Source: Chloroflexota bacterium
Lineage (GTDB): Bacteria; Chloroflexota; Dehalococcoidia; Lucifugimonadales; Lucifugimonadaceae
NCBI GenBank assembly: GCA_013204555.1
Contig: JABMNO010000049.1
Span: 1-64,000 of the forward strand
Direction: 5' to 3'
DNA: 64,000 nucleotides
Below the pieces are notes generated by a model. The model did not search any database. It saw nothing but the letters and a program-made list of their open reading frames with translations, and had not been told where the DNA came from. Below are positions 1-64,000 of the stretch, one piece after another. Positions within the stretch are counted from its first letter, which is position 1. Every line of letters starts with the position of its first letter. Both the position numbers and the translations under genes were made by a program.

Positions 1-45
1 CCCGTGGTTGCCGTCGCCCCGCCTCGTTGCCGCACGTTGCACGGG

Positions 46-57
46 CCCCCCCCCCCC
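46..57. repeat. C12 homopolymer tract
   Basis: Twelve consecutive C residues are read directly. It is the longest single-base run I noticed in the window. It lies about 45 bases before the LexA-like palindrome, in sequence without a supported gene. It could be a slippage site or an assembly weak point. Confidence 0.9.
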
Positions 58-101
58 AATCGCCACGCATCACTGGACAAATCTCTCTCTTTACCACAGC
101 A

Positions 102-117
102 TAGAACATACGTTCTA
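102..117. promoter_or_regulatory. Candidate LexA (SOS) box
   Basis: The sequence TAGAACATACGTTCTA has symmetric outer arms and contains GAAC-N4-GTTC, the core of the Gram-positive/actinobacterial type SOS box. It resembles the site inside the recA promoter of this window (TAGAACAAATGTGCTA), sharing TAGAACA, the central GT and CTA. Neither flank carries a gene I can support, so the controlled gene may lie to the left of the window on the minus strand. Binding by LexA is inferred. Confidence 0.5.
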
Positions 118-718
118 CTGACACTACTCCGGGCACACAGTGCACAACGCCCGGAACCAAACTATTTCGCAGTTACAAATCCCGAGGGGCTAAGGAGCCC
201 TATACCCTCGCTCGCCAATGGTGACGGCAGCCCGCATAAGACGGGCGGTCCCAAAATCGGGCAACCCAACATACCGGCCTCCAGAATCGCATACACAGAT
301 CAGGCAACAACCATTGCGATCAAGCGGAGGCCCAATAAAACGTCTTTGCTTGAGGTTCGCCTGAATCGACCGGGACGTTTCATAACGGGAACCTTTCCGC
401 CACACAGGCAACAGCGGACCTCCCCAAATAAGAACCCCATACCAGGTCTGAGCGGAATACCACGGCGTCCCGGCACCGACTCGTAGCGGCAACCCCCTGC
501 GGTCTATCCCGGTTCGCCAAACCTCAGCTCCTCGTACCCTCGGGTCTCAGTGATGCACGCTCAACACGTCGAGGCGAGCCATTCCAATCAACCGGATAGC
601 TCGCCTATCGGCGCGTCCAACGCTCCCAAATAATCGCTACCCGCATCGCAACCACCTAGAGCCTCACCGCCTCCGCCTGTTCAACTCGTTACATAGATTG
701 ATCTGACTGGAGTCACCC

Positions 719-889
719 ATGCACCATTGCGCCTGCGGCCACGAACTGGACCGCCATCTCGGCGGTAACGTCTGCGGACAAAGCCAGTGCGGCTGTCGCG
801 GATTCCGCTGGACTTCCGCGCAGGTAGCCGTGGAACAGCCGAAGACCGAGCAACTGACCCGCCGCATCTTCATGCCAGGCGGCTTCTAG
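719..889 (+). CDS. Small Cys-rich protein (56 aa), function unknown
   Basis: An ATG-started ORF of 56 codons with a GGAG-like element a few bases upstream. It ends 30 bases before the methyltransferase start. The protein opens MHHCACGHELDRHLGG and has five cysteines (residues 4, 6, 19, 24 and 26) plus several histidines in the first 30 residues. This pattern suits a small metal-binding or zinc-knuckle fold, although the spacing is not a classical CxxC pair. The C-terminal half is polar without a motif. I do not recognise a family. Its position suggests co-transcription with the next gene. A chance ORF is possible, but the clustered Cys/His content argues for a real product. Confidence 0.4.
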   Translation: MHHCACGHELDRHLGGNVCGQSQCGCRGFRWTSAQVAVEQPKTEQLTRRIFMPGGF

Positions 890-919
890 CACCCACCCTC
901 CCTGTGCCAGAATGGTGCA

Positions 920-1711
920 GTGACAATCCCCACACACGACAAAATGAACTACGACGCATGGGCGTTGTGGTACGACATCGCCTACTCTACGGTCTCGAAC
1001 ATCGGCGTCGACTTTTATGTCGGTCTCGCTAAAGAAGTCGGTGGCCCCGCACTCGAAATTGGTGTCGGAACCGGACGTCTGTCACTTCCAATCGCCCAGG
1101 CCGGAATTGACATCGTAGGCATCGATCTTCACGCCCCAATGCTAGATGTAGCGCGGCGAAAGCTGTCCGATCTCGGCACTACAGCAGGCAACCTGCAACT
1201 CATGAACGCCGACATGCGCACGCTGGAACTTGGGCGTAAATTCAAGTTCATATTCGCCCCGGCACGCGTGCTACTACTCGCTCTCACACCCGAAGAGCAA
1301 ACCGAGTCTCTGCGAAGGCTCGTCGCCCACGCCGAACCCGACGGCCGTGTAGCGTTCAACTTCTTCGTCCCAAACGACGACATGATCTACGGCCCGCAGG
1401 GCTTTCCCTATATCTACAAGGACGTCACACACCCCGTCACTGGTAACCGTGTGCTCTTCTGGGTCGCAGACCGATTCGATGCAGAAACCCAGACAAACCA
1501 CGGACTTCACATCTTCGAAGAGTTAAACGACGCCGGCGAAACAGTCGGCAAAACCACCATCGACGTGGTCATCCGGTACATCTATCCCACCGAAGCGATC
1601 GTGATGATTGAAGACGCTGGCATGATCGTAGAAGAGATTTACGGCGACTTCGACCGCTCCCCCCTCACAGAAGAAAGCCCAGAACAGATCTACATCTGCC
1701 GCCCGGCGTAG
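920..1711 (+). CDS. Class I SAM-dependent methyltransferase
   Basis: A cytoplasmic methyltransferase of 263 aa. Motif I (ALEIGVGTGRLSLPIA, about residues 45-60) and the acidic residue ending the second strand (IVGIDLHAPML) form the SAM pocket of a Rossmann fold. The later strand around NLQLMNADMRTL is motif II-like. The substrate cannot be read from sequence; relatives act on small molecules or proteins. The GTG start at 920 and an in-frame ATG eight codons later (MNYDAWALWYD) are both possible, and the conserved part begins near the ATG. A hairpin terminator directly follows the stop. It may be co-transcribed with the small Cys-rich ORF upstream. Confidence 0.8.
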   Translation: MTIPTHDKMNYDAWALWYDIAYSTVSNIGVDFYVGLAKEVGGPALEIGVGTGRLSLPIAQAGIDIVGIDLHAPMLDVARRKLSDLGTTAGNLQLMNADMRTLELGRKFKFIFAPARVLLLALTPEEQTESLRRLVAHAEPDGRVAFNFFVPNDDMIYGPQGFPYIYKDVTHPVTGNRVLFWVADRFDAETQTNHGLHIFEELNDAGETVGKTTIDVVIRYIYPTEAIVMIEDAGMIVEEIYGDFDRSPLTEESPEQIYICRPA

Positions 1712-1722
1712 TGAGGTTCTCC

Positions 1723-1747
1723 AGCCGTTAGTGCCCTAACGGCTTTT
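1723..1747 (+). terminator. Intrinsic terminator after the methyltransferase
   Basis: Perfect 9-bp arms AGCCGTTAG and CTAACGGCT enclose a 4-base loop (TGCC). A short T run follows on the plus strand. The distal arm overlaps the stop codon of the convergent lipoprotein gene. There is no T run in the minus direction, so it should act mainly on plus-strand transcripts. Confidence 0.7.
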
Positions 1748-3256
1748 GAAATACGGGATCCCGAGTGGGTTATTTAGAATCGCGACTTTCAGAGTGTCAT
1801 TGCTGGCGTCGCGATAGGCGATTATCGGCAGCCCGTCACGCCCAACCGTAACCGCTGTGTGAGACCCAACGGAACCTTCACTATCAATCACAACTCGCGA
1901 ATTACCCGCCGAGCATTTTGGATTGCCGCAATGGATGAACTTCAGATCGAATAGTTCCTGATCGTGGTAACTGATGATCGGCAGACCATCGGCACCAATT
2001 GTGATGGATATGTCAAACCCCACCTTTGCGCCATCGTCAAGAGTCGCGATTTGATTACCTGATGAACATTGGATGTTGCCGCACCTAAGGAATCTCAGCC
2101 CACCTCCGGATCCCTCTCGATACGCGATGACCGGCATCCCATCACCACCAATAGCAATTGAGCTATCAAAACCCGGAACTCCTGCCGTATCCACTTTTAC
2201 GATTACGTCTCTTACCTGGCAATTGACGCTACTGCAGTGGACGACCACCAACTCGGTCCCGCCTGTGCCCTGGAAGCTGATTACTGGAAATCCGTCTACC
2301 CCGATTGCAAGCGAAGAATAGAACCCGTCGGCATCATCATTCTGAATCCACTGAAATGTGTTGCTTGCTGAGCAACTGGCATCGCCACAGTGCATTACCT
2401 TCAGGAAACTATCTAAGAAATCGCGGTAACTCACTACTGGTAGACCATCAGCCCCAATCCAGATTGAGGTGTCGGAATTCACCGCACCCGAGTCATCAGC
2501 GATGACGATCGAATTGGCGTCAGTACATGAAATATTGCCGCACGTCGCAACCTTCAGATTTCGCGCTGTATCGTCACGGTAGCTGATCAGTGGAAACCCA
2601 TTGGCGCCTATTGCAATCGATGCCCCATTACCAACATTCCCGTCGGAATCAATCGTAGTAACGGTGTTGCCGTTTGAGCAGTCCTCTTCCCCACAATGAA
2701 GAACCTTCAGCGTCTTATTGGAATCATCTTTGTAGGCAATGACCGGCAAGCCATCCGTTCCGATTACGATTGCAGTGTCAATCGCAATAATGGGCCCCTG
2801 ATCGACAATAGTTATCTTGTTCGGGGCAGGTGCTGAGATACGATTGGAACTAGCTCCAGGCGCGCCATCTTTCCCATCCGCACCGGGTACTCCTTGCAGA
2901 CCATCTGCGCCGGTTTCTCCCTGTGGTCCCACCGCGCCGGCCTCTCCCTGAACGCCCTGCGAACCGGGAACGCCAATTGGTCCCGGAGGGCCGGGGATGC
3001 CGGGATCACCCTTCGGTCCCGCCGCGCCGGCTGGACCGGTGAGATCAAGTACGGTGGTCTTGCCTTGAGGCCCTTGAGCACCTTCCGGACCGATAGTTCC
3101 ACGCTCACCCGACGTCCCGGAAGCTCCCTGTGGACCTTCTGGACCGGGCTGGCCTTGAGGCCCAACGGGGCCTTCGGCACCATTAGTTCCAGTGCACGCC
3201 ATCAACAACACACTCACAAGGAATGTGCTGAATAAAATAATCGGTCGGCGAAGCAT
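1736..3256 (-). CDS. Collagen-like lipoprotein with a seven-repeat C-terminal domain
   Basis: A predicted surface lipoprotein of about 506 aa from the chosen ATG. A longer in-frame start 15 codons upstream would place charged residues before the signal peptide, so I prefer [21 protein letters not shown]. Its lipobox LLMA-C puts the lipidated Cys at residue 21. Gly-X-Y triplets begin five residues later: 14 triplets, a six-residue break (TVLDLT), then 21 triplets. The rest consists of seven repeats of about 50 residues with the pattern IG.DGLPVISYRD followed by LKV.HCG...C. Six repeats carry the Cys pair and the last lacks it. Seven beta-rich repeats suggest a beta-propeller. The family is unknown to me; a role in adhesion or surface binding is inferred. 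Confidence 0.75.
2849..3181 (-). repeat. Collagen-like Gly-X-Y repeat tract
   Basis: Thirty-five Gly-X-Y triplets are encoded here, interrupted once by the six residues TVLDLT. Pro, Gln, Ala and charged residues fill the X and Y positions, as in bacterial collagen-like stalk proteins. The tract lies between the lipidated Cys and the repeat domain, so it probably forms a trimeric rod that lifts the C-terminal domain off the membrane. Confidence 0.85.
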
Positions 3257-3394
3257 GCCTCGTAAGAGGTCAGTCAAAGTGTTCGAGTCTGCAGACTGCA
3301 TGAGATTTCCCCCGCGGTGATTCAGTGATCGTACCTGCCAGTGGCCGATTCCTGCCCCATGTGTTTACGCCTGATTTCGATCCAGTTCAGCTAT

Positions 3395-3991
3395 TCACGC
3401 GGCAATTCCGCTCAATACCTGGCGTACAGCGCCACGCAGAAGTTCAATGTTCACCTCACCCCCCATCAGGTTGCGGGCTATCATTGCGCCAAAGATCATC
3501 TGCCCAACTAGCTCCGCGTCAACATCGGCCTTCACCTCGCCACGTTCTTTGGCCCGAGTGACGATAGTGTTGTACTGCCTTCGCCGGGGTTCGGTGATCG
3601 CCACCCTGAACGCCTCCAACAGCGCCGGGTTGCTCTCGCGCTCCGAGATAACACTGCCGATGAGCGTGAAACCAGGCCCTCCAATCAACTGAAACGCCGC
3701 CGGATGGGCGAACAGACCGAGCAGGTCGCCTTCGATCGAGCCAGTGTCCGGCGTCTCATGCAATTGCAGGTGCAGGTGCGCGCTCGCGATGGCATCGATC
3801 ACGAGATCAAGCTTTCCGTTTGGATATCGCCGGTAGATTGTGGTCTTCCCAACTCCGGCGGCTGCGGCCACTCCCTCGATGGAGACCTCGGCAAATCCTT
3901 TTTCCATCAAAAGTTGAACTGTGGTCTCAAGAATCACGCGGTCGGCCTCGGTACTCCGGGGCCGTCCGCGCGTCTCCTTGTTTTCACTCAT
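3395..3991 (-). CDS. TetR/AcrR family transcriptional regulator
   Basis: A protein of about 198 aa beginning MSENKETRGRPRS. The GRPR stretch before helix 1 is typical of TetR proteins. The helix-turn-helix is at about residues 35-60 (VSIEGVAAAAGVGKTTIYRR). The C-terminal half is the usual variable ligand-binding domain. An in-frame extension upstream would run into the preceding gene and lacks TetR similarity, so the start was placed at the MSENK methionine. It lies 10 bases after the stop of the MFS gene and is probably co-transcribed with it. The likely target is the repeated element upstream of that transporter; the effector is unknown. Confidence 0.85.
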   Translation of the reverse strand: MSENKETRGRPRSTEADRVILETTVQLLMEKGFAEVSIEGVAAAAGVGKTTIYRRYPNGKLDLVIDAIASAHLHLQLHETPDTGSIEGDLLGLFAHPAAFQLIGGPGFTLIGSVISERESNPALLEAFRVAITEPRRRQYNTIVTRAKERGEVKADVDAELVGQMIFGAMIARNLMGGEVNIELLRGAVRQVLSGIAA

Positions 3992-4001
3992 ACGGATCAG
4001 T

Positions 4002-5609
4002 CTAGTCACTTCCCACGGTGATCGGAACGTTGGAAGCAGTACTTGTTGGTTCGAACTCGAGCGGTCGAGGAGGCATATACCGCCACGCAATCAATGCTCC
4101 CATAACCGCCACTCCCGCCGCGATGAGAACTGCCACACCAAGTGCGTCAACGAATGCGATTCTCGACGCTAACGCCAACGCATCCCCAGATCCCCCTGGC
4201 ATTTGAGCGCTTATTGCCACCGCCGCGCCAACCGAATCCTGAGCCGCCTCTGCCGCCTTCTCCGGCAATCCGACGACGGCGTCCGCAACGCTACTGGAAT
4301 ACACGGCATTGAGGGCCGAACCGATGATTGCGATACCGAGGGCACCGGCAACCTGCCGGGTCACGTCATTCATCGCTGACCCAACGCCAGCCTTGTGCCC
4401 CGGTACGGCGCCCATGATCGAGTCAGTCGCAGGGGCAATGATGTTCCCCATGCTCGCAGCAATGAAGAATGTGATCACGGCTATCTGCCAGTAAGGAGTG
4501 TCAACCGTGTAGAAGCTAATGCCGGTCAACGTGATCCCAAATGCGAGCAGGCCACCGCTGACTACAACTCGAGAGCCGAATCGGAGCACCAGTTTCTCGC
4601 TCAGTCGAGCCGATATCGCCAGGCCTGCTGCGATGGGCAGGAGACCAGCACCGGCCTCTAGCGCCGAGAACCCTTTCACGAACTGGAGATACTGCGTCAG
4701 CCCAAACATCATTCCCATGAGGGCGAAAAATGCGATGCTAATTGATGCAGCACCAATGGAAAAGCGAGGCCGCTTAAAAAAGCTGAAGTCCAGCAACGGA
4801 TGTTCGGCTTTGAGCTCCCAAACCGCGAATCCGATCGACAACAGGACCGAAATCCCGATTCCGCCCAGCACCGTCGTAGACAACCAGCCCCGGGACGGAG
4901 CCTCGATGATTGAGAATACGAGCAGCGAGACCGCGGCGGTCGACAATAGCGCGCCCGGAAAGTCGATGGGCTTTGGCTCAGGGTCTTTGCTTTCAGGAAT
5001 CAATACGAAACCAGCGATCAATGCAGCCACAGCGATCGGAACATTCACCAGGAATATGGAGCCCCACCAGAAGTTCTCGAGGAGCAGCCCACCGATTAAG
5101 GGCCCTAGTCCCACGCCAAATCCGCCAACAGCGGTCCATGTGGCAATAGCTTTTGCCCGCTCCTGACCCTTGAACTGGTCGATGATGATCGAGAGCGTAG
5201 AGGGCATGATCATTGCGCCACCGATGCCCATCAACGCCCGATACCAAATCACTTCATTGGAGCTTCCTGCGTAGGCGGCGGCCAGAGCGCCAGCCGTAAA
5301 TATCACCAACCCCAACTGCAAGATCCTTTTCCGACCGAATCGATCTCCCAATCCGCCCATCGTTAGCAACAGTCCGGCAAACACCAGAATGTATGCGTCA
5401 ACCATCCACTGCAGCGTGGACGATGACGCGTCAAACGTCCGCTGCAGCGTCGGTATCGCAACGTTGAGAATTGTATTGTCCATGCCAATGATGACGAGGC
5501 TGAGTGATAGAACGATCAACGCCCACCATCGCCTCGGATTCGGAACATAGTCAACGTCCGCTACTTGTCCGCCAGTACCATTGGAACTTGTTTCCCGCGT
5601 CTTGCTCAA
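4002..5609 (-). CDS. MFS drug efflux permease, DHA2 (14-TM, EmrB/QacA) type
   Basis: A 535-aa polytopic membrane protein. The first membrane helix is WWALIVLSLSLVIIGMDNT. Motif A between TM2 and TM3 reads GGLGDRFGRKRIL. The size and the long second half suit a 14-helix DHA2 transporter that exports drugs or metabolites using the proton gradient. The start is a TTG with GGAG seven bases upstream; no ATG gives a better N-terminus. The cytoplasmic N-terminal tail and the C-terminal tail are polar. A TetR regulator follows directly, and multiple copies of a TATCGTAA-like element sit in the promoter region, so substrate-induced derepression is likely. Confidence 0.88.
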   Translation of the reverse strand: MSKTRETSSNGTGGQVADVDYVPNPRRWWALIVLSLSLVIIGMDNTILNVAIPTLQRTFDASSSTLQWMVDAYILVFAGLLLTMGGLGDRFGRKRILQLGLVIFTAGALAAAYAGSSNEVIWYRALMGIGGAMIMPSTLSIIIDQFKGQERAKAIATWTAVGGFGVGLGPLIGGLLLENFWWGSIFLVNVPIAVAALIAGFVLIPESKDPEPKPIDFPGALLSTAAVSLLVFSIIEAPSRGWLSTTVLGGIGISVLLSIGFAVWELKAEHPLLDFSFFKRPRFSIGAASISIAFFALMGMMFGLTQYLQFVKGFSALEAGAGLLPIAAGLAISARLSEKLVLRFGSRVVVSGGLLAFGITLTGISFYTVDTPYWQIAVITFFIAASMGNIIAPATDSIMGAVPGHKAGVGSAMNDVTRQVAGALGIAIIGSALNAVYSSSVADAVVGLPEKAAEAAQDSVGAAVAISAQMPGGSGDALALASRIAFVDALGVAVLIAAGVAVMGALIAWRYMPPRPLEFEPTSTASNVPITVGSD

Positions 5610-5632
5610 CGATTGTCTCCGTAACCAAATTT

Positions 5633-5707
5633 ATTACGATACGTTTTTGTTTCGTAACCATAGCGTATCGTAATGATTCCAGTAACGCAACACTAACGTA
5701 TCGGAAT
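5633..5707. promoter_or_regulatory. Candidate TetR operator cluster upstream of the MFS gene
   Basis: A perfect 11-bp inverted repeat is seen: ATTACGATACG at 5633-5643 and CGTATCGTAAT at 5664-5674. A one-mismatch third copy, CGTATCGGAAT, lies at 5697-5707. A related TTTCGTAACC lies between the first two. All are within 100 bases upstream of the TTG start of the transporter. Multiple half-sites over a promoter are typical of TetR-controlled efflux genes. The link to the adjacent regulator is inferred. Confidence 0.6.
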
Positions 5708-5868
5708 AGGATTTATCGCTTCTCCTGTGGGAGCCTGTCCTGAGGAAACTCGAAGGGAACGCTAGGTTGAGGACCAGTCGCGAACACGCTTCTCACCCAC
5801 AAACGCGTCCGCCCCACCTCAACAGCACAGACCTATCCAAACCGTTGATCGGGCAATACCATCAATAT

Positions 5869-6408
5869 ATGGACGCTGCCGACAATTACACAACATCACA
5901 GATTCCTGAAACCGAGCTTGAGGAAGGGGAAGAGATCCTCATCCACGGATTCGGCAAGAACAAGCATCTGTGGCTCTCCAACTACCGCATACTGCAGTGG
6001 AACCCCGCCAGCCTTTTTTCCCGCACCGCCAACCTCGTTCAGATACCGTTGGAATCGATCAACGAGATATCTATCGGCTTTGTCCGCCACACGGAACTGC
6101 TGATTCTGGGCACGATCACCGTGCTTCTCGGCGCGTTGCTCCGCATCCCACTGCCCGACAACATTGCGGATGCATTCTGGCTGATTGGAATTGTCAGCAC
6201 CATCGCTTACGTGGTTACCGGCCGTCGTGTGGTGGTGGTGAAGAGTCAGACAACGCAGCTAAAGATTCGTACCAGCAAGGTGAAAGCTGAACAGGTTCGC
6301 AACCTTGTCTTCACGCTGGAAACTGCTCGCAACACGCTGATGGGCATTGAAGGCGATGCGCAAGACGCCGGGGAGCGCGCTGGAGGAACGCAACGCGAAT
6401 CATCCTGA
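5869..6408 (+). CDS. Membrane protein with bacterial PH-like domain
   Basis: About 179 aa from the ATG (MDAADNYTTSQIPETE). The N-terminal 65 residues include EGEEILIHGFGKNKHLWLSN and IPLESINEISIG, the alternating-strand pattern of bacterial PH-like domains. Two hydrophobic helices follow (LLILGTITVLLGALLRI and AFWLIGIVSTIAYVVTG). A second strand-rich stretch, VVVVKSQTTQLKIRTSKVKA, comes after them. So the PH fold appears to be interrupted by a helical hairpin. The longer reading frame upstream has no clear ribosome site. The next gene overlaps its 3' end, suggesting co-expression. Function unknown. Confidence 0.6.
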   Translation: MDAADNYTTSQIPETELEEGEEILIHGFGKNKHLWLSNYRILQWNPASLFSRTANLVQIPLESINEISIGFVRHTELLILGTITVLLGALLRIPLPDNIADAFWLIGIVSTIAYVVTGRRVVVVKSQTTQLKIRTSKVKAEQVRNLVFTLETARNTLMGIEGDAQDAGERAGGTQRESS

Positions 6409-6802
6409 GCGATTGTTGCACTCGGAACCGTCCAGCCCGCTCCAGAAGGTGAACCTCGGACTCCGATTCGTCCTGGAAATTGCGATGTTCGCAAGTTTCT
6501 GCGTCGCGCCCGCCGTCGCTATCGATGGCGTAGAGCGCTGGCCCCTGACCGTGCTCACCCCGATCGCAGCGATCGCTATCTGGGGCGTATTCGCTACCCC
6601 AGACGACCCGTCCCGATCCGGTAAAACTGTCATCCCCACCGCTGGCTCAGTCCGGCTCATTATCGAATTAGTGTTGTTCACAGGCGCAGCCGCGGTGATG
6701 GCGTGGGCTGGCCTATGGCCATATTCGGTAGCGCTCCTAGTAGCCACCACCATCCACTACACGTTATGGCCTGCCCGAATTCGCTGGTTACTATCGAACT
6801 AG
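6356..6802 (+). CDS. YrdB-like (DUF2568) small membrane protein
   Basis: About 148 aa, overlapping the preceding gene by 53 bases in another frame. After a polar N-terminus come four hydrophobic stretches: FVLEIAMFASFCVAPAVAI, LTVLTPIAAIAIWGVFATP, LIIELVLFTGAAAVMAWAG and VALLVATTIHYTLWP. The spacing and the WGVFATPDDP loop match the YrdB/DUF2568 family of four-helix membrane proteins, whose function is not established. A TTG three codons upstream is an alternative start. The first conserved helix begins around residue 40, so the true start could also lie further in. Confidence 0.65.
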   Translation: MRKTPGSALEERNANHPERLLHSEPSSPLQKVNLGLRFVLEIAMFASFCVAPAVAIDGVERWPLTVLTPIAAIAIWGVFATPDDPSRSGKTVIPTAGSVRLIIELVLFTGAAAVMAWAGLWPYSVALLVATTIHYTLWPARIRWLLSN

Positions 6803-6861
6803 ACTTCCACGTGGCTATCACTAGAACGTCTCTGAAGAGGCACCTCACGGAAATTATTCGC

Positions 6862-6888
6862 GCTTGCAATCTATAATAATTCGCAAGC
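6862..6888 (+). promoter_or_regulatory. Promoter -10 inside an inverted repeat, upstream of the AstE-like gene
   Basis: A consensus -10 hexamer TATAAT (6872-6877) is flanked by the arms GCTTGC (6862-6867) and GCAAGC (6883-6888). Transcription would begin about 25-45 bases before the AstE-like coding start. I see no good -35 element, so an activator or repressor acting at the inverted repeat is plausible. Confidence 0.5.
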
Positions 6889-6929
6889 CCAATTACCAGG
6901 TGGATTGCGCATGAAATCGCAGGAGAACA

Positions 6930-7946
6930 ATCACGGACAACACCATAATCCCGGTTACCGATGAGCTACGGCGAGGGAAAGCTTTCATTTTCAACGGCAC
7001 GCGTATTCCACGCGGCCGACGGAAGAAATTTGATCTACCTGCCGCACGCCTGCCAACTGGTTCATGGATCTCACTACCAGTAACCGTAATTAATGGCGCG
7101 TATGAGGGACCAACTCTGTGGGTGAGCGCTGCGATCCACGGTGATGAAATTAACGGGGTGGAGATTGTCCGGCAGGTACTCGACAAGATTTCTCCCTCCA
7201 CATTGAGAGGCACTCTGCTCGCCATACCCGTTGTCAACGTTCTAGGCTTTATTGAGAAGACGCGCTATCTTCCAGATGGAAGAGACCTAAACCGATCGTT
7301 CCCGGGGACTCGACGGGGGTCGCTCGCCTCCCGAATGGCCAGGCTGTTCATGGACCGAATCGTTCGCCGATCTTCTTATGGTGTTGATCTGCACACAGCC
7401 TCTGGGAGCAGGACGAACTTGCCACAGGTAAGAGGTGATCTTGGCGATCCCGTCACGCTAGAGATGGCGAAGGCGTTCGCCGCCCCCGTGGCCCTGGAAT
7501 CCCGAATAAGAGATGGCTCATTGCGCGCTGCTGCCACGAAAATCAATGTGCCTGTCCTGTTGTACGAAGGTGGTGAAGCACATCGGTTCGACGAATTCGC
7601 GATCGATGCCGGCACAACCGGAGTCCTCCGGGTCATGAACCGTCTCGGCATGGGAGTCGAAGCGCCCGCCCCCAAGCAAGACATACAGTTATTCTCCTCA
7701 CGCTCTACATGGACGAGGGCGCAACGTGGTGGAGTAATGAGATTGTCCGTCAATCTAGGAGACCGAGTCACGGCGCGCAGCGTGATAGGCCAAATTGCAG
7801 ATCCGTTTGGATCGCGCCCAACGCCGGTCCGTGCAGCTCGTACGGGCATCGTAATTGGTCTCTCGCTGCATCCACTGGTCGCTCAGGGAGACGGGATCGT
7901 TCATATCGCAGAGCTGACTGCGTCCGCTGAGGTCGAGAGCCTTTAG
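6930..7946 (+). CDS. AstE/AspA family zinc deacylase (succinylglutamate desuccinylase-like), unusual start
   Basis: An M14-type zinc hydrolase that cleaves an acyl or amino-acyl amide. Zinc ligands lie in AAIHGDEING and in GVDLHTASG; the substrate-binding RDLNRSFPG and the catalytic-Glu region LLYEGGEAHRF are present. A C-terminal barrel-like domain includes LSVNLGDRVTARSVIGQIAD. The first ordinary start in this frame, GTG 7122, begins just before the zinc motif. Sixty-four codons upstream remain open and encode family-like sequence (RIPRGRRKKFDLPAARLPTG, SLPVTVING). Within them there is no ATG, GTG or TTG. AGGAG at 6921-6925 precedes an in-frame ATC at 6930, which I use as provisional start. 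A one-base indel after ATG 6911 is the alternative. RimK and a protease follow. Confidence 0.78.
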   Translation: MTDNTIIPVTDELRRGKAFIFNGTRIPRGRRKKFDLPAARLPTGSWISLPVTVINGAYEGPTLWVSAAIHGDEINGVEIVRQVLDKISPSTLRGTLLAIPVVNVLGFIEKTRYLPDGRDLNRSFPGTRRGSLASRMARLFMDRIVRRSSYGVDLHTASGSRTNLPQVRGDLGDPVTLEMAKAFAAPVALESRIRDGSLRAAATKINVPVLLYEGGEAHRFDEFAIDAGTTGVLRVMNRLGMGVEAPAPKQDIQLFSSRSTWTRAQRGGVMRLSVNLGDRVTARSVIGQIADPFGSRPTPVRAARTGIVIGLSLHPLVAQGDGIVHIAELTASAEVESL

Positions 7947-8225
7947 CGTATCGCTCCTTCATTATTTTGGATTTCTATTAGGCGTTGAAACCGATCATCG
8001 AGTCGGTTATCTGTGCTGTATTATTCCCTGCTGAAACCGTGGTCCTAAGGAGCCTCGCGATGACTCCTAATTTCCCATCCGCACTCCACCCTCTAAAACC
8101 GTCGATCAATGTACCTCGAGACGACTCTTAGAGCCGCTAATGTCCAGAACTGACATCGAATTCAATTGGTGAGATAGAACAGGTACAAAACAAATGCAAA
8201 TTAATCGATTGCGAGATTCGCATAA

Positions 8226-9128
8226 ATGAAGATTGGCATCCTCTCAAGGAATAGCAGTCTGTATTCAACCCAGAGTTTGGCCAACGCTGCAATACAGCGA
8301 GGGCACGATGCGGTCGTCGTCGACTATCTGCGCTGCTTTATGAACATAACATCAATGAATCCAAGGGTCATGTACGCAGGGGAAGAGTTGCATTTCGACG
8401 CGATCATCCCGCGAATTGGTGCGTCGCACACCTTCTATGGCACGGCGGTCGTACGCCAATTTGAAGTGATGGGCGTGTTCCCGTCCAATGAATCACAAGC
8501 AATAACCCGAGCTCGAGATAAGCTCCGCTCCTTCCAGTTACTATCTCGCTCGGACATCGGGCTTCCTGTGACAGGGTTCGCACATGCCACTCGTGACACG
8601 GCGGGTCTTATCGATTCTGTAGGAGGCGCCCCTCTAGTTATCAAGCTGCTGGAAGGTACCCAGGGACTTGGAGTTGTGCTCGCTGAAACGCGGAAAGCGG
8701 CTGAATCCGTCATCGGTGCTTTCAGACAACTTAATGCCAACCTGCTTGTCCAAGAATTCATCAAGGAAGCCGGGGGAAGTGACATCCGAGCATTCGTTGT
8801 GGGCAACCGGGTAGTCGCCTCAATGATGCGTACCGCTGCGCCTGGTGAATTCCGGTCAAACCTCCACCGAGGGGGGAAAGCAGAAAACGTGCGCCTTACT
8901 CCGGCCGAGCGACGTACCGCAGTGAAGGCAGCACGAGTACTTGGATTGAACGTGGCCGGAGTAGATCTCGTACGTTCAGATCGCGGCCCGCTGATCCTCG
9001 AGGTAAATGCGTCGCCTGGGCTTGAAGGCATTGAGAAATCAACGGGAGTTAATGTGGCTGGAGCGATCATCAAGAATATTGAAGACAGCGTAACTTTGGG
9101 TCCCAAAACCCATCGAGTTAAGGGCTAG
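8226..9128 (+). CDS. rimK: RimK-type alpha-L-glutamate ligase (ATP-grasp)
   Basis: 300 aa, the same length as E. coli RimK, which adds glutamates to the C-terminus of ribosomal protein S6. The N-terminus [15 protein letters not shown] is typical of the family. ATP-grasp features follow: [19 protein letters not shown] (nucleotide loop and lysine), [20 protein letters not shown] (adenine-binding strand), and the metal-binding [14 protein letters not shown] near the C-terminus. ATG is well placed. The nearest neighbours are an AstE-like deacylase upstream and a small aspartic protease only 10 bases downstream. This set suggests a ligase with trimming enzymes for a glutamylated target. The substrate (S6 or another peptide) is not shown by sequence. 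Confidence 0.88.
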
Positions 9129-9138
9129 CCAATTTCAT

Positions 9139-9669
9139 ATGCCTATGGACGCAGTTCCTTCACATGTTGGTGATGAAACAAACGAAGTTCTCCGGAGTGA
9201 ATCTGGACGGTTCCGAAGCAAGCACCTACCCGTCATAGGTTGGCGTGAGCGGGTGGCGCTTCTGGATCTCGAAATCCCCACAATTAAGGCCAAGGTTGAT
9301 ACCGGCGCGATAGTTTCAGCGCTGCACGCCTGGAACATCCGAGAACTCGAACGGGATGGCAAGCCCTACGTCCGCTTCACAGTCAATCCAACTCGCCGCC
9401 GCTCAACCCAAAGGAGGGTGGAAGCGCCGCTAAGCGGTCATCGCAACATCACCAGTTCAAGCGGACACAAGGAGTCACGCCCCACCATTCGGACCAGCGT
9501 CACCGTTGGAAGCCAAACGTTTCAAATGAACCTCACTCTGACCCGTCGCACGGGGATGAACTTCCCAATGCTTCTGGGTCGAGAAGCCATCCGAGGCCGT
9601 TTCGTAGTCGACTCTGGCCGCTCCTACGTGAGCGCTGCATACCTCAATCTTGATCCAGCAAGCGGCTAA
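9139..9669 (+). CDS. Retropepsin-like aspartic protease of the RimK-associated (RimB/'ATP-dependent zinc protease') family
   Basis: 176 aa. The motif VIGWRERVALLDLEIPTIKA followed by KVDTGAIVSALHA gives the Asp-Thr-Gly active-site triad of retropepsin-like single-domain proteases, which act as dimers. The C-terminal part MLLGREAIRGRFVVDSG is the usual second hydrophobic Gly element. Pfam historically called this group a zinc protease, but I see no HExxH. Family members are often encoded beside rimK; in Pseudomonas the RimB protein cleaves RimK-made polyglutamate. It starts 10 bases after rimK, so the two are almost certainly one transcript. Confidence 0.8.
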   Translation: MPMDAVPSHVGDETNEVLRSESGRFRSKHLPVIGWRERVALLDLEIPTIKAKVDTGAIVSALHAWNIRELERDGKPYVRFTVNPTRRRSTQRRVEAPLSGHRNITSSSGHKESRPTIRTSVTVGSQTFQMNLTLTRRTGMNFPMLLGREAIRGRFVVDSGRSYVSAAYLNLDPASG

Positions 9670-9896
9670 TTCAGTGGATTCTGCCTGATCAGATCGCGAA
9701 TCAAACTACCGCTCCTCTCAGGGGGACGCGGCGGCCATGCTCGGAATAACCACGGCCCTGATTCCACGGCCGAAGCCCTTCATCAATCTCAGGACGGCTT
9801 CCTCCGCTACCGCACTGAACGCAGCATCATGCGCTATTGTGGCTTGCTGAGCACTGCAATCTGAATTTCGTCAGAGTCCTAACTTACGGCACTCAC

Positions 9897-10586
9897 TTAC
9901 GCCATTGGCTTTCCGGTTGACCAGTTCCAGTCATCTGGCGGCCAGATGTTAGTACCGCGGATTGCTGGCGCCCGTTCGCCGTCGTACCAGTCCTTCACCG
10001 TGTCCGCCCACTGCTTGATGTGGGGAGTCTTGCGGTGGTACTCAAACGCCTCGGCGTTAGCATAGACCTCATAGAGCCACAGTTCCGAGGGATTTTCAAT
10101 GTTCTGGTAGAGATCGAATCGATGGCATCCGGGTTCTCGGTGGACCGATCCCAATGCGTCGAGTGTTGCAGCCTCGATAAATGAGTCTACCTTGTCCGGA
10201 AGTACGGGCAGCGCTGCATGGATGACGTGCAGGCTGCCTGAGAAGAAACTCTCGTCGCGCCCAGTGATTGCCGCGGGCCATACTGCATAGTCATTTGGAA
10301 ACGCGTTGCGGCATTTTGAGACCTTAGGATTTCCATCGTGCAGGTCTTTGACCGCCGCGGCCCAGGTCTTGAAGTGATCCTGGGTTGTGTGAACATCAAA
10401 GGCCTCTTCAGAGTCGTAGACCTCTGTAAAACCAATGCGTGTCGGGTCGGTGCTGTCCTGGATTATGTCGAATCGATGGCACCCGTACTCATGGCTGACC
10501 GAGCCCCGGCCATCGCCTTTCGACGCCTCTAGAAACTCATCAACCTTGTCCGGTTTCACATTGAACTGGACCATCACGATATACAT
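9897..10586 (-). CDS. Tandem antibiotic-biosynthesis-monooxygenase (ABM) domain protein
   Basis: About 229 aa made of two copies of a ferredoxin-like ABM domain. Copy one has MYIVMVQFNVKPDKVDEFLE, then GCHRFDIIQD and FTEVYDSEEAFDVH. Copy two has the parallel VLPDKVDSFIE, GCHRFDLYQN and LYEVYANAEAFEYH. Single-domain members work as dimers and act on quinones, heme or autoinducers, so this gene looks like a fused dimer. I start at the methionine of MYIVMVQF, six codons inside the longest frame, because it begins the first strand exactly. No operon partner is evident, and the substrate is unknown. Confidence 0.78.
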   Translation of the reverse strand: MYIVMVQFNVKPDKVDEFLEASKGDGRGSVSHEYGCHRFDIIQDSTDPTRIGFTEVYDSEEAFDVHTTQDHFKTWAAAVKDLHDGNPKVSKCRNAFPNDYAVWPAAITGRDESFFSGSLHVIHAALPVLPDKVDSFIEAATLDALGSVHREPGCHRFDLYQNIENPSELWLYEVYANAEAFEYHRKTPHIKQWADTVKDWYDGERAPAIRGTNIWPPDDWNWSTGKPMA

Positions 10587-11031
10587 GCCGGTCTTCCCTC
10601 TCACATTGTGCGTACGTCCCGATTAGGCGCTCTCTTCGGCGGAAGTATAGACCCGACACCAATAATGGTGCTCCACGCAACCAAGCTTCTACGCCACAGG
10701 GTGACCCCGGTCAGCGAGCGATTGGCGCATCCATGCGCCCGCGCTGCCTCCCGTTGTGGCAGCATCTCCACCCGGTAAGGCGCGAGTCTCTGGCCTACGC
10801 GCAGGGCAGATTTCTCGTAGAGGAACGGATCGATCGCATCCACTATTGCTCGTGTATCGGTCCAGTCAGGCCCATGGATGATCGTTCCTAAACGGCCAAT
10901 TATCCAAGCAGCATGGGGCTAGGTCCCTAGTGCCCGGTGACCTTCCCTTCCAACGAAAACACCACCGGCCTGCGTAGCAATCCCAGATTCATGATGCGAA
11001 ATAACCGGACCAAAGCAACGAGGCCTAACGA
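10587..11031. other. Intergenic stretch without a supported gene
   Basis: A minus-strand frame of about 80 codons (to 10843) sits upstream of the ABM gene, but it has no recognisable motif and no ribosome binding site. The plus-strand frame from 10937 is the antisense of the receiver gene. I see no RNA gene or terminator. Confidence 0.4.
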
Positions 11032-11631
11032 TCACGCTGCGCGACGGCGACCTCTACGAATTACTCGCCTCGCAGGGCGACGCCGACGCGATGGCGCAGC
11101 CATACGGGCTGGAGCAGCTCCCAACACCGTCACACCAATGTTTGACACTGGTGGCGCTATTTTGCGAACGGTTAGTGAGGTAGACCCAGCGGCCAGCCTC
11201 CGATCAGCCTCTGTAGTCGCGTCATGAGAAATATCGCGCTTGTTTTCTTTGACCCATTTCCGCTCAATGCTACCCAGAGCCATGCCGACTCTGAATTCCA
11301 CTTCACCTTCACTCCACGGCTTATTGACGTAATCCATAGCACCAAGTGACTTTGCCAGCGCCTTATCATCGGGACGGCCCCTCGCGCTTACTACGATTAC
11401 CGGAACACTGGAAACGTTACTGTCGTTTCTCATGGCATCCAAAACCTGAAACCCATCAGTATCTGGCATGGAAAGGTCAAGCATGATCAGATCCACGCCC
11501 TGGGTGGTGATGAAATCCATCACGTCTTTGCCGTCATCAAGTTCAATAACGGAATGACCTTCCTCTTCAAGCAGCATTGTGAGTGCTGTTCGAACGTCAG
11601 GCTCGTCATCTACAACCAAAATACGGGACAT
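11032..11631 (-). CDS. Orphan response-regulator receiver protein with Arg-rich tail
   Basis: About 199 aa. A single CheY-like receiver domain fills residues 1-120: the acidic pair in ILVVDDEPD, the phospho-acceptor Asp in DLIMLDLSMPDTDG, the Thr/Ser switch in VIVVSARG and the lysine in MDYVNKPWSEGEV. No DNA-binding or enzymatic output domain follows. Instead the last 30-40 residues are very rich in arginine (APSRRRRPARRVIRRGRRRAA region), which could bind nucleic acid or be a read-on extension. I start at MSRILVVDDEP; the longer frame adds 33 residues of unrelated sequence. No histidine kinase is encoded nearby. Confidence 0.85.
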   Translation of the reverse strand: MSRILVVDDEPDVRTALTMLLEEEGHSVIELDDGKDVMDFITTQGVDLIMLDLSMPDTDGFQVLDAMRNDSNVSSVPVIVVSARGRPDDKALAKSLGAMDYVNKPWSEGEVEFRVGMALGSIERKWVKENKRDISHDATTEADRRLAAGSTSLTVRKIAPPVSNIGVTVLGAAPARMAAPSRRRRPARRVIRRGRRRAA

Positions 11632-11956
11632 TGCACATCGCTCCAATACCCTGCCATCCAGCCAACCAGTCAGGCAGTTAGTACCCACATCTGCAAGTTG
11701 TCGCCAGAAGTTGATGCAGTGGATACACATTCAGGTATATCGCAAATCCCGCCATTCGTGCTGCGCACAATGGACCGACCCATCTGGGTAACTGCACCCA
11801 GGTTTTTCGAGCGTTTCTTCCGCCCCACTCACGAATCACAGTCTTTCCAAAATGGCTCTGGAATTTCTGCTACTATGGTTTTCGTCACATTTAACTGTTT
11901 TATTAATGTGCTGGGCTGTTGTTGGTCCGGTTATCGACTTGCGAGAGGTCAACTGA
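11632..11956. other. Divergent intergenic region
   Basis: It separates the minus-strand receiver gene from the plus-strand zinc-ribbon gene and must contain both promoters. I see no convincing -35/-10 pair, hairpin or small gene. The plus-strand ORFs across it are antisense to the receiver N-terminus or have no motif. Confidence 0.4.
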
Positions 11957-12208
11957 GTGACGATCACTAGAAGAGTAGTAAATCCGCTGTCATGTCCGCG
12001 CTGCGACAGCGGCCAATCACTGACGAACAGAGGCGACTTTTACGGGGACTATCTGGCGTGTCTCGTCTGCGGTTGGAATGGCGAAGCTGACGAATCTGGT
12101 GCTCCTGTCATGGTGGTCATTCCACCGCCGCCAATCAAGCGCCGCAGACGCCGAAAGCGTTTGCCCGACGGCCGTCTCGTCGACCCGGCAGACACCTCCA
12201 TCGAGTAA
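11957..12208 (+). CDS. Small zinc-ribbon protein
   Basis: 83 aa from a GTG start. Two knuckles, LSCPRCDSG and LACLVCGWNG, give CxxC...CxxC spaced about 20 residues apart, a treble-clef or zinc-ribbon site. The middle is Pro/Val-rich, then an RRRRRKR basic patch and an acidic C-terminus. Such proteins usually bind nucleic acid or another protein. It stands alone between an orphan receiver gene and glnA, reading toward glnA but separated from it by a promoter. Function unknown. Confidence 0.6.
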   Translation: MTITRRVVNPLSCPRCDSGQSLTNRGDFYGDYLACLVCGWNGEADESGAPVMVVIPPPPIKRRRRRKRLPDGRLVDPADTSIE

Positions 12209-12272
12209 CGCTTGTTACTGATCGTGACTCGCTCTCCTGTCAAATAGCGATTTCTGTGCAATCGATTTTCGT

Positions 12273-12316
12273 TTGACATATTTTTCACAATGTCCCATAT
12301 TTGTTGCCTTGGCAAC
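12273..12316 (+). promoter_or_regulatory. glnA promoter with adjacent operator-like palindrome
   Basis: A consensus -35 TTGACA (12273-12278) is followed after exactly 17 bases by CATATT (12296-12301). Immediately downstream is a perfect inverted repeat, GTTGCC-TT-GGCAAC (12303-12316), covering the expected transcription start, a classic repressor position. The glnA ATG lies 126 bases further on. The identity of the regulator (a nitrogen-responsive repressor is a guess) is not shown. Confidence 0.6.
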
Positions 12317-12441
12317 GTGACCCTGGGGGCGGTGCGCGCACGCGTGCGAGGCACCGGAGAGCCGGTCGGCGGGTCAAAAACACGATTGCCACCCAACCAG
12401 TGCCTCGAATAGCCGGCACCTGAGACACCAACGCCACAACC

Positions 12442-13791
12442 ATGTCAACAGACAATTTAGAGGCCATTGAATACGTATTGCGTTCCGCCCACGAGCGGGA
12501 TGTCAAATTCGTGCGCCTCTGGTTTACGGACATTCTTGGCACGGTCAAGGGCTTTGCCATCACCATTGATGAGCTTGAACACGTCCTCCATCGTGGCGCC
12601 ACATTTGATGGATCTGCGATAGACGCGTTCGCCCGCCAATCTGAGGCAGACATGGTGGCCGTACCCGATCCCTCAACCTGGCAGGTACTGCCCTGGCGCC
12701 CAAGTGAGAACGCTGTTGCGCGTCTCTTCTGCGACATCCAGACCCCGCAAGGCGAACCAGCAGACCTCGATACACGTCACGTTCTCCGCCGCAACATGCG
12801 CCGCGCCAGCGATATGGGATTCACCTATTACGTTGGCCCTGAGATCGAATATTTCTACCTGAATGACCCCGATGAAAGTAACCCATCTGTTAATCCCCTG
12901 GGACACGGTGGGTACTTTGATCAGACCTCTGCGGACTCTGGAGCAGACCTGCGTCGCGACACAGTGATCGCTGTGGAAGAGATGGGCATCCCGGTGCAGC
13001 ACAGTCATCATGAGGTTTCAGAAGGCCAGCACGAGATTGATCTGCGGCACACCAACGCTCTTACGATGGCAGATTCCGTTATCACCTTCAAAGTTGCAGC
13101 CAAAGAGGTTGCTACCGCCAATGGTGTAAGAGCAACTTTCATGCCGCGGCCCAGCGAAAAGATGCATGGCAGTGGGATGCATTCCCACCTCTCGCTATTC
13201 AACGGCGAGTCAAACGCTTTTTATGATGAGGATGACCCTAGACGTCTATCGCCAATAGCCAAGAAATTTCTCGCGGGACTATTGCGACATGGTCCGGAGA
13301 TAACTGCTGTAACGAACCAGTGGGTCAACTCGTACAAGCGACTCGTCCCCGGATATGAAGCCCCGGTCTACTCAGCGTGGACCGATAGCGCGTGGGGCGA
13401 TCTCGTTCGAATTCCTGCTATAAGGCCTGGACGAGAAGATTCCGTACGCATCGAGTACCGGGCTCCAGACTCTGCCTGCAATCCATACCTGGCATTCAGT
13501 GTGATGCTGGCCGCCGGACTTGAAGGCATCGAAAAAGATTATGACCCGCCAGAACTCATTTCGGGCAGCCTTGACTCGCTATCGCCAAAAGAACTTGAAG
13601 CTCTTGGCGTCCAGAAACTGCCCGGGAATCTCTCCGAAGCAGTGACGCTGGCTGAAGATAGCGACGTGGTGAGAAATGCACTTGGAGAACGAGTGCATGA
13701 AAGCTTCCTCAGAAACAAAAGAATTGAATGGCAAGAATACGAGAGGACCGTTACGGATTACGAGGTAAACCGGTATCTGCGCGCCCTCTAG
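12442..13791 (+). CDS. glnA: Glutamine synthetase type I
   Basis: 449 aa, the size of GSI. It makes glutamine from glutamate, ammonia and ATP. Seen are the beta-grasp N-terminus (VKFVRLWFTDILGTVKG), FDGSAIDAF, the metal/substrate segments EIEYFYL and GQHEIDLRH, MPRPSEKMHGSGMHSHLSLF, and RIEYRAPDSACNPYLA near the C-terminus. The NLYDLPPEE adenylylation loop of GSI-beta enzymes is absent, so this is a GSI-alpha form not controlled by adenylylation. A strong promoter with a palindrome precedes it. gltB starts 32 bases after the stop, so the two belong to one ammonia-assimilation transcript. Confidence 0.95.
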   Translation: MSTDNLEAIEYVLRSAHERDVKFVRLWFTDILGTVKGFAITIDELEHVLHRGATFDGSAIDAFARQSEADMVAVPDPSTWQVLPWRPSENAVARLFCDIQTPQGEPADLDTRHVLRRNMRRASDMGFTYYVGPEIEYFYLNDPDESNPSVNPLGHGGYFDQTSADSGADLRRDTVIAVEEMGIPVQHSHHEVSEGQHEIDLRHTNALTMADSVITFKVAAKEVATANGVRATFMPRPSEKMHGSGMHSHLSLFNGESNAFYDEDDPRRLSPIAKKFLAGLLRHGPEITAVTNQWVNSYKRLVPGYEAPVYSAWTDSAWGDLVRIPAIRPGREDSVRIEYRAPDSACNPYLAFSVMLAAGLEGIEKDYDPPELISGSLDSLSPKELEALGVQKLPGNLSEAVTLAEDSDVVRNALGERVHESFLRNKRIEWQEYERTVTDYEVNRYLRAL

Positions 13792-13823
13792 CGCCAGGTA
13801 TTGACCCCGTGTCGTACTCATTT

Positions 13824-16800
13824 ATGAAAGACTCCGCCATCAAAGAATCTGCGCTCCCCGCCTACGCGTCATTGCAGCCAATGAAGAAGACCGGGCTGTA
13901 CGACCCCGCTTTTGAGCACGACGCGTGTGGGGTAGGTCTTGTAGCAAATATTCGCGGAGATCGCTCCCACAAAATGGTGGAGCAAGCCCTTGAGGTACTA
14001 AATCACCTCACGCACCGTGGTGCCCGAGGGGCCGATCCTGACACCGGTGACGGCGCAGGAATCCTTATCCAGATGCCTCACGATTTCTTCAGAGATATTG
14101 CGGCAGATCTTGATATCGCCTTGCCGGAGCCCGGCCACTACGGCGTGGCGATGTGCTTCCTGCCTCAAGGCGACGAAGCCCGCGCTGCATGTGAGGCCGC
14201 AATCGAGACGGCAGTCAAAGCGGAAGGCATGGAACTCCTTGGCTGGAGAGATGTCCCGCAGCGACCGGATACCATCGGAATCCTGGCCCAGAAGGTCAAG
14301 CCAACTATTCGTCAGGCCTTCATTGGCGGTTGGTCTGAGATCGACTCAGACCGGCTCGAGCGCGAACTTTATGTAGCCCGAAAAGTGATCGAGAACACTG
14401 TTGAATCGATGACTGATGTTCTGACAGACGACGATCGCAACGCCTTTTACATCTGCTCCATGTCGGCTCGCACAATCGTCTACAAGGGATTACTGATATC
14501 AGAGCAGGTTGCCACGTTCTTCCCTGATCTTGAAGACGAGCGACTTCAAACTGCGTTCGCACTCGTGCACTCCCGCTACAGCACGAACACTCTTGGCGAG
14601 TGGAAACTGGCCCACCCTTACCGAATGCTGTGCCATAACGGTGAGATCAATACTGTCCAGGGGAATAAGAACTGGATGCGCGCTCGCGAGCAGCACTTCA
14701 CCAGTGAACTCTTTGGCGACGACGTCCGCAAACTCGCACCGATAACCCGGCAGGACGAAAGCGACACCGCCTCATTTGATCAGGCGTTTGAGCTGCTGGC
14801 GCTGGGTGGCCGCGAAATTGAACATGTTGCGGCAATGATGATCCCTGAGCCCTGGTACGGACACGACACGATGTCCGAAGGGAAGAAGGCCTTCTACCAG
14901 TACCACTCCACGGTCATGGAGCCATGGGACGGCCCAGCGATGATGGCCTTCACGGATGGGCACAAAGTTGGGGCGGTCCTCGACAGGAACGGCTTCCGGC
15001 CGATGCGCTACCTTGTGACCAAGGATGACCTCCTTGTGATGGCGTCTGAAACTGGCGTACTGGACGTTCCACCAGAAGATGTGGCGTTCAAGGCGCGATT
15101 GCAGCCCGGAATGATGTTCCTCGTCGATTTCGACGAAGGCCGCATCATTGATGATGCCGAGATAAAAAATGGTCTGGCTACGCGTGAGCCCTATGGCGAA
15201 TGGATCAAAGAGAATGCCCGATTCCTGGATGACGTTCCAGAACCGAGCTACGTCCCCGGCGTTGACCGCGAGACCCTGGAAGTGCGGCAAAAAGCGTTTG
15301 GCTACTCTCAGGAGGATCTCAGAATTCTTCTCGCACCACTGAGCGAAGAAGGCCACGAGGCCTACGGCTCAATGGGTAACGACACTCCACTGGCTGTGCT
15401 ATCTGACCTGCCACAGAGTCTTTTTTCCTACTTCAAGCAGCAATTTGCACAAGTCTCCAATCCGCCGCTGGACAAAGAATTTGAGAAGATCGTCACCCAG
15501 ATGTCGATGACCATCGGCGCTCAGGGCAATCTTTTTGACGAGTCACCACGCCACTGTCGACAACTTTCGATTGAGCATCCCATTCTGACGAATACAGAGA
15601 TGGCGAAGATTCGGGCGCTGAACGAGCCCGGGTTCCAGTCTGCCGTCATTTCGACGCTATGGGATCCGAACGGGGGAGCAGCCGGACTCCGCTCCGCCCT
15701 AGATCGCGTACGCAGTGAAACGTCAGATGCAATAGACGCAGGCCACGAGATCATCATCCTTTCGGATAGGGGGGTCGATTCCGACAGCGCGCCCATTCCG
15801 TCGATTCTTGCGACCGGCGCCGTCCACCACCACCTGATTCGCGAAGGCCTGCGCCAGAATGTTGGCATAGTGGTCGAATCAGGAGACCCGAGGGAAGTAC
15901 ACCACTTCGCGGTTCTCTATGGATACGGAGCCAACGCGGTAAACCCATATCTTGCCTTTGAAACAGCGTGGGAACTGTTTCGCGTCGAACGCGAACTTGG
16001 ACACGAGACTCCCTCAGACTCTGAGTCAGAATCAAACATCGTTCAGGGTCTTGAAAAGGGTGTCTTGAACGTTATGGCAAAGATGGGAGTCTCAACTCTT
16101 GCCAGCTACCATGGCGCTCAGGTTTTCGAAGGTTTAGGGCTTTCGCAGGAACTTGTTAATGAGTTTTTCACCTGGACTCCGACCAAAATCGAAGGCATCG
16201 GTCTGAAAGAAATCGCTCAGGACTCCATCGAAAGACTTGAGCGTGCGTATCCGAAGCAGACAGTAGCAGCGGAGCTTCCGCTAGATGTCGCGGGCCTCTA
16301 CCAGTGGCGCTCCAACGGCGAGCACCATATGTACAACCCGCTTACAGTCTCGCTGTTGCAGGATTCGGTGAACCGCAACGATTCATCTGTGTTCGCTCAG
16401 TACTCAAAGCTGGCAAACGATGAGACACGTCGACTAACCACAATTCGTGGACTCCTTGAATTCAAGGAAGACCCAACCAGAGCGATCTCCGTCGATGAGG
16501 TGGAACCGGCAAGTGAGATAGTAAAGCGGTTCGCGACAGGTGCAATTTCGCTAGGTTCGATCAGCCGCGAAGCGCATGAAACGCTGGCGATCGCCATGAA
16601 CCGCATTGGAGCGCGAAGCAACACTGGAGAAGGCGGCGAGGACTCTTCCCGCTACCAGCTTGATCCCAACGGCGACTCCCGAAGCAGCGCCATCAAGCAG
16701 GTGGCCTCAGGCCGATTCGGCGTCACCATAAACTATCTCGCGAACGCGACCGACTTGCAGATAAAGATGGCACAGGGGTCCAAGCCCGGAGAAGGCGGTC

Positions 16801-18434
16801 ACCTGCCCGGTCGCAAGATCGACGAATACATTGGTGGTGTGCGTCGGACCACACCGGGTGTGGACCTGATCTCTCCACCACCACACCACGACATTTACTC
16901 AATTGAGGACCTGGCGCAACTTATACATGATCTGAAAAACGCCAATGACGAAGCCCGTATTCACGTCAAACTGGTGTCCAAAGCTGGGGTAGGAACCATC
17001 GCTGCTGGCGTCGCAAAAGGCAAAGGCGATGTTGTGCTGATTTCAGGCGACTCAGGGGGCACGGGTTCATCGCCTCTCAGCTCCATCAAGCACGCTGGAC
17101 TGCCGTGGGAGCTTGGCCTCGCGGAGACGCAGCAGACGTTGGTTGCCAACGGACTTCGAAGCCGAATCGTCGTACAGACGGACGGGCAGATCAAGACGGC
17201 ACGAGACGTTGCGATCGCCGCAATCCTTGGGGCCGACGAGTGGGGCATAGCAACTGGCGCACTGATCGCGCTTGGTTGCATCATGCTGCGCAAATGCCAC
17301 CTCAACACATGTTCAGTGGGAATCGCCACGCAGGATCCGGAACTCCGTGCAGACTTCCGTGGTCGACCGGAAGCGGTCGTGAACTATTTCATGCTTCTCT
17401 CTCAAGACCTGCGAAACATCATGGCTGGCCTGGGTGTTCGTACGGTTGATGAGCTTATCGGCAGAACTGATTTTCTGGAGCAGCGAAATGTGGTGGACCA
17501 CTGGAAAGGTAAAGGCGTGGACCTTGCGCCGCTTCTGGCACAACCTGAAGTAAAAGATGCAGTGTTGTACCAGTGCGAGCCACAAGACCATGGGCTTGAA
17601 AAGGCGCTCGATAACCTGCTTATTGAAAAGGCGGCGGCAGCGATCGAGTCGGGGACTCCTGTCACAGGTTCATTTGACATCGGCAACCACAACCGGACCG
17701 TTGGAGCGATGCTTAGCAACCGTATCGCCCGCAAATATGGTGATGACGGACTGCCTGACGGGACCATTGAGTTCAACTTCAAGGGCTCAGTTGGGCAGAG
17801 CTTCGGAGCTTTCCTGGCGCCCGGTGTCACGTTCAACGTCAGTGGTGACGCCAATGACCACCTTGGCAAGGGTCTGTCTGGCGGCCGAATAGTGGTTGTG
17901 CCTCCGGAGGGCAGCACATTTGTGCCAGAAGAAACCATCATCACGGGAAACGTCGCTCTATATGGAGCTACTAGTGGTGAGATGTTCCTGCGCGGAGTCG
18001 CTGGAGAGCGATTCTGCGTCAGAAATTCAGGAGCCAACGCGGTTGCTGAAGGCGTGGGAGATCACGGCTGCGAGTATATGACAGGCGGGATCGCAGTCAT
18101 CATTGGCAAGACTGGCCGCAACTTCGCCGCCGGTATGAGTGGTGGCGAGGCATTTGTCCTGGATGAGGATGACGATTTTTCCGTCCGATGCAACAAGGAA
18201 CGTGTAGACCTTGATCCCGTTATAGCCGACTCAGAAGATGAAGAAAAGCTGATCAATCTCATCAAGGCGCATCGCTATCGCACCGGTAGTCCGGTAGCAG
18301 GGAACATCATCGACAACTGGGACAAATTCCGGTCGAAATTTGTGAAGATAATGCCCCGTGACTATAAGAGAATTTTGGAAGAACGCCGATTGAACGAAGA
18401 GACAGGCGACAGGGAGTTCGTGCGTAATGGGTAA
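13824..18434 (+). CDS. gltB: Glutamate synthase large (alpha) subunit
   Basis: 1536 aa from ATG 13824. The longer frame starts inside glnA and adds unrelated residues. A 34-residue propeptide precedes the nucleophile Cys of HDACGVGLVAN (class II amidotransferase). The central domain (GSMGNDTPLAVLSDLPQSLF) links to the FMN-binding synthase domain (KPGEGGHLPGRKI, SGDSGGTGSSPLSSIKHAG). The 3Fe-4S cluster cysteines are in CIMLRKCHLNTC, and the C-terminal GXGXG domain ends around EGVGDHGCEYMTGG. It converts glutamine and 2-oxoglutarate to two glutamates, receiving electrons through GltD. The stop overlaps the gltD start by eight bases. Confidence 0.97.
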   Translation: MKDSAIKESALPAYASLQPMKKTGLYDPAFEHDACGVGLVANIRGDRSHKMVEQALEVLNHLTHRGARGADPDTGDGAGILIQMPHDFFRDIAADLDIALPEPGHYGVAMCFLPQGDEARAACEAAIETAVKAEGMELLGWRDVPQRPDTIGILAQKVKPTIRQAFIGGWSEIDSDRLERELYVARKVIENTVESMTDVLTDDDRNAFYICSMSARTIVYKGLLISEQVATFFPDLEDERLQTAFALVHSRYSTNTLGEWKLAHPYRMLCHNGEINTVQGNKNWMRAREQHFTSELFGDDVRKLAPITRQDESDTASFDQAFELLALGGREIEHVAAMMIPEPWYGHDTMSEGKKAFYQYHSTVMEPWDGPAMMAFTDGHKVGAVLDRNGFRPMRYLVTKDDLLVMASETGVLDVPPEDVAFKARLQPGMMFLVDFDEGRIIDDAEIKNGLATREPYGEWIKENARFLDDVPEPSYVPGVDRETLEVRQKAFGYSQEDLRILLAPLSEEGHEAYGSMGNDTPLAVLSDLPQSLFSYFKQQFAQVSNPPLDKEFEKIVTQMSMTIGAQGNLFDESPRHCRQLSIEHPILTNTEMAKIRALNEPGFQSAVISTLWDPNGGAAGLRSALDRVRSETSDAIDAGHEIIILSDRGVDSDSAPIPSILATGAVHHHLIREGLRQNVGIVVESGDPREVHHFAVLYGYGANAVNPYLAFETAWELFRVERELGHETPSDSESESNIVQGLEKGVLNVMAKMGVSTLASYHGAQVFEGLGLSQELVNEFFTWTPTKIEGIGLKEIAQDSIERLERAYPKQTVAAELPLDVAGLYQWRSNGEHHMYNPLTVSLLQDSVNRNDSSVFAQYSKLANDETRRLTTIRGLLEFKEDPTRAISVDEVEPASEIVKRFATGAISLGSISREAHETLAIAMNRIGARSNTGEGGEDSSRYQLDPNGDSRSSAIKQVASGRFGVTINYLANATDLQIKMAQGSKPGEGGHLPGRKIDEYIGGVRRTTPGVDLISPPPHHDIYSIEDLAQLIHDLKNANDEARIHVKLVSKAGVGTIAAGVAKGKGDVVLISGDSGGTGSSPLSSIKHAGLPWELGLAETQQTLVANGLRSRIVVQTDGQIKTARDVAIAAILGADEWGIATGALIALGCIMLRKCHLNTCSVGIATQDPELRADFRGRPEAVVNYFMLLSQDLRNIMAGLGVRTVDELIGRTDFLEQRNVVDHWKGKGVDLAPLLAQPEVKDAVLYQCEPQDHGLEKALDNLLIEKAAAAIESGTPVTGSFDIGNHNRTVGAMLSNRIARKYGDDGLPDGTIEFNFKGSVGQSFGAFLAPGVTFNVSGDANDHLGKGLSGGRIVVVPPEGSTFVPEETIITGNVALYGATSGEMFLRGVAGERFCVRNSGANAVAEGVGDHGCEYMTGGIAVIIGKTGRNFAAGMSGGEAFVLDEDDDFSVRCNKERVDLDPVIADSEDEEKLINLIKAHRYRTGSPVAGNIIDNWDKFRSKFVKIMPRDYKRILEERRLNEETGDREFVRNG

Positions 18435-19929
18435 AGTCACGGGCTTCAAAGAAGAGGGGAGAGAACTCCCTTCACGCCGACCGGTCGAAGAGCGAGTCCA
18501 CGATTGGAAAGAGGTCTACAACGAGTGGCCTGACAAGGACGCGCGAACGCAGGCCTCACGTTGCATGGATTGCGGCGTCCCCTTCTGCAACTACGGCTGC
18601 CCGCTTGGGAACCTGATTCCTGACTGGAATGACCTTGTTTACCGTGGCGAATGGGAGCGGGCGATCGCCCAGCTTCACTCCACCAACAACTTCCCAGAAT
18701 TTACGGGACGCATCTGCCCCGCCCCATGCGAACCCGCCTGCACACTCAGCATAAATCAGGATCCGATCACCATCGAGATGATCGAAAAGAAGATCAGCGA
18801 GAAGGCGTGGGACAGCGGCTTCATCAAGCCTGAGCCGCCAGTTAAACACACGGACAAAAAAGTTGCAGTAGTCGGATCTGGACCAGCAGGACTTGCTGCC
18901 GCCCAACAACTGAATCGCGCTGGCCATCTGGTGACTCTCTTCGAACGCAACTCGTATCTGGGTGGCCTCATGGCCCTCGGAATCCCAGATTTCAAATTGG
19001 AGAAAAAGATCGTTGAGCGACGACTCGATCAGATGCGTGCCGAGGGCGTGGAGTTCCGAGTTAACACCAACGTTGGCGTAGATGTAACCGTCGATCAACT
19101 CAAGTCAGACTACGACTCCGTCATTCTCACTGGCGGCTCAACCGTCCCCCGGGATCTACCTGTTCCGGGCCGCAGCCTAAACGGCGTCCACTTCGCTATG
19201 GACTATCTGACCCAGCAAAATCTGCGCGGACGTGGGGAGGAGTTCTCGCCAGAAGAGACCATCTCCGCTGAAGGCAAGAACGTCATCATCATCGGTGGCG
19301 GCGATACGGGAGCCGACTGCCTTGGTACGTCTCATCGTCAGGGCGCTGCCAAAACAACGCAAATCGAGATTCTCGATCGGCCGATTGCCCCACTCAAGCC
19401 AGAAGAGCGACAGCTCGATAACCCGAAATTCGTGTGGCCGGAGTACCCGACCGTGCTCCGAATAACAGCAGCCCACGAAGAAGGTGATAATCGCGATTTC
19501 GATGTCATGACAACTGACTTTGTTGGAGATGATGAAGGTAACGTCACGGAGCTCCGAGCGGTGCGGATTGAGTGGAAATCCATGGGCACCGGGCCAAGGC
19601 CGTCTCCCGTACCAATTGAGGGGAGCGAATTCACGTTGAAGGCAGACCTCGTATTACTTGCGATGGGTTTTCTCCATCCGCAACATCAAGGTCTGCTTGA
19701 TGACTTTGGCGTCGATTACGATGGGGTCGGCAACGTCAAGATCGACGTAAACATGATGACTTCCATACCAGGAGTATTCTCAGCAGGTGACATGCAGCGC
19801 GGCCAATCGCTGGTCGTGCATGCGATTGCCGGTGGTCGCGCCGTCGCTCGATTTGCTGACGAGCACATGATGGGCAGTTCAAAGCTGCCCGGAGTCAAGC
19901 GATACTTCCGGCAACTGGCGACGGTCTGA
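18427..19929 (+). CDS. gltD: Glutamate synthase small (beta) subunit
   Basis: 500 aa, slightly above the usual 470-490. The N-terminal Fe-S segment has CMDCGVPFCNYGCPLGN and a second set, CPAPCEPAC. FAD binding is at VAVVGSGPAGLAAAQQL, and NAD(P)H binding at VIIIGGGDTGADCLGTS. The C-terminal FAD motif is GVFSAGDMQRGQSLVVHAI. It passes electrons from NADPH to GltB. The ATG overlaps gltB by eight bases, indicating translational coupling and equal expression. Confidence 0.96.
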   Translation: MGKVTGFKEEGRELPSRRPVEERVHDWKEVYNEWPDKDARTQASRCMDCGVPFCNYGCPLGNLIPDWNDLVYRGEWERAIAQLHSTNNFPEFTGRICPAPCEPACTLSINQDPITIEMIEKKISEKAWDSGFIKPEPPVKHTDKKVAVVGSGPAGLAAAQQLNRAGHLVTLFERNSYLGGLMALGIPDFKLEKKIVERRLDQMRAEGVEFRVNTNVGVDVTVDQLKSDYDSVILTGGSTVPRDLPVPGRSLNGVHFAMDYLTQQNLRGRGEEFSPEETISAEGKNVIIIGGGDTGADCLGTSHRQGAAKTTQIEILDRPIAPLKPEERQLDNPKFVWPEYPTVLRITAAHEEGDNRDFDVMTTDFVGDDEGNVTELRAVRIEWKSMGTGPRPSPVPIEGSEFTLKADLVLLAMGFLHPQHQGLLDDFGVDYDGVGNVKIDVNMMTSIPGVFSAGDMQRGQSLVVHAIAGGRAVARFADEHMMGSSKLPGVKRYFRQLATV

Positions 19930-19958
19930 CCTCAGCCCCTCAGTAACGCAGGATTAGC

Positions 19959-21824
19959 ATGCGACGTTTACGGGTCGCACTGGCCCAGATCAACACAACA
20001 ATTGGCGATCTTGATGGCAACGCAGCGCTAATCATCAAGATGGTGGGAGAGGCGCGTCAGGCTGGCGCGGACATTGTGGCGTTCCCTGAACTTGCGGTCA
20101 CCGGATATCCGCCCGAAGACCTTTTGCTGCGACCAGACTTCATTCGCGATCAACGCGCCGCTCTTGAACAAATCTCCAGGGAAATCACCACACCCGCGGC
20201 GGTGATTGGATTCGTTGGCCGAGATCCTACCGGGAGTCATGCGATCACCAACTCTGCGGCGCTGATATCCAACGGTGAGATTCGGCACGTCTACAACAAG
20301 ATCAATCTTCCAAACTATGGAGTCTTTGATGAAGAGCGTTACTTCAAGGCCGGTGACTCATGCCCGCTGTTTGATGTCGCTGGGGTCAAACTTGGAATGA
20401 ACGTCTGCGAGGACGTGTGGACAGACGTCGGGCCCGCGGAAGTGCAGTGTGCCGCCGGGGCCGAGGTGATCATCAACATAAACTCGTCTCCTTACTGGCT
20501 AGGAAAACTTGAGACTAGACGAAAACTCGTGTCAGATCTGGCGAAGCGTAATGCGGCATACGCCGTTTATGTGAACCAGGTTGGCGGCCAGGATGAGCTT
20601 GTATTCGATGGCGGAAGCGCCGTGTTCGGGCCGGGCGGCTCTGTGATAGCGCGTGCCGGGCAGTTCAAAGAAGAGCTACTTGTAGTTGATCTGGAAATTG
20701 ACGGCGCTGCACACTCTGCCGTTACCAATGGTCCGACGCGACCCGATGCCACGCGCCTCGCGAAGGTTGGTCGTGCAGTCCACGTGCCGGGCTCCATTGA
20801 TCTCAACAAAATCAAACCTGAGATACGTCCCGAGATCGCTCCCGCGCTTAGCCAGGAAGCAGAGGTCTACAACGCGCTCGTCGTAGGTACGCGTGACTAC
20901 CTCGCCAAGACCGGGTTCTCACGCGTCCTGATCGCCCTTTCCGGCGGCATCGACTCAACGCTCACCGCAGCCATAGCAGTGGACGCTATTGGCGCTGAGA
21001 ACGTAGTCGGAATCGGCATGCCGTCTCGCTACTCGTCGGAAGGCTCCGTGTTGGACTCCAAAGAATTGGCTGACCGCCTTGGCATAACAATGTGGACCAT
21101 TCCCATTGAGCCCGCGCATCAGGCGTTTGAGGAGATGGTCAGCGAGCAATTCGCCGGAACTGAGCCAAATACTGCAGAGGAAAATGTACAGGCTCGGATT
21201 CGTGGTGTCGCCATGATGATGTTCTCCAACAAATTCAACTGGCTGGTGCTAACCACCGGGAATAAGTCTGAGATGGCCACCGGTTACGCCACACTCTACG
21301 GCGATATGGCCGGAGGGTTCGCCGTGCTGAAAGACGTTCCAAAAACTCTCGTTTACCGACTCTGCGAATACCGTAACGCCAATATCCCAGGCTCCGCTCT
21401 ACGCACCGGGTGCGATGACCAACATTCTGAAGCACCACATTCAAACCTTCCGGAGGCCCTCGAAGTATCTTCCCTGCACCGCTGCAAACCCGTCGAACAC
21501 CCGATCCCGCAAGCAATTATCGACAAGCCGCCCAGCGCGGAGCTACGTCCAGACCAGCTCGACGAGGATAGCCTTCCGCCCTACCCAGTTCTTGATCGAA
21601 TCATCGAACGATATGTGGAACAGCGTCTATCGCCGGCCGAGATCATTGCTATGGAAACATCTGAAGCTGGAGATCAGGCAGACGAACCGACCGTCCGACG
21701 CATGATCCGCCTCATCGACATCAACGAGTACAAACGCCGGCAATCACCCCCCGGTGTGAAAATAACCGAGCTAGCCTTCGGCCGCGACCGCCGCCTACCG
21801 ATAGCGAGCCGATACCGAGGATAG
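19959..21824 (+). CDS. nadE: Glutamine-dependent NAD+ synthetase
   Basis: 621 aa, two domains. The N-terminal nitrilase-type glutaminase shows the Glu-Lys-Cys triad in FPELAVTGYPPEDLL, YNKINLPNYGVFDE and LGMNVCEDVW. The C-terminal ammonia-dependent synthetase has the PP-loop ALSGGIDSTLTAAIAVDAI and later TTGNKSEMATGYATLYGDMAGG. It amidates deamido-NAD+ using glutamine. It follows gltD by 29 bases, placing a glutamine consumer at the end of a glutamine/glutamate operon. A nicotinate phosphoribosyltransferase gene 5 kb away feeds the same pathway. Confidence 0.96.
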   Translation: MRRLRVALAQINTTIGDLDGNAALIIKMVGEARQAGADIVAFPELAVTGYPPEDLLLRPDFIRDQRAALEQISREITTPAAVIGFVGRDPTGSHAITNSAALISNGEIRHVYNKINLPNYGVFDEERYFKAGDSCPLFDVAGVKLGMNVCEDVWTDVGPAEVQCAAGAEVIININSSPYWLGKLETRRKLVSDLAKRNAAYAVYVNQVGGQDELVFDGGSAVFGPGGSVIARAGQFKEELLVVDLEIDGAAHSAVTNGPTRPDATRLAKVGRAVHVPGSIDLNKIKPEIRPEIAPALSQEAEVYNALVVGTRDYLAKTGFSRVLIALSGGIDSTLTAAIAVDAIGAENVVGIGMPSRYSSEGSVLDSKELADRLGITMWTIPIEPAHQAFEEMVSEQFAGTEPNTAEENVQARIRGVAMMMFSNKFNWLVLTTGNKSEMATGYATLYGDMAGGFAVLKDVPKTLVYRLCEYRNANIPGSALRTGCDDQHSEAPHSNLPEALEVSSLHRCKPVEHPIPQAIIDKPPSAELRPDQLDEDSLPPYPVLDRIIERYVEQRLSPAEIIAMETSEAGDQADEPTVRRMIRLIDINEYKRRQSPPGVKITELAFGRDRRLPIASRYRG

Positions 21825-22307
21825 GTCGTGTCGACACACGAGGCAAAAATGCTGATGGCCGTTCACAAGTCGTTCTGAGGGGATATGTGAAGGCGATTTT
21901 CAGGATCTTGGGCATCCAGATGAAATGAGCGATGTCATCCTGGTACCGCGAAGAATCTCAGCTTTGATCGCGGCTTAGGTTCGATGTCGCGCATTTCTTC
22001 AGTCGCGGTTGAGACTCTTCGGCAACCTTTAAAAGATTGTCTCGCCGTGTGCGATTCTTCTCACGGTATATGCCACTCAAACATTCAAGAATTTTCCGTG
22101 CAACACCCCTATTTCATTCTAAATCAGACATTTGATAGAATCGGAGAGCCGTATAGTTAATGACGGTCGCGACTTATTACGACACCTGTCGTGGTCGTGC
22201 GCATAGATCACTGCACATGCTCCCCGGATACGCACACCGCGAACCCATGGACACTGAGCGCGGGTTGATGCGAAATAGTTTGTCCGCTATTGCGGAGGAG
22301 TAAGTAG
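21825..22307. other. Long leader region before the RRM gene
   Basis: No ORF of substance. Directly visible are a GTGTCGACAC palindrome just after nadE, and an inverted repeat ACGACA-CC-TGTCGT at 22179-22192. A TATAGT hexamer at 22152-22157 could serve as a -10 with a weak -35 (TTTGAT) about 15 bases upstream. The last 100-150 bases would be a long 5' leader ending in GGAGGAG, reminiscent of cold-shock style RNA-binding protein genes. No known riboswitch was recognised. Confidence 0.4.
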
Positions 22308-22637
22308 TTGAATATCTACGTAGGAAACCTTAGTTTCGACACGACGGACGATTCCCTTCGTGCGGCGTTTGCCGTACACGGAACAGTCGATTCGGCTCGT
22401 GTAATCACCGACCGAGAGTCCGGCCGATCACGTGGCTTTGGTTTCGTTGAGATGCCAGACAGCGGCGAGGCCAACACGGCCATGTCAGCCGTCACTGGCT
22501 CCCAGCTTGATGGACGTGAAGTCAACGCCAACGAGGCCAAGCCTCGCGAAGATCGCCGCGGTGGCGGCGGCGGTGGTGGTGGTGGCGGCGGATACGGTGG
22601 CGGTGGCGGCGGTGGTGGCGGCGGACGTCGCTGGTAG
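22308..22637 (+). CDS. RRM-type glycine-rich RNA-binding protein
   Basis: 109 aa. One RNA recognition motif: RNP2 is IYVGNL (residues 3-8) and RNP1 is RGFGFVEM (about residues 42-49). A tail of roughly 25 residues is almost all glycine with single Tyr and Arg. This is the cyanobacterial/Chloroflexota Rbp type, often cold-induced and acting as an RNA chaperone. The start is TTG with GGAGGAG eight bases upstream; it places the first strand at residue 2, so an upstream start is not needed. A strong terminator follows 24 bases after the stop, so it is monocistronic. Confidence 0.9.
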   Translation: MNIYVGNLSFDTTDDSLRAAFAVHGTVDSARVITDRESGRSRGFGFVEMPDSGEANTAMSAVTGSQLDGREVNANEAKPREDRRGGGGGGGGGGGYGGGGGGGGGGRRW

Positions 22638-22660
22638 ACCGTCGACACATTAATGTCGAT

Positions 22661-22696
22661 AGAAGGCCCCGATGCTATATCGGGGCCTTCTCTTTT
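22661..22696 (+). terminator. Intrinsic terminator after the RRM gene
   Basis: Perfect 13-bp arms (22661-22673 and 22679-22691, core GGCCCCGAT / ATCGGGGCC) enclose a five-base loop GCTAT, followed by TCTTTT. It is the strongest terminator seen in the window. Confidence 0.9.
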
Positions 22697-22765
22697 AACG
22701 CCCTCCCACCGATAAATCTGAGACCTGTCCCCTAAATAGACGCTGGTACATCCTCCTCACACCCC

Positions 22766-22792
22766 ATGACAATCAGTTCTACTGATTGTCAT
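22766..22792. repeat. 27-bp perfect palindrome between rbp and recA
   Basis: Arms ATGACAATCAGT and ACTGATTGTCAT are exact reverse complements (12 bp) around TCT. There is no T run on either side, so it is not a normal terminator. It lies about 200 bases before recA and is a candidate operator or protein-binding site. Confidence 0.8.
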
Positions 22793-22879
22793 CCACAGGT
22801 GCTGGGACTCGGGACGGCGTGGGAAACGCGAACATTGTTCCTATTGCTGAGCACATCTCCCTCCTGTGACACGAGCTAT

Positions 22880-22908
22880 TTGAGGGAGTAGAACAAATGT
22901 GCTAGGCT
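22880..22908 (+). promoter_or_regulatory. recA promoter with embedded LexA-like box
   Basis: TTGAGG (22880-22885) and TAGGCT (22903-22908) are spaced by 17 bases. Between them, TAGAACAAATGTGCTA (22889-22904) is a near-palindrome matching GAAC-N4-GTTC with one mismatch (GTGC). Overlap of the spacer and the -10 is where LexA sits at recA promoters of other bacteria. The resemblance to the site at 102-117 strengthens the call. Confidence 0.65.
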
Positions 22909-22967
22909 CGGTTCATCCTGAGTAATCAGGACCCTATGATTTATCTGGCACCGCAGGACAAAATAGA

Positions 22968-24089
22968 ATGCCCGCATCGAAAAAGAAAACCTCTCGACAC
23001 GCTCAAGACGGAGCGATCAGCTTGAACGGCAAAGCATCAGATCGAGACCAAGCTCTTGATCTGGCCCTGGCCCAGATCGAGAAAGCTTTCGGGCGCGGCT
23101 CGATAATGAAGATGAGCGAGTCCCGCGTTCACTCAGTCAGTTCAGTTTCCACCGGGTCAATTATCCTGGATATGGCCCTTGGCGTCGGCGGCGTACCCCG
23201 TGGCCGAATTATCGAAATTTTCGGCGCAGAGTCCAGCGGCAAGACAACGTTGGCATCCCACATCGTGGCAGAAGCTCAGCGCGCGGGCGGCACCGCTGCT
23301 TACATTGACGCAGAACATGCAATGGACCCTGCCTATGCAGCGCTATGCGGTGTTGATGTGGATTCCCTGTACATATCACAGCCTGACTCAGCTGAGCAGG
23401 CGCTTGAGATCACGGACTATCTGGTGCGATCAGGCGCGCTAGATGTGGTCGTCATTGACAGTGTAGCCGCCCTGGTCCCTTCCGCTGAACTGGAAGGAGA
23501 GATGGGGGACACGCACATCGGCCTGCAGGCCCGCCTAATGTCTCAGGCTCTCAGGAAGCTGACGGGTTCGGTCTCCCGCACAAATACCGTTGTTATCTTT
23601 ATCAACCAGTTACGTGAAAAAGTCGGAGTATTCTTCGGCAGCCCGGAGGTGACTCCTGGCGGTCGTGCACTCAAGTTCTACTCGTCGGTCCGCCTCGACA
23701 TGCGCCGCATGGAATCGATTAAGGTTGGCAACGATGTTACCGGCAACCGGGTCCGTGTTCGCGTGGTGAAGAACAAGGTCGCAGCACCATTTAAGACTGC
23801 TGAGATAGAGATACTGTTCAATCGCGGGATCAGCCGGGAAGGCGCTCTTATTGACATGGGACTCGAACTGGGTATTTTGACCAAGAGTGGATCATTCTTC
23901 TCTCACGGTGACATTCGGATGGGCCAGGGTCGTGAGGCTGCACGTCAGTACCTCATCAACAACGCTGAGGCTCAAGCAGAGATCGACGCAGCTATTCGAG
24001 CATCGTTCGAGACGGTCACTCTTACTCCAGAGGCTGTAGCAGAAGTTGCTGCGCCTGCAGCGACGGATGACGAGCCAGCGGAGGAGTAA
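22968..24089 (+). CDS. recA: Recombinase A
   Basis: 373 aa. Walker A is [57 protein letters not shown] and the loop region [19 protein letters not shown] are all typical. The C-terminus is acidic (DDEPAEE). It catalyses strand exchange and stimulates LexA self-cleavage. ATG is used; the preceding lysine-rich residues are normal for the family. An SOS-type box overlaps its promoter. It is followed at 124 bases by a CNNM/CorC gene; no recX is seen. Confidence 0.98.
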
Positions 24090-24213
24090 ACCTCTAGCTG
24101 TGCCACTTCAGCACTTCCTCTCCGCTGCGCTAGACTTCTAGAGGAATTTATTTCCTTCAGTAGTACACATCCCGGTTTTCAAGCATAGCTCGAGCCGGCG
24201 GAGAGGCCCTTAA

Positions 24214-25500
24214 GTGGCTGTTTCAATAATCATCATCGTAATCGGGCTGCTCGGTAGCGCCTTCATCAGCGCGTCTGAAGCTGCCCTGATTTCAGTCAAC
24301 AAGGTACGAATGCGACGCCTTGCCGAAGAAGGCGATGTGCGCGCACAAGCGACCATCCGGGTTACCCGGGAACATGAGAAGTTCTTCGGCTCAATCCTGT
24401 TGACCGGCAACGTGTTCAACATCATGGTCACCGCAGTTGCCACCAGCGTCACGATACAGATATTCGACAACAACAACGGATTCGTTGTGGCCCTCGCCAC
24501 CGCAATCGCCGCGGTGATGATCGTGATCGCTGGAGAACTGACACCAAAATCTGTGGCCACCCTGGTCTCCGAACGATGGTCGCTTATCGCAGCACGACCT
24601 GTTTGGTACCTCATGGTCGCGACAGCGCCAATCGTATGGTTCTTCGCAGCGTTCCCACGCCTTGTTGTCCGCATGATGGGTGGCAAGCAGGCCCTCATCA
24701 CCCCCACGATTACCGAGGGGGAACTCCGAATGTTGATTGACGTTGGAGAGGAAGAAGGGACTGTTGAGTCCGCCCGAGGGGAAATGCTTGAAAGCGTGTT
24801 CCGGTTTGGCGAGATGCAGGTTGCGGACGTGATGAGCCCACGTAATGAGATCATCTGGGTCGAATCGGGAACAATGGTCCGCGACTTCCTGGATTTGTAT
24901 CAGAGAACACAGCACACTCGATTTCCAGTGTTCGAGGATGATGAAGACGACGTTGTAGGGATTCTCTCTATCAAGGATGTCCTGCAATCTCTCGCCGAGA
25001 ATCCAGACGACCTCAACCGGCCAGTTACCAACCTCATGCGTAAGCCGTACTTCGTCCCGGAGTCGGCCCGACTACGAGATCTGTTTGATTCCCTTCAGAG
25101 CGAAGGCCACAAGATTGCTCTCGTCGTAGATGAGTTCGGTGGAATCGCCGGTGTCGTAACGCTCACTCGCATCCTCGAACTGATCGTCGGACGCACGGGG
25201 GAAGAAGGCCTACAACCGTCTCAGCAGATCGTGAGCATCGGTGAAAATACGTTCGAGCTCGATGGAGCGATGTCGATTGACGAGGCGAATGACCGCTTGG
25301 ATCTGCACATCCCCGATGGCGACTACAACACCGTTGCCGGATTCGTTCTGGAGAATGTACAGAGAATCCCGGAAAGCGGATTCCGCTTCCGCTTCAACGA
25401 TCTGAGATTCCGGGTGACTGCTGTCGATGGAAACAAAATTTCTCGTGTCGAGGTTCGCGTCCCGGTGACGCTCACGCCTGAAACTCGGCCTGAGGGCTAG
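24214..25500 (+). CDS. CNNM/CorC (HlyC/CorC) family membrane protein
   Basis: 428 aa from a GTG start. An N-terminal CNNM transmembrane domain occupies about residues 1-180 (ISASEAALISVNKVRMRRL; helices around FVVALATAIAAVMIVIAGEL and VWYLMVATAPIVWFFAA). Two CBS domains follow (VADVMSPRNEIIWVE and DDVVGILSIKDVLQSL; IALVVDEFGGIAGVVTL). The C-terminal CorC/HlyC domain begins near IGENTFELDGAMSIDEAND. Members export Mg2+ or other divalent cations, regulated by nucleotide binding to the CBS pair. tilS starts eight bases after the stop, so the two are co-transcribed. Confidence 0.9.
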   Translation: MAVSIIIIVIGLLGSAFISASEAALISVNKVRMRRLAEEGDVRAQATIRVTREHEKFFGSILLTGNVFNIMVTAVATSVTIQIFDNNNGFVVALATAIAAVMIVIAGELTPKSVATLVSERWSLIAARPVWYLMVATAPIVWFFAAFPRLVVRMMGGKQALITPTITEGELRMLIDVGEEEGTVESARGEMLESVFRFGEMQVADVMSPRNEIIWVESGTMVRDFLDLYQRTQHTRFPVFEDDEDDVVGILSIKDVLQSLAENPDDLNRPVTNLMRKPYFVPESARLRDLFDSLQSEGHKIALVVDEFGGIAGVVTLTRILELIVGRTGEEGLQPSQQIVSIGENTFELDGAMSIDEANDRLDLHIPDGDYNTVAGFVLENVQRIPESGFRFRFNDLRFRVTAVDGNKISRVEVRVPVTLTPETRPEG

Positions 25501-25507
25501 GCAACCG

Positions 25508-26956
25508 ATGGTGCGCCTTCACCCCTTCGAAATTGCGCTGCGTGAGGGACTGGTAACTTGCGGTATCACCGTTGGTGAGACCCTTCTCTGCGCGGTTTCG
25601 GGCGGGCCTGACTCCATGGCGATGCTGACCGCCATGGTCAACCTTCGGGAGAGTTCCAACGAGAAGATTCCTGAGTTTGTGGTAGCCCATTTCAACCATC
25701 GCCTGCGCGGTCCAGAGTCTGAAGGCGACGCCCGATACGTAAGTGACTTTTGTAATGAGCACGAGATCATCTGCGAGATCGGAACAGGAGATGTAGCCGA
25801 CTACGCCAAATCCCACCCCGGGGGCGTCGAATTGGCGTCCCGCAAGATGCGTTACAACTTTCTCAGAGATGCAGCGCAGCGGCACGGTGCATCTTCGATT
25901 GCCACGGCGCACACCCGCGACGACCAGGCCGAGACTATATTGCTTCACATCGTGAGAGGCAGCGGTCTCGCAGGGCTGCGTGGAATCCAGCAGAGAGGCC
26001 ATGTACCGGGAGCAGAAATATCAGATGGCCTCGCCCTTGTTCGTCCCATGTTGGTCGTAGCTAAATCTGAGACCGACGCGTATTGCAAAGCAGCTGGTAT
26101 CCGACCGCGTCACGACTCTTCTAACGACGACCTTTCGTTCGCGCGAAATCGGATTCGCCACAGGGTCCTCCCAGAGCTGCGGGAACTGAATCCGTCAGTG
26201 GCGGAGGCCCTGATCAGGCTGGGAACCGCTGCAGGGGCAGATCACGACGCACTTGAAGCCGTCGTGGACGATGAGTGGGACGTGGCAACACACCAACACG
26301 GGGCGGTAATATTGCCGCTCGCGGTGCTAAACAACGCACCTCTGGCAATCGCGACGCGAATCATTCAGCGCGCATATGCAGAGTTTGGCCCAGATCCTCG
26401 GCATACACTCGAAACAGTTCATATCCAGGCGATATTGAAGGCCACACGCGGTGGCGGTGGTAGTTCGATAGAACTACCCGACGGAGTTGTGGTCGCTATT
26501 GAATACGAGAACGCCATGATGATCCGAGGCCCGAAACCCATCGATTACCAGTATCTGCCTATCGATGCCCCGATGACATTAGACGTTCCCGGAAACCTCG
26601 ATCTGGCCCCAGTTTCGACTCTCTTTACGAGCCTGACCGAGCCCCCGGTAGACACATCCAGTACGCCAGTGTCTATTGCATATCTCGATGCGCCAACGGA
26701 GAACATGCCGCTTACGGTGCGGAACTGGATAGAGGGCGATCGTTTCCAGCCGCTGGGAATGACTGGCGAAAAGAAGCTGTCCGACTTCTTCATCGATAAC
26801 AAAGTGCCTCGGGACTGGAGGCGCCGGATACCGCTGGTGCTGATTGACGACAGAATCGCCTGGGTTGCTGGCTACCGGATCGCCGATTGGGCCAAAGTCA
26901 CGTCTGACACCAATATTTGCATCAGGCTAGAACTCACGAACCCGCAGGAGTCCTAG
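25508..26956 (+). CDS. tilS: tRNA(Ile)-lysidine synthetase
   Basis: 482 aa. The N-type PP-loop is AVSGGPDSMAMLTAM. ATAHTRDDQAETILLHIVRG and RHDSSNDDLSFARNRIRHRV are diagnostic of TilS. The C-terminal recognition domain contains VRNWIEGDRFQPLGM and KKLSDFFIDNKVPRDWR. It converts C34 of the CAU-anticodon tRNA to lysidine so that it reads AUA codons. The 3' end overlaps the convergent nicotinate phosphoribosyltransferase gene by four bases. The CNNM gene is immediately upstream. Confidence 0.95.
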   Translation: MVRLHPFEIALREGLVTCGITVGETLLCAVSGGPDSMAMLTAMVNLRESSNEKIPEFVVAHFNHRLRGPESEGDARYVSDFCNEHEIICEIGTGDVADYAKSHPGGVELASRKMRYNFLRDAAQRHGASSIATAHTRDDQAETILLHIVRGSGLAGLRGIQQRGHVPGAEISDGLALVRPMLVVAKSETDAYCKAAGIRPRHDSSNDDLSFARNRIRHRVLPELRELNPSVAEALIRLGTAAGADHDALEAVVDDEWDVATHQHGAVILPLAVLNNAPLAIATRIIQRAYAEFGPDPRHTLETVHIQAILKATRGGGGSSIELPDGVVVAIEYENAMMIRGPKPIDYQYLPIDAPMTLDVPGNLDLAPVSTLFTSLTEPPVDTSSTPVSIAYLDAPTENMPLTVRNWIEGDRFQPLGMTGEKKLSDFFIDNKVPRDWRRRIPLVLIDDRIAWVAGYRIADWAKVTSDTNICIRLELTNPQES

Positions 26957-27951
26957 AGAACTCTGCCCAGACGACCATTCTGGGTTATGCCGGGAATTCG
27001 ACCTCGCTTCGCGGCTGGTCGACCCTCAATCTCATGGATGTCCGCCGTGAAGTTATTGGGCGGAGATCCGCTTATGAACGACCCGACCCCAAACACGTTC
27101 ACCGGCGATTCGGTCTCTACAAATTCTCGAATCCGGTCGGGGTTCATTCCACCAGTGACGATAATATCGACGTGGCTAAAGCCTGCCTGATCGAGGCGTG
27201 CACGGAGTTCCTGCACAAGCGCAGGGGTTACTCCGCCTCTCTCTTTGGGAGTGTCCAGGCGGACGCCACGGAGTTTTTCCCGCATCACACGGGCAACTTC
27301 CAACGACTCTTCAGTTTCATCATGGAAGGTATCCACCAGCGCCACACGTGGGGTCTCAGGTGGCATGTGCCTGTCAAACGCCTGTATCGCCCGGACGGTA
27401 TCCCCCATGATGAGTACCAGCGCATGTGGCATGGTTCCCGATGGGGTCAGGCCGGTCAATCTGGCGCCAAGCACTGAGGAAGGAGCGACGCACCCGCCAA
27501 CTACGGCGGAATACTCCATCACACCAGCCACTGACGGGTGAACATGGCGAGCGCCGAACGAGACGATGGGGATACCCTGGGCCGCTTCAACGCACTCTCG
27601 CGCAGCTGAAGCCCATCCCGTGCATGACGAGAGAATTCCACAGATTGCAGTCTCGTACAGCCCAAACGATACATACGGCGCGTGGATCCGGAGCGAGACT
27701 TCTTTCCGATTGATGGCCGAGCCCTCTTCAAGGGCCCACACTTCTCGGCCAGTCTCTGGTAGAACCTTGGTAAGAAGCGATCTCACCTCATTGATCCCAC
27801 CCAGCACACCGCCACGCTCAGGGGTGAACTCCATCACCACTTCCGGGTTCATTCCCTCATTGCGGAGAATGGTCATCGTACGGTGGAAATAGACGTCCGC
27901 CGTGTCACCTACAAGCAGGGAGTTCGCGATCTCAAAGTCACGTGTTGTCAT
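26953..27951 (-). CDS. Nicotinate phosphoribosyltransferase (short form)
   Basis: 332 aa. DTADVYFHRTM at the N-terminus, SFGARHVHPSVAG, GLTPSGTMPHALVLIMGD, ALVDTFHDE and IIVTGGMNPDRI match the compact NAPRTase/QPRTase-like enzymes of archaea and Chloroflexota. It makes nicotinate mononucleotide from nicotinate and PRPP, a salvage entry to the NAD synthesis completed by NadE in this window. It is last in a minus-strand run after the purine genes and a glycosyltransferase. A further 179 bases separate it from the glycosyltransferase stop, with no gene I can support there. Confidence 0.9.
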   Translation of the reverse strand: MTTRDFEIANSLLVGDTADVYFHRTMTILRNEGMNPEVVMEFTPERGGVLGGINEVRSLLTKVLPETGREVWALEEGSAINRKEVSLRIHAPYVSFGLYETAICGILSSCTGWASAARECVEAAQGIPIVSFGARHVHPSVAGVMEYSAVVGGCVAPSSVLGARLTGLTPSGTMPHALVLIMGDTVRAIQAFDRHMPPETPRVALVDTFHDETEESLEVARVMREKLRGVRLDTPKERGGVTPALVQELRARLDQAGFSHVDIIVTGGMNPDRIREFVETESPVNVFGVGSFISGSPPNNFTADIHEIEGRPAAKRGRIPGITQNGRLGRVL

Positions 27952-28130
27952 GGGCTCAGTAACTATCTTCCATCTCAGCCAAAAGCTGGGCTATCGGAAT
28001 TTTTGGGGTCTTGAATACGATGAACTCGGAGTAGCTTCGTACTGTTGCATCCACAGTGTAATCGCGATTCCGTGTGGACGATGCAGTGCTTATGGCACAC
28101 GTGAACGATTTCCGAATGCATCCACCGGCG

Positions 28131-28859
28131 CTAATGACGGTCGGTTTTAGGTCTCCCTCCAAACCTGAGGCGCAATAATCCTTTGATGTCCTCCCACGCG
28201 GTACTGATGACATTTACTCTGGAGTCAGGGTCATCAACCCATCGAACTGGAAGCTCTTTAATGCTGCAACCATTCTTTTGCGCTATGAGCAACAACTCTG
28301 TGTCGAAGAACCATGCGTTGTCTTTGACCAACGGAATCAGCGCATTAGCCGCCTCGGCAGAAATAGCCTTAAAGCCACACTGTGCATCTCTAAAACTGGT
28401 AAAAAACATCATCCTGAATAGCGCGCTATAGCCCCTTGAAGTGATCTCCCGTTTGAGTGTCCTCCCGACCACATCCGAGTCGCTCAACAGTCTCGATCCG
28501 ATCGCAACAGAGTGGCCTTCCTCTGAGATTGCTGACACCAGCTCAGGCAGATGCTTCAAATCAGTTGACAGGTCAACGTCCATGTAGCACCGGACATCGG
28601 CGTCGCTTTCGAGCCAAGCTTTTTTGAGCGCACGACCACGCCCCCGCTGCTCAAGATGTGTGATTCTAAGATCACTGGAGTCGTTCATCAGCCCGTTTGC
28701 GACCTCTACCGTCTTGTCGCTCGACCCATTATCGGCCACCAAGATGCTCCACTTCTGGTCGGGATGATCGTCAAAGAAGTTCCGAAGCATCTCGACACAG
28801 CGCGGGAGCGAGTGCTCTTCATTGAGCACCGGGATAATCACATCAACTGTGGTCGCCAC
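28131..28859 (-). CDS. Family 2 glycosyltransferase, dolichyl-phosphate glucosyltransferase-like
   Basis: 242 aa. The GT2 fold shows VDVIIPVLNEEHSLPRCVEM, ILVADNGSSDKTVE and the DxD-like metal site CYMDVDLSTDL. FRDAQCGFKAISAEAA and FFDTELLLIAQKNG match the ALG5/DPG synthase subgroup, which transfers a sugar from a nucleotide to polyprenyl phosphate. It has no transmembrane helices and presumably acts at the inner membrane face. It lies 21 bases after purH, yet nothing in sequence ties it to purine synthesis. The UbiA protein 5 kb away also works on polyprenyl phosphates. Confidence 0.85.
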   Translation of the reverse strand: MATTVDVIIPVLNEEHSLPRCVEMLRNFFDDHPDQKWSILVADNGSSDKTVEVANGLMNDSSDLRITHLEQRGRGRALKKAWLESDADVRCYMDVDLSTDLKHLPELVSAISEEGHSVAIGSRLLSDSDVVGRTLKREITSRGYSALFRMMFFTSFRDAQCGFKAISAEAANALIPLVKDNAWFFDTELLLIAQKNGCSIKELPVRWVDDPDSRVNVISTAWEDIKGLLRLRFGGRPKTDRH

Positions 28860-28880
28860 GGCTATTCGCGAACCTGTTGC

Positions 28881-30410
28881 TTAATGGAGGAAATGTCGAT
28901 TGGGAGTGAAGACGAGGACCACGCCGCGTTTGTTGGCCTCATCAATAACTTCGTCGTCTCGAATCGAGCCACCCGGAGCGATCACGGCCGTACAGCCCGC
29001 TGCATCCGCCGCTTCGATACTGTCCGGAAACGGGAAGAATGCGTCCGACGCAAGCACCGAGCCATTTGACTCTTCGCCAGCGACACGCGCCGCGATCTCC
29101 ACGCTCATCACACGGTTGGGTTGCCCTGCGCCCATGCCAGCGATTGCCCGATTCTTGACCATCACGATTGCGTTGGATTTGATCATGGCGCAGGCGTGTA
29201 ACGCGAACTCTAGATCCCTGACCTGCTCTGGTGTTGGCTGTTTTTCCGTCTTCACATCCCAGTCGTTGGGAGTTTCAGGAACGGTGTCTGGCGACTGAAC
29301 CAACAGACCACCTGAGATGGTATGAACTCCCAGCGCAGGCGTTCCCGGCCGGTTGACTCGCAATACGCGGGCACTCTTCCGCTTCGAGAGTTCCTCAAGT
29401 GCCTCGGGCTCGTAGCCCGGAGCGATTACGACGTGGAACAAAGTCCCCTTCATCGCCGCTACAGTCTCAGCCGTGACCGTCCGATTGAACCCAACTATTC
29501 CGCCGTATGCAGATACCGGGTCACCGGCGAGCGCTCGCCTAAACGCTTCGGGTTGATCCTCGTGAATAGCCAATCCGCATGGATTGGCATGTTTCACGAT
29601 GGAGACTGCATTGTCAGATAACGATTGAACAGAGCGCCATGCTGAGTCTGCGTCCAGATAATTGATGTAACCAAGTTCCGGACCCAGAAGCTGCTCAGAG
29701 CCGGCGACTCCCCCGGGAGATCCCGGAGCGGCGTAGATTGCACCGCTCTGATGCGGATTCTCACCGTACTTCAGCTTAGAAATCAGATTCCAGCCACCGG
29801 TGAACTCGGACGGGAAGTCACCATCCCCAAACGACTCCCCACGCAGATAGGAACTCACAACTGTGTCGTAGTGGGCCACATGCTGAAAGGCCTTTGCCGC
29901 GAGTTTTCGTCGCTCTTCCACCGGCACTCCGCCGGAGGCGATCATATCGCCAACCCGACCGTAATCTCCTGGATCGACCACTACGATTACATGCGGGAAG
30001 TTCTTCGCTGCGGCGCGCACCATTGCTGGACCGCCGATATCGATGTTCTCGAGAGCGTCATCGAGAGTCACTCCCGACTGTGAAATCGTTTCCACAAAGG
30101 GATAGAGGTTGGACACCACCACGTCCACCGGTGTGATGCCGTGATCTGACAACTCAGCAACATGCGTGGCGACGTCTCGCCGAGCCAGAATTCCACCGTG
30201 AATCTTAGGGTGGAGGGTTTTTACCCGTCCATCCAGTATCTCTGGAGAGCCGGTGACATCGGCCACCTGTGTCACTTTGAGGCCTCCTGCTGAGGAGATG
30301 GTCTCGTGCGTGGATCCGGTGCTGATCAGATCGTAGCCAGCATCGCTGAGCACACGGGCGAAGTCGATGATGGATTTCTTGTTGTAGACGCTTAGTAGCG
30401 CGTAGGCCAC
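28881..30410 (-). CDS. purH: Bifunctional AICAR transformylase / IMP cyclohydrolase
   Basis: 509 aa, usual length. The N-terminal IMP cyclohydrolase domain (LISTGSTHETISSAGG, VTQVADVTGSPEILDGRVKT, HPKIHGGIL) is followed by the AICAR transformylase domain (YGENPHQ, SIVKHANPCGLA, SDAFFPFPDSIEAAD). It performs the last two steps to IMP. It follows purM by 27 bases in the order purF-purM-purH on the minus strand. Confidence 0.96.
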   Translation of the reverse strand: MAYALLSVYNKKSIIDFARVLSDAGYDLISTGSTHETISSAGGLKVTQVADVTGSPEILDGRVKTLHPKIHGGILARRDVATHVAELSDHGITPVDVVVSNLYPFVETISQSGVTLDDALENIDIGGPAMVRAAAKNFPHVIVVVDPGDYGRVGDMIASGGVPVEERRKLAAKAFQHVAHYDTVVSSYLRGESFGDGDFPSEFTGGWNLISKLKYGENPHQSGAIYAAPGSPGGVAGSEQLLGPELGYINYLDADSAWRSVQSLSDNAVSIVKHANPCGLAIHEDQPEAFRRALAGDPVSAYGGIVGFNRTVTAETVAAMKGTLFHVVIAPGYEPEALEELSKRKSARVLRVNRPGTPALGVHTISGGLLVQSPDTVPETPNDWDVKTEKQPTPEQVRDLEFALHACAMIKSNAIVMVKNRAIAGMGAGQPNRVMSVEIAARVAGEESNGSVLASDAFFPFPDSIEAADAAGCTAVIAPGGSIRDDEVIDEANKRGVVLVFTPNRHFLH

Positions 30411-30437
30411 GTCATTCCTCGCGATTCTGAGATTGGG

Positions 30438-31475
30438 TTATTCGATAACTACGCTGTTTCCGGATGTAGCGGATTGGCTAACAACTGAACCAAGTTCCCA
30501 TGCGCCGTCCGTGGCCGCCAGAACCGCTGGCGCACGCTCCGGTGAACAGATGAGCACCATCCCGATACCCATGTTAAATACGCGGAACATTTCCGCTTCG
30601 TCAACGCCACCCGCTGCCTGAATAACGTTGAATAAGGGTGGAACCTCCCAGCTGCTTCGATTCAGTTGCGCTGCAAGCCCTTCAGGAAGAACTCGCGGCA
30701 GGTTTTCCTGAAATCCGCCGCCTGTGATGTGTGACATCCCGCGAATGTCTGCCATGATCGGCGTGATCACATCCAGATAGCTGCGGTGCGGGGCGAGCAG
30801 AGCATCCCCAAGCGTTCCGTCCAGTCCTTCCGGGCGCTCATTGAGCACATCCGGATTTTCATCGATGTTGAACACCTGCCGGATCAGCGATGCGCCATTG
30901 GTGTGCATTCCACTTGAGGGAAGTCCGAGAAGGACGTCACCCTCCTCTATGGTCTGCTTCGGGGTCAACAAATCACTCTTGCGAACCGTCCCCACGATGA
31001 ATCCGACGAGATCGAAGTCCCCATCGTTATAAACGCCGGGCAGAAATGCTGTCTCACCGCCAATAATCGAACAATTCGCCTCTTTGCAGGCGTCCCGAAG
31101 ACCTTCGGCGACCTGCAATATCCGCTTTTCATCTGCGGTATCGATTCCTATGTAATCCAAGAAAAAGAGAGGCCTTGCACCCGTGGTCAGAATGTCATTG
31201 ACGCAATGGTTGACGATGTCTTTGCCGAGTGACTGGAATTTTCCGGCGGCGATGGCAATCCGAACTTTGGTGCCAACACTGTCAGTACTGGCGACGATTA
31301 GGGTCTCAGGGTCATCCGGGCTATCTATGCCGCCTGCGAAAAATCCTGAATTGGCAAGGACAGTGGGCCCGTGGGTCTGCCCAACTATAGAGATAAGTGC
31401 GTTTTTGATGGGTGCGGCCGCGTCCAGATCGACGCCCGCTTCCCTGTATGTGATTCCGGTCATGCGCTTCGCCAT
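30438..31475 (-). CDS. purM: Phosphoribosylformylglycinamidine cyclo-ligase (AIR synthetase)
   Basis: 345 aa. Recognised by TYREAGVDLDAAAPIKNAL, DSVGTKVRIA, HCVNDILTTGARPLFFLDYI, IIGGETAFLPG and HITGGGFQENLPRVLP. It makes aminoimidazole ribonucleotide from FGAM with ATP. The 108-base gap to purF on the minus strand holds no gene. purN, which often lies between purM and purH, is absent from this cluster. Confidence 0.96.
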   Translation of the reverse strand: MAKRMTGITYREAGVDLDAAAPIKNALISIVGQTHGPTVLANSGFFAGGIDSPDDPETLIVASTDSVGTKVRIAIAAGKFQSLGKDIVNHCVNDILTTGARPLFFLDYIGIDTADEKRILQVAEGLRDACKEANCSIIGGETAFLPGVYNDGDFDLVGFIVGTVRKSDLLTPKQTIEEGDVLLGLPSSGMHTNGASLIRQVFNIDENPDVLNERPEGLDGTLGDALLAPHRSYLDVITPIMADIRGMSHITGGGFQENLPRVLPEGLAAQLNRSSWEVPPLFNVIQAAGGVDEAEMFRVFNMGIGMVLICSPERAPAVLAATDGAWELGSVVSQSATSGNSVVIE

Positions 31476-31583
31476 CGTGTAAAAACGATCATCGGTCCCT
31501 GACTAGAGTCTTAACTAAAATTGCCTCAGGTCGAAGTATACGGGGGTACCGCAGGGATATTGAGTGATAGCCGGGGAGTGCTG

Positions 31584-33047
31584 CTAGTCGCCTTCAACGC
31601 CTATCGGCTCTTCAAGCTCCATTTTGCTCATCTCAAGCTGCACCGGGATCGGGTATTCGCCAGTAAAACAGCCCCGACAGTAGGACTCATCTTTCACGCC
31701 AACCGCCCGCATCAAATGATCCACATCCAAGAATCCCAGGGAATCAGCGTCTATCAACTCCCTGATCTCATCAACAGAATTATTCGCTGCAACCAGTTGA
31801 TCTAGGCTGCTCATATCCACGCCAAAGTGGCACGTAGAAGTGATGGGTGGTGCCGAGATTCGCACGTGGACCTCAGTTGCCCCCGCTCTGCGCAACATTT
31901 CTACAATTCGCGGAGTGGTCGTGCCCCGGACGATGGAATCATCCACGACTACAATTCGTTTGCCTTCAATTACGTCTCTCATGGGATTGAACTTCAGCTG
32001 AACACCAAGGTCGCGCATGGCCTGATCGGGCTGGATAAACGTCCGCTGAACATACCTGTTCTTGACCAGGCCTTCACCATACGGAATCCCAGATTCTTCG
32101 GAGTAGCCAACGGCGTGTGAAATTCCTGAGTCCGGCACACCGATAACGAGATCGCCGGTTGCCGGGTGCATCTTTGCCAACTCTCGGCCCATCGCCTGAC
32201 GTGCTCGATGAGCTAATTTTCCAGCGAGAATACTATCTGGTCGAGCAATGTAGATATGCTCAAACACACACATGGAATGCGTTTTGTTCTTCGAAGCGCC
32301 GGACCAGATATCAGACTGCACACCATCTTCAGTGATGACGACGGTCTCTCCGGGCTCCAACTCTCGCTCGAACGTCGCACCAAGGTTATCGAGCGCGCAC
32401 GATTCCGAGGCCAGTACATATCCGTCATTTGTTCGCCCGATACATAACGGGCGGATACCGAGAGGATCACGGATACCTATGAGCTCATTGGCCGTCATAA
32501 TGACGAGTGAATAAGCACCCTTCAATCGACGCATGCAATATGCGGATCTCTCACCCCAGGTCTGCCCCGGTGCGTTAGCAAACAGGTGCGCTATCACTTC
32601 TGAGTCAGACGAGGTCCTGAAGGTTACTCCCCACTCCGAGAGTTCCCGCCTCAACGCTCCGGCATTGATCACGTTTCCATTGTGACCAAACGCAAACTCA
32701 ATGCCTGGGCCGTTTATGAGATATGGCTGTGCGTTGTAGCTGCGGGTGGCGCCCTTGGTGGAGTAGCGGTTATGACCAATGGCGATGTGACCAGTCAGGT
32801 TCTTAAGGTCTTCCTCTCGGAATACTTGAGTGACCAGCCCGGTATCGGCGTGGACCTTGATACGCCTTCCATTGGATGCAGCGATACCGGCGCTTTCCTG
32901 CCCCCGGTGTTGGAGAGCATGGAGGCCGAAGAATGTTGCGCGAGCAACATCTGAATCACGGTCATAGATGCCGAAAATCCCGCACTCATCTTGCGGCTTA
33001 TCATCGCCATGCAAATCGGTGTCAGAAATCTGCGGACGCATGGGCAT
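31584..33047 (-). CDS. purF: Amidophosphoribosyltransferase
   Basis: 487 aa. A 21-residue propeptide precedes the nucleophile Cys22 (DECGIFGIYD). FGLHALQHRGQESAGIA and IAIGHNRYSTKGA belong to the class II glutaminase domain. The PRPP loop is IVVVDDSIVRGTTTPRI. Cysteines in MCVFEHIYIARPDS, STCHFGVD and SYCRGCFTGEYP match the ligands of the oxygen-sensitive 4Fe-4S form, as in Bacillus. It commits PRPP to purine synthesis. It is first in the minus-strand pur transcript; a TATAAT lies about 100 bases upstream. Confidence 0.96.
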   Translation of the reverse strand: MPMRPQISDTDLHGDDKPQDECGIFGIYDRDSDVARATFFGLHALQHRGQESAGIAASNGRRIKVHADTGLVTQVFREEDLKNLTGHIAIGHNRYSTKGATRSYNAQPYLINGPGIEFAFGHNGNVINAGALRRELSEWGVTFRTSSDSEVIAHLFANAPGQTWGERSAYCMRRLKGAYSLVIMTANELIGIRDPLGIRPLCIGRTNDGYVLASESCALDNLGATFERELEPGETVVITEDGVQSDIWSGASKNKTHSMCVFEHIYIARPDSILAGKLAHRARQAMGRELAKMHPATGDLVIGVPDSGISHAVGYSEESGIPYGEGLVKNRYVQRTFIQPDQAMRDLGVQLKFNPMRDVIEGKRIVVVDDSIVRGTTTPRIVEMLRRAGATEVHVRISAPPITSTCHFGVDMSSLDQLVAANNSVDEIRELIDADSLGFLDVDHLMRAVGVKDESYCRGCFTGEYPIPVQLEMSKMELEEPIGVEGD

Positions 33048-33143
33048 GTCGCCCGAGAGTCCGACCGGTCCGGCACTGTAATAACCCGGATAATTAGATG
33101 ACAGCGATCCCCTCCAGAATCTGCCGCCGTGACTTGCCGACTA

Positions 33144-33149
33144 ATTATA
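33144..33149 (-). promoter_or_regulatory. Candidate purF promoter -10 (TATAAT)
   Basis: A perfect TATAAT on the minus strand, with a TTGTTG 15 bases upstream as a poor-spacing -35. It would give a leader of about 95 bases before purF. No purine riboswitch or PurR box was recognised in the leader. Confidence 0.4.
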
Positions 33150-33187
33150 TCTGCTGGCGGAATTCAACAATCGTAGCGCGTCAGGCC

Positions 33188-33937
33188 CTACCCGGTTTGC
33201 ACAGGCTCAAGATGAAATAAGAATTCTTCATTCCCCGCGCTCCCGGTAATCACTGATCGCGCCATGTTTCTAATACGAAGTTCGTTCTGTGTAGCCCACG
33301 CTGCGAATCTGCCGATTATTCGAGCGCGAAGTTGCGGATCATGAATCACTCCGCCTTTCCCAACCTCTCCCCGTTTCGCCTCAAATTGCGGTTTGAGAAG
33401 GACTACGAGATACCCGCCTTCGCGCAGACTTGGGGCCACTGCCGGAATGACTTTCATGAGGGATATGAACGAGACGTCGATTACTATCAGATCGACTTTT
33501 TCCGGAAGCTCAACTCCAAGACGCGCGTTCACTCGTTCGCTGACAACGACCCGCGAGTCGGCACGAATCTTGGAGTCGATCTGGCCATGCCCAACGTCGA
33601 TCGCATACACACGTGATGCACCGCGCTGAAGAAGACAATCCGTAAATCCACCTGTCGATGCGCCAACATCCAGCGCTGTGAGCCCTTCGACCGACAGCCC
33701 AAATTTGTCGATAGCCGCATCGAGTTTCTCCCCCGCTCTGGAAACGAACTTTGGGCGAGATTTCGCAATGATTTCGGCATCCAAATCAAGCTGCATGCCG
33801 GCGGTTGTAGCACGCCCGGTCAACGGCCCGCCCAGCCTCACTTCGCCCGCCATGATGAGAGCCTGAGCGATAGTAGTCGACTCCGCCAGTCCTCGCTCGA
33901 CCAGCAGTTGATCTAGCCTCATTCTGCGTCCGGTCAC
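33188..33937 (-). CDS. tlyA: TlyA family rRNA (cytidine-2'-O)-methyltransferase
   Basis: 249 aa. An N-terminal S4 RNA-binding domain (MRLDQLLVERGLAESTTIAQ, IMAGEVRLGG) is followed by KFVSRAGEKLDAAI and an FtsJ-like Rossmann fold (ALDVGASTGGFTDCLLQRGA, VDLIVIDVSFISLMKVIP). LLKPQFEAKRGEVGKGGV completes the family signature. It methylates rRNA 2'-hydroxyls; some members were once called hemolysins. The GTG start has AAGGTG upstream; an ATG five codons in (MRLDQ) is an alternative. It is divergent from the UbiA gene. Confidence 0.92.
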   Translation of the reverse strand: MTGRRMRLDQLLVERGLAESTTIAQALIMAGEVRLGGPLTGRATTAGMQLDLDAEIIAKSRPKFVSRAGEKLDAAIDKFGLSVEGLTALDVGASTGGFTDCLLQRGASRVYAIDVGHGQIDSKIRADSRVVVSERVNARLGVELPEKVDLIVIDVSFISLMKVIPAVAPSLREGGYLVVLLKPQFEAKRGEVGKGGVIHDPQLRARIIGRFAAWATQNELRIRNMARSVITGSAGNEEFLFHLEPVQTG

Positions 33938-33975
33938 GATTGCACCTTTGGACTTGTATTACCTATGATCGTCGC

Positions 33976-34959
33976 ATGACGGTTGATTCTGTAACACCTC
34001 CCCGCGGGATTACAGCCTTGGCGTGGGGGCTGTTCAAGGCCATGCGGCCGCGTCAGTTCACGAAGAACGGACTGATTCTTGTCGCGCTATTTTTTACCGT
34101 TAACGAATGGTGGGACCCAGATGAGATTGGCGATGTTGCCAAGATCATTGGCACTAACTTAGCTGCCGTTGGAATATTCACCCTCGTCACAAGTTCAATC
34201 TACATCCTGAACGATATTGCAGATGTTGAGAAGGACCGCGCCCACCCCAAAAAGCGATTCCGGCCCATCGCGTCTGGAGTACTGCCAGTGCCGCTGGCAG
34301 CCATCACCGGTGGCTTATTCGCAATCGGTGGACTTGCTCTGGCTTTCGTCATCAACACGGAGTTCGGACTGGCCGCTGTCTCGTACATAGTCTTGATGTT
34401 GGCTTACAACCTGTTCCTCAAACATCAGGTAATTCTTGATGTGATGTCTATCTCCGCTGGATTCGTCATCCGTGCCATCGCCGGTTCTGTAGCAATTGAC
34501 GGAACAATGATCGGTGGCAAGGCGCTCGATCTGACCATCTCGCCGTGGCTCTACATCGTCACCGCTCTTGGGGCGCTGTTTATCGCTATCGCCAAGCGCC
34601 GCACCGAACTGGTTCACGCTGGTGATTCCGCGGGTGACCAGAGGGCCATCCTGAAGCAGTACACGATACCTTTCCTGGACATGATGACGGCTGTCGTCAC
34701 GCCCGCAACGCTGGTGGCCTACTCGCTCTACACATTCGGTGGAGCGTTCGCCGCTGCGAACTTGCCGGACAACAACGCAATGATGCTGACGATTCCGTTC
34801 GTGGTCTACGGAATTTTCCGCTACCTCTACCTCATCTATGTTAAACCGACCCCGGACGCGGAATCTCCAGAAGAGATACTGCTGACGGACAAACCGTTGA
34901 TACTCAACATTCTTGCCTGGCTGATAACCGCTTCAGTCGTGCTGTTGGCAAACAGCTAG
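33976..34959 (+). CDS. UbiA prenyltransferase, decaprenyl-phosphate phosphoribosyltransferase-like
   Basis: 327 aa with about eight to nine membrane helices. KAMRPRQFTKNGLILVALFF at the N-terminus and the Asp-rich SIYILNDIADVEKDRAHPKK, followed by RPIASGVLP, are typical of the UbiA subgroup that transfers phosphoribose from PRPP to decaprenyl phosphate (DPPR synthase). The second Asp region contains AKRRTELVHAGD. The product feeds arabinofuranose donors in actinobacteria. Here the final use is unknown, and no epimerase genes are present in the window. ATG 33976 is chosen because the 12 codons before it are not family-like. Confidence 0.8.
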   Translation: MTVDSVTPPRGITALAWGLFKAMRPRQFTKNGLILVALFFTVNEWWDPDEIGDVAKIIGTNLAAVGIFTLVTSSIYILNDIADVEKDRAHPKKRFRPIASGVLPVPLAAITGGLFAIGGLALAFVINTEFGLAAVSYIVLMLAYNLFLKHQVILDVMSISAGFVIRAIAGSVAIDGTMIGGKALDLTISPWLYIVTALGALFIAIAKRRTELVHAGDSAGDQRAILKQYTIPFLDMMTAVVTPATLVAYSLYTFGGAFAAANLPDNNAMMLTIPFVVYGIFRYLYLIYVKPTPDAESPEEILLTDKPLILNILAWLITASVVLLANS

Positions 34960-35029
34960 TGGCTAGCTGTAACCTCCGGGTGCGCCACCCATCGTTAGAA
35001 GTTGTGACCTGAGGTAATCCCGGCCAACC

Positions 35030-37150
35030 ATGCCCGGCAGAGAAGATTTCTGGAATATCCCGTATCCGGTATTTGGCGCGTTCATCTACACAACGCTGCT
35101 GATCGCCACGGTGGCCGTCGGATACGGCCTGTGGCAACGATCGCGCTACTGGCGGCTTGGAAAGGCTGAGCCAGACCTCGGACCGTGGCAACCGAGGGTG
35201 ATTTCGTTCCTCAGGACGATGGCGTTCGACGTGTTCGCCCATCGCAAATTCACGGGCGGCCGTGAGTTGTACGCCGGGGTGATGCACTTCTGCATCTTCT
35301 GGGGATTCACGATGCTGTTCATCGCCACCACGCTCGGGGCAATCGAATTCAACGTCGAGAAGTACTTTGACGCCGAGTTCCCAACCACTGAGTTCCGCGT
35401 CCAGACCGGGTTCGTCTGGGACGTATTTGGCGGTCTGCTGGCCGCAGTTGGCATCGGCATGGCTGCGTGGCGGCGGTTCGTAATCAAGCCCGGCCGGCTA
35501 AATACATTTCTTGATGATGGCTACTCCCTCTTGTTCATGTTCGCCCTGCTCTTCACGGGATTTTTCCTGGAAGGCATGCGGATTGGCGCCACGGAACTGA
35601 ATCCGGTTGACCCTGCATTCAATCCGGGCGGTGCGGGTTGGTCGCCGGTCGGATGGCTGTTCGCGAAAGTGTTCTCTGGACTCGGAATGAGCCCATCTGC
35701 CATGCAGAATACTCATGAGGTGACATGGTGGCTTCACGCCGCTATCTACACCTCATGGATCGTGTATATCGGCGTTGGCTTCAGCAAGATGATGCACATC
35801 ATTGTTGCGCCAGCGAATCTGTTTTTGCGACCAGCACGGCCAAGGGGCGCACTGGCGCCGATGGGCGACTTCGAGACGCTGGAAACGTTCGGCGCAAAAG
35901 ATCTCCCAGACTTCACGTGGAAGCAAATCCTCAACTTCGACGCCTGCACCAACTGCGGCCGCTGCCAGAGTAACTGCCCGGCTTGGACCAGCGGCGCACC
36001 CCTTTCGCCACGCAAAGTCATCCAGGACCTGAAGGGCTACATGACGGTGCGAGGCCGGGAATTACTGGCCGTGAAGGATGGCGAAGCCGCGCCAGAGCCA
36101 AAGATATCCATGGTCTCGGACGCTGTAGGTGAAGACGTACTCTGGTCTTGCACGTCATGCGCCGCGTGCGTGGAGGCCTGCCCGGTCGGCATCAACCACA
36201 TCGACACTATCGTTGAAATGCGCCGCTACCTTGCGATGGAGGAAGCACGCCCCCCAGCCACAGCGCAGGGCGCGTTACAGAGCCTTGAGCAGCGCGGCCA
36301 CCCTTGGCTCGGCACAACAATGACCCGCACAGATTGGATGAAGGGGCTCAATATCCCAACGATAGCGAGCAACCCGGATGCCGAAGTGCTGTTCTGGGTG
36401 GGCTGCACCGGGGCGCTGAATGAACGCAACGCTAAGGTAACGCGGGCAATGGCCAGCGTGCTCAAAAAGTCCGGCGTCAACTTTGCCGTGCTCGGCAACG
36501 AGGAGACCTGTACAGGCGACCCTGCCCGACGGCTCGGCAACGAGTATCTGTTCCAGGTTCTCGCCCAGCAGAACATCGACACGTTCAACCGCTACGGCAT
36601 AAAAAAAGTCGTAACCACGTGCCCGCACTGCTTCAACACGCTGCTGAACGAATACCCCCAACTAGGGGCGGACCTTGAGGTCCACCACTACTCGGACTTC
36701 GTCGAAAGTCTGATTACCGAAAACAAACTGCCCGCGCTGGCGACGATCTCAGCGTCCGAAGGCGGAGAGCCTGGCAAGGTGACGTACCACGACTCCTGCT
36801 TCCTGGGCCGTCATAACGGCATCTACGATTCGCCGCGAAACATCGCCAACTCTGTTCCAGGACTCGAAGTGGTCGAGATGGATCGAAGGTGCGAGCGCGG
36901 TTTCTGCTGCGGTGCTGGCGGTGGGCGCATGTGGATGGAAGAGACCGGAAACCAGCGCATCAACCACATTCGCACCCAACACTTCCTGGATACCGAGGGC
37001 GACACAGTCGCGGTTTCGTGCCCATTCTGCCTCCAGATGTTCGACGAAGGCATCTCGGCGAAAGGCCTCGAAGGCCAGAAACAGGCAAAAGACCTCATCG
37101 AGCTAGTGGACGAGTCAATTCCCGAGCCATCGCCAGTTGAGGGCGATTAG
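35030..37150 (+). CDS. Membrane Fe-S oxidoreductase, HdrD-like / ETF:menaquinone oxidoreductase type
   Basis: 706 aa. The N-terminal 270 residues are a NarI-like membrane domain with about five helices (FGAFIYTTLLIATVAVGYG, FCIFWGFTMLFIATTLG, WLHAAIYTSWIVYIGVGF). Two 4Fe-4S motifs follow, CTNCGRCQSNCP and CTSCAACVEACPVG, then two CCG domains (VGCTGALN...CTGD and DSCFLGRHNGIYDSPRNI...RGFCCGAGGG). This architecture (DUF224/GlpC-HdrD) is that of EMO proteins, which accept electrons from ETF and reduce menaquinone. No heme-ligand assignment was made. The crotonase/ligase operon nearby makes a beta-oxidation link attractive, but that is inference. Confidence 0.82.
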   Translation: MPGREDFWNIPYPVFGAFIYTTLLIATVAVGYGLWQRSRYWRLGKAEPDLGPWQPRVISFLRTMAFDVFAHRKFTGGRELYAGVMHFCIFWGFTMLFIATTLGAIEFNVEKYFDAEFPTTEFRVQTGFVWDVFGGLLAAVGIGMAAWRRFVIKPGRLNTFLDDGYSLLFMFALLFTGFFLEGMRIGATELNPVDPAFNPGGAGWSPVGWLFAKVFSGLGMSPSAMQNTHEVTWWLHAAIYTSWIVYIGVGFSKMMHIIVAPANLFLRPARPRGALAPMGDFETLETFGAKDLPDFTWKQILNFDACTNCGRCQSNCPAWTSGAPLSPRKVIQDLKGYMTVRGRELLAVKDGEAAPEPKISMVSDAVGEDVLWSCTSCAACVEACPVGINHIDTIVEMRRYLAMEEARPPATAQGALQSLEQRGHPWLGTTMTRTDWMKGLNIPTIASNPDAEVLFWVGCTGALNERNAKVTRAMASVLKKSGVNFAVLGNEETCTGDPARRLGNEYLFQVLAQQNIDTFNRYGIKKVVTTCPHCFNTLLNEYPQLGADLEVHHYSDFVESLITENKLPALATISASEGGEPGKVTYHDSCFLGRHNGIYDSPRNIANSVPGLEVVEMDRRCERGFCCGAGGGRMWMEETGNQRINHIRTQHFLDTEGDTVAVSCPFCLQMFDEGISAKGLEGQKQAKDLIELVDESIPEPSPVEGD

Positions 37151-37195
37151 GCCACCGATTCGCGTTTTTTTTCCGGACGGGCTAATATTCCTTCG

Positions 37196-38821
37196 ATGGC
37201 AACAACACCTAAAAAAGAATCTACGGAAACGAGTTCATTTGGCACCGGTGGCCGAATTAGCCACGATTCTTCCGCGTATTATTCCCGGGCGATTCAACCT
37301 GACCTCGAGCCTGTTATTCCGTATGACGAACGGCCGATAGATCCTAAGTTTCTTAACTCCATCATCGAAACATCAAGCGAATCGATGAAAGAGTTACCCG
37401 ACTCATCTGTTCACCTGATGATCACCTCGCCGCCCTATAACGTCGGCAAAGATTACGATGATGATCTTTCGCTTGACGATTATCGGTCACTCTTAAAAAG
37501 GGTGTTGCGTGAGACCTATCGAGTGCTAGTACCAGGGGGGCGAGCGTGCATCAACATTGCTAACCTGGGCCGAAGGCCGTATTTGCCACTGCACTCATTT
37601 GTAATCGCTGACGCGTCAGAAATCGGGTTCCTGATGCGGGGTGAGATCATTTGGGACAAAGATGATTCGGCGGCCCCTTCGACCGCATGGGGCAGTTGGG
37701 CTTCTCCGTCAAATCCGATCCTGCGAGACACACACGAATACATATTGGTGTTCTCAAAGAATCGATTTGACAGGGCGAATCCATCCGAGCGGGAGTCAGA
37801 CATTACTGGTCCCGACTTTATGACATTTACTAGGAGTGTCTGGGTTTTCCCGGCTGAGTCCGCCACCAGAGTTGATCATCCAGCCCCATACCCCGTAGCG
37901 CTGCCTCAGCGATTGATGCAGTTATATTCGTTCCGAGGTGATGTGATCCTTGATCCTTTCATGGGATCTGGGACCACTGCAGTTGCAGCGCTTCACAGTG
38001 GCCGCAGATATGTGGGATACGAAGTCGATGAAAGGTATCGCCGGGCCGCCGAAGTCCGCATCGAATCGGAGCGAAATAGTCATTCAGCCAACGCCAATAT
38101 CGAACGATCTGTATTGGCTTCACCAAGTGGCGTACAGGGCGTCCTTGATCCCTCCATTCGTCCGGCGCGTACAAAAGATGCGATATCTCAAGTCGTACTA
38201 ACCGCTCGCAACAACATTCTGGGGGCAGAGGTGACGACTGATAGGCTTCAGCATTATTTCGATGACTGTTTTGCTGAATCAATGAAGTTCCTCAAGTTGA
38301 TTCCGGCGTGGGCCTGTGTTGGCTGTTTGACTGTCAAAATGGGAACTAAGCCCGAGCGTTGTCCGAAATGCAGCAGAAACACGGTGTTTGAGGTAGGTTC
38401 GTTCCAGAGTCGCGCATCCCATATGAGTCGCGTATTTGTCACAGCCCTGCGATCACTCTTGGATTACATTGAGATCGAGGTTTCGCAAGCCCCTCGCTCT
38501 GCAAAAACGCATGATCTTGAAATCGGTACTACGGCGCTAGCAGCTCGCGGATCTCCCAGATGGATCCCTCTTGGTCTGGAGGAGGAGGGGACACAGCTTC
38601 TTCAGGGTCCGGGGATGCTGAGGACTGATACTCAAAAAAAAGCTGCTGCGACGGCAGAAGCGTTTAAAGCTCAATTTCGAAATCGAAAGTTTATTGTCGC
38701 TACCAACGCTATGAACGGTGGTCCCGTTGAAGAGCCAACAAATCACATCGATTGCATCGTCAATGTTACGGATGAGGCTGGGCTGGATCATCTTCGGAAT
38801 CTCGCGACGGAACGAGATTAG
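37196..38821 (+). CDS. Site-specific DNA methyltransferase with long zinc-knuckle C-terminal extension
   Basis: 541 aa. The first 290 residues are a beta-class N4-cytosine/N6-adenine methyltransferase: catalytic LMITSPPYNVGKDYD (motif IV), SAM-binding DVILDPFMGSGTTAVAAL (motif I) and RYVGYEVDERY. The remaining 250 residues carry a CVGC...CPKC zinc knuckle (about residues 375-395), a possible coiled or helical stretch and a C-terminal segment (GMLRTDTQKKAAATAEAF, KFIVATNAMNGG). I cannot match this segment to a nuclease motif with certainty. It could be a target-recognition or fused restriction module. Base composition looks more A/T-rich than the flanking genes, and homopolymers of eight occur (T8 just upstream, A8 inside), which suggests horizontal acquisition. 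Confidence 0.8.
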   Translation: MATTPKKESTETSSFGTGGRISHDSSAYYSRAIQPDLEPVIPYDERPIDPKFLNSIIETSSESMKELPDSSVHLMITSPPYNVGKDYDDDLSLDDYRSLLKRVLRETYRVLVPGGRACINIANLGRRPYLPLHSFVIADASEIGFLMRGEIIWDKDDSAAPSTAWGSWASPSNPILRDTHEYILVFSKNRFDRANPSERESDITGPDFMTFTRSVWVFPAESATRVDHPAPYPVALPQRLMQLYSFRGDVILDPFMGSGTTAVAALHSGRRYVGYEVDERYRRAAEVRIESERNSHSANANIERSVLASPSGVQGVLDPSIRPARTKDAISQVVLTARNNILGAEVTTDRLQHYFDDCFAESMKFLKLIPAWACVGCLTVKMGTKPERCPKCSRNTVFEVGSFQSRASHMSRVFVTALRSLLDYIEIEVSQAPRSAKTHDLEIGTTALAARGSPRWIPLGLEEEGTQLLQGPGMLRTDTQKKAAATAEAFKAQFRNRKFIVATNAMNGGPVEEPTNHIDCIVNVTDEAGLDHLRNLATERD

Positions 38822-38922
38822 CGAATACGAGTTCGCCAGACAGTTGCAGTTAGTTGCCGAAAAGTTGATATACGCTGATAATTGCGAACATCAGGTAATG
38901 GCAACTTAACTGGAGAATCAGC

Positions 38923-39066
38923 GTGACGAACGAGGAATTGATTGCTTGGGCCGAGCGAAAATATTGCAACGACCACAGGAAATTTGGTGCATGCAAAGAC
39001 GCGGCATGCGACACGATTGATCAGGCGGTCGAAAAGATCAAGGAGTTGATAGCGGCAGCGAATTAA
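38923..39066 (+). CDS. Small Cys-containing protein (47 aa), function unknown
   Basis: A GTG-started ORF of 47 codons with GGAG eight bases upstream, a good ribosome site. The protein MTNEELIAWAERKYCNDHRK continues with two further cysteines (spacing C-x8-C-x4-C) and ends in a helix rich in Lys/Glu/Ala. It lies about 100 bases after the methyltransferase gene on the same strand and could be an accessory of it. I know no family. The coding signal is modest, but the ribosome site and the charged amphipathic C-terminus support translation. Confidence 0.45.
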   Translation: MTNEELIAWAERKYCNDHRKFGACKDAACDTIDQAVEKIKELIAAAN

Positions 39067-39139
39067 GCTTGCGACCCGTCGTGATATCTTGCCCTACGAT
39101 TGCGGTACCGTCGGTCTGAATATCCTCCGCGCTACGCCG

Positions 39140-40261
39140 TTAGACCCGCTCCACCTCATTCGCATATATCGCGTCCCAATCAATATCAGCGCCCAGACCC
39201 GGAGCTTCCGGTGGATGCACCAGTCCATTGGAATCGATATCTACCGGGTTCTTGAGACCATATTTCGCTCCATCGGGATACGGAATCTCAAGATAGCGAC
39301 AGTTCTTGATCGCAAGCGCCACATGCAGGTTCGCAAGGTCCATTAGCGATAGCACCGTCATATGTGGCTCGCAGTTGACCCCAAACGCCTCTGCCAGATG
39401 CGCCGACTTGAGCGTGCCCGTGATCCCTCCCGTCCAAGAGACATCAGCTCGAATGATGTCCGCTGCACCGCCTTTGAGGAAATTGAGCTTCGAGAAGAAA
39501 TCTGAGTTCCACTCCCCTGCGCAGATCGGGATATCAAGAGTCCGCGAGAGCATCTCAAGACCGTGGATGTCGTGATCGTAAAGCGGCTCCTCCAACCAGA
39601 GGTAGTCGAGCTTTTCCAGCGCCCTACCTACACGAAGAGCGTCCTCGTGATCGTACGCGCCACCAACCGGGTCGCTCATGAGCTCCATGTCAGGCCCGAC
39701 TGCTTCACGCACAGCCCGGCAGCACTCGATATCGAGCTTAGCCTCACCGGGCGGATGCAACTTGAACGCTGTGTACCCGGCGCGTTGCGCTGAGAGCGCA
39801 AGATCCGCGTACTGCTGAGGAGTCTCAAGAAATGGGGAGCTTGCGTAAGCCAGAATTTCATTCCGATAGGCGCCCATGTACTTGTAGAGCGGAATTCCGG
39901 CCTGCTTCGCTCCGATGTCCCACAGTGCGACATCAAGAGGCCCGTACGCCACGAATGGCGTCAGCCCACCGAAACGATCCGCCTTGTGCGCTTTCTGCCA
40001 GAGTCGTTCACGGTCCAGAGGATCCTCCCCCAACAACTCGGGCCGGTACACCTCAGCGATAGCGTGAGCAACGCGCGCTCCGCCTTTCACACCCCAGCCA
40101 AAACCGTGCCCATCAATCCCGGCATCGGTCTTGACCGTGACTACCACTATCTCGGATACGGGCGGGACGCTGGAGGCCTCTCCTGGTTTTGCAGGAGCCT
40201 CGTCGAGAGCGCCCGGATCATCAACCCGCGAAATAATCAGCTCGATATCTGTGATTTTCAC
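39140..40261 (-). CDS. Enolase-superfamily (mandelate racemase/muconate lactonizing type) enzyme
   Basis: 373 aa, typical length. The capping domain begins MKITDIELIISRVDD. The barrel has AFKLHPPG (K-x-H base pair), metal ligands in LMSDPVGG, LWLEEPLYD and CAGEWNSD, and the general-acid/base His in NCEPHM. It abstracts the alpha proton of a carboxylate to dehydrate, racemize or cycloisomerize it; the substrate is not readable. The GTG start overlaps the acyl-CoA ligase stop (GTGA), so it is the last gene of that operon. A second paralogue at 59.8 kb shares the K-x-H motif. Confidence 0.88.
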   Translation of the reverse strand: MKITDIELIISRVDDPGALDEAPAKPGEASSVPPVSEIVVVTVKTDAGIDGHGFGWGVKGGARVAHAIAEVYRPELLGEDPLDRERLWQKAHKADRFGGLTPFVAYGPLDVALWDIGAKQAGIPLYKYMGAYRNEILAYASSPFLETPQQYADLALSAQRAGYTAFKLHPPGEAKLDIECCRAVREAVGPDMELMSDPVGGAYDHEDALRVGRALEKLDYLWLEEPLYDHDIHGLEMLSRTLDIPICAGEWNSDFFSKLNFLKGGAADIIRADVSWTGGITGTLKSAHLAEAFGVNCEPHMTVLSLMDLANLHVALAIKNCRYLEIPYPDGAKYGLKNPVDIDSNGLVHPPEAPGLGADIDWDAIYANEVERV

Positions 40262-41838
40262 GATTTCACCTCACCGCCATTATGGAACCGCGACCGCAAC
40301 TCACCCTTCATTACCTTGCCGAGTTGGCTGCGTGGCAGCTCATCTACGAAGTGGACGACCTCAGGTTTCTTGTAGCTGGCGAGCCGCTCATGGCACCACT
40401 CGATTATCTCCTCGGCGGTGGGCGTGGCGTTTGGAGCGGAAACCACGACGGCATGAACGATCTCGCCCCACTTCTCGTCTGGGAGACCGATCACTGCCGA
40501 CTCAGCGACCAGACCATGGAGGTCAATGACCTCTTCAACTTCTTCGGGAGAAATCATCTCGCCACCGCGTTTGACGAACTCCCGCACCCGGCCTGCCAGG
40601 AAAATGTAACCGCCATCATCCGTCCAGCCAAGATCCCCCGTGTGCAACCACCCGCCCTGCAGAGCGCCGGAAGTGGCGTCCGGCATGTTCCAGTACCCCT
40701 TCATCAGGCGGTCGCCCCGTGCGATGATTTCGCCTGTGACGCCCTGCTCTACTTCCGATCCCTGCTCATCAACGATCTGGATCTCAACATCCCCGAGTGG
40801 ACGACCGATAGATCGAATCCGCTTCTTCTTAATTTCGATCTCTTCAGGCGTTCCGACCAGGCGATGGTCCTCTGGTGAGAGCATGGTGATCGTCGCCGCC
40901 GTTTCCGTCTGCCCGAAGGCGTTGATGAACTGAGCCTCAGGAAATCTCCCAAGCGCATCCATCAGTACCGATTCCGGCATCGCTGCGGCGCCGTACGTAA
41001 TCACTTCTAAACTTGATAAATCGAAGCTGTCGAATTTTTCATGATCCATCAGCGTCTTGAGCATCGTCGGCACTACCATCGCCCTGCTCACCTTTTCTCG
41101 CTGAACCAGATTCAGCCAAGACTCTGGCTCAAACTGCGGTTGCAGCACCAGTGTGCGGCCGCCGTAGACGCCAGACATCAGGGCCTGCGCTCCCGCAATG
41201 TGGTAAAGCGGCACGGTGAGAAGGGTGCGCTCTGCGGTTTCTGGATCAGGATCGGCAGGTGTCACGTTTGACATCACGTAGCTGCAGAAACTGGAGTGCG
41301 ATAGAACAACGCCCTTTGGCTGTGAGCTCGTGCCGGATGTGAACATGATCATCGCAGTGTCGTCATCACCGGTCGCGGGGGTACCCCAGAACTGCTCACT
41401 ACTCTTCACTATGGAGTCGTAATCTGACCAGTTGGCGAACCGCCCGACAACGACGGGCGTCACAGTGGATTTCGATTCATCCAGGGCCTCGGAGATGATG
41501 TCACCGTAGCGTTCGCCACCAATAATCACGCGAGGGGTCACCTCATGTAGCATCCCAGCAAGTTCATGGGCGCGAGCGCGGTAATTAATTGGCACGAATA
41601 CAGCGTCGAGCAAAGAGCAGGCGAACACGGCCTCCGCGTGCTCTGATCGATTCACCTCCATCATGGCAACCCGATCGCCGGCGCCTATGCCAAGATCACG
41701 CAGACCGGTGGCCAGTGACCTTGCGCGTGCCTCAACCTCCGAGAAAAGATGGCGCGCGTGACCGTTCTCGCCAGTCACGAATGCGTCGCGGTCTGGCACG
41801 ATTGCCGATGCGATTTGGAGCAGATCAAATGTATTCAG
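40258..41838 (-). CDS. AMP-forming acyl-CoA synthetase, probable CTG start
   Basis: About 526 aa. It activates a carboxylic acid to its acyl-CoA through an acyl-adenylate. The P-loop-like AMP motif is IMFTSGTSSQPKGVVLSH. INAFGQTETAATITML, LHTGDLGWTDDGGYIFLAGR and SYKKPEVVHFVDELPRSQLG are the conserved A5/A8/A10 motifs. The first ATG/GTG/TTG (GTG 41799) would cut off NTFDLLQIASAIVPDRDAF, which is standard family N-terminus. Upstream in frame is CTG (41836-41838), six bases after GGGAG. It overlaps the preceding stop as CTGA, matching the ATGA and GTGA overlaps of the neighbouring junctions. I take CTG as the initiator. Confidence 0.88.
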   Translation of the reverse strand: MNTFDLLQIASAIVPDRDAFVTGENGHARHLFSEVEARARSLATGLRDLGIGAGDRVAMMEVNRSEHAEAVFACSLLDAVFVPINYRARAHELAGMLHEVTPRVIIGGERYGDIISEALDESKSTVTPVVVGRFANWSDYDSIVKSSEQFWGTPATGDDDTAMIMFTSGTSSQPKGVVLSHSSFCSYVMSNVTPADPDPETAERTLLTVPLYHIAGAQALMSGVYGGRTLVLQPQFEPESWLNLVQREKVSRAMVVPTMLKTLMDHEKFDSFDLSSLEVITYGAAAMPESVLMDALGRFPEAQFINAFGQTETAATITMLSPEDHRLVGTPEEIEIKKKRIRSIGRPLGDVEIQIVDEQGSEVEQGVTGEIIARGDRLMKGYWNMPDATSGALQGGWLHTGDLGWTDDGGYIFLAGRVREFVKRGGEMISPEEVEEVIDLHGLVAESAVIGLPDEKWGEIVHAVVVSAPNATPTAEEIIEWCHERLASYKKPEVVHFVDELPRSQLGKVMKGELRSRFHNGGEVKS

Positions 41839-42569
41839 GATGGACTCCCTGTTTGAGCTTTCAATGCCATAGTCAACTCGATCTGGCGCGCCTGTTCCGC
41901 TGGCATATCGATAGCGTTGCCTACCAAACGCCGGACTCGTTCGATAACAGATGGACCCAATGCAGCGAGCTCAATCGCAAGATCGCGTGAGTATTGGTCG
42001 AGATTTTCGCGGCTGGTCATCCGCTGCACAAGCCCCATTTGTAGCGCCTCATCCACATTTAGCACTCGCCCTGAAAGCAGGAAATCGAGAGCACGGCCGT
42101 GACGGAGGTGACGAGGCAGCGATTGCGTTCCGGTGGCGGCGGGAATCAATCCGTATTTAGTCTCAGGCATTCTGAACCGGCAGTCTTCCGACGCGACCCG
42201 GATATCGCAAAGCATGGCGATCTCAAGTCCAGATCCAATTACGTGACCGTGAAGCGATGCAACAGTTGGGACCCTGAGATTGGCCAGGCGTCCAAAAACG
42301 TCTCGCTCCCACCGGACCTGCCGGGCCTCCGACGTGGATGGCGCCGTCCCGAATTCTGTGAGGTCTGCCCCGGAGCAGAAGCCGCGATCACCGGTTCCAT
42401 TGATGATTACAGAGCGGATGTCTGGCATTGCGTCGATAGCACCCAGTACGTCCCAGAGGTCATCGCGCATCTGGACGTTGTAGGCATTGATCGCGTCTGG
42501 ACGATTCAGCGTGACCGTTGCAATCGCGTCCTCAACATCAAGTAGAACCGTCTCCCAGGCTGAACTCAT
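41835..42569 (-). CDS. Enoyl-CoA hydratase/isomerase (crotonase) family protein
   Basis: 244 aa. The crotonase fold shows VTLNRPDAINAYN, oxyanion-hole residues in GFCSGADLTEF and SLHGHVIGSGLEIAMLCDIR, and the catalytic-Glu region RMPETKYGLIPAATGTQSLP. It probably hydrates or isomerizes an enoyl-CoA. The ATG overlaps the stop of the preceding crotonase by four bases (ATGA). Its own stop overlaps the proposed CTG of the ligase. The three genes together look like a short acid degradation module whose substrate is not identified. Confidence 0.88.
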   Translation of the reverse strand: MSSAWETVLLDVEDAIATVTLNRPDAINAYNVQMRDDLWDVLGAIDAMPDIRSVIINGTGDRGFCSGADLTEFGTAPSTSEARQVRWERDVFGRLANLRVPTVASLHGHVIGSGLEIAMLCDIRVASEDCRFRMPETKYGLIPAATGTQSLPRHLRHGRALDFLLSGRVLNVDEALQMGLVQRMTSRENLDQYSRDLAIELAALGPSVIERVRRLVGNAIDMPAEQARQIELTMALKAQTGSPS

Positions 42570-43324
42570 TGGCCGGGGCCGTCTTCCCTGTTCTGGAGAG
42601 GCAACTGCATGTTAGGAGTTCGTCCGGCGCGAAACGCCGCCAAACCTTCCTCTCGTTCCAGCGTGCCATGGAGTAGGAAACTTAAGTCTGCCTCAAGTCT
42701 GGCGCCCTGCCCAAAGGTCATGTCGCCAGCAGAGTTGACCGCTTCCTTTGTGTATTTTGAAGCCAGTGTGCCGTGCTTGGCGATGGTCATGGCTATCTCC
42801 TTCGCTTTTGCAGTGGGATCATCATCAAGATAGCTGACCAGGCCGAAATTGAGCCCCTCATCCCCGCTTAGTTCCCGCCCGGTGAGCAGCATGTCCTTTG
42901 CTATCCCCGGCCCTACCAACCTGGTCAGCATCTGAACTCCACCATCGTTGGGCATCTGACCCCGTGAGATGTGGCTCAGTGCGAAAGCTGAAGAGGGCGT
43001 GACAACTCGAATATCGCACGCCATTGCTAGCTCTAGCGCTGAATCTCGAAGATTGCCATGTACACCGAAAACAGTTGGCTGGGGATACGCGAGTAACCAG
43101 CTGATCAACCCGGGAAGGCCATATTCAGATAGTGACTCTGCTGCCATCCCGTCCACGTTGAAATACAAAACCGAAGCGCCACCGACTAGTTTCGCTGATG
43201 ATTTGATTTCATCCGCAATAGGTAGAGCCAGGTAAAGACCAATCTCACCCACGAGGGGGATCTCCATTACCCCATCGTAGTGCTCAGGAACGATCCAGGA
43301 TTCCGATCTGACCATGTCATCCAC
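42566..43324 (-). CDS. Divergent crotonase-family protein
   Basis: 252 aa. The fold is recognisable from VFGVHGNLRDSALELAMACDIR and AFALSHISRGQMPNDGGVQMLTRL. In the position where hydratases carry the catalytic Glu (PEI/PET) this protein has SHISRGQMPNDGG. So the classical hydratase Glu is missing, and the activity is probably different, such as another CoA-ester isomerase, hydrolase or a non-catalytic partner. The N-terminus is less conserved than in its neighbour. It overlaps the protease-like gene upstream by eight bases and the next crotonase by four. Confidence 0.78.
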   Translation of the reverse strand: MDDMVRSESWIVPEHYDGVMEIPLVGEIGLYLALPIADEIKSSAKLVGGASVLYFNVDGMAAESLSEYGLPGLISWLLAYPQPTVFGVHGNLRDSALELAMACDIRVVTPSSAFALSHISRGQMPNDGGVQMLTRLVGPGIAKDMLLTGRELSGDEGLNFGLVSYLDDDPTAKAKEIAMTIAKHGTLASKYTKEAVNSAGDMTFGQGARLEADLSFLLHGTLEREEGLAAFRAGRTPNMQLPLQNREDGPGQ

Positions 43325-44051
43325 GTAAAAACGGAGTATCTATTCCGGCGGCGGCCGGGACTAATGTATTAATCGTTTCAAGCACCTGGTTTACGGGTAT
43401 GGCGAAGGAGATAGACCGGGTTGCGTCAGCCGCCGACGTTACGATGCCGAGTAGTGCGCCACGACTATCGACCAGCGCTCCACCGCTGATTCCCGGCTCA
43501 ACTGCGGCGGTAGCCTGAATCAATCCGTTCACCGGAGTGCCGCTGAACGTTCTTGTCGACCTGTCTATTGCGCTGACGATGCCGTTTGTAACAACGTAGC
43601 CAGCCATTGGCGGTCGCCCAACGGCCAGCACAAGTTGTCCGGGCCGGGGCGGCGAGATTGATGGCACGATTGGAGTGAGGCTATGGGCATCGACTCTCAA
43701 TATCGCGAGATCGACCGATTCCTTCCGACCAATGACCGCTGCGTCCAACTCGTCGCCCGATGGCGTGGTCACCACAATTCGCTCCGCCCGCTCCACCACG
43801 TGTGCAGCGGTGATGATAAGCCCACTTGATGATGCGATGACTCCAGAACCGACACTGCCAACTCGGCTGCGAGTATCAAATCCAGGAGCGACAGTTGGTC
43901 CGGGGCGTTCGATCTTGATTGCTACGACTGAGTCCGCGACCGCCAACGCGATTCGTTCTATCGCGTCTGAAAGGGCTGAAAGTTGATCGCCCGCGAGTTC
44001 AATATCAACTGCGTCTGGCCGATCAGAGTTACGGGAGTTAGTTACGGTCAA
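43317..44051 (-). CDS. Trypsin-like (S1C/HtrA-type) serine protease, no signal peptide
   Basis: 244 aa. The catalytic triad is visible: His in IITAAHVVERAE, Asp in KESVDLAILRVD, Ser in EPGISGGALVD. GSGVIASSSGLIITA precedes the His as in HtrA proteins. There is no PDZ domain and no N-terminal signal or membrane anchor (MTVTNSRNSDRPDAVD), so it should be cytoplasmic, unlike DegP/HtrA. It heads an operon with two crotonases, an acyl-CoA ligase and an enolase-family enzyme, overlapping the first crotonase by eight bases. What it cleaves is unknown. Confidence 0.85.
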   Translation of the reverse strand: MTVTNSRNSDRPDAVDIELAGDQLSALSDAIERIALAVADSVVAIKIERPGPTVAPGFDTRSRVGSVGSGVIASSSGLIITAAHVVERAERIVVTTPSGDELDAAVIGRKESVDLAILRVDAHSLTPIVPSISPPRPGQLVLAVGRPPMAGYVVTNGIVSAIDRSTRTFSGTPVNGLIQATAAVEPGISGGALVDSRGALLGIVTSAADATRSISFAIPVNQVLETINTLVPAAAGIDTPFLRG

Positions 44052-44182
44052 GTTTGCGCACCCGCGTGGGGGGCAGAATTTGCGTCTGCACTCCTCAATT
44101 GGTATGAACCGTATTCACGGCTCACTGCCGCTGGATTCTACACTCGCGGTGCAGGCCGAGACGGTGGAAATTGATGCCCCGA

Positions 44183-45007
44183 CTAATCGACCGGGATCTG
44201 ATCGATTCCAGCCAGTCCGACGGCTGTCACAGAGTGTGCTGCTGCTCTGGTGGCGAACGACGCGCTGTCGATCGTGTTACCGGTGCGCATGAACCTGATG
44301 AGATACGCCGCCGCCCACACGTCTCCGGCACCGGTCGGGTCAACTTCCGTGACTGTTGGCGATGAGATATCAGTCCAGGCGCCATCGCAGAAGATACCAA
44401 CGCCAGCGCTTCCCCGAGTCAACGCGACCACACGTGCCGCACTTGACCACGCCTCGGCTTTCTCAACTTTCAGTTCGCGAGCGGAAACCACGGCAAGTTC
44501 TATCTTTTGCTTCAGATCAGGCGGCTCGATTGCAGCAGTTGTGACTTTGCCGTACTGGTCCCATCTACGCAAAAACCCCTGCAAGATCGTCCCCGTTATC
44601 GAGTCAGGAAACCAGGTGAACGCATCGAGTCCAACCTCGCGGACCAGCGGGCTGATCAGTGCGACATCAGGGTTTCGTAGGCCCACAGGGACTTCTTCAA
44701 ACCCGATATTACTGGCCCGCGCAGCGAGAATCTGTGACCTCTCGCCAGATGAGTAGTCGTTGGAGAACGTGGTCGTGTTAGCTGACGAGACATTGACGAC
44801 ATTCACGCCCGGTAGCGCAATGCGCAGTTCTTCCGGAGCATTGGTCGACGTAACAATGGTCGCGATCAGGCCATGATGGCGAGCGGTTGAGGCGGCGAAA
44901 CTAACCGCGCCGCCCAGTTCCGGTCGCAACGTCTCTCCCGAAGAAAGCGTAGTTATGTCGCTGGTGACATGCCCAACCGCGACGAACGTTCCTGAGGGTC
45001 CACTCAT
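44183..45007 (-). CDS. PfkB-family carbohydrate/nucleoside kinase
   Basis: About 274 aa from MSGPSG; six extra in-frame codons upstream are possible. The ribokinase-like N-terminus has VAVGHVTSDITTL and GGAVSFAASTARHHG. The C-terminal signature VDPTGAGDVWAAAYLIRFM supplies the catalytic Asp and anion hole. It phosphorylates a sugar or related alcohol; the substrate is undefined. It lies 31 bases downstream of jag on the minus strand and is likely the last gene of the rpmH-yidC-jag transcript. Confidence 0.88.
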   Translation of the reverse strand: MSGPSGTFVAVGHVTSDITTLSSGETLRPELGGAVSFAASTARHHGLIATIVTSTNAPEELRIALPGVNVVNVSSANTTTFSNDYSSGERSQILAARASNIGFEEVPVGLRNPDVALISPLVREVGLDAFTWFPDSITGTILQGFLRRWDQYGKVTTAAIEPPDLKQKIELAVVSARELKVEKAEAWSSAARVVALTRGSAGVGIFCDGAWTDISSPTVTEVDPTGAGDVWAAAYLIRFMRTGNTIDSASFATRAAAHSVTAVGLAGIDQIPVD

Positions 45008-45037
45008 GCGCCCCTCCGGCGCCAACTTTCCGGGACG

Positions 45038-46018
45038 CTATTCTTTGAGACGAATGACGACCCGGCGCTGGTCTCCATGACCACTACTCTCGGTCTCTAC
45101 ACCCGGGTGCTCAGCCAGCGTCATATGAACGATGCGACGGTCTGCAGCAGTCATCGGCTGCAACGTTTGCTCTTGGCCTGTGTCGACCGCCCGGTCAGCA
45201 GCCCTATCAGCCGTCTCTGCCAGATTCTCCTGGCGACGTTCTCGGTATCCTTCTACGTCGATTGTCACGTAGCACGAGCGATCAAGCCGCTTGTTGATGA
45301 TCATGTTGAGCAAGAACTGCAGGGACTGGAGAGTCTCTCCCCTCCGACCAATCAAGAGGCCAGAGTCTTCACCTTCCAGTTCAAAGGCGACATCCGAGTC
45401 TGTGCTCTCTTCTTCACTCACAAATGTTGAGACGGTTACGTCCATAGACGTAAGCAAATATTCGAGAACCTCAGCGGCTATCTTCTCCACTTCTGGATCA
45501 GGACCAGGCTGACGGTCTTCGCGCTGACGGCGCTCCCGCTGCGGTCGTGACTCTTCTTTTCCAGCTTCTACTGGCGTCGCCTGGTCTGGCGGACTGGTCT
45601 CGTTCGCATCATCAACCGATTGCGCTGCTTCGACCCGTTCATCAGATGACTGGACCTCGTCGGCAGGGGGAGCGCCCTCATCTCGGGACTCTGATTCTTC
45701 CCGACTCCGACCTCTTCCCCGTCCGCGACCACGCCCTCGGCGAGCGCCAGATCGACTGCGGCGCTGTCCGCCCGGTCCAGAAGGATCCGATGACTGTTCG
45801 CCGTCTACAGGCAGCGACTCTGCAAGTGGAGCCTCTTCAATCTGTTCGTCAACAGGGGTGACATGAATCTCCGCTGGCTCACCCCCGAAGCCAAGGATTC
45901 CGGACCGCCCCGCACTAACGACGACGATTTCTACTTCTTCTCGATTTAGCTCGAGTGTCTCTAGCGCGAGATCGGTTGCTTCGTCTACGGTCTTCGCTGT
46001 GAACTGTCGAGTCGGCAT
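45038..46018 (-). CDS. jag: Jag/KhpB RNA-binding protein (Jag_N, KH, R3H)
   Basis: 326 aa. The Jag_N domain begins MPTRQFTAKTVDEATDLALE and ends near VSAGRSGILGFGG. A long low-complexity linker follows, with an RGRGRGRGR tract and many Glu/Gln. The KH domain (LLIGRRGETLQSLQFLLNMI) and the R3H domain (RRIVHMTLAEHPGVETES) complete the protein. Jag/KhpB binds RNA and is often encoded beside yidC. Its first 104 bases overlap the end of yidC in another frame. The Jag_N start is conserved, so the overlap is real unless yidC is extended by a frameshift. Confidence 0.92.
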   Translation of the reverse strand: MPTRQFTAKTVDEATDLALETLELNREEVEIVVVSAGRSGILGFGGEPAEIHVTPVDEQIEEAPLAESLPVDGEQSSDPSGPGGQRRSRSGARRGRGRGRGRGRSREESESRDEGAPPADEVQSSDERVEAAQSVDDANETSPPDQATPVEAGKEESRPQRERRQREDRQPGPDPEVEKIAAEVLEYLLTSMDVTVSTFVSEEESTDSDVAFELEGEDSGLLIGRRGETLQSLQFLLNMIINKRLDRSCYVTIDVEGYRERRQENLAETADRAADRAVDTGQEQTLQPMTAADRRIVHMTLAEHPGVETESSGHGDQRRVVIRLKE

Positions 46019-46862
46019 CGGATGTGGATCCCTCCATGTCGTTATCGCCTGAACCCGTAGTGCCTGATCCCACGGCAGCGAGCGTTGGTTCGCTCTCTAC
46101 CCCAGACGATTTAAACGGATTCTGACGTCCTGTTACGAAGTACTGAATTACAAACCCCGCCACGTTAGATACAAAAATGTAAAACGCGAGGCCCGTTGGG
46201 AACTGGAATGTGAAGAAACCAAACATGATGGGCATCATCCACAACATGATCTGGTTCGTCTGCGCCTGCCTGTCATCGGACGGCTTCGTCATGGTCATCT
46301 TCTGAGTGAGCCACATCGAGCCGCCAACTAGGACCGGAAGCAAAATATTGATCGGTACGGGTTGGGCAGAAACCAGTCCAACCAGGTCAAGCCCAAGGAA
46401 ATCACTGTTGAATGGAACACCGTGCCGGGCCGGGTTCCATGAGTAAAACAATCCATCCAGGTTGGCCAGACCTTCCGGCGTGGGAGGAACGACTTTGAAT
46501 AGCGCCCGGAAAAGCCCAAACCAGATCGGCATCTGAATCACCATCGGCCCCAGACAGCCAATTGGGTTGACGCCATTTTCTTTATAAAGCGCCATCGTTT
46601 CGCGTGAAAGGCCAGCACGCTCTTCCCGGCTCTTACCCTTGTACTTCTCTTGAAGCCCTTTAATCCGAGGCTGAAGACCGCTCATGGCCTTCATCTGCTT
46701 CGTCTGACGCATTGTCATGGGTATCAATAGGAACCGGATACCAATAGTGAAAACGATTATGCTCAGGCCGAAGTTATCGCCAAGCAGGTCATACAGCAGC
46801 GCCAGGCTGTTGACCATCGGCCGCATGATGATTTCGTTCCAGAGGATGCCGAGGAATGCCAT
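45915..46862 (-). CDS. yidC: YidC/Oxa1-type membrane protein insertase
   Basis: 315 aa, the short form without a large extracytoplasmic domain. An N-terminal helix region LLYDLLGDNFGLSIIVFTIG is followed by IRFLLIPMTMRQTKQMKAM with the groove Arg, and by MVIQMPIWFGLFRALFKV and MLWMMPIMFGFFTFQFPTG. The last 40 residues form an Arg-rich cytoplasmic tail (DRRRSNRSRARDTRAKSRR), as in insertases that dock on ribosomes. I start at MAFLGILWNEI, whose ATG overlaps the preceding stop as TAATG. The tail is encoded over the first 104 bases of jag. Confidence 0.93.
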   Translation of the reverse strand: MAFLGILWNEIIMRPMVNSLALLYDLLGDNFGLSIIVFTIGIRFLLIPMTMRQTKQMKAMSGLQPRIKGLQEKYKGKSREERAGLSRETMALYKENGVNPIGCLGPMVIQMPIWFGLFRALFKVVPPTPEGLANLDGLFYSWNPARHGVPFNSDFLGLDLVGLVSAQPVPINILLPVLVGGSMWLTQKMTMTKPSDDRQAQTNQIMLWMMPIMFGFFTFQFPTGLAFYIFVSNVAGFVIQYFVTGRQNPFKSSGVESEPTLAAVGSGTTGSGDNDMEGSTSDADSTVHSEDRRRSNRSRARDTRAKSRRSRNRRR

Positions 46863-48187
46863 TAGCGGCAGTCCTCCCCATTCCCGATCTTCAGACAACC
46901 AAGACGAGCTCTGTCATTTGTGGAGAACCACTGCAACTCGCCCTCAAGAGTGTGTACGTACAGAGTTGACCCAGAAACGACCGGTGATGATTTCACCCCT
47001 GAGGTCGTTGCAAACTTGCCAAGATCCTGACCGGTTATTGTGTCGATAACCCAGACATCCCCGTCACCCGATGGCACCGCAAGCAGCCGCTCCCGTTTGC
47101 CGTCTGAAGGCCTTGATGGTCCGTCATATATTGCCGGAGCCGCAACAATCTGACCTTCAATTTTTGCGGAGTTGGACCAGATCGCCTGGCCGGTTGCGAT
47201 AGACACGGCATACATCTCTCCGCCGAGGTTTGCCACGTAGACCACATTGCCCTCAATGACTGCTTCAGCCCAAACCCAGCCATTGGCGTCAAAAATCCAC
47301 TCGGTAGACGAATCAATGGCATCGCCAGTTCCGGCCCGCTCCCGTGTGGCGATGTCCAGTGAATAGAAATTGTTCCTCAAATCACCAACGTAGAGCTTTC
47401 CATCCTGCACCAGCGGCGTAGCGGAAATAGCTCCTTCAGCGGTGAAACTCCAGAGGAGCCTGTCTTGCACGTTGGTGATTCCATCGGCGAGATCAATCGC
47501 GTATATGTTTTTGTCCAATGACGTGATGTAGGCAATGCCATCGACCACTACAGGAGTACTGAAGACTGCGTCACCGGTTGGGAACACCCACTTCACACGG
47601 CCCGGGACATCTGGGAAAGACTTTGCATCCAGCGCAATGAGATGACCCCCAGGGTGCTTTTCACCTCCAATTTCCGCAGTCCCAAAGATCAGGGTGTCAT
47701 CAACGAGAACGGCCCCACCTACCACCTCAGTCTCGGCGTTAAACGCTTCAAGCGCATCGCTTCTCTCGGCGTCATCCTGACCGGATGGCGTGTACTGCTT
47801 GAACCGGTCCCAGAGGGGCTGACGTGTAGTTAGATCAATGCCGACCACGTTGGCTACACATTCGTTGCCTTTGCAGTCATAGGCGGTGACATAGGCAGTG
47901 GTACCGGTAATAAGCGGCGTACCGTAAATTTTCCCAATTTTAAGATTTTCACCCTGATACAGGGTCTCTCGAGAATTCGTTTCTGGGAGGACTCGAACGA
48001 GGTCACCATTCTTATCGCCAACAATGATTCCCTCGTCCGTGATGACCGGAGCCGCCCAACCACCTGTAGGGCTTAGCCCACCCGCACATGCGACGGTCGC
48101 GATTAGAGAGATCGCCAGAATTGCCGCTATTAGATTCCGACGACCGTCTCCACGGGAAACATGTGATCGGTTGGCGAGAAACGTCAT
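46862..48187 (-). CDS. PQQ-like beta-propeller lipoprotein
   Basis: 441 aa. The signal peptide ISLIATVACAGG has a lipobox with Cys at about residue 35. Repeats of the PQQ/BamB propeller type follow: IYGTPLITGTTAYVTAYD, VFSTPVVVDGIAYITSLDKN, ISATPLVQDGKLYVGDLRNN, VWAEAVIEGNVVYVANLGGE and VKSSPVVSGSTLYVHTLEGE. It would be anchored outside the membrane. No quinone-dehydrogenase catalytic residues were recognised, so a scaffold or binding role is likely. It lies between yidD (ATGA overlap) and yidC (TAATG overlap), which suggests a part in membrane-protein biogenesis. Confidence 0.88.
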   Translation of the reverse strand: MTFLANRSHVSRGDGRRNLIAAILAISLIATVACAGGLSPTGGWAAPVITDEGIIVGDKNGDLVRVLPETNSRETLYQGENLKIGKIYGTPLITGTTAYVTAYDCKGNECVANVVGIDLTTRQPLWDRFKQYTPSGQDDAERSDALEAFNAETEVVGGAVLVDDTLIFGTAEIGGEKHPGGHLIALDAKSFPDVPGRVKWVFPTGDAVFSTPVVVDGIAYITSLDKNIYAIDLADGITNVQDRLLWSFTAEGAISATPLVQDGKLYVGDLRNNFYSLDIATRERAGTGDAIDSSTEWIFDANGWVWAEAVIEGNVVYVANLGGEMYAVSIATGQAIWSNSAKIEGQIVAAPAIYDGPSRPSDGKRERLLAVPSGDGDVWVIDTITGQDLGKFATTSGVKSSPVVSGSTLYVHTLEGELQWFSTNDRARLGCLKIGNGEDCR

Positions 48188-48441
48188 CGGACACTCTCAG
48201 GACTGCGATCGTGAGCATGATCGCGGCGATCAGGCACAGGGTCATGGCCGCCCTGTCGCGTTGGCTGACAGCGCAGAATCCGCCCGATTCCCAACCTGAT
48301 GCCTTTTATCACCCCATGTTTCTCAATTGCCTCAGCGGCAAATGCGGAACAGGTGGGCTCATAGCGGCACTGACCAGGCCAGTACGGGGAGATCGCGTTT
48401 TTATAGATTTTGATAAGGAGAAGAGGTAGGAATTTCATCAA
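48184..48441 (-). CDS. yidD: YidD membrane protein insertion efficiency factor
   Basis: 85 aa. KFLPLLLIKIYKNAISPYWP, CRYEPTCSAFAAEAIEKHG and GRILRCQPTRQGGHDPVP form the family signature with its three conserved cysteines. It is an amphipathic membrane-associated protein that aids YidC-dependent insertion. A second Met follows the first, so start choice is ambiguous by one codon. It lies between rnpA and the propeller lipoprotein, overlapping the latter by four bases. Confidence 0.93.
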   Translation of the reverse strand: MMKFLPLLLIKIYKNAISPYWPGQCRYEPTCSAFAAEAIEKHGVIKGIRLGIGRILRCQPTRQGGHDPVPDRRDHAHDRSPESVR

Positions 48442-48545
48442 TTATTGAGAGGGCGAATATAGGCCCCCCAAACGGGATTGTCGGCCTCCATGCCAACGTT
48501 GTCCGCTAGTTATATCAAGTCAGCGCCCGCACTGCTACCTTTTTT

Positions 48546-48905
48546 CTAGGTTTGGTCCGCCGCACCCTCATCATCGACAATGATGCTGGTCTGACGAAGC
48601 AACTCTAATAGCGCCTCACGTACTTCCAAAAAATTAGCATCCGATACACCCGAGCGTGCGATCACGACTACGTCATGTCCCGGTGCGGAGTTCAGCGTCC
48701 GCACGTTTTCTCTAATAAGCCGCTTAACGCGATTTCTGGTCACCGAGCCACCGACGCGCTTACTTACAGACAGGCCCCAGCGAGTCACCGCTAGTTGAGA
48801 TGGCGCGACCGTAACAACAAGCAATCGATTAGAAACGCGTCGACCGCGCCGCCGAACCGACTCGAACTCATCGCTGCGTCTCAGGCGCCGCTCGCGGGTG
48901 AGCAC
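48546..48905 (-). CDS. rnpA: Ribonuclease P protein component
   Basis: 119 aa from a GTG start 21 bases after the rpmH stop. LRRSDEFESVRRRGRRVSN, WGLSVSKRVGGSVTRNRVKR and LIRENVR are the standard sequence, including the RNR motif that binds precursor tRNA. It forms RNase P with the rnpB RNA, which is not in this window. The usual rpmH-rnpA-yidD order is kept. Confidence 0.93.
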   Translation of the reverse strand: MLTRERRLRRSDEFESVRRRGRRVSNRLLVVTVAPSQLAVTRWGLSVSKRVGGSVTRNRVKRLIRENVRTLNSAPGHDVVVIARSGVSDANFLEVREALLELLRQTSIIVDDEGAADQT

Positions 48906-48926
48906 GAGATTAACTTGTGGTCGCCG

Positions 48927-49064
48927 CTAGACCGTCAAAACGGCGCGACCACGTTGGCGTCTTCGGGCAAGGACTCTTCGTCCCGCTTTGGATAGCATGC
49001 GGCGGCGGAATCCATGGACTCGCGCTCGCCTTCGTTTTTTGGGCTGGTAAGTTCGTACTGTCAT
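48927..49064 (-). CDS. rpmH: 50S ribosomal protein L34
   Basis: 45 aa: [19 protein letters not shown], then [20 protein letters not shown], ending AVLTV. This is full-length L34, highly basic. It heads the minus-strand rnpA-yidD-yidC cluster. A TATAAT promoter element lies 30 bases upstream. In many bacteria rpmH is next to dnaA and the origin; here the neighbouring genes are greA and an exchanger, so this copy is away from that context or the order is broken. Confidence 0.95.
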
Positions 49065-49093
49065 TATTTCTCTGCTTTGTGGTGAACCTGAAG

Positions 49094-49099
49094 ATTATA
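49094..49099 (-). promoter_or_regulatory. rpmH promoter -10 (TATAAT)
   Basis: A perfect TATAAT on the minus strand, with CGGACA 16 bases upstream as a partial -35. The start codon of rpmH is 30 bases downstream. It faces away from the greA promoter in the same intergenic region. Confidence 0.6.
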
Positions 49100-49152
49100 C
49101 GCTCAGCGGAGGCCGTGTCCGCTATTAATAGGCCGGATTCTTGGATGCGCGT

Positions 49153-49181
49153 TTGCGGGATGGCCTGTCTGGACTTAAAAT
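49153..49181 (+). promoter_or_regulatory. Candidate greA promoter
   Basis: TTGCGG (49153-49158) and TAAAAT (49176-49181) are separated by 17 bases. This gives a leader of about 80 bases and then AAAGGGAG before the GTG. The -10 is one base off consensus; the -35 matches at only half its positions. Confidence 0.45.
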
Positions 49182-49270
49182 CATAATAGTCAAGTGGCGT
49201 TCGCCTGGTTCTTGGTCTACGAACCAACCAGCGCAATGCCCATAAATAAGACAAAGGGAGTGGATTTATA

Positions 49271-50104
49271 GTGGCTACTGAACCTGACGTCTCGGCCGGC
49301 GCCCCGGCAGAATTGCAAATTACCGTCGCTCTTGCGGAATATATTCAGACCGTGAGCGCTGATGAAAAGCAGAAGGCGCAGCCAGAACTGGCCAGGTTCA
49401 GCAGATGGGTTGGTGCAGACCGATTGGTTTCCGCCCTCGCTCCTCCTGAAATTGGTGAGTACGGCGATATTGTTAGCGCCCGCGGCACGGCTCCAGATGC
49501 TGCGGAGCGTCTCGCCGCGGTAAAGGCGTTCCTCGCTTATTTGAAGAAGCAGGGACATATTGAGGTCGGACTGGCCCAGCATTTGCGGGTACGCAAGGCG
49601 AGAGCCTCCACTCTGTCGAAGAACAAGGAAGAAGCTCGGGTCATTCGGCTAACCAAAGAAGGTCACGCCGATATTACACAGAGACTTGAGGAATATCGCG
49701 GCCAGCGTCAGTCGTTGGCTGAGCAGATCCACCGTGCGGCACAGGACAAAGATGTCCGTGAGAACGCCCCACTTGAGGCAGCCCGTGAAGCCCAGGGTCT
49801 ACTCATGTCTAAGATTGCAGAGGCAGAAGCAACTCTCCGTCACTCTGAAATCATTGAAGACGATGGCAGTGGCTCGCGCAAAGAGATGGTGATGCTGGGC
49901 AGCAACATCACGCTCCAGGACATGGCTGGCGGTCGCCCGATGGCATATCAAATCGTCGAGCCGAATGAGGCGAATCCTCTGAACGCGAAGATTTCCAACG
50001 CATCTCCGGTAGGTGCAGCCGTTCTGGGTAAGGCTGTTGGTGACAAAATCACCGTCAACACCCCCCGGGGTGAGCAAACCTACGAAATCGTGAAGACACG
50101 ATAG
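49271..50104 (+). CDS. greA: GreA/GreB-type transcript cleavage factor with extra N-terminal domain
   Basis: 277 aa, against about 158 for ordinary GreA. Residues from about 120 onward are the Gre fold: a coiled coil with LTKEGHADITQRLEEYRGQR and acidic residues around DVRENAPLEAAREAQG at the hairpin tip, then the FKBP-like domain (VMLGSNITLQDM, NASPVGAAVLGKAVGDKI). The first 115 residues are helical (LAEYIQTVSADEKQKAQPEL, LAAVKAFLAYLKKQGHIEVG). They resemble the SAM-like core-binding domain of tyrosine recombinases, a similarity by eye only. It should rescue backtracked RNA polymerase. The GTG start has AAAGGGAG upstream. Confidence 0.85.
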   Translation: MATEPDVSAGAPAELQITVALAEYIQTVSADEKQKAQPELARFSRWVGADRLVSALAPPEIGEYGDIVSARGTAPDAAERLAAVKAFLAYLKKQGHIEVGLAQHLRVRKARASTLSKNKEEARVIRLTKEGHADITQRLEEYRGQRQSLAEQIHRAAQDKDVRENAPLEAAREAQGLLMSKIAEAEATLRHSEIIEDDGSGSRKEMVMLGSNITLQDMAGGRPMAYQIVEPNEANPLNAKISNASPVGAAVLGKAVGDKITVNTPRGEQTYEIVKTR

Positions 50105-50161
50105 CCCGCGCAGGAAATTAACTTCGAAGCCTGGATCGAGTCTGTCTGATTTGGCGCATTA

Positions 50162-51421
50162 ATGCGCCTAAGGGGATATCCGATAAAAAACTGGTACTTC
50201 ATGGGGATCGCGGTCGCTATGACGATTCCCGCAGTTCTTTACCGGACCATGCTCCACTTGCCGGAGCCATGGATGGAATCCATCGTGTTCGGCGTCGGCA
50301 TCGTTGGTGCAGCGTTTCTCCTGGCGTGGGCGGCAGAAGCCTCTCAGGTTGAGATATCCGCTGGTCTTGCGATTGCCGTCGTTGCGCTTCTCACAGTTCT
50401 TCCTGAGTATGCCGTTGACATGACTTTTGCCTGGAAAGCTGGGGTCGATCCAGCTCTTCCAGCGTTTCTGGCTGGCACCGGCCCGGAGCCTTCTTCTCTT
50501 GAACTTCCTGCCGCAAATCTAACTGGTGGGAACAGACTTCTCTCTGGATTTGGGTGGCCCCTGGTAGTACTCCTGTTCTTCTGGCGCAGGAAAGAGTACG
50601 TCCATCTGACCAAAGAGATCGCGCCAGAAGTAGTCGTGCTCGGACTCGCCGGGCTCTACTCAATTCTGATATTTGCCCGCGGGGAGATCGCACTCTGGGA
50701 CACGGGTGTTTTAGTCATCCTATTCTTCATTTATCTATGGCTGATTTCGAATGCCAAGCATGAGCACGAAGGGGAAATGATCGGCCCCCCGGGAGTAATC
50801 GCCGGTCTGCCAAAAGTGAAACGGCGACTGCTGCTTAGCGTGCTGTTTATTGGAGCAGGGGCAATTGTCGGAATTGCCGCTGAGCCATTCGCTGAAGGCC
50901 TCGTCCATACCGGAGAAGAGTTCGGCATTGACCGTTTCATTCTCGTCCAGTGGCTGGCTCCACTCGCCTCAGAGGCGCCGGAAATCCTGGTCGCTGCAAT
51001 CTTCACTCTTAGAGGCAACCCACTTTTCGGAATGGCCGCGCTTGTATCCGCATCAGTGAATCAGTGGACGCTACTTGTGGCGTCTCTTCCGGTGGCCTTC
51101 AGTCTTGGCCTTGGTGAGGCGCACAGCTTGCCGCTAAATGACAGGCAACAGGCCGAGATTTTCTTAACGATGACTCAGATAATTTTCGCTGTTGTACTGA
51201 TAGCCAAGTTGCGAATCGGCTGGATGGGCGCCGGTGTCCTTGGACTGGTGTTCGTGACCCATCTCGTTTTCAACTCGACTGAGGCGAGGTACGTTTACGG
51301 GATCATTTTCCTTGTACTGACCGCAGGGATGCTGGTTATCCAGCCCGAACACGCGGCCGGCCTCAGAGACCGAGTATTTGATTTTCGCGACGCCATTAAA
51401 GAACGAGCAGGGATTACTTGA
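50162..51421 (+). CDS. Sodium/calcium exchanger (CaCA) family membrane protein
   Basis: 419 aa, about 11 helices. The two alpha-repeats are AIAVVALLTVLPEYAVDMTF and LAPLASEAPEILVAAIFTLR, with ASVNQWTLLVASLPVAFSLG after the second. Each carries the conserved acidic-Pro-Glu pattern that binds cations. It probably exchanges Ca2+, Na+ or H+. The ATG has AATTAATGCG context without a strong ribosome site. The stop overlaps the TTG start of the following dehydrogenase (TTGA), so the two are coupled. Confidence 0.82.
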   Translation: MRLRGYPIKNWYFMGIAVAMTIPAVLYRTMLHLPEPWMESIVFGVGIVGAAFLLAWAAEASQVEISAGLAIAVVALLTVLPEYAVDMTFAWKAGVDPALPAFLAGTGPEPSSLELPAANLTGGNRLLSGFGWPLVVLLFFWRRKEYVHLTKEIAPEVVVLGLAGLYSILIFARGEIALWDTGVLVILFFIYLWLISNAKHEHEGEMIGPPGVIAGLPKVKRRLLLSVLFIGAGAIVGIAAEPFAEGLVHTGEEFGIDRFILVQWLAPLASEAPEILVAAIFTLRGNPLFGMAALVSASVNQWTLLVASLPVAFSLGLGEAHSLPLNDRQQAEIFLTMTQIIFAVVLIAKLRIGWMGAGVLGLVFVTHLVFNSTEARYVYGIIFLVLTAGMLVIQPEHAAGLRDRVFDFRDAIKERAGIT

Positions 51422-54315
51422 CGACCGCCGTACGTTCCGATTCAGCCCAGCTGCAAAATGAACTGAGCAACGCTGTGGAAGGCGAGGTTCGGTTTGACGC
51501 TTACTCCAGGGCGCTTTACTCCACCGATGCATCGATCTATCAGATTGAACCGGTCGGAGTGGTGATTCCAAAACACGCCGCAGACGTTCAGGCGGTCATT
51601 GAAACCTGTAATCGAAATGGCGTGGCTGTTCTCCCACGCGGCGGCGGTACGGGCCTGAGCGGTCAGACCGTAAATCACGCGGTGGTGATTGATTTCTCCA
51701 AGTACATGCACGATGTTCTGGAAATCAATCCTGAAGAACGCTGGGTTCGGACGCAGCCCGGCATCACCATTGACGAGTTGAACCGACACCTTCGCCCACA
51801 TGGCCTGATGTTCACCCCAGACCCCAGCACGTCCAGCCGCGCGAACGTGGGCGGAGCGATGGGCAACAACTCCTGTGGATCGCACTCGATAATCTACGGA
51901 AAGACGGTTGACCACGTCCTTGAAATGGACGTGACGCTGTCAGACGGATCTCAGACCGTCTTCAAGAACGTCCAAGGAGGCGAGCTGGAACACAAACTCG
52001 CCCTCAGCGGCCTTGAAGGTGAAATATACCGCGGCGTCAGAGATATCTCAGCTCGTGCTTCTGAACTAGTTGAAGCGCGTTTCCCAAAAATCCTCCGACG
52101 GGTTGGTGGATACAACATCGATCGCACCAATGAAGCGACTTCGATCAACCTTGCAGAAATCATGGTTGGGTCGGAGGGAACTCTCTCAGCAGTAACGGCG
52201 GCCAAACTCAACCTCGTGCCAATTCCAAAGCACAAGGTTCTCGGCGTCGTCCACTTCAACGGTCTGATTGAAGCGATGGAAGCAACCGTAGCCACGCTGG
52301 AAGAATCTCCAGCCGCGGTTGAGCATGTTGGATCAATAATCATCAACCAGGCACGCCAATCGCTCGGCTTTGCCCGCTCGCTAGACTTCCTTCAGGGCGA
52401 GCCAGAGGACATCCTGGTTGTGGAGTTCAGCTCTGATGACGAGGATGAGGCCAGATCCAATCTGGATCATCTTGAAGCTCGCCTCAAACGGGAAAAGCTC
52501 GGATTCGCGTTCACCAAGCTTTATGAATCAGCGGCTCAGGAACAGGTCGTGGCAATGCGACGTGCCGGGCTGGGCCTGATGATGAACGTTCCAGGGGACT
52601 CAAAACCTCTGCCATTTGTGGAAGACACGGCCGTGTCCCCGGAGCGTTTACCGGAGTACGTAGCGCGTTTTGATGAGATCGTAAAGAATCACGGCACAGA
52701 GGCCGGATACTACGGCCATGCCAGTGTTGGCTGCCTCCACATTCGCCCCTTCGTGAACGTGAAGACCTCAGACGGGGTGCAAAAGATTTACGATATCGCT
52801 TCCGATGTCGCCGATTTGGTCAAAGAGTTCGACGGAGCTATGACCGGCGAACATGGCGATGGAATCGTTCGCGGCTTCTGGACAGAAAAGATGTTCGGGC
52901 CTGAGCTAACCGACGCATTTCGGGACGTGAAACGAACGTTCGACCCCACCGGAATCATGAATCCCGGGAAGATATTTGACACGCCTGACATCAGAGAAAA
53001 CCTCCGGTTTGGAGCTGAGTACAAGACTCAAATTATTGAGACTCGGCTCGATTTCACTGAGGAAGAAGGCTTCGCCGCCGCCATTGAGAAGTGCAACGGT
53101 GTAGGCGCCTGCCGCAAGCTGAACGCTGGAGCGATGTGCCCTTCCTACATGGCGACGCACGAAGAAGAGCACACGACACGCGGCAGGGCAAATGCACTCC
53201 GGGCGGCCATATCCGGGAAGCTCCCAATGGAGTCGTTCGCAAATGACCGCCTGAAGCAGGTTCTTGATCTCTGTATTGAGTGTAAGTCGTGCAAGGCTGA
53301 GTGCCCATCAAACGTGGACATGGCGAAGATTAAGTACGAGTTCCTGTATCAGTACTACAAGACGCATCGAGTCCCAATGCGCTCGCGCATCATTGGTGAC
53401 ATACATCGTCTGAGCAGCCTCGCCTCACCAATCGCGCCTCTGGCAAATGTAATTAATCGGTCCGCTCCAGCGCGTTGGTTCCTCGGGAAGACGATCGGAA
53501 TTGACGTTACCCGTCCCATGCCATCTATCGCCAGAAACACCTTTCAGAAGTGGTTCGGTAAACACAAGCCCAACACCACAGGAACCCGCGGCGAAGTGAT
53601 CCTGTTCCATGACACGTTCATGAACTTCAACCACCCCAGCGTGGGCATTGCTGCAACCAGACTTCTGGAGGCGCTCGGATATTCAGTCACCATCCTCAAA
53701 GACCGCAAGTGCTGCGGCAGGCCAATGATCACCAAGGGACTGTTGGATCAGGCTGGCAAGAATACGCGGCACAACGTAGATCTGATGCTCCCCTACGTGG
53801 AGCGGGGCGTAAAGATTGTCGGCTGCGAGGCAAGCTGCGTGTCAGCGATGACGGATGATTGGCCTGCACTTCTCGGCAATGACCCAAAGGCCAAGGCCGT
53901 GGCAGCTGCCGTCACGACCGTTGAAGAGCTAATCTCGGCGGCGCAAAACGACGGCGGACAGCAGATCGATTGGTCGAATGCGGCGAAGGAAGTTCAGTTC
54001 TTTGGCCACTGTCACCAGCGTGCTCTGAGCGGAACATCAGCTTCCGTGACCGCGCTCAACCTGCCCCCGAACTATGAGACAACCGAGATCTCCGCTGGCT
54101 GCTGTGGCATGGCAGGTTCGTTCGGCTACGAGGCTGAACACATCAACGTTTCCATCGCCATCGGAGAAGATCGACTGTTCCCGGCCGTTCGCTCAGCATC
54201 AGTGAACGCTGAGGTTGCGACCACCGGAATAAGCTGCCGTGAACAGATCGGCTTCAACACAGAAAAGACATCACGGCACATCGTCGAAATCCTGGCAGAC
54301 GCCCTGCCGGACTAA
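51418..54315 (+). CDS. FAD- and Fe-S-containing D-2-hydroxyacid (D-lactate) dehydrogenase
   Basis: 965 aa. An N-terminal FAD-binding PCMH domain (VLPRGGGTGLSGQ, GGAMGNNSCGSHSIIYG) and the GlcD-type oxidase C-terminal domain (GEHGDGIVRG) are fused to a 4Fe-4S region (CNGVGACRKLNAGAMCPSYM, CIECKSCKAECPSN). Two CCG segments follow (KCCGRPMITKGLLDQAGK, GCCGMAGSFGYEAEH). This fusion oxidises D-lactate or a related 2-hydroxyacid and passes electrons to a carrier or quinone. It starts at a TTG overlapping the exchanger stop. It is convergent with larA (four-base overlap), an attractive racemase/dehydrogenase pair. Confidence 0.88.
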   Translation: MTTAVRSDSAQLQNELSNAVEGEVRFDAYSRALYSTDASIYQIEPVGVVIPKHAADVQAVIETCNRNGVAVLPRGGGTGLSGQTVNHAVVIDFSKYMHDVLEINPEERWVRTQPGITIDELNRHLRPHGLMFTPDPSTSSRANVGGAMGNNSCGSHSIIYGKTVDHVLEMDVTLSDGSQTVFKNVQGGELEHKLALSGLEGEIYRGVRDISARASELVEARFPKILRRVGGYNIDRTNEATSINLAEIMVGSEGTLSAVTAAKLNLVPIPKHKVLGVVHFNGLIEAMEATVATLEESPAAVEHVGSIIINQARQSLGFARSLDFLQGEPEDILVVEFSSDDEDEARSNLDHLEARLKREKLGFAFTKLYESAAQEQVVAMRRAGLGLMMNVPGDSKPLPFVEDTAVSPERLPEYVARFDEIVKNHGTEAGYYGHASVGCLHIRPFVNVKTSDGVQKIYDIASDVADLVKEFDGAMTGEHGDGIVRGFWTEKMFGPELTDAFRDVKRTFDPTGIMNPGKIFDTPDIRENLRFGAEYKTQIIETRLDFTEEEGFAAAIEKCNGVGACRKLNAGAMCPSYMATHEEEHTTRGRANALRAAISGKLPMESFANDRLKQVLDLCIECKSCKAECPSNVDMAKIKYEFLYQYYKTHRVPMRSRIIGDIHRLSSLASPIAPLANVINRSAPARWFLGKTIGIDVTRPMPSIARNTFQKWFGKHKPNTTGTRGEVILFHDTFMNFNHPSVGIAATRLLEALGYSVTILKDRKCCGRPMITKGLLDQAGKNTRHNVDLMLPYVERGVKIVGCEASCVSAMTDDWPALLGNDPKAKAVAAAVTTVEELISAAQNDGGQQIDWSNAAKEVQFFGHCHQRALSGTSASVTALNLPPNYETTEISAGCCGMAGSFGYEAEHINVSIAIGEDRLFPAVRSASVNAEVATTGISCREQIGFNTEKTSRHIVEILADALPD

Positions 54316-55655
54316 GCTACATTTGCAACAGTATCGTCGGACGCCGCGTCTGGCGGCGGAAACGGAACGGTGTACGCAGCGGAAGGCATGACGAAGCAAG
54401 TCGGCTCAGAGCGGCCAGACTCAGCGAGTTCGCCAACCGCCAGATCCACGGCATCCTGTAGTGAGCCAGCCCTGCGCGCTCCCAGAATGGTGACGGCATC
54501 GTTATCCATCTCAGTGACAAGAATTGTGATCGGAGATTTCTGGGTCGTAGAGAGGGCGGTCTGACCGTTAATCTCGCTCTCTTTGCGCAGGCCAGCAATG
54601 ATCGCTCCTCGGCTCCCGAGCCGAAGCCACTTGCCGAACTGCTCTCCGCCAAGCCCCTCGACGCACGGAGCCAGCAGCACTATTCGACCGTCTGGCTTCA
54701 CGGCCTGATAAGCGTTAAACAGAGCTTTGTGAGTCTGGACGAAGTTCTGAGTGGAAGGCGAGGCTGCGATGACGATATCCGCCCGCTCCTCAATATCGAC
54801 GGCAAAGAGTTCGCTGGCGAATACACAGGCCTCTTTATGAGCCGCCTCCATGTCCCCGGCAAACACGCGTGCGATCTCGCCTTTTCTGTTGAGCACCGTG
54901 TTCACAATACAGTCCACATGCGTCAATTTTGCTGCTTCCAACATGTCTTCTGCGACAGGATTCCCGTCGATGCCACCAATGCGGACCGCCGGATCAAGCT
55001 TGTCCTCAGATGGATGCAGGTTCATCGAGTGGTTGCTGGCGATGGTCTCAACTGACGCGACGCCTGGGACAATTGACTTGCGCCCACCTCCGAAACCACC
55101 AAAGTAGTGAAGAACAACAGCGCCCGTAGCGATAATACGGTCGGCCTCATGGACGCGGCGGTTGATGTGAACCGGTGTACCTCGGGACGTCTTGCCAACG
55201 TAAGCCAAATTGTCTGCGTCACGGGGGTCGTGAGTGAACGTCTGATCCTTGAACCGTCGGTAGATGTCCTCGCCCAGGATCCGCTGCTCTTCCTCCGGGG
55301 TTGGTCCCCGGTGGGTGCCGGTTGAATATGTAAACGTGATATCACGTTCGTTGATTCCGGATTCGAGCAGACCAGCGACCAGTACGGGAAGCACCCGATC
55401 CACACGGGTCTGTCGGAAGGAGTCGGACACGACGATTGCCACCGTCTCTCCCGGGTTCACTATCTGAAAGACACTCCGGTCCTGCCCGATCGGATGATCA
55501 AGCCCCTCTCGTACGGCGCTGTCCAATTGCGGCAGGGCGGGAACATCGCTGACGTCGAGAGTTCCCAGAAGTGTGCCGCCGGGCATTTGGGCGCTAACTA
55601 TCTCAGCCCCGTACGGAACCTTGAAGGTATAACCGGTCTGTTCCGAATTACTCAC
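54312..55655 (-). CDS. larA: LarA-family nickel-pincer racemase
   Basis: 447 aa. The His in STGTHRGPTPEEE, the segment VVLHYFGGFGGGRKSIVPG (His plus the Lys that tethers the pincer cofactor) and the nickel-ligand His in SNHSMNLHP match the lactate racemase LarA. The family now includes racemases and epimerases of several 2-hydroxyacids, so lactate is only the default substrate. It is last in an operon with larE, larC, larB and a DUF362 gene, which can make the cofactor, so the enzyme should be self-sufficient. Confidence 0.9.
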   Translation of the reverse strand: MSNSEQTGYTFKVPYGAEIVSAQMPGGTLLGTLDVSDVPALPQLDSAVREGLDHPIGQDRSVFQIVNPGETVAIVVSDSFRQTRVDRVLPVLVAGLLESGINERDITFTYSTGTHRGPTPEEEQRILGEDIYRRFKDQTFTHDPRDADNLAYVGKTSRGTPVHINRRVHEADRIIATGAVVLHYFGGFGGGRKSIVPGVASVETIASNHSMNLHPSEDKLDPAVRIGGIDGNPVAEDMLEAAKLTHVDCIVNTVLNRKGEIARVFAGDMEAAHKEACVFASELFAVDIEERADIVIAASPSTQNFVQTHKALFNAYQAVKPDGRIVLLAPCVEGLGGEQFGKWLRLGSRGAIIAGLRKESEINGQTALSTTQKSPITILVTEMDNDAVTILGARRAGSLQDAVDLAVGELAESGRSEPTCFVMPSAAYTVPFPPPDAASDDTVANVA

Positions 55656-55798
55656 GCGTCTCTCCCTGGTCAGGTTCGTTCACTGATATCGACTGTCCGG
55701 TGCTGACCTCGGCAGGACGCATTTCCCGTGCGAAAGCCACCTCCGCTGAGACAAGCGTGGCGGAGCCTACACCGTGGGAAGAGCTGGTGTGTGAGGCT

Positions 55799-56698
55799 TT
55801 ATCCGACCACATCGAACGTGGACCGCCAATTACCTGCAACCTCCCACGTCAGTTGTGAAGATATGTTCTCGTGCGGCTGAAATTCGATACGGCAGTCTTC
55901 GATGGTCTCCCCGACAACATTGATATCGTCGAGCGTCATCCCACGCAATTCCATCGCATAGCGCAGGTAACCAACCTGCTCCAGGCTGAAGCCCATCACC
56001 TGAAGGCCGATGATGTCTGCGGCGATGGCATGCGCAGATGCCAGGACCACCTTTGAATCTATGGGTACGCCATCCACAGGGCCATCGCCCTGCATACCGA
56101 CCGTACCGTCAATTACCGTGAGATTTGGTGCGACGTGCTGCGCCATCTTGGCCAGAGTCAGGTTAATTGCCGGGCTGCCGCGGTGAATCTTCTGCTTTTC
56201 CCCCACGCCGCAAAGGGTCCCGACGAGAATATTTTTCAGGCCCAGCGTGACCACTACGTTGTTGTGCGTCTTCATCGGGCAAACCGACACGACATAAGAC
56301 TCGGACAGCGTCTTAGACATCTTCAGTCGTTGCTCATTCAGGTTCGCGTCAAACGCGGGAACCTCCACCGACTCATCGGTGTTGAGATCCAGGAAAGTGA
56401 CATCGTGGTCTTCCGCAAGGGCGCGATATCCATAGTTGTCGAAGCCCTCATCGGCGGTACCTAAGGCAGGTCCGACCGCCACGGTAAACGACTTGACGCC
56501 CTGCCCTTCGAGAAATTCCAGGGTTACCCGGGTGGCGTCAACGTGGGTGGCGGCCAGTTGATTTCGAGTTGAAACAAAATTCGGTTTTACCAGGACTGGC
56601 TTGTCAGGGATTGATATTTCGTCTTCAATCAACCGTAGAGCCGCTGCAACACCCTGGGTTCGATCTTCACTTCGTACCAGACTTACCTTTGTCATCAC
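55799..56698 (-). CDS. DUF362 domain protein in the lar operon
   Basis: 299 aa. VLVKPNFVSTRNQLAATHVD, VSVCPMKTHNNVVVTLGLKN and IDGTVGMQGDGPVDG are typical of DUF362. No ferredoxin-type CxxCxxCxxxC follows, unlike many members. Three cysteines are scattered (positions in VVSVCPMK, VGTLCGVG and IEDCRIEF). Function is not established. It lies between larB (83 bases) and larA (143 bases) on the same strand, so it is probably co-expressed. It could be a redox or metal-handling accessory for the pincer enzyme, or a separate metabolic enzyme. Confidence 0.8.
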   Translation of the reverse strand: MMTKVSLVRSEDRTQGVAAALRLIEDEISIPDKPVLVKPNFVSTRNQLAATHVDATRVTLEFLEGQGVKSFTVAVGPALGTADEGFDNYGYRALAEDHDVTFLDLNTDESVEVPAFDANLNEQRLKMSKTLSESYVVSVCPMKTHNNVVVTLGLKNILVGTLCGVGEKQKIHRGSPAINLTLAKMAQHVAPNLTVIDGTVGMQGDGPVDGVPIDSKVVLASAHAIAADIIGLQVMGFSLEQVGYLRYAMELRGMTLDDINVVGETIEDCRIEFQPHENISSQLTWEVAGNWRSTFDVVG

Positions 56699-56781
56699 CC
56701 ACCACCTTGCCGACTACTGAGACCTTCGCTTGAACAGATCATAATGCACCAGGCAATCCCCAGCGCCACGCTATCCTGGCT

Positions 56782-57537
56782 CTAACTGGTTTTCGCTACG
56801 TCGACCGCCCGCAGAAGCATTGCGGCCATGTATCCGGCGCCGAAGCCGTTATCGATATTGACCACCGCTACTCCGGGGGCGCATGAGTTCAACATACTCA
56901 GCAGCGCTGCAATGCCCTCAAAGCTTGCCCCGTACCCAACGCTAGTCGGCACCGCTATAACCGGGGCACTCACGAGGCCAGCTACAACGCTCGGGAGAGC
57001 GCCGTCCATACCTGCAACGACCACAATCACGCGGGCGCTTTCCAGTACGGGTCTGGCGTCCAGCAGACGTTGCAATCCGGCGACGCCTACATCGTTCAAC
57101 CGCTCAACTGCACAGCCCATGAGATGAGCAGTTACTTCAATCTCCCGAGCGACCCGCTGGTCGCTGGTACCGGCCGAGGTCACAACAAGTCCCGGAATCT
57201 CTTTTGTTGGTGCCCGCCTGTCGGCAAAGATGAGCAATCCGGTCTCATCGAACTCAGCCTCGGGGATTCGGGATCGAACAACATCGAACGCCACGCTGTC
57301 GGTCCGGGTTACCAGCACTACATCCGACCGGGCGTAAATACGCTCAGCGATGATGCCAATCTGCTCTGGGGTCTTACCCTGGCCAAAAATAACTTCCGGG
57401 AACGCCTTTCTCGCGGCTCGATCATGATCTACTCTCGCGAATCCAAGATCTTCAGTGGCGCGTTTCAGAGCCTCTTCAGGATCTAGATCGGCGTCCGCAA
57501 TCGCTTGTAACCGCTCGAATCCGTCGCCGCCAGTTAT
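56782..57537 (-). CDS. larB: Nickel-pincer cofactor biosynthesis protein LarB, unusual start
   Basis: LarB carboxylates and hydrolyses nicotinic acid adenine dinucleotide, the first step to the pincer cofactor. The core is complete: VVVAGMDGALPSVVAGLVSAP and PTSVGYGASFEGIAALLSML. From the first ATG/GTG/TTG (GTG 57318) the product would be 178 aa. The frame is open for 79 codons further and encodes canonical LarB N-terminus (EEALKRATEDLGFARVDHDR, AFPEVIFGQGKTPEQIG) with no ordinary start. I use ATA 57537, eight bases after GGAG, giving 251 aa, the normal size. Alternatively a TTG overlapping the larC stop (TTGA) starts translation and a one-base slip follows. Confidence 0.85.
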   Translation of the reverse strand: MTGGDGFERLQAIADADLDPEEALKRATEDLGFARVDHDRAARKAFPEVIFGQGKTPEQIGIIAERIYARSDVVLVTRTDSVAFDVVRSRIPEAEFDETGLLIFADRRAPTKEIPGLVVTSAGTSDQRVAREIEVTAHLMGCAVERLNDVGVAGLQRLLDARPVLESARVIVVVAGMDGALPSVVAGLVSAPVIAVPTSVGYGASFEGIAALLSMLNSCAPGVAVVNIDNGFGAGYMAAMLLRAVDVAKTS

Positions 57538-57550
57538 GTCCGTATCTCCG

Positions 57551-58747
57551 TCAACCTAACTCCTTCCGGGCTTCTTCCCGGACCTGCCTCATCACATCCT
57601 GGAGGGGCAGCCCCTCGCGCCTTGCGATGTCTTTGCATGCTTCATATTCAGGTGACACGTCCAACACCACCCCGGATAGCCGTTTCACCTTGACCCGCAC
57701 GTCTCCGAGCGTGGTGGCGATGGCCAGTTCTTCTCGATCCGCTAAGACGCGCTCAACATCCCGAACGCGTACACCCAGCGTGGACGTCTCCCTCAAAATC
57801 AACTGTGTCGCTTCATTCGCTGCTGATTTGTCGACCAGCGCAGAGAGAAGTACGCCCGGCCGGTTCTTCTTCATCTGAATAGGCGTCATCCAGACATCCC
57901 GCGCACCAGACTCAAAGAGCCGTTCCTGCACGTAACCAAATAACTCGCCACTCATGTCATCAATGTTTGTTTCGAGTAGTACGAGCCCGGTACCGGTATC
58001 TTGCGCCACGCCAGATTCGTTAGCACTCCCCAACCAGAGAGCGATCACATTGGGATGGCCCGGCGTATCTCGTCCACCGAGACCGTACCCGACCCGTTCA
58101 ATGTTCATCACTGTCGGCTCAAAGGACGCTATCTGAGTTAGCAACGCAGCGCCGGTTGGCGTGACAGTCTCCCCATCTGGGAAATCCGGACCCATGGTGC
58201 GCAGAGGAGCATTCGCCGTAGCAAAGATCTCGATCGTGGCGAGGGCAGGTACCGGGAGGACTCCATGCTGCGTCTTGACGGTGCCCTTCCCGGCTGGAAA
58301 GGCGGAGCAGTGGATGCGATCCACGCCCAGTTGCTCAAGGCCGTAAATCACACCGACTACATCAACCAGGGTATCGACGGTTGCAAGTTCGTGTGGCCGA
58401 TGGTGGGCATCGCCAGTTCGGTGGGCCTTAGCCTCACCGTCCATCAAGGCCTTGAAGACGCCGGTAGCCCTGGACTTGACCGCGTTTGAAAGATCACATT
58501 TTTCGATCAGCGTTAGAAACTCAGACCAATCACGGCGGCGGCGACCTTCCTCATCCAGGTTTACGCTCAGTTGTATTCCCTGCACCGCCCCTCTGGCGCC
58601 GGGTTGGGCGTCGAGCTGATAGCCGTCGGCTGCGAGGCGTGAAAGACCAGAACGCAGAGTATCGAGCTCGAGTCCCGCGTCCAGCAACGCCCCCAGCAGC
58701 ATGTCACCGCTCGCGCCACCTACGAGATTGAAATATGCAACGTTCAC
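57551..58747 (-). CDS. larC: Nickel-pincer cofactor nickel-insertion protein LarC
   Basis: 398 aa in one frame, unlike Lactobacillus plantarum where larC is read through a programmed frameshift. The N-terminus FNLVGGASGDMLLGALLDAG, the His-rich HHRPHELATVDTLVDVVG, TPTGAALL, LETNIDDMSGELFGYV and WMTPIQMKKNRPGVLLS match LarC. It inserts nickel into the bis-thiocarboxylated pyridinium using CTP. It follows larE by 18 bases. larB begins at or just after its stop. Confidence 0.94.
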   Translation of the reverse strand: MNVAYFNLVGGASGDMLLGALLDAGLELDTLRSGLSRLAADGYQLDAQPGARGAVQGIQLSVNLDEEGRRRRDWSEFLTLIEKCDLSNAVKSRATGVFKALMDGEAKAHRTGDAHHRPHELATVDTLVDVVGVIYGLEQLGVDRIHCSAFPAGKGTVKTQHGVLPVPALATIEIFATANAPLRTMGPDFPDGETVTPTGAALLTQIASFEPTVMNIERVGYGLGGRDTPGHPNVIALWLGSANESGVAQDTGTGLVLLETNIDDMSGELFGYVQERLFESGARDVWMTPIQMKKNRPGVLLSALVDKSAANEATQLILRETSTLGVRVRDVERVLADREELAIATTLGDVRVKVKRLSGVVLDVSPEYEACKDIARREGLPLQDVMRQVREEARKELG

Positions 58748-58765
58748 GGTGCCATCAAGCGGGCG

Positions 58766-59647
58766 CTAGACCGTTCCATTAGACCCTTTGACGCCCGCGA
58801 TTCCCTCGTTCAGGCTGCCTGATCTGTACCCGGCCAGATCAAGAGTTACATAGGTGTAGCCGACTTCCCGAAGACGCGAAACGATCGCCTCCCGCATTTC
58901 TGGCACGACGATCGCGACGATGTCTTCCTCAGGCACCTCAATTCGCGCAGTGCGGCCATTGTGCCTCACTCTCAACTGCCGCAGCCCCAGATCTCTGAGC
59001 GCGGCTTCAGCAGCCTCAATCTGGCTCAGTGTCTCGATCGTCACCGGAGTTCCATACGGAATCCGAGATGAGAGGCAGGCCTGCGCTGGCTTGTCCCATA
59101 TGGGTAAACCATCGGCCCTGGAAAGTGTTCTGATATCTGTCTTTGTGAGTCCCGCATGGACCATCGGACTCCTCACTCGCCGCTCGCTCGCGGCTTCTAG
59201 GCCGGGCCGATAATCACCCAGATCATCAACGTTGGTGCCGTTAGCGATCGCTGCCCATTCCGAAGATGGAAACAACTCCTCCAGGCGCGAGTAGAGGCTA
59301 GTCTTACAGAAATAGCATCTCCGAACATCGTTGGCCGCATACCTGGGGTCCAACACTTCTTGAGTTTCGATTACACGGTGCTGCCATTCAAGCCTATTGG
59401 CGAGAGCAGTTGCGTCGGTCAATTCAGATGCTGGGAGGCTGGGCGATTTCGCTGTAACCGCGATCGCTCTCCCTCCCAAAACGTCGTGGGCAACTGACAT
59501 CAAATAGGCGCTATCAACGCCACCGGAATACGCCACTACAAGAGATTCATAATCCTGGATCATAGATCGCAGGTGGTGGACCTTCTCTGCTAGCGGCCTG
59601 CTCACAAGGTCAGCGGCGGCTACGGCCACATTGTCGCTGGTTGCCAT
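58766..59647 (-). CDS. larE: ATP-dependent sacrificial sulfur transferase LarE
   Basis: 293 aa. The PP-loop is VVAYSGGVDSAYLMSVAHDV. ANGTNVDDLGDYRPGLEAASE and KPAQACLSSRIPYGTPV contain the family Cys region; LGLRQLRVRHNGRTARIEVP is the C-terminal part. Three cysteines lie in RRCYFCKTS and QACLSSR, the pattern of LarE versions that may bind a 4Fe-4S cluster instead of sacrificing a single Cys. It thiolates the pincer precursor. It is first of the minus-strand lar operon, divergent from the enolase-family gene with 131 bases between them. Confidence 0.94.
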   Translation of the reverse strand: MATSDNVAVAAADLVSRPLAEKVHHLRSMIQDYESLVVAYSGGVDSAYLMSVAHDVLGGRAIAVTAKSPSLPASELTDATALANRLEWQHRVIETQEVLDPRYAANDVRRCYFCKTSLYSRLEELFPSSEWAAIANGTNVDDLGDYRPGLEAASERRVRSPMVHAGLTKTDIRTLSRADGLPIWDKPAQACLSSRIPYGTPVTIETLSQIEAAEAALRDLGLRQLRVRHNGRTARIEVPEEDIVAIVVPEMREAIVSRLREVGYTYVTLDLAGYRSGSLNEGIAGVKGSNGTV

Positions 59648-59778
59648 GAGGTTCGTGTGGCTCCAAATTGTGTAAATACAGAAGCACGGGCGTTCGCGCT
59701 GCGACAGTTTTACAGAGGCGGCACTTTCTGTCTAACCGGTCGTCGCGTCTTCACTCCTTCATCTACAATCCACTCACT

Positions 59779-60945
59779 ATGAAAATCGCGAATATTGAAG
59801 TCATCTCCTTCCACCTTCCAACACGCTCGTACGGGACCAAGTGGGGCTATGGCCGGAACGGTGAACAGCATGATGGCGTCCAGACCATCACAAAGATCAC
59901 GACCGATGATGGTCAGGTTGGATACACATCCGGTGGCGTCCACTCCTACTTCTACGGTGCCAATCAGGCTGAAATTGACGCGCTGGCAAAGCCACTTCTA
60001 CTCGGTGAGAACCCGTTGGACCGAGAGAAGCTATGGCATTGGATGGAAGGAAACCGCGGCTTCTCGGAAGCGCTGATCGGCAACATCGACTCAGCGCTGT
60101 GGGACCTGGCCGGTCGATCATCCGGCGTGCCCGTGGCAAAGTTGCTGGGAGGCGCGCGCGAAAAGGTGCGGGCCTATGCAAGCACGGCGCCCAACATCGG
60201 CTCACCAGATGTTTATGCGCAACTTGCCCGAGATTCTCGTGATCGCGGGTACACCGCTTTTAAGGTCCACGCCTACATCTACGCCGATCCACAGACGCTT
60301 GAACCCCGCCCCGGTAAACCTGCGACGCCGAGAGCTGATGTCGAAGTGTGCGAGGCGGTAGCGGACGCGGTGGGTGACGACATGGTGCTCATGTTCGATC
60401 CATGGGGCGTTTATTCGTATAACGAGTCGGTTTACGTTGGCCGTGAGTTGGAGCGGCTGGGATACTACTTCTTTGAGCATCCAATGGATGAGCGACGAAC
60501 TGAGCCGTATCGGAGGCTCACAGCAGAACTCGACATCCCGATATGTGGCCCTGAGCTTACCGCCGGGTTCCACTACAGTCGGGCAGAATGGCTAATCCAG
60601 AAGGCTTCTGATATTGGTCGCATCGACATCAATTTTGGCGGTGTCACCGCGTGTAAGAAAGCGGTCGATATGTACGAGTCCTTCGGCGTGCCGTGCGAGA
60701 TGCATGTTGGCGGCTTTGGGAATGCTGCAATCCTCGGTGCCACCACTGTAGAGACGTGCGAATACTTCGAGCGCGGATTGCTGTACCCGGCCGATCACCC
60801 GCTGGGCGATTACGACCAAACACCGCCCTACCTGAACTCCCCCTGCGACCCGATGGACGATGAAGGCTTCGTACACCTCCCACAGACGCCAGGTCTTGGC
60901 TACGACTTCAACTGGGACTACATAAACGACAACCTGATCGCGTAG
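59779..60945 (+). CDS. Enolase-superfamily (mandelate racemase/muconate lactonizing type) enzyme, second copy
   Basis: 388 aa from ATG 59779; the frame upstream is longer but not family-like. AFKVHAYIYADP supplies a K-x-H pair. Metal ligands are in MFDPWGVYSYNE, FFEHPMDERR and CGPELTAGFH, and the acid/base His in PCEMHVGGFGN. It acts on a carboxylate sugar or similar compound; a specific dehydratase class is not assigned. It is divergent from larE and convergent with a glycosidase-like gene, and shares the K-x-H motif with the paralogue at 39-40 kb while being quite different elsewhere. Confidence 0.87.
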   Translation: MKIANIEVISFHLPTRSYGTKWGYGRNGEQHDGVQTITKITTDDGQVGYTSGGVHSYFYGANQAEIDALAKPLLLGENPLDREKLWHWMEGNRGFSEALIGNIDSALWDLAGRSSGVPVAKLLGGAREKVRAYASTAPNIGSPDVYAQLARDSRDRGYTAFKVHAYIYADPQTLEPRPGKPATPRADVEVCEAVADAVGDDMVLMFDPWGVYSYNESVYVGRELERLGYYFFEHPMDERRTEPYRRLTAELDIPICGPELTAGFHYSRAEWLIQKASDIGRIDINFGGVTACKKAVDMYESFGVPCEMHVGGFGNAAILGATTVETCEYFERGLLYPADHPLGDYDQTPPYLNSPCDPMDDEGFVHLPQTPGLGYDFNWDYINDNLIA

Positions 60946-60948
60946 GGG

Positions 60949-61818
60949 TTACATGTCCATCCGGGCGATGGCAATGCCCTGCTCACCGGCCACAGCGTAG
61001 AGCAGATACGCTTCATCACCATCCTCAAATACACAGGGATCGCGGAGCTGGTTGACTGGATACTCGATGGGTCCGCGCGCTGAGGGAACCAGTGGCTGAT
61101 TCGCTCCTTCCCAATCATGCACCGGGCGAATCAATTCGCGAGCGTTGCGAACTTCCCAGTCCATCCAGTCGGTACTCAGGTCAATCTCGCCAACCATGAT
61201 CGATTCGGGAACATCGCCCACCATGGTGTGAAAGAGATACAACTTAGTTCCTCGGATCAGCACGGCTACGTGGCGGGCATTGTCCGGGAATATCGTCGGG
61301 CCTTCCGTGAATCCGGTGGTGCGGTCATTCGACCGATAGACGATGCCCGGCATGCCTATGGCATAGAAATAGTCGGCATGCTCAAACACTCGAAAGTACG
61401 GTGCTCCCAAAATCTCTGGCGATGCCGAGAACCGGATCCCATCGGCTGAGACGGCGACGCGAGAGGCCTGCATGTGGTCGCCCTCACGAACCCTCCCGTG
61501 GTAGTACATGATGAACCGCTGCAGATCGTGATCCAGGTGAACATCGGGTGAGGCGATGTGATGCACAAAGTGTGAATTGTCCACGTCAAGAACACCCGGT
61601 TTGACCATCGTGTAAGGCCCATCGGGCGAATCAGCGAACGCCAGCCGAATATACGTTCCCCGATGGTGGCCGAAGTAAAGGTAGTAGCGGCCCAGCGGAT
61701 TCTCAACCCAATCAGGAACCTTGATCAACGATGGCCCATTGATGTTGCCGCCCATCCGGTCGTCCATATGCGGAACGATGATGGGATTCTGTTTTATTCG
61801 TTCGATATTGAGTTGCAT
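60949..61818 (-). CDS. Five-bladed beta-propeller glycoside hydrolase-like protein (GH43/GH32-related fold)
   Basis: About 289 aa from the ATG of MQLNIERIKQNPIIVPHMD. Blade-like repeats are seen: NINGPSLIKVPDWVENPLG with YYLYFGHHRGTYIRLA; HFVHHIASPDVHLDHD with FIMYYHGRVREG; RHVAVLIRGTKLYLFHTMVGD; and LRDPCVFEDGDEAYLLYAVAG. The RDP.VF pattern is typical of GH43-like catalytic blades. No secretion signal is present, so it should act inside the cell. The substrate is unknown. It stops three bases after the convergent enolase-family gene. Confidence 0.65.
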   Translation of the reverse strand: MQLNIERIKQNPIIVPHMDDRMGGNINGPSLIKVPDWVENPLGRYYLYFGHHRGTYIRLAFADSPDGPYTMVKPGVLDVDNSHFVHHIASPDVHLDHDLQRFIMYYHGRVREGDHMQASRVAVSADGIRFSASPEILGAPYFRVFEHADYFYAIGMPGIVYRSNDRTTGFTEGPTIFPDNARHVAVLIRGTKLYLFHTMVGDVPESIMVGEIDLSTDWMDWEVRNARELIRPVHDWEGANQPLVPSARGPIEYPVNQLRDPCVFEDGDEAYLLYAVAGEQGIAIARMDM

Positions 61819-61942
61819 AGTGCTCGTGCTAATTTTGTGAGGTTTTGGGTTCAACCCGGCTTGTTCAATGTAGCATTTGCGGGTGGCATAATGGCCGCGA
61901 TACCTCTATCGATAATGGGTGCCCAAAAAGGCGAGGTTTGGA

Positions 61943-63298
61943 ATGGCTGACGATACGAAAATTCTGCTCTCTGAGAATGAGATTCCAACGCACTGGTACA
62001 ACATTCAGGCGGACCTTCAATGGCCGCTGGAACCCGCGTTGCACCCGGGGACAAAAGAACCCGCCGGACCAGCCGACTTCGCACCACTGTTCCCGATGGA
62101 ACTCATCATGCAGGAAGTGTCAAAAGAGCGTGAGATCGAGATTCCAGACGAAGTTCGAGACATCTACAAGCTGTGGCGCCCAACCCCCCTGTTCCGCGCT
62201 CATCGCCTCGAAAAAGCTCTCGGCACCCCGGCAAAAATATTCTATAAGTATGAAGGTGGTAGCCCTGCCGGCAGCCACAAGCCCAACACGGCTGTTCCAC
62301 AGGCCTACTACAACAAAGCCGAGGGCACGAAGCGCATCACCACAGAGACTGGGGCAGGCCAGTGGGGCTCAGCGCTCTCGTTTGCGTGCAACCAGATGGG
62401 CATTGAGTGCAAGGTCTACATGGTTTCCGCCAGCTACAAGCAGAAGCCTTATCGGAAGTCGATGATCGAAACCTGGGGAGCGAGCGTTGTTCCGAGCCCC
62501 AGCCCGGACACCCAATCTGGCCGAGCAATCCTCGCCGCAAACCCGGATTCTCCCGGAAGCCTTGGAATCGCTATCAGCGAGGCCGTAGAGGACGCAGCGA
62601 CCCGCGATGACACCAAGTACGCCCTCGGTAGCGTGCTCAACCACGTGCTGATGCACCAGACCGTGATTGGTCAGGAAGCAATTAAACAGATGGAGAAGGC
62701 CAACGCCTATCCGGACATGGTCATTGGCTGCGTAGGCGGCGGTAGCAACTTCGCTGGGATTGCCTTCCCATTCGTGCCAGACAAGATCGCCGGAAAGGAC
62801 ATCCGTTTCATAGCCGTCGAGCCGGAGGCATGTCCAACGCTGACTCGTGGCGAGTTCGCATACGATTTTGGCGACACCGCGGGAATGACTCCTCTCCTCA
62901 AAATGCACACCCTTGGTCACACCTTCGTGCCAAACCCAATTCATGCGGGCGGGCTGCGATATCACGGCATGGCTCCGCTGATCAGTCTCATGGTCGCCAA
63001 CGGCCTGATTGAGCCTCGCGCCTACCACCAGAAAACCGTATTTGATGCGGCGGTTCTATTCGCTCAGACCGAAGGAATCGTACCTGCCCCTGAGCCATCA
63101 CATGCCATCCGCGCCGCAATAGATGAAGCACTAATCTGCAAGGAGACCGGCGAGGAGAAGACCATCCTCTTCCACCTCTGCGGCCACGGCCACTTCGATA
63201 TGTCTGCTTACGAGAACTACTTCTCAGGCAACATGGTCGATTACGCCTACCCCGAAGCAGAGATCAAGGAAGCGATGTCCAGCGTTCCGGTCGTTTAG
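61943..63298 (+). CDS. TrpB2-type tryptophan synthase beta-like PLP enzyme
   Basis: 451 aa. ATG 61943 has GAGG six bases upstream; the longer frame is not conserved. [20 protein letters not shown], the PLP lysine in [36 protein letters not shown] and the phosphate-binding [11 protein letters not shown] are present. The extended N-terminus and internal insertions match TrpB2, the form that does not need TrpA. No trpA or other trp gene lies in the window. It may make tryptophan from indole and serine or scavenge indole. Confidence 0.9.
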
Positions 63299-63313
63299 GA
63301 CAACACAACACAG

Positions 63314-63667
63314 TCATTGAATCGTAAAGGTTGAGTGGTGGAAAACCTCAGTTTCTGTCGCTAGATGGATTCCCTTCGCCAAAAAAAAGGCGATCCAGAA
63401 TAACGCGACATATGCTGGGATACTCAGCACCATCGCCAGTGAGGCAACTGAACGAATTAGGAAGGCCGCTGTCCTTGGGTTCAGATTGAGTTTTCGGGAA
63501 CCAGAAAATCTGTAGCCCCGTCTCAATATTCGAGTTGGCCTCTTACTGTTCTCGCCGAGATTGAACCAGCCCAGGACGGACTCAGGTTTCATTAGAAGCA
63601 ATATGTACACGAGAACCTGAATCCCGACGATCATAAACACGATCGCGTACGCGACGAGTTCGATCAT
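63314..63667 (-). CDS. Small two-helix membrane protein, unknown
   Basis: 117 aa. Hydrophobic helices at IELVAYAIVFMIVGIQVLV (residues 2-20, extending to LLLM) and at SLAMVLSIPAYVALFWIAFF, separated by a basic loop (RPTRILRRGYRFSGSRKLNL) probably on the cytoplasmic side. No family recognised. The start ATG is followed at once by the first helix. It lies between the TrpB2 gene (convergent) and the antitoxin-like gene (same strand, 27 bases upstream). Confidence 0.55.
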   Translation of the reverse strand: MIELVAYAIVFMIVGIQVLVYILLLMKPESVLGWFNLGENSKRPTRILRRGYRFSGSRKLNLNPRTAAFLIRSVASLAMVLSIPAYVALFWIAFFLAKGIHLATETEVFHHSTFTIQ

Positions 63668-63694
63668 ATCGCCGTTCCGAACTCTGATCGTGAA

Positions 63695-64000
63695 CTATTT
63701 TCGATGGGGAGAGTCTCCTCCGTCTCCAGATTCTTCTCTGATTATTGATGTCTCTGCCACAAGACTCGGTGCGCGTAACCTGCGTCTCCGGTCACGTTCC
63801 TCCGCAACTCTCTCAGCGAGGAAAGATTTCATCATTGATTGATACGGCACATCTCGCTCATTGGCCAAACTTCTGAGTTGATCCAACAAGGCGTCTGGTA
63901 GGCGAATTGAGATGGTAGTTGTGGATGGTTTCAGACGCGGAAGGCTTCCTTCAATTGAATTGTCCCAATCAAAGAAATCAACCACATCATTCTCTTCCCA
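63695..64000 (-). CDS. CopG/BrnA-like antitoxin, truncated at the window edge
   Basis: The frame stays open to the last base, so the N-terminus lies outside the window; an internal GTG would give 96 aa. TTTISIRLPDALLDQLRSLA then ERDVPYQSMMKSFLAERVA is the ribbon-helix-helix and second helix of BrnA-type antitoxins, and the upstream residues EENDVVDFFDWDN resemble their N-terminal region. A BrnT-like toxin would be expected just upstream, beyond the right edge. It would bind DNA as a dimer and autoregulate. Confidence 0.65.
   Translation of the reverse strand, partial: WEENDVVDFFDWDNSIEGSLPRLKPSTTTISIRLPDALLDQLRSLANERDVPYQSMMKSFLAERVAEERDRRRRLRAPSLVAETSIIREESGDGGDSPHRK

Follow-up and report, generated by a model that had tools for sequence, protein, structure and literature searches.

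The fused gene and its surroundings

Within the window, as we call the entire 64,000-nucleotide stretch of Chloroflexota DNA analyzed here, one continuous gene encodes a DNA methyltransferase followed by a C-terminal module that occurs in other genomes as a gene of its own (Table 1). In a Pfam profile search residues 72-286 matched PF01555 (N6_N4_Mtase), and residues 4-296 matched the PADLOC profile MTase_II (PDLC03350). Motif IV (TSPPYN, with SPPY at residue 78, 37427-37438) and motif I (DPFMGSGTT, residue 253, 37952-37978) are both intact, and this half of the protein is 54-64% identical to stand-alone methyltransferases of the order. On the basis of these profiles and motifs it is a beta-class N4/N6 DNA methyltransferase, which bears out what an earlier note, prepared from the DNA letters without database searches, had claimed for residues 1-290. 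The enzyme should still methylate DNA, and because it carries SPPY the product is probably N4-cytosine.

The earlier note had also seen no separate restriction gene, and the locus indeed has none. The first ORF of any size downstream is enolase-superfamily-like and lies on the opposite strand. This gene, recognized by eye as enolase/mandelate-racemase-like (39140-40261), stands between the fused gene and an AMP ligase gene in the window and is absent from that place in the congener G001 (L008). The 47-aa ORF directly behind the fused gene has a plausible ribosome-binding site. The suggestion that it encodes an accessory of the fused protein found no support, as neither the 147 genomes of the order that were searched nor the related loci contained a relative.

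Table 1. Features of the fused gene and the ORF behind it (positions in the window)
Feature	Position	Strand	Evidence
Gene fusing the methyltransferase with a degenerate restriction endonuclease, 541 aa, ATG start	37196..38821	+	Single ORF; the halves are adjacent separate genes in five other genomes
Methyltransferase half, residues 1-295	37196..38080	+	PF01555, E 2.4e-43; PDLC03350, E 3.2e-117
Linker without relatives, residues ~296-321	38081..38158	+	Outside the alignable part of either half
Degenerate module, putatively of PD-(D/E)xK restriction-endonuclease type, residues 322-541	38159..38818	+	31-35% identity to five stand-alone genes adjoining the same methyltransferase
Putative zinc ribbon, C374-x2-C377 ... 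C389-x2-C392	38315..38371	+	Four Cys conserved in 6/6 family members, alignment A2
Predicted former active site: HDLE kept (residues 439-442), then A-L-A449-A-R451-G-S	38510..38554	+	E-x-K-G-S in five relatives
47-aa ORF, GTG start, GGAG 7 nt upstream	38923..39066	+	No relatives found

Relatives of the C-terminal module

Residues 301-541 produced no above-threshold match in Pfam, NCBIfam or PADLOC and nothing convincing in the PDB; sub-threshold matches in these collections, zinc-ribbon-like or due to chance, were set aside. We then searched the whole protein against 100 related genomes; in relatives the methyltransferase proved to be a stand-alone gene of ~300 aa. In two of these genomes, G043 and G067, a separate ORF directly downstream of the methyltransferase (247 and 238 aa, respectively, by listed start) matched window residues ~345-515. 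A profile made from the window, G043 and G067 copies and searched against the order yielded three more genes (in G880, G891 and G895), each again immediately next to this methyltransferase, which is therefore the neighbour of every one of the five stand-alone members. It is thus the separate genes of relatives that explain the module. By homology the module is a member of this zinc-ribbon endonuclease family, retaining 37 of the 57 positions invariant in the other members together with the four Cys (alignment A2). Because its stand-alone homologues sit directly downstream of the same methyltransferase, it can be regarded as a fused restriction endonuclease by descent. Of the segment previously singled out as conserved-looking, GMLRTDTQKKA is conserved in real homologues, as is TNA within KFIVATNAMNGG, and the segment is therefore not a chance pattern.

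Scans of the six-member family against Pfam, PHROGs and PADLOC gave nothing convincing, the best PHROG match being RusA-like with an E-value of 0.0016 in 1/6 members. A PDB sequence search detected no match between the family and solved nucleases, and searches of phages, plasmids and viral contigs were empty. A genome-contig match (L010, Herpetosiphonaceae) was rejected as a chance match to a MoxR-type ATPase, and a weak match in G833 (E 3.6e-4), confined to the zinc ribbon region, was left aside. Since neither Pfam, NCBIfam, PADLOC and PHROGs nor the searched copy of the PDB matched it convincingly, the zinc-ribbon endonuclease family is uncatalogued.

Loss of the predicted catalytic residues

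The five stand-alone members share an arrangement with CxxC...CxxC ahead of THD[LFI]E...[IL]-E-x-K-G-S, where the E-x-K segment appears as IEVK, LEAK and, three times, IETK. They thereby present the D...ExK motif and spacing of PD-(D/E)xK nucleases, and from this spacing and the gene context we infer a PD-(D/E)xK fold for the family, with the four Cys presumably binding zinc. An AlphaFold prediction of the window module alone from a single sequence reached a pLDDT of 34 and was unusable as a fold. The CVGC...CPKC pattern reported earlier is indeed present in the window protein at residues 374-392, with a 5-aa in-frame deletion between the Cys pairs relative to the other members.

The active-site segment of the window copy reads THDLEIGTTALAARGS. 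In place of the predicted catalytic Glu it has A449 (codon GCA, 38540-38542) and in place of the Lys it has R451 (codon CGC, 38546-38548), so that A-x-R stands where the five others have E-x-K and the D...E-x-K motif is no longer intact. A change from either Lys codon (AAA or AAG) to CGC takes three base changes, and R451 is therefore not explained by a single sequencing error. We consider the endonuclease half of the window protein very probably catalytically inactive. Some PD-(D/E)xK enzymes have a catalytic residue relocated elsewhere, and for this reason A-x-R is no strict proof of inactivity. The earlier idea of a fused nuclease consequently holds for the descent of the module, given its stand-alone PD-(D/E)xK-type homologues, but finds no support as regards its present activity, the catalytic Glu and Lys being gone; the same loss leaves the idea of an unrecognized defence effector unsupported. 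A specificity domain, also proposed, could be a secondary use only.

We also compared the pace of change in the two halves. The window module has lost 20/57 positions that are invariant in the other five members (35%), compared to 5/42 and 9/46 in leave-one-out controls with G043 and G067, respectively, and 14/127 (11%) in its own methyltransferase half (Fisher p of 0.01, 0.12 and 0.0003, in the same order); the excess is thus not significant against G067, while conserved positions were lost clearly faster in the nuclease half than in the methyltransferase half. On the nuclease tree the window copy has a terminal branch of 1.15 substitutions per site, as against 0.45 on the methyltransferase tree; the corresponding values were 0.56 and 0.52 for G043 and 0.79 and 0.26 for G067, whose ratio is also high.

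History of the locus

The flanks of the locus are highly similar in the congener G001 (Fe-S oxidoreductase 88-93% and AMP ligase 86% identical), whereas its methyltransferase (L008:1456-2370) is 62.5% identical to the window sequence at 37196-38080 and has no nuclease behind it. In the methyltransferase tree the window enzyme is separated from the enzymes of its congeners. These observations fit a scenario in which a diverged methyltransferase copy carrying the nuclease took the place of the gene at this locus; fast divergence of the methyltransferase might also account for them. In G067, which belongs to another family, the methyltransferase, zinc nuclease and AMP ligase genes occur in the same order. 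Directly behind the zinc nuclease of that genome lies a fragment of a second methyltransferase (L012:4152-4361), 57% identical to residues 220-289 and apparently a degraded duplicate. Many relatives keep this methyltransferase, and no nuclease was seen next to it.

Exchange of partner genes and the predicted target site

ThaI (PF15514) cuts CG^CG. ThaI-family genes were found in 6/247 genomes of the order, with the same methyltransferase at 5/6 of the loci. In genus g10 plsY-like and aminotransferase-like genes come after the methyltransferase, and the gap between methyltransferase and plsY is occupied by the zinc nuclease in G043, by ThaI in G030 and by no nuclease in G012, G037 and G055. Similarly, closely related methyltransferases in genus g463 have the zinc nuclease as partner in G880 and ThaI in G892. 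Neither the window genome (G000) nor the members of alignment A2 contained a PF15514 match. Both partners adjoin the same methyltransferase and, in one genus, occupy a common locus; ThaI also has an active site of the D...IKT type. They differ in that ThaI lacks a zinc ribbon, is stand-alone and apparently intact, and shows no similarity to the zinc-ribbon family that a profile comparison could detect (hhalign probability 0.2%). Since the partners swap beside one methyltransferase they are expected to share its target, and as ThaI cuts CGCG, the predicted target of the methyltransferase is CGCG.

Counts of CGCG provided a partial test. In G067 (400 kb), which has the intact nuclease, CGCG was the lowest of 256 tetranucleotides, with 1350 occurrences against 2098 expected (0.64, z -21.7), which supports a CGCG site. 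The other genomes were not decisive: the observed/expected ratio was 0.79 (rank 6) in the window genome, 0.86 and 0.89, a moderate avoidance, in G043 and G030, both with apparently intact nucleases, 0.87 in the congener G001, and 0.83 in G009, for which the search of the 100 genomes gave no match to the methyltransferase. In the 437 kb sampled from the window genome, CTAG, TATA and AGCT were avoided more strongly than CGCG, indicating that other avoidance pressures act there. No CGCG motif is mentioned for Chloroflexi in the lake metaepigenomes that have been published (PMC6329791), to which we gave no weight.

A third partner family was also observed, a 206-aa ORF containing ERADLL-x9-HVIEIERADSW (L027:2962-3582, + strand; L017:2139-2750, - strand; L163-L176). 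It adjoins the same methyltransferase at 14/14 loci, 13 of them in one genus. This family had no Pfam match above the cut-off (weakly DUF6997, E 0.022) and is possibly another nuclease, of a D...ExE type.

Interpretation of the fused protein

We interpret the fused gene, with good though not complete confidence, as what remains of a Type II restriction-modification system whose two genes now occupy one frame and whose endonuclease half is dead. According to this interpretation, the methyltransferase and endonuclease genes of the system would have been joined into one reading frame. The methyltransferase half would mark the predicted CGCG site, and the C-terminal half would derive from a zinc-ribbon PD-(D/E)xK-type endonuclease whose counterparts in relatives would cut this site in its unmethylated state. 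With A-x-R in place of E-x-K the fused protein would no longer cut, and it probably only methylates. In its expected ability to methylate without cutting it would resemble the orphan beta-class DNA methyltransferases, from which it differs in keeping a 220-residue endonuclease remnant in frame.

That remnant may have been kept for a use, as a pseudo-enzyme recognition domain that binds the target or dimerises and so tethers or regulates the methyltransferase, a possibility to which we give clearly less weight. No stop interrupts the 220 codons of the module and all of its indels keep the frame, and the four zinc Cys, HDLE, PG..R.DT.KKA and NA are preserved (37/57 invariant positions in all); the open frame and the kept Cys hint at some constraint. 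In a neutral simulation only 2.5% of runs were without a stop at 40% changed residues, whereas 38% and 21% were at 10% and 15%, respectively, so recent decay suffices to explain the open frame. The faster loss of conserved positions described above also argues against a retained use, as does the failure to find a second species with the fusion.

A protein that methylates and cuts, as a Type IIC enzyme would, by means of a relocated catalytic residue, appears unlikely to us. Type IIC enzymes, engineered (RM.Eco29kI, PMC3039593) or natural (TspGWI-type, PMC2700111), likewise combine methyltransferase and endonuclease in one polypeptide, with an origin plausibly by fusion of adjacent genes. Since the engineered Eco29kI fusion of R and M keeps both activities (PMC3039593), fusion as such need not abolish either one. 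The window protein furthermore retains HDLE, and the acidic residues of LEEEG follow the lost Glu at a distance of no more than about 15 residues. However, the motif Glu and Lys, invariant in five relatives, are both replaced and further conserved positions are lost too, so bifunctionality is not expected of a nuclease half carrying A-x-R. The window protein also differs from these enzymes in its N-terminal methyltransferase half and in lacking the large architecture of the TspGWI type. That two genes were joined by an error of assembly or sequencing, conceivable in a draft genome of 82 contigs and with no second genome found to carry the fusion, is very improbable, because there is no ATG where the nuclease start would be, a linker of ~26 residues replaces the overlap (G043) or 38-nt gap (G067) of relatives, and the catalytic losses cannot stem from one error; we also consider an artefact due to a frameshift unlikely.

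Significance

Read as a restriction-modification remnant, the window gene would represent a naturally occurring stage on the way to losing restriction, in a bacterial order that would then include the intact, the fused-dead and the nuclease-less state. Of greater interest than the fusion are the uncatalogued nuclease family and the way it alternates with ThaI: the predicted site of the family, CGCG, is directly testable with the stand-alone genes. More speculatively, and with considerable doubt, the dead endonuclease may now serve its own methyltransferase as a domain for DNA binding or regulation, in a lineage that swaps up to three unrelated partner genes (the zinc-ribbon nuclease, ThaI and the 206-aa ERAD...EIER family). 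If true, such a conversion of a dead domain would be a stepping stone from a restriction-modification system to a solitary epigenetic enzyme.
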